32,010 nt of DNA from positions 1 to 32,010 of the IMG/VR virus record IMGVR_UViG_3300006810_014106. One strand, 5' to 3'. Below the pieces are notes generated by a model, which searched no databases, was not told where the DNA came from, and saw nothing but the letters and a program-made list of their open reading frames with translations. Each line of letters opens with the position of its first letter. Within the stretch, counting starts at the first letter, position 1. Positions 1-32,010 of this stretch are shown one piece after another. Made by a program: the position numbers and the translations under genes. This stretch comes from a virus.

Positions 1-384
1 CGTAACAGACTGAGCGATCGTTTGATCCGCATTCGCCAGGGCTGTCAGCTGCTGACTAACACTCGATTTGTTGTCCTCAAACTCGGTATTGAGATCCGTA
101 ACAGACTGAGCGATCGTTTGATCCGCATTCGCCAGGGCTGTCAGCTGCTGACCAACGCTAGACTTGTTGTCCTCAAACTCGGTATTGAGATCCGTAACAG
201 ATTGAGCGATCGTTTGATCCGCGTTAGCCAGCGTTGTGAGCTGCTGACTAATACTCGATTTGTTGTCATTAAACTCAGCATCTAGATCGGCAACAGACTG
301 AGCGATCGTTTGATCCGCGTTAGCTAGCGTCGTGAGTTGCTGACTAACACTAGACTTATTGTCCTCAAATTCAGCATCTAGTTT
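1..384 (-). repeat. Four in-phase 96-bp tandem repeats in the tail-tip gene
   Basis: Units start at about 1, 97, 193 and 289 with an exact 96-base period, so each encodes 32 residues. The unit contains the landmarks FEDNKSSVSQQLT, LANADQTIAQSV and DLNTE. Units 1 and 2 are nearly identical, and divergence grows toward the gene's 5' side (unit 4 and the degenerate sequence at 385-420). The array continues beyond the left edge, so its copy number is unknown. The helical, Asp/Gln/Ala-rich unit suggests a coiled-coil stalk. Confidence 0.9.
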
Positions 385-2937
385 TGTGACCAGTTCCGCA
401 AGCGCCAGATCTTCATCTGCAAGTAATGTTTGTTCATGAGTCAATCGTGCTCGTGCGTGTTCAAAAACGGCTTGTTTTTGCTCTATTTCTGACGTTTTTA
501 CAATAGACTCTAATATTGCATCAGCTGCGATTTTATCTAGCTTGTTTAACTTATTTAGACGATTACCAAATATGTCAACTTTATCGATTGATAATCGTGC
601 CAGTTCAGTCAACTCAACATTGACAGTTTCTAGCGCATCAACTTTACCGATTGTCTCCAGCTGACTTTTCTGCAACTGATCTGTTATTACATCCAGTGCA
701 TTTAGCGTTTGCGCTACAGCATCTGCGAGCGTGTTGAACGATAGTGATGCAACAGGCCCGTCACCAAAAGCGTCGAAACACGCCATCCAGATGTAGTACA
801 TTGTTTCCGGTGTGAGACCACTTAATGTTGTTCGCAGGTCATTACCACGATAAACAAGATTGCTGCTGGTTCGCTCAGCGTCTTCATTTGTGTCTAGCCA
901 GACGCTGACGCCATTCGCATATTCTGGCAGCGTATAAATCAATTCGGCCTGATTAACGCCTTCCCATAAATTGACTGACTGGGGAGTGGCTGGGGCGACT
1001 TTATTAATGCTGATCGACACGTAATCCGACACAACCCCCGCCACATTTACCGCCGCAACAGACGCGATAAAATCACGCGGGAAATCCATGCTTTCAAATG
1101 TCGCTAGTTCGATTACATAGCGCGGCTCTGTGCTGGTGAAAGTTTTTAATACAGTGCCGACGTCGTCGATTAGCCTGATTTGATAACGAGCAAAAGCGGG
1201 GGAATTTGAACCATGCCAGGCTAGTGTTAATGCCGTATCAAAATAGCCAACTTGTTCTAAGTTTGTCGGAGTATCTAGCGCTGGCACACTAAAGCTGAAA
1301 TCTACACTGGCCGCTGGCGTGCGACTCAGTACCGATATACCACGCACGATTGCTTGATAATCGCCTTCCAGCATATTCGGCACCTGAACAGATAATGACG
1401 ACACCGTTGTAGCAAACACTAATACGCCTGAGCTTTTATTGACAACTTCAACACGGTAACGGTCGACGTAAGCGGTGGGCGATTCGTCCCAGGACAAAAC
1501 ACCGCATAGCACCGAGTTATAATCAGCGGGCGAAAATGCAAGCCCTGTAATAATAGGCAAGTTGAGCGGGTCAGGCAGCGATACGCTCGGCACATCGTCT
1601 AAGTCAGGCAGGTCCGCCCATGGATAAATCTCGGCATCAAACTCAACAAGTGACACCTGTATAGTGACTTCTGATGAGATATCTCGGCTCTCGACGCGAA
1701 ACAACCGCTTATCAAATCCCAGGGCTCCATAAGACAAAGAGACAACACGACCAACATAGGCCGACAGCGCTTCTTGTGTCGCTGTAAACGATACCGCTGT
1801 GGATCGACGACTTTCTAAACACGCCTGCCGCGCTAGATCCATCGCCTGGTGCGCGTTGGTAATGTTTTCGAGCGTCAGTGATGTTTCCATTTCAATGTAA
1901 TTGTCTTCCGCTAAGAACTGCTGATACAGAGCCTCATCAGCAGGCCATGCCACTTCATCCTCTTTCCAGTTTCTGTCTGGATTAACGAACTTAACAATGA
2001 CGCGATTGTTGCGAGAACGTTTAGAGGGCGGCTGAATGGAAATCTCACCAACGATATGACCCTCATCAAAATCAAACACCACGCTGTCATCATTAACGAT
2101 CGTTAATGCGTACTGGCCGTTCTGATACGGCAGAAAGCCACGACATGCGGATACTAGGTATTTCACGTTTTCTAGACGTGTCTTATCAGTTGATAGCACG
2201 TAATTACACGCCCAGCGCTTAACCATCACGCTGCTGTTTGTACTAGACGCACTGACCTCATCGCAAATATCAGCAGAGCGTTTAAATGCCTCAAAATTGA
2301 TTTCAGCATCTGCAACAGCGACGCCATAGCGACGGTTGCGCAAATAATCTAACGTCACCAATGCGTGATTGTTGCTAAACGCTGTAATACCGGTTCGTGG
2401 ATCGAACAACGCCCGACCATCAACGACAGCCGTCACGGTAGGCACGCCACTGAATAAATCGGAATCATACTCAAAGCGACACGCCAAATACGCCACACCG
2501 CTTAATGTGTGTTGAGCCGTCCAGTTCGGTAATTCTGCAACAAAGTTGGCATCTGCCGCCTGATTGTCTGCACCAAGATGAATATTGATACGCGCTTTAG
2601 AACCAAAATCCGCCAACGGCTTTGAGTTGATCTCAATGTCTCTAACAGCAGTTAAAGCACCTTCGCCCAACACTAAAATGATGTAGAGATACTTGTTTTT
2701 ATCCCCACCTGTCGTCATGAACACACGTGAGCCACCAACATTACGTGTGCCGTAAATGACAGGCAACGATGCATTTGACGCCGCTGTGTTTAGCAAAACA
2801 CCAGTAATACCGTCAGGAGCGTCGGGCATTTTGGGATTTAAGAGGCCTTCGGCCCACGTGATAACATCATCAACAACATCTACGACATCATTAGCTACAC
2901 GCTTAACTTCACGCCATATTTTGGATAAAAAACCCAT
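1..2937 (-). CDS. Tail-tip / host-specificity protein (lambda J-like), 3' end outside window
   Basis: The frame is open from the ATG at 2937 to the left edge, at least 979 residues, so the C-terminus is missing. The N-terminal ~450 residues resemble the central tail-tip hub of siphoviruses (TipJ/J family), with an early stretch reading SLPVIYGTRNVGGSRVF. Residues ~455-740 look like fibronectin-III-type beta modules, and from ~740 on the protein becomes an alpha-helical stalk ending in 32-residue tandem repeats. The start overlaps the stop of the upstream gene (TAATG), indicating translational coupling at the end of the tail operon. By family knowledge the protein sits at the tail tip and contacts the host receptor; the receptor cannot be inferred. 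The family call is from overall pattern and gene order. Confidence 0.85.
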   Translation of the reverse strand, partial: MGFLSKIWREVKRVANDVVDVVDDVITWAEGLLNPKMPDAPDGITGVLLNTAASNASLPVIYGTRNVGGSRVFMTTGGDKNKYLYIILVLGEGALTAVRDIEINSKPLADFGSKARINIHLGADNQAADANFVAELPNWTAQHTLSGVAYLACRFEYDSDLFSGVPTVTAVVDGRALFDPRTGITAFSNNHALVTLDYLRNRRYGVAVADAEINFEAFKRSADICDEVSASSTNSSVMVKRWACNYVLSTDKTRLENVKYLVSACRGFLPYQNGQYALTIVNDDSVVFDFDEGHIVGEISIQPPSKRSRNNRVIVKFVNPDRNWKEDEVAWPADEALYQQFLAEDNYIEMETSLTLENITNAHQAMDLARQACLESRRSTAVSFTATQEALSAYVGRVVSLSYGALGFDKRLFRVESRDISSEVTIQVSLVEFDAEIYPWADLPDLDDVPSVSLPDPLNLPIITGLAFSPADYNSVLCGVLSWDESPTAYVDRYRVEVVNKSSGVLVFATTVSSLSVQVPNMLEGDYQAIVRGISVLSRTPAASVDFSFSVPALDTPTNLEQVGYFDTALTLAWHGSNSPAFARYQIRLIDDVGTVLKTFTSTEPRYVIELATFESMDFPRDFIASVAAVNVAGVVSDYVSISINKVAPATPQSVNLWEGVNQAELIYTLPEYANGVSVWLDTNEDAERTSSNLVYRGNDLRTTLSGLTPETMYYIWMACFDAFGDGPVASLSFNTLADAVAQTLNALDVITDQLQKSQLETIGKVDALETVNVELTELARLSIDKVDIFGNRLNKLNKLDKIAADAILESIVKTSEIEQKQAVFEHARARLTHEQTLLADEDLALAELVTKLDAEFEDNKSSVSQQLTTLANADQTIAQSVADLDAEFNDNKSSISQQLTTLANADQTIAQSVTDLNTEFEDNKSSVGQQLTALANADQTIAQSVTDLNTEFEDNKSSVSQQLTALANADQTIAQSVT

Positions 2938-3485
2938 TACGCGCGCCCCCACTTGATGTCTTGTGTTTCCGTGCCAGCAAACTCAAACCCTTTATCAGAA
3001 GGGAATAAGCGCTGTTGCGAGTTACTGTTTGTCTTACGCCCTGATTTGCGCTCGAAATCATAAAAATGGCTGGAGCATTCGAAATTCACCACAGCTTCTT
3101 CGTTAGACTCACTGATTGGCGCATCAGAGACACGACCAAAAAACAATGTGATCGCACCAACGATGTCGGTGTTTGCATTGAAATAAACACGCTGAAACGT
3201 TACGGGGGAATTCAAGTACGAACCATTTAGGACTAGCTGACCAATGTCTTGACCAATACCTGACAAGGCAATGGAGATGGAGCCAGTTTTAATATCTGAG
3301 GTCTCTTTGATAGAACTAATACCATTTACGACTGAACCGGCACCGTAGTTTCGACCGTTAAATTCAATGTCTCGATAATAGTCGCTAAGGCAAACATCAC
3401 CGCTCGGCAGTTCAATCGTAATGATATTGGCAAAGTCCAATTCATCGCTCTTTAGATATGCGATTAATTCAGGCGTCAGGCTCAT
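2937..3485 (-). CDS. Tail hub-associated protein, DUF2163-like
   Basis: 182 residues. It opens with a short helix (MSLTPELIAYLKSDELDF) followed by beta-rich sequence, and ends with a segment rich in Phe/Gly closing in KWGR. This resembles DUF2163 (BR0599-type) proteins of siphovirus tail tips, which lie between the distal tail protein and the tip protein. The gene overlaps its upstream neighbour by 4 bases (ATGA) and its stop overlaps the start of the tail-tip gene. A role in baseplate hub assembly is inferred from position and family; no enzymatic motif is visible. Confidence 0.65.
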   Translation of the reverse strand: MSLTPELIAYLKSDELDFANIITIELPSGDVCLSDYYRDIEFNGRNYGAGSVVNGISSIKETSDIKTGSISIALSGIGQDIGQLVLNGSYLNSPVTFQRVYFNANTDIVGAITLFFGRVSDAPISESNEEAVVNFECSSHFYDFERKSGRKTNSNSQQRLFPSDKGFEFAGTETQDIKWGRA

Positions 3486-4051
3486 AAGCGCTCCTCAAAA
3501 CTCACGCTAAACGATCGTAAGTTGCCTTTCTGGATCGAGTACGAAAGATCATCCTCTGCAAACGCCACGGTAAATGGAACATCGTTGTAAATGACGGTTT
3601 CGCCAATGGTGACGGGGAATTCAAGCGGAGTGGTTAGTGTTATCTGTCCCTCGCTAGACGCTTCGGCAAGAGAGTAAACTTTGTCGTGGTTAGCGAACTT
3701 AATGTAGTCATTGATGGCCAACGCACCGCTGATTAAGACAGGCACAATAAGATGACCGGATTCAATATTATTCGACACAGTCACGGTACCAGTCACGGTA
3801 CCAGCGCTATAGGACTCGATCGGTACAATCAATGTAAAGCGACTGAAACGCCCACGCATAGCCGCTTTAAACGCAGCCAATGGCGCATGCTCAGCGCGAG
3901 TTAATAGCGAATACTCGCCTGTAATTTTCCAGCGAGGCGCACCGACTTTGCGAGACTGCGAGCGCGGACGATTGGCATCCGTCACCAATGTTGGGTCAAT
4001 GAGTTCGATTTGGACTTTAGAAAATTCAGGGGATGTAGGGTACTGCTTCAT
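3482..4051 (-). CDS. Minor / distal-tail-like protein
   Basis: 189 residues, beta-rich. It sits directly after the tape measure gene, where siphoviruses encode the distal tail protein that starts the tip. The N-terminal half contains KVGAPRWKITGEYSLLTRAEHAPLAAFKAA-type sequence (about residues 36-66), a pattern seen in tail proteins of transposable siphoviruses; the C-terminus ends with RSFSVSFEERL. It overlaps the tape measure stop by 4 bases and the next start by 4 bases. I recognise the genomic slot more surely than the fold, so the exact role is inference. Confidence 0.6.
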   Translation of the reverse strand: MKQYPTSPEFSKVQIELIDPTLVTDANRPRSQSRKVGAPRWKITGEYSLLTRAEHAPLAAFKAAMRGRFSRFTLIVPIESYSAGTVTGTVTVSNNIESGHLIVPVLISGALAINDYIKFANHDKVYSLAEASSEGQITLTTPLEFPVTIGETVIYNDVPFTVAFAEDDLSYSIQKGNLRSFSVSFEERL

Positions 4052-7035
4052 AGACGACCTGCATTCGATGACATGGCTTGCTTAATGATGGACTCAATAG
4101 TTCGGCTGGAGCGCACCAAGTTGCTGTTAAAACTCGCAGCATCATTTGTTTGTATTTGGAACGTCACCTGCACAACCGTTGGCGATGCAGCGGCTTGCGC
4201 TGTAGTGTTCGAACTGTCGTTGGCTGCGCGTTGGTTTTGGATATAACGAGTGAAGTCTTGGTTTTGATTAGGTGACAAAACGCGCTCGCCTTTTTGCAAC
4301 AGGTAAGTGGATTCGGTCGGCACATTGGTCATACCGCCGTGAGCAATGCCCTGGTATTCTTGTGCTTTGATTTTACCAATTTGCATAGCAGTCAATGCAG
4401 CAATAGAGACAGCAAGGACAGGACCTAAAATCCCGCCCTGGGCAAAGGCTTTAGTTGCTGCAATAGCACCGTTAATTGTCGCCTGTACGATCGCTAACTT
4501 CTTAGAGTTTTCGAAGTCCTTTTTGCTGCCTTCGGCCATGACTTGTGACAAATTGCCAAATATTTCAGCAGTGGTACCAGCCGCTGTATACTTTGCTTCA
4601 ACTGCTTCTTTTTCTTTCTGTTTCTGTATGTCAACAAGGCGTTTCTGATGCTGGTCTTCTTCTGCCTCAGCTCTGGAGTGATAACCCTGCACTTCAAGCA
4701 GCTCTTTTTCGCGGCGTGATCGCACCGCATCTAATGCAATGCGTTCTTTTAAATCAGCGAGACGTTGCTGATGAAGTGCCGCTTGATATTCTTCTTGCGA
4801 GTCAAATCCCTGGATAGCAATCAGCTCTGCTTGGCGCTGTTGCTGCAATGCTGCTTGTTTTTTTTGCTCACGAATCTGTTTGAGTCGATCTTGATGGGAC
4901 GCTTCTTGCTGCTCAACAATAGACTGAAAACCCTGCGCTTCGGCAATCTCTTGGGCACGCTGTTGAGTGAGTGCATTCTGACGATTTTGGTTTGCCAGCT
5001 TAACCAGGTCCTCACCATTTTTGAGCGAATTTTGCAGGCTCAACTCATCGTATCGCGCTTCGCTGATTTGCTTATTTTCTAATGCCGTATCAATGATGGC
5101 CTGACGACGCAGATACGCGGCAGCAATGGTTTGTTCTTGCGTATATAAAGAGGCCTCTAATGCCGCCAGTTCGTCTTTATTGTTGTTAGCCGTTGTTGGT
5201 GTATCTACAGGATCGCTTTTCGCTGGGTTCTTCAGCTCATTAATGCGTGCCATGATATCCTGGCGCAACTGCACCGCTGCATCGAGCTCTTTGTTACTGT
5301 CTTTAACGACTTGAATCTGATCATTAACCGCTGTTTGAAAGATAGCCGCACCGCCATTAAGCTGTGACTGGAGGGCTTTTTGCCCAGCAGACTGTCCGTC
5401 ATTAATGGTTTTTAGCTTTGCAATATCAGCGTCTAGATCAATCAGCTTCAGCTCTAACTGAGCCGCGTTTAAAGTACGATAGCTGTCGGCCAACTTAGCG
5501 ATTTCACCATCAAGCTCGCCCGCTTTGCCTGCCGCCTCAGACGAATTAATAGCAAAGATAGCCAGCGCGGAACCCGCCGTAATAAGCAATCCTAACGGGC
5601 CACCTAACAACGCCATACCGCCAGCCAAAGCGCGAGATGCAATATTGGCTCGTTGCGCCGCTGTTGCGACCGTCGTTAACGTGGCAGCATGAGCGGCTTC
5701 GGCACGAGACAACTGACGAGTTGCCGCCTCCATATTTCGCGCGGCAGCGACAGAGGCAACGGACGCGGCAGTGACTCGCTGAGCTTTTTGTGCCGCTGCT
5801 TGCGCGGCCAGTAAATCCGCTTTTGCTAGCTTCTCGGCGGCAACAGCCGCTTGTAAATCGGCGGCAATTTTGGCTCTAGTGGCGACAACTTCCGCAAGCT
5901 TGGCTTGTGTTACCGCACCCAATGCAACAACAACACGCGCACCTAAAACCGTCGCCAACACTTCGAGTGTCGTGATTAGCTCGTCTGCATTTTCAGACAT
6001 AAAATCGATAGCGGCGGTGGTGCCATCGAGCACAGAGCCCAAGCTGTCATTGATTGGTTGTTCAAATGCCGCCGCCATTTTAATGCGGGCGGTTTCTAAG
6101 TCGTTATATTTAGCCGTTAAGTTATTAGCCGTCCGCTCAGACGCACCATTATAAGCGGCCAGTGCCGTAATAAGCGTGTCGCGGAACATGTCACTAGTGA
6201 CTTTTTGCGCCCCAACCAGCTCTCTAAAACCTCCAGCACTAAGCCCTGCCGCTCTGTCCAATTCTTGCAATAGACCTGGCAATGGCTCAGTAACCTGATT
6301 CAGTTCTTCCGCACGTAATATGCCAGCGGACATACCCTGAGCAATCCCATAAAGACTTTGCTCTAAATTCGCGCTGGATGCTCCCAATGCTGATGACGCA
6401 TTAGATAAACCTTCTAGCAATTGACGGGCTTGCGCTCTGGTCGTTAGACCGGCTTTTTCTAGCGTGAGAATACGAGAGTACGAGTTTGCTAAGACAAGTA
6501 GGTTTTTATGATGCGTATCGGATAAGTCGATCAGATACCGTTCGTTCTCGCCATACGCTTGAGCTGAGCCGGATAACTCAGTCAGGCGGGTGCGCATGTC
6601 CTGGTACGCAGACAATTGCTCGGCCATTTGACTGAGCTGATTACCAATTTGCAGCGCAACAAATGCACCTGCGGCCGCTTTGGCCATGGTGCGTAATGTG
6701 GTGTTAACGTTGTCGCCAGATCGCTGGACACGATCTAGGCCGCTGGCCGCTTGAGAAGAAGAGGATGCGGTGTTGGAGCCAAACGACTGTGACGCCATGG
6801 TAGCGTCATTAATATGTTGAGTCGCTTGTTGCGCCGGTGCATGCACAACACGCAAACCATCACGGGCATTCGCCCCCGCGGCTTGCGTCTGCGCTCCCAT
6901 GTCACGGGCAGATTTACCCGCTGCATCAATCGTCGTATCCAACTTTTTGACACTGTCTGCACTCTGATTGACGCCTGAGACCAACTTAGTATTGTCGGCG
7001 ACCAGGACTAATTTGAGATTTAGATTACTACTCAT
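4048..7035 (-). CDS. Tail tape measure protein
   Basis: 995 residues, the longest complete gene in the window. It spans the tail tube lumen and sets tail length. The N-terminal part (about residues 110-300) matches the tape-measure domain common in Mu-like and lambdoid prophages, with AYQDMRTRLTELSGSA and YGIAQGMSAGILRAEELNQ. Around residues 465-500 is a Gly/Ala/Leu hydrophobic segment that could insert in membrane. Long helical stretches follow, including 41-residue repeats at ~701-805. The gene overlaps the preceding frame by 8 bases, the usual arrangement after the G/GT chaperone genes. At about 3 bases per 1.5 angstrom of helix this predicts a tail roughly 150 nm long (rule of thumb, not measured). 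Confidence 0.93.
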   Translation of the reverse strand: MSSNLNLKLVLVADNTKLVSGVNQSADSVKKLDTTIDAAGKSARDMGAQTQAAGANARDGLRVVHAPAQQATQHINDATMASQSFGSNTASSSSQAASGLDRVQRSGDNVNTTLRTMAKAAAGAFVALQIGNQLSQMAEQLSAYQDMRTRLTELSGSAQAYGENERYLIDLSDTHHKNLLVLANSYSRILTLEKAGLTTRAQARQLLEGLSNASSALGASSANLEQSLYGIAQGMSAGILRAEELNQVTEPLPGLLQELDRAAGLSAGGFRELVGAQKVTSDMFRDTLITALAAYNGASERTANNLTAKYNDLETARIKMAAAFEQPINDSLGSVLDGTTAAIDFMSENADELITTLEVLATVLGARVVVALGAVTQAKLAEVVATRAKIAADLQAAVAAEKLAKADLLAAQAAAQKAQRVTAASVASVAAARNMEAATRQLSRAEAAHAATLTTVATAAQRANIASRALAGGMALLGGPLGLLITAGSALAIFAINSSEAAGKAGELDGEIAKLADSYRTLNAAQLELKLIDLDADIAKLKTINDGQSAGQKALQSQLNGGAAIFQTAVNDQIQVVKDSNKELDAAVQLRQDIMARINELKNPAKSDPVDTPTTANNNKDELAALEASLYTQEQTIAAAYLRRQAIIDTALENKQISEARYDELSLQNSLKNGEDLVKLANQNRQNALTQQRAQEIAEAQGFQSIVEQQEASHQDRLKQIREQKKQAALQQQRQAELIAIQGFDSQEEYQAALHQQRLADLKERIALDAVRSRREKELLEVQGYHSRAEAEEDQHQKRLVDIQKQKEKEAVEAKYTAAGTTAEIFGNLSQVMAEGSKKDFENSKKLAIVQATINGAIAATKAFAQGGILGPVLAVSIAALTAMQIGKIKAQEYQGIAHGGMTNVPTESTYLLQKGERVLSPNQNQDFTRYIQNQRAANDSSNTTAQAAASPTVVQVTFQIQTNDAASFNSNLVRSSRTIESIIKQAMSSNAGRL
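4620..4935 (-). repeat. 41-residue internal repeats in the tape measure protein
   Basis: Three consecutive units begin with QGF/QGY: QGFQSIVEQQ, QGFDSQEEYQ and QGYHSRAEAE, at residues ~701, 742 and 783. The first two are exactly 41 residues apart from start to start, and each carries a HQxRL core 13-17 residues after the QG. The DNA is less similar than the protein, so the duplication is old or under selection for the helix pattern. Confidence 0.8.
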
Positions 7036-7417
7036 TCAGCGACTCGTTGATTAACTTGCGTGCATGATTGCCCATGTATTTTAGTTTTTTGAAATCGTCT
7101 TTCGAATACTGACATTGACTAAGTCGTGATTCGGCTTCGATTTGTAGCCAATCAAAACCGTCGCACAGTTTTGGCGAGCGCCAGCGCCATAGATCCGACA
7201 CTGCTAAAAACCACTCAAGTGCCGTCCAATTTTGCGGAAGCACATCAAAGCGCTCTTGCTGTTGGCGCTGCTTTTCAAATTGCATCAGCACCTCGTCTGG
7301 CGCACCAGCGGCACGCATATCTGCCAGCACGGCAGCGTTGTCGCTTGGCGATGGCGCATCAAACCAATGCGCCACCGCCTCGGTTAGTTTTTTTCGATGC
7401 CTGCTTGCGCTTCCCAA
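7028..7417 (-). CDS. Tail assembly chaperone, T frame (expressed by -1 frameshift as G-T fusion)
   Basis: The frame could nominally begin at a TTG (7417), but no ATG and no ribosome-binding site precede it. Instead it lies in the -1 frame relative to the upstream gene and is entered at the A AAA AAC heptamer at 7387-7393. The fusion would be 231 residues: 112 from the upstream frame plus 119 from this one, beginning LTEAVAHWFDAPSP. The T portion is helical, with several Trp residues (WTALEWFLAVSDLWRWRSP), and ends overlapping the tape measure start by 8 bases. In siphoviruses the G-T fusion binds the tape measure while G coats it. Independent translation from TTG is possible but unlikely. Confidence 0.85.
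   Translation of the reverse strand: MGSASRHRKKLTEAVAHWFDAPSPSDNAAVLADMRAAGAPDEVLMQFEKQRQQQERFDVLPQNWTALEWFLAVSDLWRWRSPKLCDGFDWLQIEAESRLSQCQYSKDDFKKLKYMGNHARKLINESLNE
7347..7379 (-). promoter_or_regulatory. Frameshift-stimulating stem-loop
   Basis: On the mRNA strand GGCGGTGGCGCA pairs with TGCGCCATCGCC, giving 12 bp with one G-U wobble and a 9-base loop. The stem begins 7 bases after the slippery heptamer, the spacing typical of -1 frameshift stimulators. Confidence 0.85.
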
Positions 7418-7722
7418 AAACCGGTGATTAATCCAGACCGAACAAACGGGAAAGCAATTAAGCGGTTGAGGTTTTCAGGCGAATACGGCATAACATCTTG
7501 CGTCTCGCCATCGGCGCTTTGAGCACCAAAATCTTCATCGCCCCAGCCAACAACAACGACGCGAAGCAAATCAAAGTCACTGACTTTTAAACGATCGTAT
7601 TCTTCCTGTGGAATCAACTTGTAGGTAATGTTGACAGGGATAATTTGCAGCTTGCCGCCATTTGCAGGCATACCAATATCGACAGGCCAGACGACAGTTG
7701 GGTTAGTTTTTAATACAAACAT
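7384..7722 (-). CDS. Tail assembly chaperone G
   Basis: 112 residues, beta-rich at the start (MFVLKTNPTVVWPVDI) and ending GIEKN at the slippery site. It lies between the major tail protein and the tape measure, the slot of lambda gpG, and most ribosomes should terminate here to give the shorter product. The sequence is not close to lambda gpG, but position, size and frameshift signal define the role. A ribosome-binding sequence with AAGGAAC lies just before the ATG. By family knowledge the protein binds the tape measure during tail assembly and is absent from the virion. Confidence 0.88.
   Translation of the reverse strand: MFVLKTNPTVVWPVDIGMPANGGKLQIIPVNITYKLIPQEEYDRLKVSDFDLLRVVVVGWGDEDFGAQSADGETQDVMPYSPENLNRLIAFPFVRSGLITGFWEAQAGIEKN
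7387..7393 (-). promoter_or_regulatory. Slippery heptamer A AAA AAC (-1 programmed frameshift)
   Basis: In the upstream gene's frame the codons read GAA AAA AAC TAA, so X XXY YYZ is in register and the stop follows immediately. A -1 slip gives CTA ACC GAG, entering the T frame. Heptamer, spacer and stem together form a textbook signal at the position where lambda-type phages encode gpG/gpGT. Confidence 0.92.
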
Positions 7723-7754
7723 GGTTAGTTCCTTATAAATCTAGAGTGGGAAAA

Positions 7755-8690
7755 TTAGCGGTACGTCAGAGTGAATTCGTCATTGCCAATGAGCGGCACA
7801 AATGACATACCCATTTCAATAGTGGTTGTGCCATTTGCGTCGCCGTATTTAGGAGTGAGCAGCTGCACGTTAGGCGCGTCGAACTCGACGATTTTGCCTT
7901 TTGTCTTGCCATGTTCAATGTGATAACCGCCCATGGTGGATGCGCGTACGCGCTCAAAGAAGTCCATCGTAGCCAATGCGGGCGCATCAATCGTGATAGA
8001 GCCCGTTGTTGCGCGACTCCCAATCTTGACTTCCTCTGATGTAAGACGGGCTTCATACGCCACTTCGTGCCCCAACTCGAATGAGAATTTATGCGCTTCG
8101 CCCGCGATGCCGTGCAAGCTGAAATTAGCCGTGTTGCGAGGCGAAACAGGCGTTGGATCAAGAAAAGCTGACCAATCCGGTACCGGAGCAGACTCGGTGA
8201 CAGGGCCCGCATACAAGCCGGTGAAATTAAACGCAAGCTTGGTTAGTGTGTTTGGCTCTAGTCCAAAACCAAACGTACCGCGACAGCCAAGGACTTTGTG
8301 CAAAATATTGTCTTCATAGTAATAGAGGGTAACGCTTTCAAATTCTTCTGAGCGCGTGGCATAAACAGCGGCTTCACTGCCCACTTCTGTAATCAACGTT
8401 TCACTCATGCCACACGCGCGCAACAGGTCAGCAAACGCCGGTGCACTGGCGTCGGTACCAAACGATTGGTTTTCAATGTTGAATGACAAGGTGATGTGTT
8501 CACCCACGTGGAATACTGAGCTTGCGCCAAGGTATGGCTTCAGTAATTCGCGGTCTACGGTTTCCGCTTCCAATGCTGAAATAGTCACGTTGGACGCTAA
8601 CAGCGCATTCGCACCAAGTGGGCCAGAGTCAACACCATAGTTGCCCTCTAGCTTGCCAAGAATCAGTTTTTTACGAGCAGAAATAGCCAT
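7755..8690 (-). CDS. Major tail tube protein
   Basis: 311 residues. Polymerises into the non-contractile tail tube. It starts MAISARKKLILGKLEGNYG, a hallmark of tail-tube proteins in transposable siphoviruses, and is rich in beta strands throughout, with a C-terminal immunoglobulin-like stretch from ~200. GGGAG precedes the ATG at good spacing. It lies between the tail terminator and the G/GT chaperones, as expected. The length is above the ~200-250 residues of minimal tube proteins, fitting the additional C-terminal domain. Confidence 0.88.
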   Translation of the reverse strand: MAISARKKLILGKLEGNYGVDSGPLGANALLASNVTISALEAETVDRELLKPYLGASSVFHVGEHITLSFNIENQSFGTDASAPAFADLLRACGMSETLITEVGSEAAVYATRSEEFESVTLYYYEDNILHKVLGCRGTFGFGLEPNTLTKLAFNFTGLYAGPVTESAPVPDWSAFLDPTPVSPRNTANFSLHGIAGEAHKFSFELGHEVAYEARLTSEEVKIGSRATTGSITIDAPALATMDFFERVRASTMGGYHIEHGKTKGKIVEFDAPNVQLLTPKYGDANGTTTIEMGMSFVPLIGNDEFTLTYR

Positions 8691-8710
8691 GGGTAACTCC
8701 CGAATAATTT

Positions 8711-9145
8711 CTAAATAATTGCCGTTTCAATGTGTTGCGTGGTGTAGCGATCCAGCCAAAACACTTGGCTTTTTTGCATCTTCATGATGTCCGATGCTAC
8801 GCGCTCACATGGGGCAGTCGCGCTGTCTGGTTGCCACCCCTGGAGCAGCTCACGCACTTCTTTTCTTGCAGTAGTGAGTTTTTCCAAACTGCGTTTACCT
8901 TGCGTGTCGTTTGGTGTGTTGACGACAAACAGCACACCAAATACATCGACAACTAACTGACGCACAGGGCCAGACATAATGTCGCTGGGGTTTGGGCGCT
9001 CAGCCAGCGGCACTATGTAGGCATACACGCCAGACTGTCGACTTTGATCCATCGCCGTATCGAGCGACAGCACCGCATCCGTGCGGTAAATAACGTCCTG
9101 GTCTATGCTCTTCAACCGAGCTTCAATCTCGTTCAGCAAGTCCAT
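8711..9145 (-). CDS. Tail terminator / completion protein
   Basis: 144 residues. It starts MDLLNEIEARLKSI and continues with a mixed alpha/beta pattern, including VDVFGVLFVVNT (about residues 67-78), as in tail terminator proteins that cap the tube and join it to the head. Its ATG overlaps the last base of the upstream DUF1320 gene, and the major tail protein follows 20 bases downstream. The call rests mainly on position and size. Confidence 0.7.
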   Translation of the reverse strand: MDLLNEIEARLKSIDQDVIYRTDAVLSLDTAMDQSRQSGVYAYIVPLAERPNPSDIMSGPVRQLVVDVFGVLFVVNTPNDTQGKRSLEKLTTARKEVRELLQGWQPDSATAPCERVASDIMKMQKSQVFWLDRYTTQHIETAII

Positions 9146-9537
9146 CAGATAAAGCTCTTATCGGTGCGACGAAAAACATGACCGTCGGATTGGATTTCAG
9201 CGGTATCTAATGAGTCCGGTTCGGACTCCACAGGCAAACCCAGCGTCACTTCGCCTTTAGAAAGCCCCTTCAAATAATTCACTGCCTCATCACGACGCTT
9301 GCTAATTACTTCTGATGGATCGTTGTCGAGTGAGTAACGCACCAAGTCACGAGCGATTCGTTTGAGTAAAGTCGGCACAGCGGTTAACGGCAGCGGGTAA
9401 CGCGAAGCCAAATAGCCATTGATAAAACCCGTAGCATCGGTCAATGCTTCGGCTACCGCATTGGGGCGGCCATACTCCAGATCTTCAATCTCTGTTGTGC
9501 CGAATCGTTCAATCAAATCGTCTCGTGTGCAGTACAT
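9145..9537 (-). CDS. Head-tail connector, DUF1320 (Mu gp36-like)
   Basis: 130 residues. MYCTRDDLIERFGTTEI followed by helices and YLASRYPLPL (residues ~43-52) is the typical DUF1320 signature. In Mu-like phages this protein follows the major head subunit and acts at the connector. The start overlaps nothing upstream; two bases separate it from the HI1506-like stop, so the genes are translationally coupled. Confidence 0.88.
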   Translation of the reverse strand: MYCTRDDLIERFGTTEIEDLEYGRPNAVAEALTDATGFINGYLASRYPLPLTAVPTLLKRIARDLVRYSLDNDPSEVISKRRDEAVNYLKGLSKGEVTLGLPVESEPDSLDTAEIQSDGHVFRRTDKSFI

Positions 9538-9539
9538 GA

Positions 9540-9980
9540 TTACGCTCCAACACCATTTGATTCAGTGCTAGATTCAGCACCCGATTCAATGCTGGATTCA
9601 GTGCTGTCTAGCTGAGCGAGATAGGCCTCCCAAGCCGCTGCCCGTTCGTCTGCCGAGGTGCCTTTTGGGAACGCATCCGCTTTAGGGGTTTGGTCCTGCT
9701 TCCAAAGCGCGGCATCTTCTTTGTCCAGGCTTGCGATATGTCCTACCAATTCACGAAGGCGTTCCGCGTCCATGGGCCCTTGTACGACTGAATTCGAATT
9801 TGACGAATCCGCTGCGTCCGATGTGTCACCTTTAATAGTGACAGTAAGACGCGGCTCGGCCTGAAGCTGTTTAATTTGGGCTGGCGTGAATGTGCCGTCA
9901 GGATGGGTAACAGACTCTTTGGAGTGCGCCATACCCGCACGACGAAACCCCTTAATGCTTGATTTGATTGTGACTTGCAT
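9540..9980 (-). CDS. HI1506-related head-region protein
   Basis: 146 residues. The N-terminus (VTIKSSIKGFRRAGMAHSK) matches the small HI1506-type proteins that follow the major capsid gene in Mu-like prophages; these have FRRAG followed by an HPDG-like turn and a Leu-rich edge strand. The middle is acidic and helical. The C-terminus is a Ser/Glu low-complexity tail coded by 12-bp repeats. Function in the family is unknown; a role in head decoration or completion is only suggested by position. Confidence 0.75.
   Translation of the reverse strand: MQVTIKSSIKGFRRAGMAHSKESVTHPDGTFTPAQIKQLQAEPRLTVTIKGDTSDAADSSNSNSVVQGPMDAERLRELVGHIASLDKEDAALWKQDQTPKADAFPKGTSADERAAAWEAYLAQLDSTESSIESGAESSTESNGVGA
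9559..9606 (-). repeat. Four 12-bp tandem repeats
   Basis: Units GATTCAGTGCTA, GATTCAGCACCC, GATTCAATGCTG and GATTCAGTGCTG (plus strand) follow one another exactly. They encode a four-residue Ser-x-Glu-Ser-like pattern at the end of the HI1506-like protein, so unit gain or loss stays in frame. Confidence 0.9.
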
Positions 9981-10014
9981 ATCATTGACCTCTCCAACTG
10001 AATGGGGTTAAAGG

Positions 10015-10043
10015 GATTTGGCGGGCACGCAGCCCACCAAATC
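10015..10043 (-). terminator. Hairpin after the major head gene (attenuator or partial terminator)
   Basis: On the mRNA strand GATTTGGTGGG pairs with CCCGCCAAATC, 11 bp with one U-G wobble and a 7-base loop. It begins 10 bases after the major head stop. The following CCTTTAACCCC is a poor U-tract, so partial termination or 3'-end stabilisation of the capsid mRNA is more likely than full termination. Confidence 0.6.
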
Positions 10044-10053
10044 GAAGGGCTAC

Positions 10054-10959
10054 TTATAAGTAATCCGCGACCACAAGCTCCAGCTTGCCTTTCAGCTCGT
10101 TAGAGCTGTTGCTGTCTAGCTCACGCTCTAACATGCGAGTCGCTTGCTTCTCCAAAGAAGCAGGAACAATCAGTTTGGTGGGTTTAATCCCCAGCTTTTG
10201 ACCACCGTCCGCTTTGAATTCACGCATTGCAGAAATAACCGCCCACAAATTGTCAGCGTTCAGTTCTTTACGGGAGCCATACGCTAATTGCCAAAACGAA
10301 AAGCCCACGTTACGACGACAGTCCACACCAAAGCGAAACTCGTTGGCAGTAAACACATGCTCGTCATCAAGCTTGGTCATAGATTGAAAAGCGGGCGCTC
10401 GACGATTTTGTAAAATCAAGGGCTTGATTGCACGGGACGTATCCAGCACATACCAAGGCGTACCAGAGCCTGCATTATCATCCCAGTTTGATACAGACGC
10501 CGCTGTACCAGTGCCATCAGCATTTGGGTAAACGGGGTGATCGGTATCAAAGAAGTTTTGGCCGTCGTAACATAATGTGCTGGTACCGGCGCTGAGCAAT
10601 CCATATATCAATTCGTCCGGTTGAATTTCAGACGTACGTCCCATTTCTTCAAAGATGGGGGTATAGACACCGACGTTGTCATCTTCAATGTCGTCTCGAT
10701 CCACACCAACGGTGCTTTCAAATGTTTTATTGGTGATGGTGTAGCCATGGGCCTGCATAGAGTTAATGACGCGATCACCAATCCATTCGCGCATCTTCGG
10801 GAATTTACCTAGCCAGCCATACGTATTTGACTTACTGGAGGACTTCACTTCTGTTGCAATTTGAGACCATTGAGGCTTTGCAGATTCAACGCCGTTTTTG
10901 AAATCATCTCGCCAAGACGTGTAAAGCGCTGTAACAATTGCTGGGGTGACAATAGCCAT
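10054..10959 (-). CDS. Major head subunit (Mu gpT-like)
   Basis: 301 residues. Forms the icosahedral shell. The start MAIVTPAIVTALYTSWRDDF and the following GWLGKFPKMREWIGDR (residues ~48-63) are highly characteristic of the Mu-like capsid family, as is the NKTFESTVGVDRDDIEDDN region. Length is normal for gpT (~300). AGGAG precedes the ATG. It lies between the protease/scaffold gene and the HI1506-like gene, the conserved Mu order I-Z-T. Confidence 0.95.
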   Translation of the reverse strand: MAIVTPAIVTALYTSWRDDFKNGVESAKPQWSQIATEVKSSSKSNTYGWLGKFPKMREWIGDRVINSMQAHGYTITNKTFESTVGVDRDDIEDDNVGVYTPIFEEMGRTSEIQPDELIYGLLSAGTSTLCYDGQNFFDTDHPVYPNADGTGTAASVSNWDDNAGSGTPWYVLDTSRAIKPLILQNRRAPAFQSMTKLDDEHVFTANEFRFGVDCRRNVGFSFWQLAYGSRKELNADNLWAVISAMREFKADGGQKLGIKPTKLIVPASLEKQATRMLERELDSNSSNELKGKLELVVADYL

Positions 10960-11013
10960 GTTGGGCTCCTGTTTATCTAATAAATCGTAAGGGTTAACTC
11001 AGCTCTTAACTGA

Positions 11014-11538
11014 CTACTGTGCTTTTAAAGCCGCGTATTCTTTTGGTGTTCGACCTGTGAGCGCGGCCGCTTCCAGCTCTTCTGCTGTTAAGCCATGTTT
11101 ATCGTTTTTAGGTGGTGGTGTTTCCGTGCCTGCTTGTTGACCTTTTAGGGCGGTCATCAGTTTGGCTTTATCAATGAAGGTCTTAAGTGCCGCAAAGTTG
11201 ACTTTGCCCAAGTCACGAGCCCACGATTCCATACTTGGAAGTAAACGACCGTCTGCTTTTGCATCGTCAATTAATTTGTCTAAGCCGCCGGTTTGAACTT
11301 GAGCTGACAATGCAGCGAGTTCGCTTTGCATATCCGTGACAACCTGAATCGGCACATATTTCGAAAGGTCAACTGATGCACCAGCGGCAGGTGTTGCTGC
11401 TTTTAATGCAGTCAACTCAGCTTGAGAAGCTTTAAGTGCCGCTTGATCGGCTACCGCTTCTTTTAATGCTGCTGTGATTTGCTCGTCAGTTGCATCGTCG
11501 GCAAGGCCTAATTGTTTGATCAGTAGTTTACGATCCAT
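11014..11538 (-). CDS. Nested scaffold protein (Mu gpZ-like), internal start
   Basis: In frame inside the protease gene there is an ATG at 11538 preceded by AGAGGA at good distance. The product would be 174 residues starting MDRKLLIKQLGLADDA and covering exactly the helical scaffold region. Mu expresses Z in this way, so the internal start is likely to be used; it is an inference from the ribosome-binding site and family. Confidence 0.75.
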   Translation of the reverse strand: MDRKLLIKQLGLADDATDEQITAALKEAVADQAALKASQAELTALKAATPAAGASVDLSKYVPIQVVTDMQSELAALSAQVQTGGLDKLIDDAKADGRLLPSMESWARDLGKVNFAALKTFIDKAKLMTALKGQQAGTETPPPKNDKHGLTAEELEAAALTGRTPKEYAALKAQ

Positions 11539-12114
11539 CAGAGATTCCTCTTGTTGGTCTGGGTGAGCTGGTTGAATTGGATGAATATGAAGGGAACGAA
11601 GCGCGACACCATTTAACCCGTCGAGACCTGGGCGATTTACTAACGCAGCAGAGTGCAACGACAGGGGTTTGCCGGTTTGTTTGTCGTAAGGGAATACGGC
11701 AGACAGGTAACAATATTCACCACCTTTAATGTACTCAGATGCACGAGCTGTCCAATCCGCTTTAATCCATAAACCGGACTCACGCCATTGAGCATCTTTG
11801 ATCCATCCAGAGGCTGGTGCAGGCTGTCCGTTTTGGTCAGCTAATAGCGTTTGGTGTTCATAGTCGATAACCGTCGGATTAACGCGAGACTTAAGATCGG
11901 CAATCAATGACAGCGCCGTAGGCTCATCCAAGAACCATTGACCACCCGTCACATCAAATGGGCGACCATCAACGGCCTTAAAATGACCCGCAGGCAGAAG
12001 CTGATACCAACCGTCTGCTGTTGGCTGAAGTGACAGTGCGGCAAAGCCAACTTCATCAGCCGGTTTAGTGCTGCTCAAGACAGCGAGGGATGAGGCATTA
12101 CGTTTCGTTTCCAT
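11014..12114 (-). CDS. Prohead protease with scaffold (Mu gpI-like)
   Basis: 366 residues. The N-terminal ~185 residues are the protease part, containing NPTVIDYEHQTLLAD and GLWIKADWTARASEYI; the C-terminal part (~193-366) is a helical Ala/Leu/Lys-rich scaffold. In Mu, I is the prohead protease and Z the scaffold made from an internal start of the same gene; this gene has the same build. The ATG lies within the 3' arm of a perfect hairpin (12111-12137), and one copy of the late-promoter motif is 37 bases further up, where Mu has promoter PI. 54 bases separate its stop from the major head start. Confidence 0.92.
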   Translation of the reverse strand: METKRNASSLAVLSSTKPADEVGFAALSLQPTADGWYQLLPAGHFKAVDGRPFDVTGGQWFLDEPTALSLIADLKSRVNPTVIDYEHQTLLADQNGQPAPASGWIKDAQWRESGLWIKADWTARASEYIKGGEYCYLSAVFPYDKQTGKPLSLHSAALVNRPGLDGLNGVALRSLHIHPIQPAHPDQQEESLMDRKLLIKQLGLADDATDEQITAALKEAVADQAALKASQAELTALKAATPAAGASVDLSKYVPIQVVTDMQSELAALSAQVQTGGLDKLIDDAKADGRLLPSMESWARDLGKVNFAALKTFIDKAKLMTALKGQQAGTETPPPKNDKHGLTAEELEAAALTGRTPKEYAALKAQ

Positions 12115-12137
12115 ACCGCCAAGATACGGCGGTATGG
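12111..12137 (-). promoter_or_regulatory. Hairpin covering the start codon of the protease gene
   Basis: CCATACCGCC and GGCGGTATGG are perfect 10-bp arms around a 7-base loop. The start codon ATG and the only Shine-Dalgarno-like bases (GGCGGT) lie in the 3' arm, so the folded mRNA would hide the initiation site. It may alternatively be a protein-binding dyad near the late promoter. Confidence 0.75.
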
Positions 12138-12150
12138 AGCGGGAGGGAGA

Positions 12151-12167
12151 TTTAAGGGTTTAGCGGA
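12151..12167 (-). promoter_or_regulatory. Late-promoter motif copy 1 (upstream of protease/scaffold)
   Basis: Reads TCCGCTAAACCCTTAAA on the minus strand, ending 37 bases before the protease start. It matches the copy before the lysozyme gene at 14 of 17 positions, and the shared sequence continues into C-rich bases. Position corresponds to Mu promoter PI, which is C-activated. Binding by the C-like protein is inference. Confidence 0.6.
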
Positions 12168-12319
12168 AAACACCCACTTTTATGGCATAAGGAGATATGT
12201 CGGCGAATAAGAGAGCCGAATTGCTAGCCTACAGGATTTATAAACGATTTATAAAGCCGAAACACTCAAAAAAGGTATGAATGGTGCGCCCTTGGTCGCC
12301 AAAGGCGCTCTGAGAGCTG

Positions 12320-12766
12320 CTAACAGCCTTGTGTAAATGGAAGATTTTCTAAAGCCCAAGAATGCTGATCACTAGTAAGGTCATCTTTCAATCCACCGCA
12401 GTAGAGAAAAATCAATTCTTGCAGATGTAAATTATTATTCTCAAAGGACTGCGCTCCAGTAACGTATAGCTCATATAGTTCGTTGAACCGCTCTAGCTTT
12501 TTAATTTTCGACCTGTCTTTATTCTCAACAGACATGCCTGGAAGGCAATACCAATATTTAGGTTTTTCAATTGTAATCGTTTCAACATGACAGCCCGTCT
12601 CGGGATACTTGTTTACAATCAAATTGAACTTAGTACTTAAAAGTTTTTGATCTTCAATTTTGTATAATTCAGCGGGACTTTCGCCATAGATCATTACCTC
12701 GGATTCACCCAAAATTTCTAGTGAATATACCAACGTATATACTTTGTCTAAGTTAGGCTCTTTCAT
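12320..12766 (-). CDS. Unrecognised 148-aa protein inserted between Mu G and I
   Basis: Not recognised. The protein is soluble-looking, mixed alpha/beta, with an acidic N-terminal half (MKEPNLDKVYTLVYSLEI), a PKYWYCLPGM segment near residue 70 and a Tyr/Phe/Leu-rich C-terminus with 4 Cys overall. The DNA is visibly more AT-rich than the flanking head genes, and the gene interrupts the otherwise conserved order F-G-I-T with 65 bases before it and a 205-base gap after it. This is typical of a moron: a late-acquired cargo gene. No strong ribosome-binding site is visible. A defence or conversion role is possible but nothing in the sequence proves it. Confidence 0.7.
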   Translation of the reverse strand: MKEPNLDKVYTLVYSLEILGESEVMIYGESPAELYKIEDQKLLSTKFNLIVNKYPETGCHVETITIEKPKYWYCLPGMSVENKDRSKIKKLERFNELYELYVTGAQSFENNNLHLQELIFLYCGGLKDDLTSDQHSWALENLPFTQGC

Positions 12767-12831
12767 TCTATATTTTCTCGCAGTTATTTAAGGCTTTCTT
12801 AGTGTCAGCGATTACAACCAAATTTGCATTA

Positions 12832-13308
12832 TTAATTTAGCACTGAGAGGTAGTCTATCAGTACATCCAAAATATCGTACTCATCCTCCGACCCTAGTCC
12901 GATAAATGGGCGAGCAACGATCTCTTTGTTGGGGATCATGCTTTTGGGGCTGGTCTTACCACCAAACTGTTGAATGGCGGCATAGACCACATTGGTACCA
13001 ATGCTCGCGGTGAGGTCATCGGAGTCGGTTTCGATGCTGGCAGCAAGTCGCCCTGATCGCTGTAGGATTTGCCCTGGCCAGTAACCTTTGTTCTTACGTT
13101 GGCTTTTAGTAAACTCGGTCAGATTTTGCCATGGGTCATGATTTGGACTGGATTCTTCATCAAAAGCACGCTCTGACGCATCCGCCAGCACGCCTTCAAT
13201 CGCTTGCATGACTGGCGCTAGATTATCAGATCGCTCCAACAATCGATTGAACGCGGACAAAATCTCAGCGGTATTGTGTTGTATCTGAATGGCATTATTA
13301 CTGGTCAT
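12832..13308 (-). CDS. Phage virion morphogenesis protein (Mu gpG-like)
   Basis: 158 residues. Helical first half (LSAFNRLLERSDNLAPVMQA), then ERAFDEESSPNHDPWQNLTE, ILQRSGRLAASIE and GTNVVYAAIQQFGG, which is the classic signature of the virion morphogenesis / tail completion family (Mu gpG, P2 gpS). It lies just downstream of gpF as in Mu. The protein is believed to act in head or head-tail completion. Length is normal. Confidence 0.9.
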   Translation of the reverse strand: MTSNNAIQIQHNTAEILSAFNRLLERSDNLAPVMQAIEGVLADASERAFDEESSPNHDPWQNLTEFTKSQRKNKGYWPGQILQRSGRLAASIETDSDDLTASIGTNVVYAAIQQFGGKTSPKSMIPNKEIVARPFIGLGSEDEYDILDVLIDYLSVLN

Positions 13309-13323
13309 TGTTTATACTCATTT

Positions 13324-13412
13324 TAAGCGCTTGGTGTACGCATAATTTGGTAATGCGAGTGGAGACCAGTCTCTACTTGATGTGAGGTTCGACTCCCACC
13401 ACTTCGCGCTTA
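13324..13412 (+). other. tRNA-like cloverleaf remnant
   Basis: On the plus strand the gap between gpF and gpG has tRNA hallmarks in order: AAGCGC pairing with GCGCTT at the ends (6 bp); a D-arm CGCAT / ATGCG around a loop with GG; a 7-bp stem AGTGGAG / CTCTACT (one wobble); and GTGAGG-TTCGACT-CCCAC, a T-arm with a canonical TTCGACT loop but one bulged A. Five extra bases separate the T-arm from the 3' acceptor strand, T33 is absent and the anticodon loop has 6 bases, so it is not a normal functional tRNA. It overlaps the last bases of gpF. Confidence 0.4.
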
Positions 13413-14723
13413 TCTCTCTCCAAGTTCACCATCAATTACTTCGTACATTCCTGTTTTTAGTAAGTCTTCCTTACTCACAGTAAAAACGTTAATCACAGCG
13501 TCTAGTTTTTGCTGTTGCTTTTTTAGATCGTGATCAAGCCGCAGGACGATTTTTACCTTCTTACCATTGCCAGGATAGACAAACAAAATATCTTTCCCGC
13601 CTTGCGTTTCTATTAATACAGCTTCGGGCGTCGCGAGCATTGTAGGAATACTGACCAACTGCTCATGAGAAAGCGCTGTCCCCATTTTTCTATGCTTGTC
13701 GCTATCGGAATGTACTAGCTGTTTCTCATTGACGACCATTAGACGTGCCGACTCCACTCCCAAACGAGCGGTTAGCAATTGAGCCAAACGCTCTGGCATA
13801 AAGCCAACGGTTTGCACGCCATGTCCAGGTCTGCGCTTCTCAAGTACATCCTGGGCCCATATAGCAAATTGACGCTGACGCTCTGGGGCGTTGTTTAACG
13901 TCTGTATCAGCTGGCTACGCAGCTCCGAACTTTTGATAGAGCCTATCTTTTTTGCAATGGCCTGGTCTGTTCCGTAAGCCGCTACACCTGGGTTATAAGC
14001 CCAACCAATATCCGGTGACATAGAGCCACCATCTGGAAGATCAACTCGCATGTGCTCGACGGTTTTCACTTCCCCTGTCGATTGGCTGACGATTTCACGC
14101 TCAAAAGTCTTAATGTAGTCATCGCCTTTTTCAACAGTGACGCCCATGCGCCGCACTTGCTGTTCTGTCAATGCGCGCACTCGACAACGACAACCCCAAC
14201 CGTTTGGTGGGTATAAGTATTGCCAAATAGGATCATCCCAACGGAAGACCTTTCCATTTAATGCTCTATGCTCTGGGCGGGTGTTGCCATCGAGTATCGC
14301 GACATACATCCAGTAGGGGCGAGTCTCTACGCCAGAAAGTTGGCGACGGTAGCGTCCAGCCATGTAAGCTGTCTGAGTATTGACACGAAAGATGGTGTTC
14401 AGACGATAGGCGCTACCAAGCTGCACCTCTCGGCCATCCTCAAGAACTTTTTTCCCCCACCATCCCTTCTTCTCCAACAAGGGCTGTAGGTTCTTGGCAA
14501 AGTCTCGGGGCGTCATGCCGCTGGCCAATGCCGTATCTAGCTCCCCACGAATGGTTTCTAACACATCCATACTAGACGCTTTGGCCACGGTGAAAGCGCG
14601 TGCGTGAGCGCCTTGCCACATGTCATGCCAGTCGTCAGTGATCTGGTAGCCTCTAGATCGAAAGTAGGCCACGGCGTCCTTTGGCTCCATGTCGAACGCC
14701 GCTTTCAGATCTAAATTAGGCAT
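13410..14723 (-). CDS. Minor head protein (Mu gpF-like) with C-terminal PBECR-type nuclease-like domain
   Basis: 437 residues. The first ~250 are the Mu F / SPP1 gp7 head morphogenesis domain: FRVNTQTAYMAGRYRRQ, LDGNTRPEHRALNGKVF and the Cys pair in PPNGWGCRCRVRAL. The last ~150 residues (about 285-430) are unlike Mu F. They contain LMVVNEKQLVHSDSDKH, KDILFVYPGNGKKVKIVLRLD and end in VFTVSKEDLL, which resembles the phage Barnase-EndoU-ColicinE5-RelE (PBECR) nuclease-like domains often fused to phage head proteins. A few copies of F enter the capsid, so this domain could be packaged or injected. The start overlaps the portal stop by 8 bases. The nuclease assignment is by pattern only; no catalytic set was verified. 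Confidence 0.88.
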   Translation of the reverse strand: MPNLDLKAAFDMEPKDAVAYFRSRGYQITDDWHDMWQGAHARAFTVAKASSMDVLETIRGELDTALASGMTPRDFAKNLQPLLEKKGWWGKKVLEDGREVQLGSAYRLNTIFRVNTQTAYMAGRYRRQLSGVETRPYWMYVAILDGNTRPEHRALNGKVFRWDDPIWQYLYPPNGWGCRCRVRALTEQQVRRMGVTVEKGDDYIKTFEREIVSQSTGEVKTVEHMRVDLPDGGSMSPDIGWAYNPGVAAYGTDQAIAKKIGSIKSSELRSQLIQTLNNAPERQRQFAIWAQDVLEKRRPGHGVQTVGFMPERLAQLLTARLGVESARLMVVNEKQLVHSDSDKHRKMGTALSHEQLVSIPTMLATPEAVLIETQGGKDILFVYPGNGKKVKIVLRLDHDLKKQQQKLDAVINVFTVSKEDLLKTGMYEVIDGELGER

Positions 14724-15504
14724 GGGTCATGCCCCACAACTCTGCAACAAAGAATATCTTAGCCAAGCGATCGGCGAGCGCATCCGAATCCATCTCTGGC
14801 CAAAGGGCTTGTAGCTTCGCTTCTAGATCATCAGGAGCCGAAGCGGCCAACGATAATAATGGAGCAACCATATCGGCTAGGGACTCAGACAAGTTGCCTT
14901 TGGTGAGTTCTTCCAACGCCTGATCTAGGTCGTCTTGATCGCTATGTACCGATCCCGCTTTGAGCGCCGCCAGTGCCGTTTGCTCCGGCTCGCTTTGCGT
15001 TTCTTTCTCTGGCTGTGCCTTTTGCCCTAGGACTGGCTCACCATTTTGTGGCTCAGGAATCTGCAACTTATCCGTAATCCAGCTAACCGGCACAGGTACA
15101 CCCATCTTAACGATCGCAGGAATAAAACGTGCGTAGGTTTCGATATCCTCCGGTTCACTCAAATCAAATTCAAAACGCGGAATACGGTGCGGGCCACTGA
15201 AACTGCGACCGTTCAATGCATACATCGGATAAATCAGATCTCGTGTCAGCGTCGCTGCTATCTGTTTCGCATCACCGTCCCGCAATTCTTGGCGCACTTC
15301 GTTATGCACATTACCTAGTGCGTTGGTGCTACTCTTTCCATCTGCTTGGCTGGTGAGTGTGCCACCTAGAATGGCTTTGGATTGTGTCTTTTCGCACCAG
15401 TCCATCATCACTTTGAAGGGCTCACTCGACCCTTTTGCGGCTTCTTGGAAATCAATGTCCATGCCACGCGGAATGATGCCGCCCGCGTTATGGCCTATGG
15501 ACAT
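14716..15504 (-). pseudogene. Portal protein, C-terminal fragment (DUF935, Mu gp29-like)
   Basis: 262 residues from an ATG that is internal in the family (MSIGHNAGGIIPRGMDIDFQ). In intact DUF935 portals this sequence is preceded by a KEKATLLRAV helix; that helix is present here too, in the same frame, upstream of the ATG (15505-15534). So this is the C-terminal half of a disrupted gene rather than a separate protein. It includes SEPFKVMMDWCEKTQSKAIL and the acidic C-terminal helices (about residues 175-262). The portal forms the DNA entry vertex. Whether the fragment is translated alone is unknown. Confidence 0.85.
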
Positions 15505-15512
15505 TACAGCCC

Positions 15513-16268
15513 TTAGTAACGTGGCTTTTTCTTTTTCGCTTGCTCCTGTTGGGTATTACCAAGGCGCAACGGCAGGCCGTAAATTTCCAGAAACTCCGCT
15601 AGGTCACGTACTGAAAAATTCTTAAACAGGTATGGCCAAAACAAAACGCGGGCCAATGCTGAACGACCCACATAGCCAGATTTTGCCGCATGCTTATGGG
15701 TTATCCAACCAAACTGCTGCAACTCTGCACCTTCATAACTGCCATCTCGTAAGCGCAGTTCGTTACGATCGTTTGGATTCGTCTGAAACCATGCCGGATC
15801 ACGCCAATGGCATTGGGGTATGCGCATCTTCTCAATGGTCTGCCATTCCAATTCTTGGTTCGCAAAGCTTTTTAATACACCGTCTGACATATTGAATACG
15901 ATATTCTCAATATCGGTACGGTCTTCCATCAGCTCGGTGAGCATGGCGACATCAGCCAATTCGGCTTTGGATGGATTACGAGGCGGCACGATCTGCCAGT
16001 CTAAACCTAGTAAGGCTCGGCGGCGCTTCTGTAACTCACTGAAGATATGACCGTCTTTTTCTTCCATGTCTTCGGCCAGTTCACATTGACTCACCAGGTT
16101 GCCACGCTCGGCTTCTGCCATGATGCCTGCGAGTTTTGTTGGTGTGAGTCCACGACTGGGGTGATCTGAAAAATGTTGATAGAGCCCGGCAATTTGGGCT
16201 CTATCATCATAAGTTTGCAGTTCTTTGGGCTCCGATTTTAACGGCTGCCCGTAAATATCAACTAGCAT
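15513..16268 (-). pseudogene. Portal protein, N-terminal fragment (DUF935, Mu gp29-like)
   Basis: 251 residues if started at the ATG at 16268 (MLVDIYGQPL), which overlaps the terminase stop as TAATG and has AAGGGG at 8 bases; an ATG 6 bases earlier has no room for a ribosome-binding site. DUF935 hallmarks are EKDGHIFSELQKRRRALLGL and FWPYLFKNFSVRDLAEFLEI. The last ~14 residues (NTQQEQAKKKKPRY) are out of frame and end at a premature stop at 15513. The truncated product lacks the downstream half of the portal ring domain and should not assemble. Confidence 0.88.
15551..15560 (-). other. Single-base frameshift inside the portal gene
   Basis: The coding strand reads GGT AAT ACC CAA, leaving the family frame. 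Adding one A (GGT AAA TAC CCA ACA GGA) restores LGKYPTGASEKEKATLLRAV, a normal DUF935 sequence, and joins both halves into one ~517-residue protein. No slippery sequence is present, so a one-base deletion (or sequencing error) near 15556 is the best reading. Confidence 0.88.
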
Positions 16269-17356
16269 TACCATGCCCCTTCAAATTGATCTTGGTCTGA
16301 ATAATCGTCATGCTCTGAGCCTTCACCCCAGCGGCTTACCCTGTCTGGTAGAGAGGTGAAGTCGATTTCACCACCTTCCATGTAATCCGCTCGGTTTGCC
16401 ATTGCTAGAGCAACCGCGAAGTCACCGTGGCGTTTGCTTTTTGAGTCGTTTGCGCCTTCATCTTTAGTACGGCCCTTATCAATTGCAGGGATACCGTTCA
16501 CGACTTTGATATGCTGTAAATCGTCTAGGATGTTTTGATGGCGTGGTACTTCCATGTTAAAGGATTCAAATTCGGCTTTTAATTTAGGCATCCATTCTTG
16601 GTACCAGCCCGCTGACAGCATGACTTGATCCACCATTTCTGTACCAAACTCTATCGCTGCTTGCTCTGCTAAGTAGCCGCCGTTCCCTGTTGCATCGAAA
16701 GCTAAACCACTCAAGCGAGGAAGTCGTTTAGTGATGAACAGCATGACTTGCTTTTGCTGCTCGTATGTCAGGTCTCGCAACTCAACAACAAAGGGCGTTC
16801 GCTTTCGTAAGTCTGAACGTTTGGCCAGTGGGACGAAGACAGTTAAATCGCCACGTCGTGCAAAATCCTCACCGAAGGTATGGCGGTGTTCTGGATTTAG
16901 CTTATTTAGTAGTGGCAAGAGATGCTCGTTACAAAAATCATTCATCTCAGCTTCGCGCATGGATGGCGACCAGGTCATAAAGTCGGCTGGCGCTTCATAA
17001 CGAATAATTGGGATAGAGTGATCGGCCACCATGGCTTGTTCGATCAGTACACGGCCTAAATAAGAGCCTCCAGATTTTTTAGGTACGCAGCCGTATTCTT
17101 CATCGGCGGACTCTTTATTGGGCGCATTTTTATAGAGACCATCGCGCCATTTCTTCTCTGCTTCTGGTGACCATATTTGCCCTGTAACGAAGCAGATACG
17201 GCGGTACAGACCGTCCGCGATGGCGTCATCAAGTGTAATGCGGTGAACGCTGTAATCTTTTTTACCTTCACGGGCTTCTTGAATGTACTCATTGAACGCG
17301 TTGTCTACGCCATTATGCGTGCTGATAAGGCGAACTTTGTTCCCCCACATGATCAA
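16268..17356 (-). pseudogene. Terminase large subunit, C-terminal nuclease fragment
   Basis: 362 residues counted from a TTG at 17356; an ATG lies at 17350. It begins right at the ATPase coupling motif (MWGNKVRLISTHNG), a position that is internal in every intact relative, so the true gene starts upstream. The RNase H-like nuclease has Asp164 and Asp170 in GEDFARRGDLTVF, Asp221 in GLAFDATGNGG and Asp312 in KRHGDFAVALA, all intact. In the complete enzyme this domain cuts packaged DNA once the head is full. Confidence 0.85.
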
Positions 17357-17362
17357 ACCAAA
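17353..17362 (-). other. Single-base frameshift joining the two terminase fragments
   Basis: The coding strand reads GCT TTG GTT TGA. With one extra base (GCT TTG GCT TTG ATC ATG TGG) the protein continues KAALALIMWGN, which fits the family. The heptamer here, T TTG GTT, is not a known slippery site, so a one-base loss or sequence error is preferred over programmed frameshifting. Confidence 0.8.
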
Positions 17363-17922
17363 GCGGCTTTAAGCAGTTCTTCTAATGATTCATGAAAGGC
17401 CGCTTCATCGATAACGACGTCGCCTTGCAAACCACGTAAGTTGCTAGGCCTAGAGCTAAGCGCTTGTATCTTCCTTCCCGTTTTAGGGAATCGGATCATG
17501 TAAGTTAGAATTTCTTCTTTCTTACCTTCGTCCCAGAATGTTTGTTCGTAAACATCCGCTTCTGCTAACTCGTTAAATGCGCGGGCAAACAAGGCACAGG
17601 CCGCTATATACTCAAGCGCCATTTCGCGTTTTGAGCCTACATAAAAGGTATTGCACCCACCACGACTACGAGGCTTTGCTGCATTAACTACGTTGCGTCC
17701 GGCTTCCGCCCAGGTCAAACCGCAACGGCGAGTTTTTTCGCCAATCATTATTTGGCTTTCATCTTCAAACCATCGTTGTTGATAGCCCAAAAAGACTGGT
17801 TCAGTCTCTGGTTGAGCGTCCGCCATGTCTTGAGGCACATCAACACCGTAGATTTCCATCTCTTCAGCGAGATTGATTTTCTTTGGATGATCAAGAGGCA
17901 TCAAAACTTTTATTTTAGACAT
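17353..17922 (-). pseudogene. Terminase large subunit, N-terminal ATPase fragment (Mu gp28-like)
   Basis: 189 residues. The packaging motor ATPase: adenine-binding GYQQRWFED (46-54), a Walker A-like EKTRRCGLT (62-70) typical of Mu-like terminases rather than classic GKT, and Walker B VVIDEA (169-174) with the catalytic Glu173. The frame ends 15 residues later at a TGA just before the coupling motif, which lies in the -1 frame. The start overlaps the DUF3486 stop by one base pair of codons (TAATG). Taken with the downstream fragment, the gene would encode about 545 residues, a normal length. Confidence 0.88.
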
Positions 17923-18497
17923 TACGCCTTACCCAATAAGATGCCGCGAATACGATCTTCAAGCTGCTCGCTCATGCCGTCTTGGCCGCGTAATTCATCT
18001 GATAACGTATCAGCTACTTCTGCGGCATAAGCCATACGAATCTCTTTCTCGCGCTTATGACTTGTCATGGCGGCGGCTTCAATGCGCTGGGCAACCATGG
18101 CCAATTGATTCAGCGCTTTAGGTTCTACTGGCTCACCGGATTCCATTAATGCAAACGAGGTTTCTGATGCGAGGGTGCGCACGGCTTCTTGGAGCAACTT
18201 ACCCACGTCGCTCGTTGGTTCGTTGCCTAACTTAGATACCCACACCTCTGACACTTCGCGCATCTCACGGATACGGGAACCGATTTGTTCCATGCGCGCG
18301 GCGTAGCGATTTAGACCAGAGCGAGACAGCTTTGCCTCTTTAAGGCCTGCTTTGTCGATCTTCTGATTAACGATCTCAAGTACTTCTGTCTGTTCTAAAC
18401 GACCATCACGCAGCATGGCATTCAGCTGCTCTTTGATCTCGCTCGGCAACAGGTCGACTTTAGAGCGACGGCCACGAGTACGCTTTTCAATAGTCAT
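17922..18497 (-). CDS. DUF3486 protein, terminase small subunit-like (Mu gp27)
   Basis: 191 residues, almost all helical. Starts with a basic RTRGRRSKVDLLP segment followed by EIKEQLNAMLRDGRLEQTEV, a small DNA-binding helix bundle, and a GLNRYAARM motif; this is the DUF3486 family always found just before the Mu-like terminase large subunit. It probably recognises the pac end of the phage DNA. Overlaps both neighbours by 1-4 bases, so it is part of a tightly coupled packaging operon. Confidence 0.9.
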   Translation of the reverse strand: MTIEKRTRGRRSKVDLLPSEIKEQLNAMLRDGRLEQTEVLEIVNQKIDKAGLKEAKLSRSGLNRYAARMEQIGSRIREMREVSEVWVSKLGNEPTSDVGKLLQEAVRTLASETSFALMESGEPVEPKALNQLAMVAQRIEAAAMTSHKREKEIRMAYAAEVADTLSDELRGQDGMSEQLEDRIRGILLGKA

Positions 18498-18781
18498 ACG
18501 CGTCGCGCCCGTTTAATGCCTGGCACGACTGAACGACCTTCAATGTGTTCGTAACCACGTTGCGCTAATGTAGCAACGTAGCAGCCGGACAAATCAACAA
18601 GAGATACGACGCCTTGCTCTTTCATCCACACTAAATGTGTTTTGATCACGTCACGAGTTACTGTGTGACCATATTGATCGAGGCAGTCCTGTAGAACTGA
18701 ATCATTAGCATTGCCGCCGCAATCGTTGAGCGAACGCAGCAAACACAAGCGTTGGTCCTGATTTAATAGATCTTGCATCAT
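18494..18781 (-). CDS. Mu gp26-like small winged-helix protein
   Basis: 95 residues. The pattern QRLCLLRSLNDCGGNANDSVL, then VTRDVIKTHLVWMKEQGVVSL and a C-terminal beta strand plus RGYEHIEGR is a winged-helix fold typical of the small Mu gp26-type protein located between DUF2730 and DUF3486. Its function is unknown; DNA binding in packaging or late regulation is plausible. Overlaps both neighbours by 4 bases. Confidence 0.8.
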   Translation of the reverse strand: MMQDLLNQDQRLCLLRSLNDCGGNANDSVLQDCLDQYGHTVTRDVIKTHLVWMKEQGVVSLVDLSGCYVATLAQRGYEHIEGRSVVPGIKRARRV

Positions 18782-19113
18782 GGGTTCTTTCTCTCTTTGA
18801 GTTCATTTTCTAACAGCAAATCGGATAGTTTTTGCACTTGATCTAGGCGAGGTACGAGGGATTGCAATTCACCACGCAGCCCTGCTATTTCAATGTTGAG
18901 CGCATGTAACTCCCGTTCCTTTGGTAGCTGCCTCACCACATCTTCTAGGCTGTTTACCTTTTGCTGAAGCGTAACCACGGTCTCCTGTTTGGCGTATGTC
19001 TTACTGAGTAACGCCATGATGACGAGACCGATAGTGGTAATAAGCGCCCAGATCATCGCCCAATATTTTGCTAATACTTCGCCGATCATTTTTTCTCTCG
19101 CGTTGTCTGACAA
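18778..19113 (-). CDS. DUF2730 membrane-anchored coiled-coil protein (Mu gp25-like)
   Basis: 111 residues: one membrane segment at ~18-37 (WAMIWALITTIGLVIMALL) and a long coiled coil to the end. This is the DUF2730 family of Mu-like phages, encoded just after the lysis genes. One N-terminal membrane anchor plus a periplasmic coiled coil is also the build of an inner-membrane spanin, so a lysis role is possible but not shown. It overlaps the zinc-finger gene by 28 bases. Confidence 0.82.
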   Translation of the reverse strand: MSDNAREKMIGEVLAKYWAMIWALITTIGLVIMALLSKTYAKQETVVTLQQKVNSLEDVVRQLPKERELHALNIEIAGLRGELQSLVPRLDQVQKLSDLLLENELKERKNP

Positions 19114-19298
19114 TGGATACAGCGAACCGCATTAACAGCAGCAACTCGCGCAAGTGGGATAATCTGAGTGCAATCCAGACAATAGCGACCATGCTCGTCT
19201 TCGTCGGGCTCTTCCTGAGCCCTTGACCTTGCTTGCGCTATTGACGTATTGCGGAAAAACTCTTCCTGGTCTGAAGCTCTGTCTAAGAAATCCGTCAT
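19086..19298 (-). CDS. TraR/DksA-type zinc-finger protein
   Basis: 70 residues from ATG 19298 (MTDFLDRASDQEEFF), with AAGGG upstream. Cys pairs in YCLDC and RCIHC, separated by 17 residues, form the C4 zinc finger of the short TraR/DksA family encoded in lysis-region positions of many Mu-like prophages. TraR-type proteins bind RNA polymerase in the secondary channel and can tune host transcription without ppGpp; whether this short version does so is not known. Overlaps holin by 4 bases. The open frame continues further upstream to 19436, but that part is within the holin gene and lacks any start signal. Confidence 0.85.
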   Translation of the reverse strand: MTDFLDRASDQEEFFRNTSIAQARSRAQEEPDEDEHGRYCLDCTQIIPLARVAAVNAVRCIHCQTTREKK

Positions 19299-19891
19299 TT
19301 GCGGCCCTTGATAACATTGGCGATCGCGCTCGTGACTTTGTCGCCCGATGACTTGGAATAAGGCGCAAAGCCATCCACAGTTCGCAAACCTAGATAAGCA
19401 AATGCAGGCGTTCCTAATGTCATTGCCAGCGTCCAATCAGCGCCGGAGCCATATGCAAATGCTTTCAAGCCCTCCATACCAATGATGTAGAGCACCATCA
19501 CCCAAAATGAGCGGCGCGCCATCAGTGGGCGCGTATGACGAACGACTTCATCTTGAGCGGTGTCCCCAGCACGAATTGTTTCTTGGGTTTCGTGGTGTTC
19601 TGCTTGCTTGTCAGACAATTGCAGCTCTTGGCGACGCGTCACTTGCTTCTCTAACTCAATTTTGAGCTTTTCGAGCTCAACCACCGCTTCAGGCGGCAGG
19701 TTTTGCAGTTCGCGTGTAACGGCTACTTGTTTAGATTCTTTGCTAAGCCCCAACACCGCATCGGCTTTTTCTACCGCGCTGGCGACTTTTTCCGCAGTGT
19801 CACTACCGCGAAACAGTGACGCAACACCACGAATCGCGGCGGGGCCGAGGTCTACAGCAAGAGAGGCAAGACTGGTTAATAAAGGCAACAT
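19295..19891 (-). CDS. Holin, 3-TM family
   Basis: 198 residues. N-terminal hydrophobic stretch (LLTSLASLAVDLGPAAIRG), a central charged helix of ~60 residues, then RHTRPLMARRSFWVMVLY and a membrane hairpin at ~140-172. This fits the 3-TM holin family also known from gene transfer agents (GTA_holin_3TM). It would open the inner membrane so the muramidase can reach the wall. It follows the lysozyme gene by 37 bases. Confidence 0.8.
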   Translation of the reverse strand: MLPLLTSLASLAVDLGPAAIRGVASLFRGSDTAEKVASAVEKADAVLGLSKESKQVAVTRELQNLPPEAVVELEKLKIELEKQVTRRQELQLSDKQAEHHETQETIRAGDTAQDEVVRHTRPLMARRSFWVMVLYIIGMEGLKAFAYGSGADWTLAMTLGTPAFAYLGLRTVDGFAPYSKSSGDKVTSAIANVIKGRK

Positions 19892-19928
19892 AGGTAATTC
19901 CTTAATTTAATTAGCTCAAAAAAGCGGC

Positions 19929-20507
19929 TCACAGAAACGTCCAGGCGCCGTCGACTAAATCCACGAGTCGATTGTGCCAGCCTTCTATAAAGCGGGTTTG
20001 AGAAGCGTTTTTAGTAATGATGCGAGCGTAAAAGCGCGCGCGGCGAAGGCTATAGCGATTGACGAGATAGCCACTATCACGGGAGGCAACAGCGGCACGA
20101 GTCAGAGGGCCAACCTTGCCGTCTGGCTTTGCTCCTGAGATTTCTTGCAGCAGTTCAATCGCAGTGACAGGGCCATGCTGCACCGCTGCATCAAACACCA
20201 TGAGTGCAACCGGCGCTGACCAATCGGCACAATGAGCAGCACGCCAATAACGCACGTGATACAAACTGACGATCTTTTCTAGTGTGAGGTTTTTGATATC
20301 GAGATGAGGGAATGCACGTTTTGAAATCCCGCCTTTAGTTTCGCCACCTGGATCGGTTGGGTCATTTACATACCCTAAATCGGGCTTAGGTGTACCATCC
20401 GCATAAAGCGCGCCTTCGCTGATTAAAACAAAGGTGACGGCCTTTCTAAACGCCAATGAATAGCTCAGCGGTATGTCACGGCAAACGACGTTGATGTTGG
20501 CCCCCAT
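19929..20507 (-). CDS. Endolysin, glycoside hydrolase 108 N-acetylmuramidase
   Basis: 192 residues. GH108 signatures: catalytic Glu31 in VLISEG, then YVNDPTDPGGETKGGISKR (46-64) and ALMVFDAAVQHGP (101-113); C-terminal peptidoglycan-binding helices follow, including GAKPDGKVGPLTRAA. It would cut glycan strands of the cell wall. The usual EGG-Y junction is broken by a 12-residue insertion (residues 33-44, with ADGTPKPD) between the catalytic Glu and YVNDP; the rest is normal. No signal peptide, so it depends on the holin. AGGA precedes the ATG. Late-motif copy 2 lies 65 bases upstream, at the position of Mu Plys. Confidence 0.9.
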   Translation of the reverse strand: MGANINVVCRDIPLSYSLAFRKAVTFVLISEGALYADGTPKPDLGYVNDPTDPGGETKGGISKRAFPHLDIKNLTLEKIVSLYHVRYWRAAHCADWSAPVALMVFDAAVQHGPVTAIELLQEISGAKPDGKVGPLTRAAVASRDSGYLVNRYSLRRARFYARIITKNASQTRFIEGWHNRLVDLVDGAWTFL

Positions 20508-20571
20508 GGTCTGATCCTAAATGTCTGGTTGATTTAGAGTCAGATTAGAGGGCGGCGGGTGTGCGGGGGGA

Positions 20572-20588
20572 TTTAAGAGTTTAGCGAA
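20572..20588 (-). promoter_or_regulatory. Late-promoter motif copy 2 (upstream of lysozyme)
   Basis: Minus strand TTCGCTAAACTCTTAAA followed by TCCCCCC. It lies in the 85-base gap between the C-like gene and the lysozyme, equivalent to Mu Plys, a C-dependent promoter. Confidence 0.6.
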
Positions 20589-20592
20589 AGGC

Positions 20593-21024
20593 TCAGCTAA
20601 ACAACTGAGGCTGAATGCGGGCTGTGTGCAGCTTGCGTTGTTGGGCGACAATATTGTAAATCTGAATCGTCGTCAATCCATACTCAGCCGCCAGGCTGTC
20701 ATGATTCGCGCGGCCGCGATAGCGCTCATAAATTAAGTGATCGCGTAGAGCGCGCTGCAAACGATCGTCACGGGGCAAATACAACTGACGCCCACCCAAG
20801 TAATGCGCAATAGCGAGAACATTGCTACGAGCCAATGTATGCGCCTGCTTTGCGTGCTCTGGATGACGGTGTTTGATTTGGGATTCCATGACGCACATCA
20901 GATCATGCAGCGTCTTAGGCCATAACTTTGGATCAGATTCTAATGTATCGATATTGGCCAGCAGAGTGTCCAGATCGTATTCATGATCCAAGCCTAGCTC
21001 GTTTTGATGCTCTTGATGTGACAT
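20593..21024 (-). CDS. Late transcription activator, Mor/C family (Mu C-like)
   Basis: 143 residues. The C-terminal half is the Mor/C signature: YLGGRQLYLPRDDRLQRAL (76-94) and a helix-turn-helix LAAEYGLTTIQIYNIVAQQR (111-130). The first ~50 residues are helical and carry the dimerisation region in the family. It is encoded at the head of the late operon, exactly where Mu C would be expected, while the other family member (Mor) ends the early operon on the opposite arm. GGGGGAAG precedes the ATG. It should switch on late promoters at the 17-bp motif. It may be regulated by an inexact dyad covering its ribosome-binding site. Confidence 0.88.
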   Translation of the reverse strand: MSHQEHQNELGLDHEYDLDTLLANIDTLESDPKLWPKTLHDLMCVMESQIKHRHPEHAKQAHTLARSNVLAIAHYLGGRQLYLPRDDRLQRALRDHLIYERYRGRANHDSLAAEYGLTTIQIYNIVAQQRKLHTARIQPQLFS

Positions 21025-21028
21025 ACGC

Positions 21029-21054
21029 TTCCCCCAGTGAATTGCACTAAGGGG
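21029..21054 (-). promoter_or_regulatory. Inexact dyad over the C-gene ribosome-binding site
   Basis: Arms CCCC-AGTG and CACT-AA-GGGG surround AATTG (21032-21054, plus strand). On the mRNA the GGGGG of the Shine-Dalgarno is in one arm, so folding could reduce translation, or the dyad could be an operator for Mor or C. Confidence 0.4.
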
Positions 21055-21072
21055 AGACTGTACGGGAAGTGA

Positions 21073-21089
21073 TTCGCTAAAGATTTAAA
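21073..21089 (+). promoter_or_regulatory. Late-promoter motif copy 3 (upstream of C-like gene, inverted)
   Basis: Plus strand TTCGCTAAAGATTTAAA, identical to copy 2 in its first nine and last five bases. It is inverted relative to copies 1 and 2 and lies 49 bases upstream of the C-like gene, which would suit autoregulation by C or middle-promoter binding by Mor. Confidence 0.5.
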
Positions 21090-21153
21090 AAGGGGGCAAA
21101 AGATTGTCGCGCTATAGCAGGACCCTCTTTTAGCAAGAAATGACTAGCAGTAT

Positions 21154-21618
21154 TTACTCCCTTATTGCTCTTTTGCACAAATTCACAATGATGATTGTCA
21201 ACAAACAAATTTGAATCATATTGTTAATACTAGACATCACAGCTCCTCTAATGAACCAAGGGCTTACGCTTTCTGAAATCCCAAGTAGCGCCAGAAAGAA
21301 TGTTAGTACCAAGCACCCGATTGCAAAATAGTAGATAAAAAAGAAGTTAGCTAAGTAACCCCCGTTTTTATACTTCCGAAACACTCTAGATTTCGCAAAA
21401 GAAAACATAAGAGTGATAACGGCAGCCAAAAAACCAAGCATCGTAAATGCAAAAGTCGATAAAATAACTGACAAATTGGCATTTTGATTTAGCAAGCCAA
21501 CCTGGAAGTTACTGTTTGACAGAATCAGCGCCCTGTAAAGTAGATAGCAAATCGGCCCAGGCGTTATCATTATGATAACGAAGAACATCATTACAGCTAT
21601 CCTCTTGGAAGTTTGCAT
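21154..21618 (-). CDS. rexB: RexB-like membrane protein (abortive infection)
   Basis: 154 residues with four predicted membrane segments (about 8-28, 50-73, 89-112, 130-148) and little else, the build of lambda RexB (144 residues, four TM). Local matches from memory to lambda RexB include PGPICYLLYRALI versus IVSICYLLFRHYI, and LSTFAFTMLGFLAA versus LSSYAGTMIAILIA. Starting at ATG 21618 puts the CYLL motif at nearly the same position as in lambda. In lambda, RexB is an inner-membrane ion channel that depolarises the cell once RexA is activated, stopping superinfecting phage. The gene overlaps the upstream rexA-like gene by 110 bases and is AT-rich compared with the late genes. Confidence 0.85.
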   Translation of the reverse strand: MQTSKRIAVMMFFVIIMITPGPICYLLYRALILSNSNFQVGLLNQNANLSVILSTFAFTMLGFLAAVITLMFSFAKSRVFRKYKNGGYLANFFFIYYFAIGCLVLTFFLALLGISESVSPWFIRGAVMSSINNMIQICLLTIIIVNLCKRAIRE

Positions 21619-22462
21619 CGTCTTGGAACTCCATTAGGCGTCTTTGCATTCTGCGGTTGCTAGAAGCTTTATCGTTAAGTGCAGTTGCAATCTCTTCTTC
21701 TTGCTTCTTAGTTATATTATCGGTTATAGCCCCCTGGCCAACAAGATATAAATCTGTCAAATGTGGGTACATATCGCCTTTTGCCTTAGTTATCATTTTC
21801 TTTACACCATCATCGGAAAGTGAATTAAGAACGTCTGTAACAGGCTCTTTAAGGTTTTTTCCTCGTAAAGGCTTGATGGTTATTTCTAACCCTCCGATAT
21901 CCTCAAGTGAAGAAATATCAGCACCAAGTTGTTCAAGCACATGCGAGAAAAAACCGTTTTCAGGTGTTATTTCAATGCTAGTTTTGCCAATAAAAGACAT
22001 ATTGATTGCTTCGCTTTTTGTTGCGCTAGCTGTTAGAGGATGTGCATGGAAGCTATAGTTAATAATTCCGAGTTTTTCTAACAACTCATTTATGTATTGA
22101 GTAAGGAGTATCATCTTAGGAGCAAATGAGGTTGAGCAGTAGCCTATAAAGTTATCCTTTATTAGAACGTAGGAAGCAAATCCTATGTGCTCATTTGCCT
22201 GTAACAAATTGTGAATTTCATCAATCGAAGTGTCGTTGGTGTTTATCTTACGAATCACTTCGTTGCTCCTTGTAATTACAAAAAGATATGTATCCTGCAA
22301 GTGTGGTAATAAATATAAATATTCATCGTTATGCCTGAAACTAGCTTTAAACTTAGGTTGATCAAACCTGCAAAACTCTTTCAATAAAGGGCGTATATCG
22401 AACTTTATTCTACTCTGGGTAGCGTTTTGCATCATGTAATACGCAAAATAATTCACTTTCAT
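21509..22462 (-). CDS. rexA: RexA-like sensor/activator (abortive infection)
   Basis: 317 residues, soluble. Collinear with lambda RexA (279 residues) along its length, as remembered: DTYLFVITRSNEVIRKIN (57-74) versus KTFLFTKTNDKSLVQKIN; NMSFIGKTSIEI (154-165) versus HMHFIGRTTVKV; GLEITIKP (191-198) versus SLDIVIKP; and KGDMYPHLTDLYLVGQGAIT (228-247) matches the equivalent AKDEAGDILTEHYL segment. TAGGAG precedes the ATG. RexA is known to bind DNA and to sense a phage DNA-protein intermediate. The C-terminus is ~38 residues longer than in lambda, exactly the part that overlaps rexB. Both genes lie downstream of the repressor, as in lambda, so they should be expressed in the lysogen. Confidence 0.85.
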   Translation of the reverse strand: MKVNYFAYYMMQNATQSRIKFDIRPLLKEFCRFDQPKFKASFRHNDEYLYLLPHLQDTYLFVITRSNEVIRKINTNDTSIDEIHNLLQANEHIGFASYVLIKDNFIGYCSTSFAPKMILLTQYINELLEKLGIINYSFHAHPLTASATKSEAINMSFIGKTSIEITPENGFFSHVLEQLGADISSLEDIGGLEITIKPLRGKNLKEPVTDVLNSLSDDGVKKMITKAKGDMYPHLTDLYLVGQGAITDNITKKQEEEIATALNDKASSNRRMQRRLMEFQDDANFQEDSCNDVLRYHNDNAWADLLSTLQGADSVKQ

Positions 22463-22606
22463 TAATAGCTCCTAGCTTAATTTTCAGGTCAAGCCTACAG
22501 CCCGGACCAATGAAGTATTGTTTTATTGCTTATCTAGATCAGGCATTCGCCCATGAGCCAATTTGAGAAAATACCTCTTAGCTATTGGTCTTACCTTTGC
22601 TGGGTC

Positions 22607-23095
22607 TTAAAAATCCATAAAGCCTTGTTTTGTTTCGCCTGCTTTTAGTGCTTTTTCTAAGCCTACTGAGAAGTCATTGAATTCAGAAACGACTTCTTGG
22701 TAGCCGCTTTCTGTTGGCCAATCCCATCCACATGCACTGGAAGATGGGACACAACGAATCAATTCGTATTGTAGTCGAGCCTTGCCATCTTTTGCGGCAA
22801 AGCGGAACTCATGGGCGGTACTGCAGATGTTACCGACCAAATTCCATGTTGAGATTCCTTTACCATAAATGATGCCATTCTCTTTATAGGACACTCGTAC
22901 AACGCTACCCGAGTTGTTGTACTTCTCTGCAAAATAGTAAACAGCAACGTCATAAAGCTCGTCTTTTGATTTGCCTTCGAGTGTGTAGTCGTAGGTAAAT
23001 TCAGCGGGTGCATCTGCTGGTGCCATTTTCATGCTGGCACAGCCAGTGAGTACCAATGACATAAATGCTGTGGCTAGTAGAATGTTTTTGTTCAT
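22607..23095 (-). CDS. Lipoprotein (putative outer-membrane, lysogenic conversion)
   Basis: 162 residues. Signal peptide MNKNILLATAFMSLVLTGC with lipobox LTGC, lipidated Cys19 and Ala20 at +2, which by the +2 rule means outer-membrane sorting. The mature part is a small alpha/beta domain (EFTYDYTLEGKSKDELYDVAV and later YQEVVSEFNDFSVGLEKAL) resembling DUF4468-type lipoprotein domains, plus a Cys pair (CSTAH... CVPSSSAC) that might form a disulfide. GGAAGGA precedes the ATG. Lysogen-expressed phage lipoproteins often block receptors or DNA entry; that role is inference from position within the immunity operon. Confidence 0.82.
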   Translation of the reverse strand: MNKNILLATAFMSLVLTGCASMKMAPADAPAEFTYDYTLEGKSKDELYDVAVYYFAEKYNNSGSVVRVSYKENGIIYGKGISTWNLVGNICSTAHEFRFAAKDGKARLQYELIRCVPSSSACGWDWPTESGYQEVVSEFNDFSVGLEKALKAGETKQGFMDF

Positions 23096-23135
23096 TGTTT
23101 TTTCCTTCCGTGAGTTTGTTTGATCTGGTCTTTTT

Positions 23136-23480
23136 CTAGGCTATTTTTTTTAGAAATTGCTGCTCGTTTTGCATTGCAATCAGCTGATCTGTGTACGCTT
23201 TCATATACAAAATATCGTTTTTTTGAATTCTGGGCTCTAAATTGTCAATTAAATTCGTGACACTGCCAGGCTCTATAAATAGGGATTCAGGGGCTTTCAG
23301 GTTTTTTAGGTATGTTACTTTTTTTGTTTTGATTTTTTTTAAAAGAATATTCTCAAGTTCCTTACGGATCAGTTTCTTGAGCGTTTTTTTAGACACGGGA
23401 AGATCACCCGAAACATTGAGGCTGAGGTTGCCATTGACTTGAATGTTGTTGTTACCATCAATTTGCATACTGCGTTCCAT
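23136..23480 (-). CDS. Unrecognised 114-aa protein with Gly-Asn beta motif
   Basis: Not recognised. The start at 23480 has AAGGGA before it. Residues 6-26 read QIDGNNNIQVNGNLSLNVSG, a short beta-repeat with GN turns; residues 30-60 are a basic helix (KKTLKKLIRKELENILLKK); the rest is helical. The same GN-NIQV motif ends the repressor encoded immediately upstream, so the two may bind each other through a beta arch or share a binding partner. The gene is in the repressor operon (47 bases after its stop) and 40 bases before the lipoprotein. Possible roles: corepressor, antirepressor, or effector-associated adaptor; the sequence does not decide. Confidence 0.72.
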   Translation of the reverse strand: MERSMQIDGNNNIQVNGNLSLNVSGDLPVSKKTLKKLIRKELENILLKKIKTKKVTYLKNLKAPESLFIEPGSVTNLIDNLEPRIQKNDILYMKAYTDQLIAMQNEQQFLKKIA

Positions 23481-23493
23481 CTTTCCCTTGCTT

Positions 23494-23521
23494 AGCGCTG
23501 TGGTTCCTGACCTTTAGCGCT
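23494..23521 (+). repeat. Direct repeat TTAGCGCT flanking the repressor-114-aa gap
   Basis: TTAGCGCT occurs at 23492-23499 and 23514-23521. Because AGCGCT is itself palindromic the two copies can also pair as a 6-bp stem with a 16-base loop. On the plus strand a TTTT tract follows, a weak terminator at best for antisense transcripts. Confidence 0.4.
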
Positions 23522-23527
23522 TTTTGA

Positions 23528-23923
23528 TTATCTGGTTATACCGCCAACTTGAATATTGCCATTACCCTGTATTACACCACCTTTTCCTCCCTTAACTTTA
23601 CTTGCCTTTGGAGTATCGCCAGTCAATAAAGACGCCAGCATTTCGCGGCGTTTCGCGATAGGTAGTGAACGGTATGTATCAAGCAATAATTGCTCATCTG
23701 CTGGTATTGATTCAGGAAGCTCCTGACGATTTCCTGTAATTATATAAATAATGTCTAAACCTATTTTTTCTAACGCAGATAATTTTGCTAATGGTGGACT
23801 AGAAGCATCTTTCTGCCAGTCAATAACAGTATTTTTTTTTGAACCTGAAAGCTCCGCAAACGCAACCAACGTAAGCCCTAGACGCTCTCTTTCTTCTTTG
23901 AGCCTCTCTCCAATAGATGACAT
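23528..23923 (-). CDS. Lysogeny repressor, XRE family
   Basis: 131 residues from ATG 23923 (MSSIGERLKEERERLGLTL); a TTG 18 bases earlier is unlikely. The XRE helix-turn-helix spans ~17-40 (LTLVAFAELSGSKKNTVIDW). No S24 peptidase domain follows, so SOS self-cleavage is not expected. A linker (about 70-110) leads to a C-terminal tail GGVIQGNGNIQVGG whose GN-NIQV motif recurs at the start of the next gene. The perfect palindrome in the early promoter is its likely operator, 32 bases upstream; a half-like ATCCGTGC (23932-23939) lies even closer. No good ribosome-binding site is visible, so a weak or leaderless start is possible. It is transcribed away from ner. Confidence 0.85.
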   Translation of the reverse strand: MSSIGERLKEERERLGLTLVAFAELSGSKKNTVIDWQKDASSPPLAKLSALEKIGLDIIYIITGNRQELPESIPADEQLLLDTYRSLPIAKRREMLASLLTGDTPKASKVKGGKGGVIQGNGNIQVGGITR

Positions 23924-23947
23924 TATACAAAATCCGTGCAAAAAATA

Positions 23948-23976
23948 TTGAAAGGTACGGATATCCGTACTATTAT
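23948..23976 (+). promoter_or_regulatory. Early promoter (sigma70) directed to ner-A-B
   Basis: -35 TTGAAA (23948-23953), a 17-base spacer, and -10 TATTAT (23971-23976); each hexamer has five of six consensus bases. Transcription would start near 23983, 54 bases ahead of ner. The spacer contains the operator palindrome. Confidence 0.8.
23955..23970. promoter_or_regulatory. Perfect 16-bp palindrome, likely repressor operator
   Basis: GTACGGATATCCGTAC reads the same on both strands and fills the promoter spacer exactly, ending against the -10 box. A bound dimer would exclude RNA polymerase. The repressor is the first candidate; Ner is the second. Confidence 0.75.
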
Positions 23977-23985
23977 TAAACCTAA

Positions 23986-24002
23986 GCTAGTGACCACCTA
24001 GC
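23986..24002. promoter_or_regulatory. Near-palindrome at early transcription start, possible Ner site
   Basis: GCTAGTG-AC-CACCTAGC: the two arms match except for one additional base (GCTAG-TG against GCTAGGTG). It lies just past the predicted +1, a suitable place for a negative early regulator such as Ner. Confidence 0.45.
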
Positions 24003-24036
24003 AAAGCTCAACTACTTGACTAAAGAGGATTAAACC

Positions 24037-24252
24037 ATGCACCCAGAACAAATTAAAGCAGCAATTCGAATGAAGGGCATGACTGCGGCCATGATTGCAG
24101 AAAATCTGGAGGTTTCTCAGTCGTCTGTTTCTCATGTCATCAACAAACGCAGCCATTCAGAACGCATTGAAGAATTCATCGCCACATTGATTGAAGAGCC
24201 ACGAGATGAGCTATTCCCTCGCAAACCAAGCTTGCTGCGTCGCAGCGCGTAG
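24037..24252 (+). CDS. Ner-like early regulator
   Basis: 71 residues with a helix-turn-helix over about 14-38 (MTAAMIAENLEVSQSSVSHVINKR). The start of a divergent early operon, opposite the repressor, and the small size match Ner of Mu and the Nlp family, which lower early and repressor transcription once lytic growth starts. The C-terminus (ELFPRKPSLLRR) recalls the Trp/Pro end of Ner only loosely, so the Ner call depends on position. AGAGGA precedes the ATG. It could also be a Cro-type competitor for the palindrome operator. Confidence 0.8.
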   Translation: MHPEQIKAAIRMKGMTAAMIAENLEVSQSSVSHVINKRSHSERIEEFIATLIEEPRDELFPRKPSLLRRSA

Positions 24253-24262
24253 GAGATCAATC

Positions 24263-24577
24263 ATGGATAAGAAATCTTCATCTATTGGCTCTAGCGCCAT
24301 CAAGGTTTTAAACGTCATGAAGGCACTGAAAGGTCACACGCTAAGTGGGTTGAGCAATGGCGATATTGCCAAACAACTGAACATGCCAGCCCCAACAGTG
24401 ACACGCTGCCTAGCCACACTCATAGACGCGGGCATGGCCACTCAACTGAGTAACGGACGCTATGCGTTGAGTGTGAAAACACTGGAGATCGCCCAGGCCC
24501 ACGCCAATGAAATGGCACACGCTAGCGACCGTATTAACGAACTCAACCAACGCGTCATGGCCGCTAGCCGCCACTAA
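24263..24577 (+). CDS. Short IclR-type HTH protein
   Basis: 104 residues from ATG 24263, preceded by AGGAGA that overlaps the ner stop. Residues ~8-65 form a winged helix like the DNA-binding half of IclR regulators: KVLNVMKALKGHTLSGLSNG, DIAKQLNMPAPTVTRCLATL and GMATQLSNGRYALS. The ligand-binding half of IclR is absent; only ~35 helical residues follow. It is known in BcepMu-like transposable phages as a small early HTH protein next to ner. Role: possibly a second early regulator or transposition-site accessory protein. Confidence 0.78.
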   Translation: MDKKSSSIGSSAIKVLNVMKALKGHTLSGLSNGDIAKQLNMPAPTVTRCLATLIDAGMATQLSNGRYALSVKTLEIAQAHANEMAHASDRINELNQRVMAASRH

Positions 24578-24604
24578 GCATATTCAACTAATTAGGAGAT
24601 CAAG

Positions 24605-24910
24605 ATGTTAAACATTTGGCCATTTAATCTACGAAAAAAACGTGAAGAACGTGAAAAAGAAGAGCGCATTTATCTAGAAGAGCAATCCCGTCGTCGAGAA
24701 GAACTATCACGCCGCCAAAGTAGAATTTTGCCTTCTGATTCAAATAACACATTAATCAACGCCGCTCTATTAGACAGTGCCGTTGAAAGCAATTCGCACG
24801 CGAGCACTCGCGGTCATTCTAACTCTGGCTGGGGCGACAGCTCTAGCAGTTATGGTGGCTCATCTTCTTCGAGCTCTAGCAGCTCTAGTTCAAGCAGCTT
24901 TGGGGAGTAA
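24605..24910 (+). CDS. Charged helix plus poly-serine protein, unrecognised
   Basis: 101 residues, unrecognised. It starts MLNIWPFNLRKKREEREKEE, a hydrophobic tip followed by a strongly charged helix (to ~40), a linker with DSNNTLINAALLDSAVESN (45-63), and a Ser/Gly tail in which the last ~25 residues contain over 18 Ser. The N-terminal tip could bind membrane. AGGAG precedes the ATG; the following gene begins 4 bases after its stop. Some mobile-element genes have such tails, but no function can be named. Low-complexity DNA in the tail (AGC/TCT repeats) could vary in length. Confidence 0.7.
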   Translation: MLNIWPFNLRKKREEREKEERIYLEEQSRRREELSRRQSRILPSDSNNTLINAALLDSAVESNSHASTRGHSNSGWGDSSSSYGGSSSSSSSSSSSSSFGE

Positions 24911-24913
24911 GAA

Positions 24914-25858
24914 ATGAGTGAATTCGATAACGCGATGACAGACCTACAGAACCAAGCGGCGAGCTTGCAAAGCTCTTACAGCGAGGAGCGTGACATTGTT
25001 AACCAGCTGCTCGGCCAAGCACAAATGGCCGACTCAATAGCCAAGTTCACCTCGACTGTCGCGGTTTCAAAAATGGCTTTTGTCAAAGAAAACAAGCTAT
25101 ACCGCGCTCTTGCGGGAATGAAAGACCTCGACGGTCACGGTTTAACGGGTTCTTGGGAGGAGTTCTGCAAGCTTCTAGGCACCTCGGCAGGAAAAGTAAA
25201 CGAGGATATCAACAATCTTCAAAACTTCGGTGAAGAGGCCCTTGAGTCTATGAGCCGCATGGGCATTGGCTACCGCGAAATGCGCCAGTTCCGAAAGCTT
25301 CCAGCGGACCAAAAAGAAGCGCTGATCAGCGTGGCGAAGGAAGGCGATAAAGAAAGCTTCCTTGAATTGGCCGAGGACATCTTTGTTAAACACAGTAAAG
25401 AGAAGGAAGAACTGACCAAGCAACTAAACAACACCCAAGCGGATTATGAAGCCCAAAGCGAAGTGCTAAACAAAAAAAGCATGGAGCTGACAGAGACCCG
25501 CTTGGAGTTAGAAAAGACCCGCAGACGCATACAGGCCATGCCCGTTACCGAGTCGGTGAAAGAGCTGCGTGCCGAAGTGAGTGAAGCCACCTATGAAGCG
25601 GAAGTGCCGCTGATGGGCAAGCTACGCGCGGGCTTTGAACTGCTGACTAGATCATCTGAGGAAACAGGCATAGACCATCGCGCCTTTATGGCGGTGCAGC
25701 TCAAGCAAATCGAACTGCAAATCATTGGATTGCGTGAGGAGTTTGGTTTGCCGGACGACGTAGATGGTGACGAGTTGGCATGGCTAGACGACACCGCGGG
25801 CGAAGAGCAGTTTGATTTCGTTGACGATGAATTCGTTCCAACTGCGAAAGAGGCGTAA
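24914..25858 (+). CDS. Coiled-coil early protein with HTH-like N-domain, precedes transposase
   Basis: 314 residues. Residues ~85-150 (LTGSWEEFCKLLGTSAGKV, then INNLQNFGEEALESMSRMGI and REMRQFRKLP) are a helical, DNA-binding-like module similar to DUF3102-type proteins of BcepMu-like phages. Residues ~170-225 are a coiled coil (KEKEELTKQLNNTQADYEAQ). The C-terminus is very acidic (EEQFDFVDDEFVP). In the same family of phages this protein lies directly upstream of the transposase, so it is probably involved in transposition or its control; the exact function is not known. The gene starts 4 bases after the Ser-rich gene and ends 3 bases before the transposase. Confidence 0.75.
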   Translation: MSEFDNAMTDLQNQAASLQSSYSEERDIVNQLLGQAQMADSIAKFTSTVAVSKMAFVKENKLYRALAGMKDLDGHGLTGSWEEFCKLLGTSAGKVNEDINNLQNFGEEALESMSRMGIGYREMRQFRKLPADQKEALISVAKEGDKESFLELAEDIFVKHSKEKEELTKQLNNTQADYEAQSEVLNKKSMELTETRLELEKTRRRIQAMPVTESVKELRAEVSEATYEAEVPLMGKLRAGFELLTRSSEETGIDHRAFMAVQLKQIELQIIGLREEFGLPDDVDGDELAWLDDTAGEEQFDFVDDEFVPTAKEA

Positions 25859-25861
25859 ACC

Positions 25862-27631
25862 ATGTTGGCTCCTGTTGAAATCGAGGTGATGACGAACGCC
25901 CTAAAGGCCGCAAAAGTCGCGCAGCATGGGGAGCGTCAAAGCATTTATAACAAGGCGTGTGAAACGCTGAATATCAGCATTCACACTTTTCATCGATACA
26001 AATTGCAGCTGATGGGAAAAAGCGATCGTAAACAGCGGTCTGATAAGGGCTCTACTGAACTGACGCGTGACGAGGCGATACTGATCTCTGGTGTGATGAT
26101 GGAAAAGATCCGTAAAAACGGCAAGCGTCTCTACAGCCTGATCGATACAGTGGAAGCGTTACGAGCGGATGGCAAGATCCTCGCGGAACGCATCGACAAA
26201 AACACGGGGGAGTTGGTAGCGCTGTCTGAGTCGGCAATACACAGAGCATTGCGTGAACACAGGCTGCACCCTGACCAGCTGTTGCGCCCGACAGCGCATT
26301 CTAGTGTGAAGAGTTTGCACCCAAACCATGTTTGGCAGATCGATGCGTCATTGTGTGTGCTGTATTACCTCAAACCGCTCAAGGGTGCGTCTAACGGTTT
26401 GCAGTGCATGGCACACGATGAGTTCTACAAGAACAAACCGAAAAACCTGCAAAAAATCATGGCTGATCGTGTTTGGTCTTATGAGATTACGGATCACACC
26501 AGTGGTTGGATCTATGTCGAATACGTGATGGGCGCTGAGTCTGCCGAAAACCTGTGTTCTGTATTGATCAATGCGATGCAGGAACGCAGCAACGGCGATG
26601 TGTTGCACGGTGTGCCAAAGATTCTCTACATGGATCCGGGCTCTGCTAACACCAGCGCCATGACCAAAAATCTATGTAAGCAACTCGACATTCAGGCCAT
26701 TGCTCACAAGGCGGGTAATGCTCGTGCGACGGGGCAAGTGGAAAACGCGCGGAACATTATAGAGCGTTCGTTTGAAGCGGGTTTGAAATTCCAGCCTGTG
26801 GCTGATCTGAATGGTCTAAACGCCTTGGCTGCTAAATGGCGCATCTATTACAACGCCAAGCGCAGACATGCACGCCACGGCATGACGCGCACAGCGTGCT
26901 GGTTAAAGATCAAAGCCGATCAGTTAATCAAAGCGCCAAGTGTTGAGGTTTGCCGAGCATTGGCCGTGGCGACACCGGAGAGTCGAGTGGTTTCAACGAA
27001 ATTACAGGTCAATTGGGACGGTCAAAAATACGATGTGGCGCATGTGCCTGGTGTGATGGTGGGTGAAAAACTCAATGTGACATTCAACAAGTGGCGCACT
27101 GATTCCGTTCAGGTACACGTTACGGATTTGGAGGGTGAAGAGAAAATCATCATTTGCCCTGTTATTCAAACCAACGAGTTTGGATTTGAAGAAGCCGCGC
27201 CAGTGTATGGCGAGGGCTATAAAACACCAGCGCCAACGGTAGCCGATCAGAACCGTGACGAAGTGGAACAGCGCATGACGGGGACACAGTCAAACGTTGA
27301 GGCAGAAGCGACGCGCAAACAGAAGGCTTTGCCGTTGGATGGTGAATTCAACCCGTACCGCGAGCTGGATACCGAGCAACCGACGTACATGCCGCGCCGT
27401 GGCCAGGAGCATTCATTGAAAGCGCCAAAAGTCGAAATTGCACCGCTTAATCATGCACAAGCGGCCAAAGCATTGCGCACACGCATGGGAGCAGATTGGA
27501 CGCCAGAGCATTACAGCTGGCTGATGCAGCGCTATCCAAATGGCGTTCAAGAAGATCTTTTGGATGCCATTGCCGAACAGTTAACCAAGCCACAAACCAC
27601 AACACTCAAAGCAGTGGGAGGCAGCCGATGA
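25862..27631 (+). CDS. Transposase A (DDE, Mu/BcepMu type)
   Basis: 589 residues. Catalyses strand transfer in phage integration and replication. DDE residues are Asp161 (HVWQIDASL), Asp258 (LYMDPGSAN) and Glu294 (GQVENARNI), the last two with 35 residues between (D,35-E spacing). An N-terminal helix-turn-helix region (~20-50 and 65-150) would bind phage ends; a beta-barrel domain (~360-440) and a basic, variable C-terminus follow, ending with a helix (HSWLMQRYP-type) that may contact the ATPase. It is shorter than MuA (663) and closer in sequence style to BcepMu-type transposases. GAGG precedes the ATG. Its stop overlaps the ATPase start (ATGA). Confidence 0.95.
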   Translation: MLAPVEIEVMTNALKAAKVAQHGERQSIYNKACETLNISIHTFHRYKLQLMGKSDRKQRSDKGSTELTRDEAILISGVMMEKIRKNGKRLYSLIDTVEALRADGKILAERIDKNTGELVALSESAIHRALREHRLHPDQLLRPTAHSSVKSLHPNHVWQIDASLCVLYYLKPLKGASNGLQCMAHDEFYKNKPKNLQKIMADRVWSYEITDHTSGWIYVEYVMGAESAENLCSVLINAMQERSNGDVLHGVPKILYMDPGSANTSAMTKNLCKQLDIQAIAHKAGNARATGQVENARNIIERSFEAGLKFQPVADLNGLNALAAKWRIYYNAKRRHARHGMTRTACWLKIKADQLIKAPSVEVCRALAVATPESRVVSTKLQVNWDGQKYDVAHVPGVMVGEKLNVTFNKWRTDSVQVHVTDLEGEEKIIICPVIQTNEFGFEEAAPVYGEGYKTPAPTVADQNRDEVEQRMTGTQSNVEAEATRKQKALPLDGEFNPYRELDTEQPTYMPRRGQEHSLKAPKVEIAPLNHAQAAKALRTRMGADWTPEHYSWLMQRYPNGVQEDLLDAIAEQLTKPQTTTLKAVGGSR

Positions 27632-28779
27632 AGGTTTTGAATTTAAAAACATTGCTAGGGAATGCAGGAATAAAGCAAAGCGTGTTGGCGCGAGAGTTAA
27701 ACCTATCGCCTGCCGCTGTGAGTCAAATCATTAATCATGATCAATGGCCTACAAAAAGCGCGGATCAGATCAAGTTAAAAATAATTGGATTCTTACGCCA
27801 AAACGGTGTGGGAGAAGCAGAAATGTCAGCGGCTTTTGAGGCCGCTGACTCAACCGAAATGCCTAATAACGACCAAGCCACAGGCATTTCCGAGGAGGAA
27901 GTTATGTTACTGAAGAAACACCGTTTAACGCAAGCAGCACGTCGTGCATTTAATCTAGCGCGAGACCCATTCGCTGAAGTACGCAGCCAGGAAGAGGTCT
28001 ATCTGACGCCTGACGCTCGTTATGTGCGTGAGGCCATGCGCCAAACGGCCAAACATGGCGGATTTTTGGCGGTTGTTGGCGAGTCTGGCGCGGGCAAATC
28101 AACCCTACGCCGTGACTTGGCTGAGTGGATTTCTCGCGAGCATCAGCAAATCATCACCATTGAGCCTTATGTATTGGGCATGGAAGACAACGACATAAAA
28201 GGCAAAACGTTGAAATCCAGCCATATTGCTGAGGCCATCATGGCGGCATTGGCTCCACGTGAGAATGTTAAACGCTCGCCTGAAGCGAAGTTTCGTCAAG
28301 TCCATGAGGCGTTACGCCAAAGCTACCGAGCTGGTAACCGCCATTTGCTGGTAATTGAGGAGGCCCACGGCTTACCGATCCCCACACTGAAACACCTGAA
28401 ACGCTTTTTTGAGTTAGAAGATGGCTTTTCCAAGTTGTTAGGCATCGTGTTGGTCGGTCAAACAGAGCTGGCTGAAAAACTGGACGAACGTAACCCATCG
28501 GTTCGTGAAGTCGTCCAGCGCTGCGAGCTAGTGCATTTGCGCCCATTGGATTTGGAGCTAGAGAACTATCTAAACCACCGCATGAACCTAGCAAACAAGA
28601 CGCTAGCGGATGTGATGGACGAAAGCGCCATTGATGCGTTGCGCGTGAAGCTGTCGGGCCGTGGTAACTATTCGGTGCTATACCCGTTGGCTGTTCATAA
28701 CGTGCTAACCGCCGCATTTAATGAAGCGGCTGAGCTGGGCATCCCTCGCCTAAACGCTGATCTGATTCGGGAGGTGTGA
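27628..28779 (+). CDS. Transposition target ATPase B (MuB-like)
   Basis: 383 residues starting at ATG 27628; a longer frame upstream is inside the transposase gene. An XRE-like HTH at 14-36 (IKQSVLARELNLSPAAVSQII) is followed by the AAA+ ATPase: Walker A GESGAGKST (151-159) and Walker B LLVIEE (240-245), then LVGQTELAEKL (sensor-1 region). MuB-type proteins bind non-specific DNA, pick the target and stimulate the transposase, and give target immunity. Translational coupling to A is through the ATGA overlap. Confidence 0.94.
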   Translation: MKVLNLKTLLGNAGIKQSVLARELNLSPAAVSQIINHDQWPTKSADQIKLKIIGFLRQNGVGEAEMSAAFEAADSTEMPNNDQATGISEEEVMLLKKHRLTQAARRAFNLARDPFAEVRSQEEVYLTPDARYVREAMRQTAKHGGFLAVVGESGAGKSTLRRDLAEWISREHQQIITIEPYVLGMEDNDIKGKTLKSSHIAEAIMAALAPRENVKRSPEAKFRQVHEALRQSYRAGNRHLLVIEEAHGLPIPTLKHLKRFFELEDGFSKLLGIVLVGQTELAEKLDERNPSVREVVQRCELVHLRPLDLELENYLNHRMNLANKTLADVMDESAIDALRVKLSGRGNYSVLYPLAVHNVLTAAFNEAAELGIPRLNADLIREV

Positions 28780-28780
28780 G

Positions 28781-29008
28781 ATGGCTTTTACAGCACAGGT
28801 GAAATGCGACGGCGTGGGGTGCAATGCGACGGTTGAGTTTAAAGACGGCGACTCATTTTTAGTTCATGACCTGCGTTGTGATCTAAAAGAGGCTGGATGG
28901 ATGATCAATAGTCTGACATCACAAGATTTTTGCCCTCAATGTGCCGCACCATTTAGAAGCGCGATTAAAAACAATACACCACTGGAGGTTCGTCATGGCC
29001 ATCGCTAA
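28781..29008 (+). CDS. Small zinc-ribbon-like protein (copy 1)
   Basis: 75 residues. CDGVGC near residue 9 and CPQC near residue 51 would bind one zinc ion; between them is a beta-rich segment ending in GWMINS. A related protein is encoded at 31140-31340. Start is 1 base after the ATPase stop (TGAGATG). Function unknown; phage zinc ribbons of this size commonly bind DNA, RNA or RNA polymerase. Confidence 0.75.
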   Translation: MAFTAQVKCDGVGCNATVEFKDGDSFLVHDLRCDLKEAGWMINSLTSQDFCPQCAAPFRSAIKNNTPLEVRHGHR

Positions 29009-29183
29009 GAAAGCTGATTTGGAAGTAACACACGGCCTGTTGGTGCATCACACCAACGCCATTCGAGAGCAACTGCTGAAAGCAAATACCAATTGGGACG
29101 AGGTTATCGGGTCGTTGCGTCGTATTGAGAACGAATGCACGAACAGCATTGAGCTGGCAAAAAAAGTTAAGGGAGCTAACTGA
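28995..29183 (+). CDS. Small helical early protein
   Basis: 62 residues, from ATG 28995 with GGAGG 9 bases upstream and inside the end of the zinc-ribbon gene (14-base overlap). Almost all helical (LVHHTNAIREQLLKANTNWD and SLRRIENECTNSIELAKKV). Not recognised. Translational coupling with both neighbours suggests it is a genuine gene. Confidence 0.7.
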   Translation: MAIAKKADLEVTHGLLVHHTNAIREQLLKANTNWDEVIGSLRRIENECTNSIELAKKVKGAN

Positions 29184-29410
29184 TGGCAACGACATTGACC
29201 ATAACACTAGAACACAGCGCTGAAGATGAAATATGCATCGTAATGAAGCATGAGAGAAACAGCGGTAGCGACTTGGAATTACTGGTTACCAAAATGATTG
29301 GGGAAACACTCGGCAAAATGATGTTGCCCGCACTGGTGCCAGAAGCAACGAAACGCGCATTAGTTATTTTACAAGAGAGGGAAAAGAAGCATGAACACAC
29401 AACACATTAA
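29183..29410 (+). CDS. Small early protein, unrecognised
   Basis: 75 residues: a beta hairpin (LTITLEHSAEDEICIVMKH) followed by one or two helices and ending in KKHEHTTH. No recognised family. Start overlaps the previous stop by one base (TGATG) and its end overlaps the DUF3164 gene by 20 bases, so it belongs to the coupled early operon. Confidence 0.7.
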   Translation: MATTLTITLEHSAEDEICIVMKHERNSGSDLELLVTKMIGETLGKMMLPALVPEATKRALVILQEREKKHEHTTH

Positions 29411-30017
29411 TCCAGTGCCGGAAGGCTACAAACGCAACGCCGCTGGGCACCTAGTGCCAGAGGCCAACATTAAAGAACAGGATCTACTGCGAGATGACCT
29501 GGTAAACACACTAACAGCTAAGGCGCTGTCTCTACACGATGCGCTCACGGCATTTAAAGAGGAGGCGCTGACTGAAATCCGCGATTTAGTCACGGTGGCG
29601 GGCGATCGATACGGGGTCAATCTAGGCGGCAAAAAAGGCAATGTGTCGCTGCTGTCGTTTGATGGGCGCTACAAAGTCACTCGCCAGTATCGTGAAGTAG
29701 TGGCGTTCACCGAAGAGATTGAAGCGGCTAAGGCACTGATTGATTCATGCCTAGAGCGCTGGAGCGAAGGGGCAAACATCAACATCAAGGCCGTTGTTTC
29801 TCAGGCGTTCCGAACCAATACCAAGGGCGAAATTAAGACTGGCAAGGTCTTGGATTTGATGAGAATGGATATTGACGATGAGGAATGGACACGAGCAATG
29901 AATGCCCTAAAGGATGCGCTCCAGAGTGTTGGTACCGCCGTTTATGTTCGACTGTATGAACGTGTTGGCGAGTCGGATAACTACCGCCCCATTTCATTAG
30001 ACATTGCGAGTTTGTAA
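29391..30017 (+). CDS. DUF3164 family early protein
   Basis: 208 residues. The opening PVPEGYKRNAAGHLVPEANI is diagnostic of DUF3164, as are YGVNLGGKKGNVSLLSFDGRYKV in the middle and the C-terminal LYERVGESDNYRPISLDIA. Found in the early region of nearly all Mu-like phages of Gammaproteobacteria and thought to act on DNA, though no activity is established (it is sometimes listed as sulfate-transporter-like by mistake). Two helical parts surround a central beta region. It is followed by a 63-base gap. Confidence 0.9.
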   Translation: MNTQHINPVPEGYKRNAAGHLVPEANIKEQDLLRDDLVNTLTAKALSLHDALTAFKEEALTEIRDLVTVAGDRYGVNLGGKKGNVSLLSFDGRYKVTRQYREVVAFTEEIEAAKALIDSCLERWSEGANINIKAVVSQAFRTNTKGEIKTGKVLDLMRMDIDDEEWTRAMNALKDALQSVGTAVYVRLYERVGESDNYRPISLDIASL

Positions 30018-30080
30018 GCGAAACGCGGCTTATGTCGCGTCTATTCAGCGTAGTGGCTGGGTACTGATGAGCAGCTAATC

Positions 30081-30290
30081 ATGATGCAAATAATAATGTC
30101 CCAAGTGGCGGGCATAACCAAAACGTTAGAAATGTTAGATATCCGCATCGTCGCCATTCGAGCGAATGCCGACGGTGCACAAATCAAAATAGACCAACCA
30201 TTACCAGCTGAACTCTATCAATACGTTGAGGTGCAAAGCGAGGCTGGTCATAACCTATGGGGAGTTTGGATTACATGGCCAACAGACTAG
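30081..30290 (+). CDS. Small early protein, unrecognised
   Basis: 69 residues starting MMQIIMSQVAGITKTLEM; an internal ATG at 30096 is an alternative start. Beta-rich (IRIVAIRANADGAQIKIDQP) with a C-terminal aromatic strand (LWGVWITWP). The end overlaps gemA. Two bases of AGC-type sequence only weakly resemble a ribosome-binding site. No family recognised. Confidence 0.6.
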   Translation: MMQIIMSQVAGITKTLEMLDIRIVAIRANADGAQIKIDQPLPAELYQYVEVQSEAGHNLWGVWITWPTD

Positions 30291-30820
30291 CCGCAATACA
30301 AATCGGTAAAAAGGCGCTCGGGATGTGTGACGACTCGTACCGCATCCTGCTTAACGATATGTTCGGCAAACAAAGCGCAAAAGATCTAACGGAAACTGAG
30401 AAAGGCGAATTGCTAGACCGCTTTCAGAAGCTGGGATTCAAACCTAAACAAAAGAAAACACATCCTGGAAAGCCACATAATTTCGCCACTATGCCTGAAA
30501 TGATCACCAAGATTGAAGCTCTGTTGGCAGACATGCAGTTGCCTTGGGCCTATGCGGAATCTATCGCAAAGCGCCAAACAGGCATTGAGAAAATGGCATG
30601 GGTTCGTGACGAGAAAAGCTTGCGTGCTGTTATTGCTGCACTGGCCGTTGAGCAAGAGAAACGTTATTTGCTCAACCGATTCACGACCGTCATAGCAAAA
30701 CATGACATGACAGTTGAGCAGTTTGAAAAGAAGTACACCGCACAGTTAAAGAAAGGCTGGCAGCGTAATCGTCGCACGCTAAAAGCATTGATCGACCAAT
30801 TCTATTCTTACGAGGCATAA
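30275..30820 (+). CDS. gemA: GemA-like regulatory protein (DUF1018, Mu gp16)
   Basis: 181 residues from ATG 30275, preceded by GGGGAG; an ATG at 30257 would add six residues. Signature: LAAIQIGKKALGMCDDSYRI and LLNDMFGKQSAKDLTE, DUF1018. A second helical domain (~75-180) follows, with ETMPEMITKIEALLADMQLP-type sequence. In Mu, GemA (gene 16) alters host gene expression and DNA supercoiling. Located directly before mor, the Mu order. Confidence 0.9.
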   Translation: MANRLAAIQIGKKALGMCDDSYRILLNDMFGKQSAKDLTETEKGELLDRFQKLGFKPKQKKTHPGKPHNFATMPEMITKIEALLADMQLPWAYAESIAKRQTGIEKMAWVRDEKSLRAVIAALAVEQEKRYLLNRFTTVIAKHDMTVEQFEKKYTAQLKKGWQRNRRTLKALIDQFYSYEA

Positions 30821-30829
30821 ACAACAGCG

Positions 30830-31168
30830 ATGTCAAAGATGAAAGCACTACGCAGTGAGTTTTTATCTGATCTGGCATCACATGTTGCTGATGAACTGAT
30901 TTCATGCGGCGTCGACCCAGACACCGCCAATGAAAAGGCCCTAGCATCCGCCGATGCATTCGCTGAACGCTGGCAGGGCCTACATTTATATGTAGCAAAG
31001 AACATCAAGAAAACCACCCAAGAAACACACAAACAAATCCGTGATGAGTTTACTGGCAACAACCACAAGCAGTTAGCGATCACGCACAAAATGCACGTTA
31101 GAACCATCTATAAAATCTTAAAACAACAGGAGAAAAGCTATGACATTAAAAGCAACTATAAGCTGTGA
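30830..31168 (+). CDS. mor: Middle transcription activator Mor
   Basis: 112 residues. Mor/C-family signature: an N-terminal dimerisation region (FLSDLASHVADELISCGVDP) and a C-terminal HTH (NHKQLAITHKMHVRTIYKIL, 76-95). In Mu, Mor is the last early product and activates the middle promoter of C. Here C lies on the other arm, 10 kb away and oppositely oriented, so Mor would act in trans. It follows gemA by 9 bases and overlaps the next gene by 29. Confidence 0.9.
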   Translation: MSKMKALRSEFLSDLASHVADELISCGVDPDTANEKALASADAFAERWQGLHLYVAKNIKKTTQETHKQIRDEFTGNNHKQLAITHKMHVRTIYKILKQQEKSYDIKSNYKL

Positions 31169-31340
31169 CGGGGACGGATGTTGGAATGAGTTTGACATAG
31201 ACGACCCTCATCACTTCTCAGTAGAACGAGAATTAGAGGATTGGCAACAAGATCCTGATAACTACGAGTTTCACTACTGTCCGGCATGCTGGGAGAAAGT
31301 TAAAGAAGAACTGGAAGAAACAGGAGAAAACGATGAGTGA
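31140..31340 (+). CDS. Small zinc-ribbon-like protein (copy 2)
   Basis: 66 residues. CDGDGC (9-14) and CPAC (47-50) correspond to CDGVGC and CPQC of the protein at 28781-29008; the spacing differs by only a few residues and both have an acidic central loop. AGGAGA precedes the ATG, which lies inside mor. This copy is much more acidic, particularly at the C-terminus (EELEETGENDE). It is probably a paralogue from an old duplication within the operon. Confidence 0.72.
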   Translation: MTLKATISCDGDGCWNEFDIDDPHHFSVERELEDWQQDPDNYEFHYCPACWEKVKEELEETGENDE

Positions 31341-32010
31341 AAATGACAGAATCTTAGATAAGATAAAAAAATGCATGGCTATGGCTGGCTCTTCAAATGA
31401 ACATGAAGCGGCATCAGCACTTAGACAGGCTCAAGCATTGATGAAAAAACATGGCATTAGTCATGATGAGGTTCGTCTATCTAATGTAGAAACAGCTACA
31501 GCTAATGCAGGAAAGAGCAAGAACCCACCTCGCTACAATCACATGCTCGTACATTTGATTTCATCGGCCTTTTCTGTGAGGCCTATCTATCACGAGGGAT
31601 TTGAGTTTACTCGCATAGAGTTTATTGGTTTTGACTCTCAACCAGAGATTGCCTCATATTGTTATGAAGTACTTTACCGCCAACTTACTAAAGACCGTGC
31701 TGTTTATCAGAAGACATTGAGCCGTTATAAGCGAGCCAACAAAATTCGCAAGGCTGACCTATTCGCTGAAGCATGGGTTAATAGCGTGTACAGCAAGGTC
31801 TCAAAGCTTGCAATGTCAGAAGAGCAAGCTGAAATGATTGACCAGTTTATTGGCAAGCGTGGTGATGCGTTAACAGCTATACAAGGAAGAAAACATAAAA
31901 TGAAACGTGAGGATTGTGACGCTGTTTTTGAAGGGAGAGCGGCAGGAAAGAATGCAAACCTATTTCATGGAACTGGACAGGATCGAAGAGCAGCGCTGAC
32001 ACAACATTAA
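31333..32010 (+). CDS. DUF2786 domain protein
   Basis: 225 residues, complete; the stop is the last codon of the window. The N-terminal ILDKIKKCMAMAGSSNEHEA and LRQAQALMKKHGISHDEV motif (1-50) is the DUF2786 domain. The rest (~60-225) is the helical domain that usually accompanies it in phage proteins (FTRIEFIGFDSQPEIASYCY, AEAWVNSVYSKVSKLAM). Widespread in early regions of transposable phages; function unknown. It overlaps the zinc-ribbon gene by 8 bases, so the early operon probably continues past the window. Confidence 0.88.
   Translation: MSENDRILDKIKKCMAMAGSSNEHEAASALRQAQALMKKHGISHDEVRLSNVETATANAGKSKNPPRYNHMLVHLISSAFSVRPIYHEGFEFTRIEFIGFDSQPEIASYCYEVLYRQLTKDRAVYQKTLSRYKRANKIRKADLFAEAWVNSVYSKVSKLAMSEEQAEMIDQFIGKRGDALTAIQGRKHKMKREDCDAVFEGRAAGKNANLFHGTGQDRRAALTQH

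Follow-up and report, generated by a model that had tools for sequence, protein, structure and literature searches.

A predicted lambda G/GT-type −1 frameshift signal between two tail chaperone genes of a Mu-like phage

The tail of phage Mu is contractile. In phage lambda, the slip site of gene G is G_GGA_AAG, and the stop codon follows a few codons later. The lambda −1 shift near the end of G, which lies between the genes for the tail tube and the tape measure protein, gives a minor GT fusion (gpG/gpGT), and the two tail chaperone genes of Mu are also fused by a frameshift, which there is a −2 shift (PMC5009743). A tail-assembly −1 frameshift has been proposed for ORFs 35/36 of the Pseudomonas Mu-like phages of the PaMx73/D3112 group, which combine a Mu-type head with a siphophage tail; the proposed heptamer is T_TTT_TTC, 43 codons ahead of the stop (PMC4378225). 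In Acinetobacter phage Loki, which is not described as a Mu-type phage, AAAAAAC abuts the stop of the chaperone gene (gp12/gp13; PMC5313236). For Rhodobacter phage RcapMu, which is Mu-like, the depositors noted a ‘potential −1 frameshift’ in the record of gene 49 (JN190960.1).

Here we analyzed a stretch of viral DNA of 32,010 nt (IMG/VR record IMGVR_UViG_3300006810_014106, positions 1 to 32,010), which is referred to as the window. By its gene content, the window is a Mu-like transposable phage. Its genes for the head and for transposition are of the Mu type (gpT capsid, protease I, F, portal, Gp36, GemA, rve transposase, and AAA protein), and its tail genes are those of a phage with a long, non-contractile tail. 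Two small overlapping genes, designated G and T, sit between the tail tube gene (7755–8690, minus strand; PF18906 Phage_tube_2, E 3e-8) and the tape measure gene (4048–7035, minus strand; PF20155 TMP_3, E 3e-30; phrog_339, E 1e-77), giving the gene order tube-G-T-tape measure, and the start of the tape measure gene overlaps the stop of T. We predict with high confidence that the G/T junction carries a signal for programmed −1 ribosomal frameshifting, of the lambda G/GT type.

Gene G (7722–7384, minus strand) encodes 112 amino acids, is preceded by a Shine-Dalgarno-like AAGGAA (7734–7729) 6 nt ahead of its ATG, and ends with GAA AAA AAC TAA, that is, E-K-N-stop. The slippery heptamer A_AAA_AAC (7393–7387, minus strand) is of the X_XXY_YYZ form in the zero-frame phase of G, and both its phase and its position at the junction are the same in relatives. 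The zero-frame TAA (7386–7384) abuts its 3′ end and opens the 7-nt spacer TAACCGA (7386–7380, minus strand). After the heptamer, the −1 frame is open to 7028, and translation through the shift gives a GT product of 112 + 119 = 231 amino acids. The heptamer, the spacer length, and the 231-residue fusion of the original prediction are all borne out by these coordinates.

The spacer is followed by a hairpin (7379–7347, minus strand) with a 14-bp stem and a 5-nt loop, GGUUU (GGTTT in DNA). It lies within the distance downstream of the slip site (about 5–9 nt) that characterizes heptamer-type signals. The stem arms are at 7379–7366 and 7360–7347, and in the coding-strand RNA they form a continuous helix, GGCGGUGGCGCAUU / GAUGCGCCAUCGCC, with two G-U pairs, one an inner G-U and the other a loop-closing U-G. 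The 12-bp stem described earlier holds when only Watson-Crick pairs are counted, but on the coding RNA the stem is 14 bp. The folding energy of the 47-nt stretch is −27.3 kcal/mol (z −5.33), and none of 200 shuffled sequences was equally stable. The opposite strand folds more weakly (−21.1 kcal/mol), because the inner G-U turns into a mismatch there.

For ribosomal slippage, its efficiency, and the chaperone roles, we argue by analogy with lambda. Most ribosomes would terminate at the TAA right behind the heptamer and release G. A minority, stalled by the hairpin that lies 7 nt past the heptamer, would move back by one base on A_AAA_AAC, re-pair to AAA AAA, and read on into T to produce the GT fusion. 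G and GT would then serve as tail assembly chaperones, with G coating the tape measure protein and GT recruiting tail tube subunits through its T part. In Escherichia coli, A_AAA_AAC is far less slippery than A_AAA_AAG (PMC5009743), and a weak slip site would fit with a low share of GT and with a strong hairpin.

G matched phrog_569 (E 3e-14), and 4 of 16 members of the G family matched phrog_313, ‘Tail assembly chaperone’. An AlphaFold model of G (pLDDT 81) matched BFVD models of ‘tape measure chaperone’ from Klebsiella phage Solomon, Enterobacter phage Ec_L1, and Serratia phage Scapp, which are themselves predicted structures (TM 0.56–0.64, probability 1.0, E 9e-4 to 9e-3). In its modeled fold, G resembles a tape-measure chaperone. 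The −1 frame extension T (7390–7028, minus strand; 119 residues after the shift) is DUF1799-like. It matched PF08809 (DUF1799) with E 1.3e-4 and 22.6 bits, below the Pfam cut-off of 26, and 13 of the 16 aligned T members matched that family at E ≤ 0.01; T also matched phrog_680 (E 1e-13). Its model has a pLDDT of 87, with a helix beginning at residue 2. Neither model found a match in PDB fold searches, no lambda-type family was named in the family searches with either protein, and tblastn with T alone returned no named phage. PHROGs labels both phrog_569 (7384–7722) and phrog_680 (7028–7390) ‘tail length tape measure protein’, and this label looks wrong for the families that hold the G and T chaperones.

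In a count over the window's long open frames, 53 in-phase X_XXY_YYZ heptamers were present, including 12 of the shift-prone types as listed by us. Only A_AAA_AAC at 7393–7387 both abuts a stop and opens a long −1 frame, which runs for 121 codons; the next best elsewhere in the window was 48. We then compared the window with three close relatives (L002–L004; about 91% protein identity). The GA-heptamer-stop-spacer-stem region forms 49 consecutive invariant columns, although about 20% of the coding columns vary. No other invariant run is as long (codon-permutation p 0.002, on three distinct sequences including the window).

The G and T alignments contain no stretch conserved enough for degenerate scans to succeed, and homologous loci were gathered instead by tail-tube and Mu gpT capsid searches, with G and T located by profile HMMs. 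This yielded 33 distinct G/T pairs from isolates, genomes, and metagenomes, comprising Mu-like-head phages and their relatives. T was in the −1 frame of G in every pair, and a −2 relation was found in none. An in-phase AAAAAAC (23 pairs), AAAAAAG (5), or GGGAAAC (4) was present at the junction in 32 of the 33; the remaining one, Microcystis phage yong1 (L018 3059–3789), kept the −1 relation yet lacked a convincing canonical heptamer close to the stop of G. The zero-frame stop abuts the heptamer in 16 loci and lies 3–63 nt further on in the others.

In 15 of the 16 loci where the stop abuts the heptamer, the hairpin that follows ranked within the top few percent for local stability, the exception being ThpS-P1 (rank 20%). 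With stability ranked along both genes, the median over the 16 was the top 1.5%, and the ranks combined gave p 3e-14 by a calculation that ignores relatedness. RNAalifold on 14 aligned sites returned zero consensus pairs. The family hairpins begin 3–8 nt past the heptamer and differ in length and sequence with no common register; covariation is uncountable because of these varying starts and lengths. The five AAAAAAG loci, at least three of which look closely related, had no unusual hairpin downstream. It is conceivable, if rather doubtful, that this DUF1799-type chaperone family tunes its G:GT ratio by trading signal parts. Such a trade, which we advance only tentatively, would pair the weak A_AAA_AAC or G_GGA_AAC with a touching stop and a strong hairpin, and the strongly slippery A_AAA_AAG with a more distant stop and without a special hairpin; five AAG loci, several apparently close kin, are too small a sample to claim it. 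The adjacent stop might itself increase slipping through slow termination.

A fusion could also arise in transcription, if RNA polymerase slipped on the run of seven consecutive A that spans the slip site (7394–7388, minus strand) and produced mRNAs with one extra A. The equivalent junction of RcapMu, RcWaterboi, ThpS-P1, and RC1 has GGGAAAC, which offers only a few equal bases in a row, and a hairpin at ribosomal spacing has been kept although a polymerase has no need of it. We regard polymerase slippage as quite improbable. We judge it similarly improbable that T is made separately by re-initiation past the G stop, with the heptamer incidental. Bacterial ribosomes are able to re-initiate close to a stop, and a GTG at 7375–7373 is preceded by GAGG, but the two are just 2 nt apart and the GTG lies inside the 14-bp stem. 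T has no plausible start, as had been noted before; none of its start codons has a usable Shine-Dalgarno sequence. Distant phages retain the T residues that precede any good start, and the −1 relation and the heptamer are constant across the family. A separate downstream start is disfavored because the post-shift motif KLxxA..W recurs in distant phages and makes up the first helix predicted for T, although the K-L of this motif is dictated by the heptamer and the stop and is not independent evidence.

Two further readings appear extremely remote. The portal and terminase genes of the window are likewise split over two frames, and the junction could by the same token be a sequencing indel within a single fused gene; however, the −1 relation recurs in all 33 distinct loci, which are of independent origin and include the three close relatives. 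The shift could otherwise take place at T_TTC_CCG, 60 nt ahead of the stop, which is in phase and falls where the −1 frame of the window is open. This heptamer is missing from L003, and in both L002 and L003 the −1 frame opens only from A_AAA_AAC on, and it was rejected as the shift site. Ribosomal slippage at A_AAA_AAC is our preferred explanation.

The locus can be set beside RcapMu genes 49/50, which encode homologous G and DUF1799 T proteins in the same order, with the heptamer abutting the G stop and a hairpin present; the frameshift marked by the RcapMu depositors falls at the corresponding position. RcapMu differs in its stop, TGA, and in its heptamer, and its proteins are only about 27% (G) and 21% (T) identical to those of the window. 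The arrangement is shared with lambda in the predicted −1 shift between the tube and tape measure genes, but here AAAAAAC abuts the stop. The stop-touching AAAAAAC of Loki is alike by site, and the frame relation of −1 separates the window from Mu. Lambda-type recoding in a phage with a Mu-type head is supported by the sequence and by the 33 loci, although ‘shows’, the word used in the original prediction, is too strong. The pairing predicted here was already known: the RcapMu record and the D3112-group proposal of 2014 had placed a potential −1 tail-chaperone frameshift in phages of the Mu type, and the stop-touching AAAAAAC has its own precedent in Loki. For annotation, the locus is better described as G plus a G-T fusion than as two independent genes. 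The 33 sites provide a small natural series of slip site, stop distance, and hairpin for studying how phages tune chaperone ratios.

A Marinomonas fungiae contig (L021 / L100) carries a capsid 93% identical to that of the window, and this identity suggests a host near the Marinomonas fungiae group. Its G and T are strongly diverged, with AAAAAAG and a later stop, and its tail module appears, from the sequences, to have been exchanged relative to the window phage. The Mu-type portal gene (16274–14716, minus strand) is split over two frames that cover PF06074 positions 2–184 and 193–336, and the portal of relatives such as L024 is one uninterrupted frame; the split is either a broken gene or a contig indel. 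The gene for the terminase large subunit (17922–16268, minus strand) has an apparent two-frame split around 17353–17356, which looks like a second broken head gene or a contig indel. A tandem repeat with a 96-bp unit (3.8 copies, 87% matches) occupies positions 1–369 and is open at the contig end. Hammerhead ribozymes are known in many prophages (PMC3088659), and a type II hammerhead is predicted at 30016–30080 on the plus strand (Rfam RF02276, 62.4 bits against a cut-off of 37), where it adjoins the end of an ORF at 30017, ahead of the GemA-like gene.
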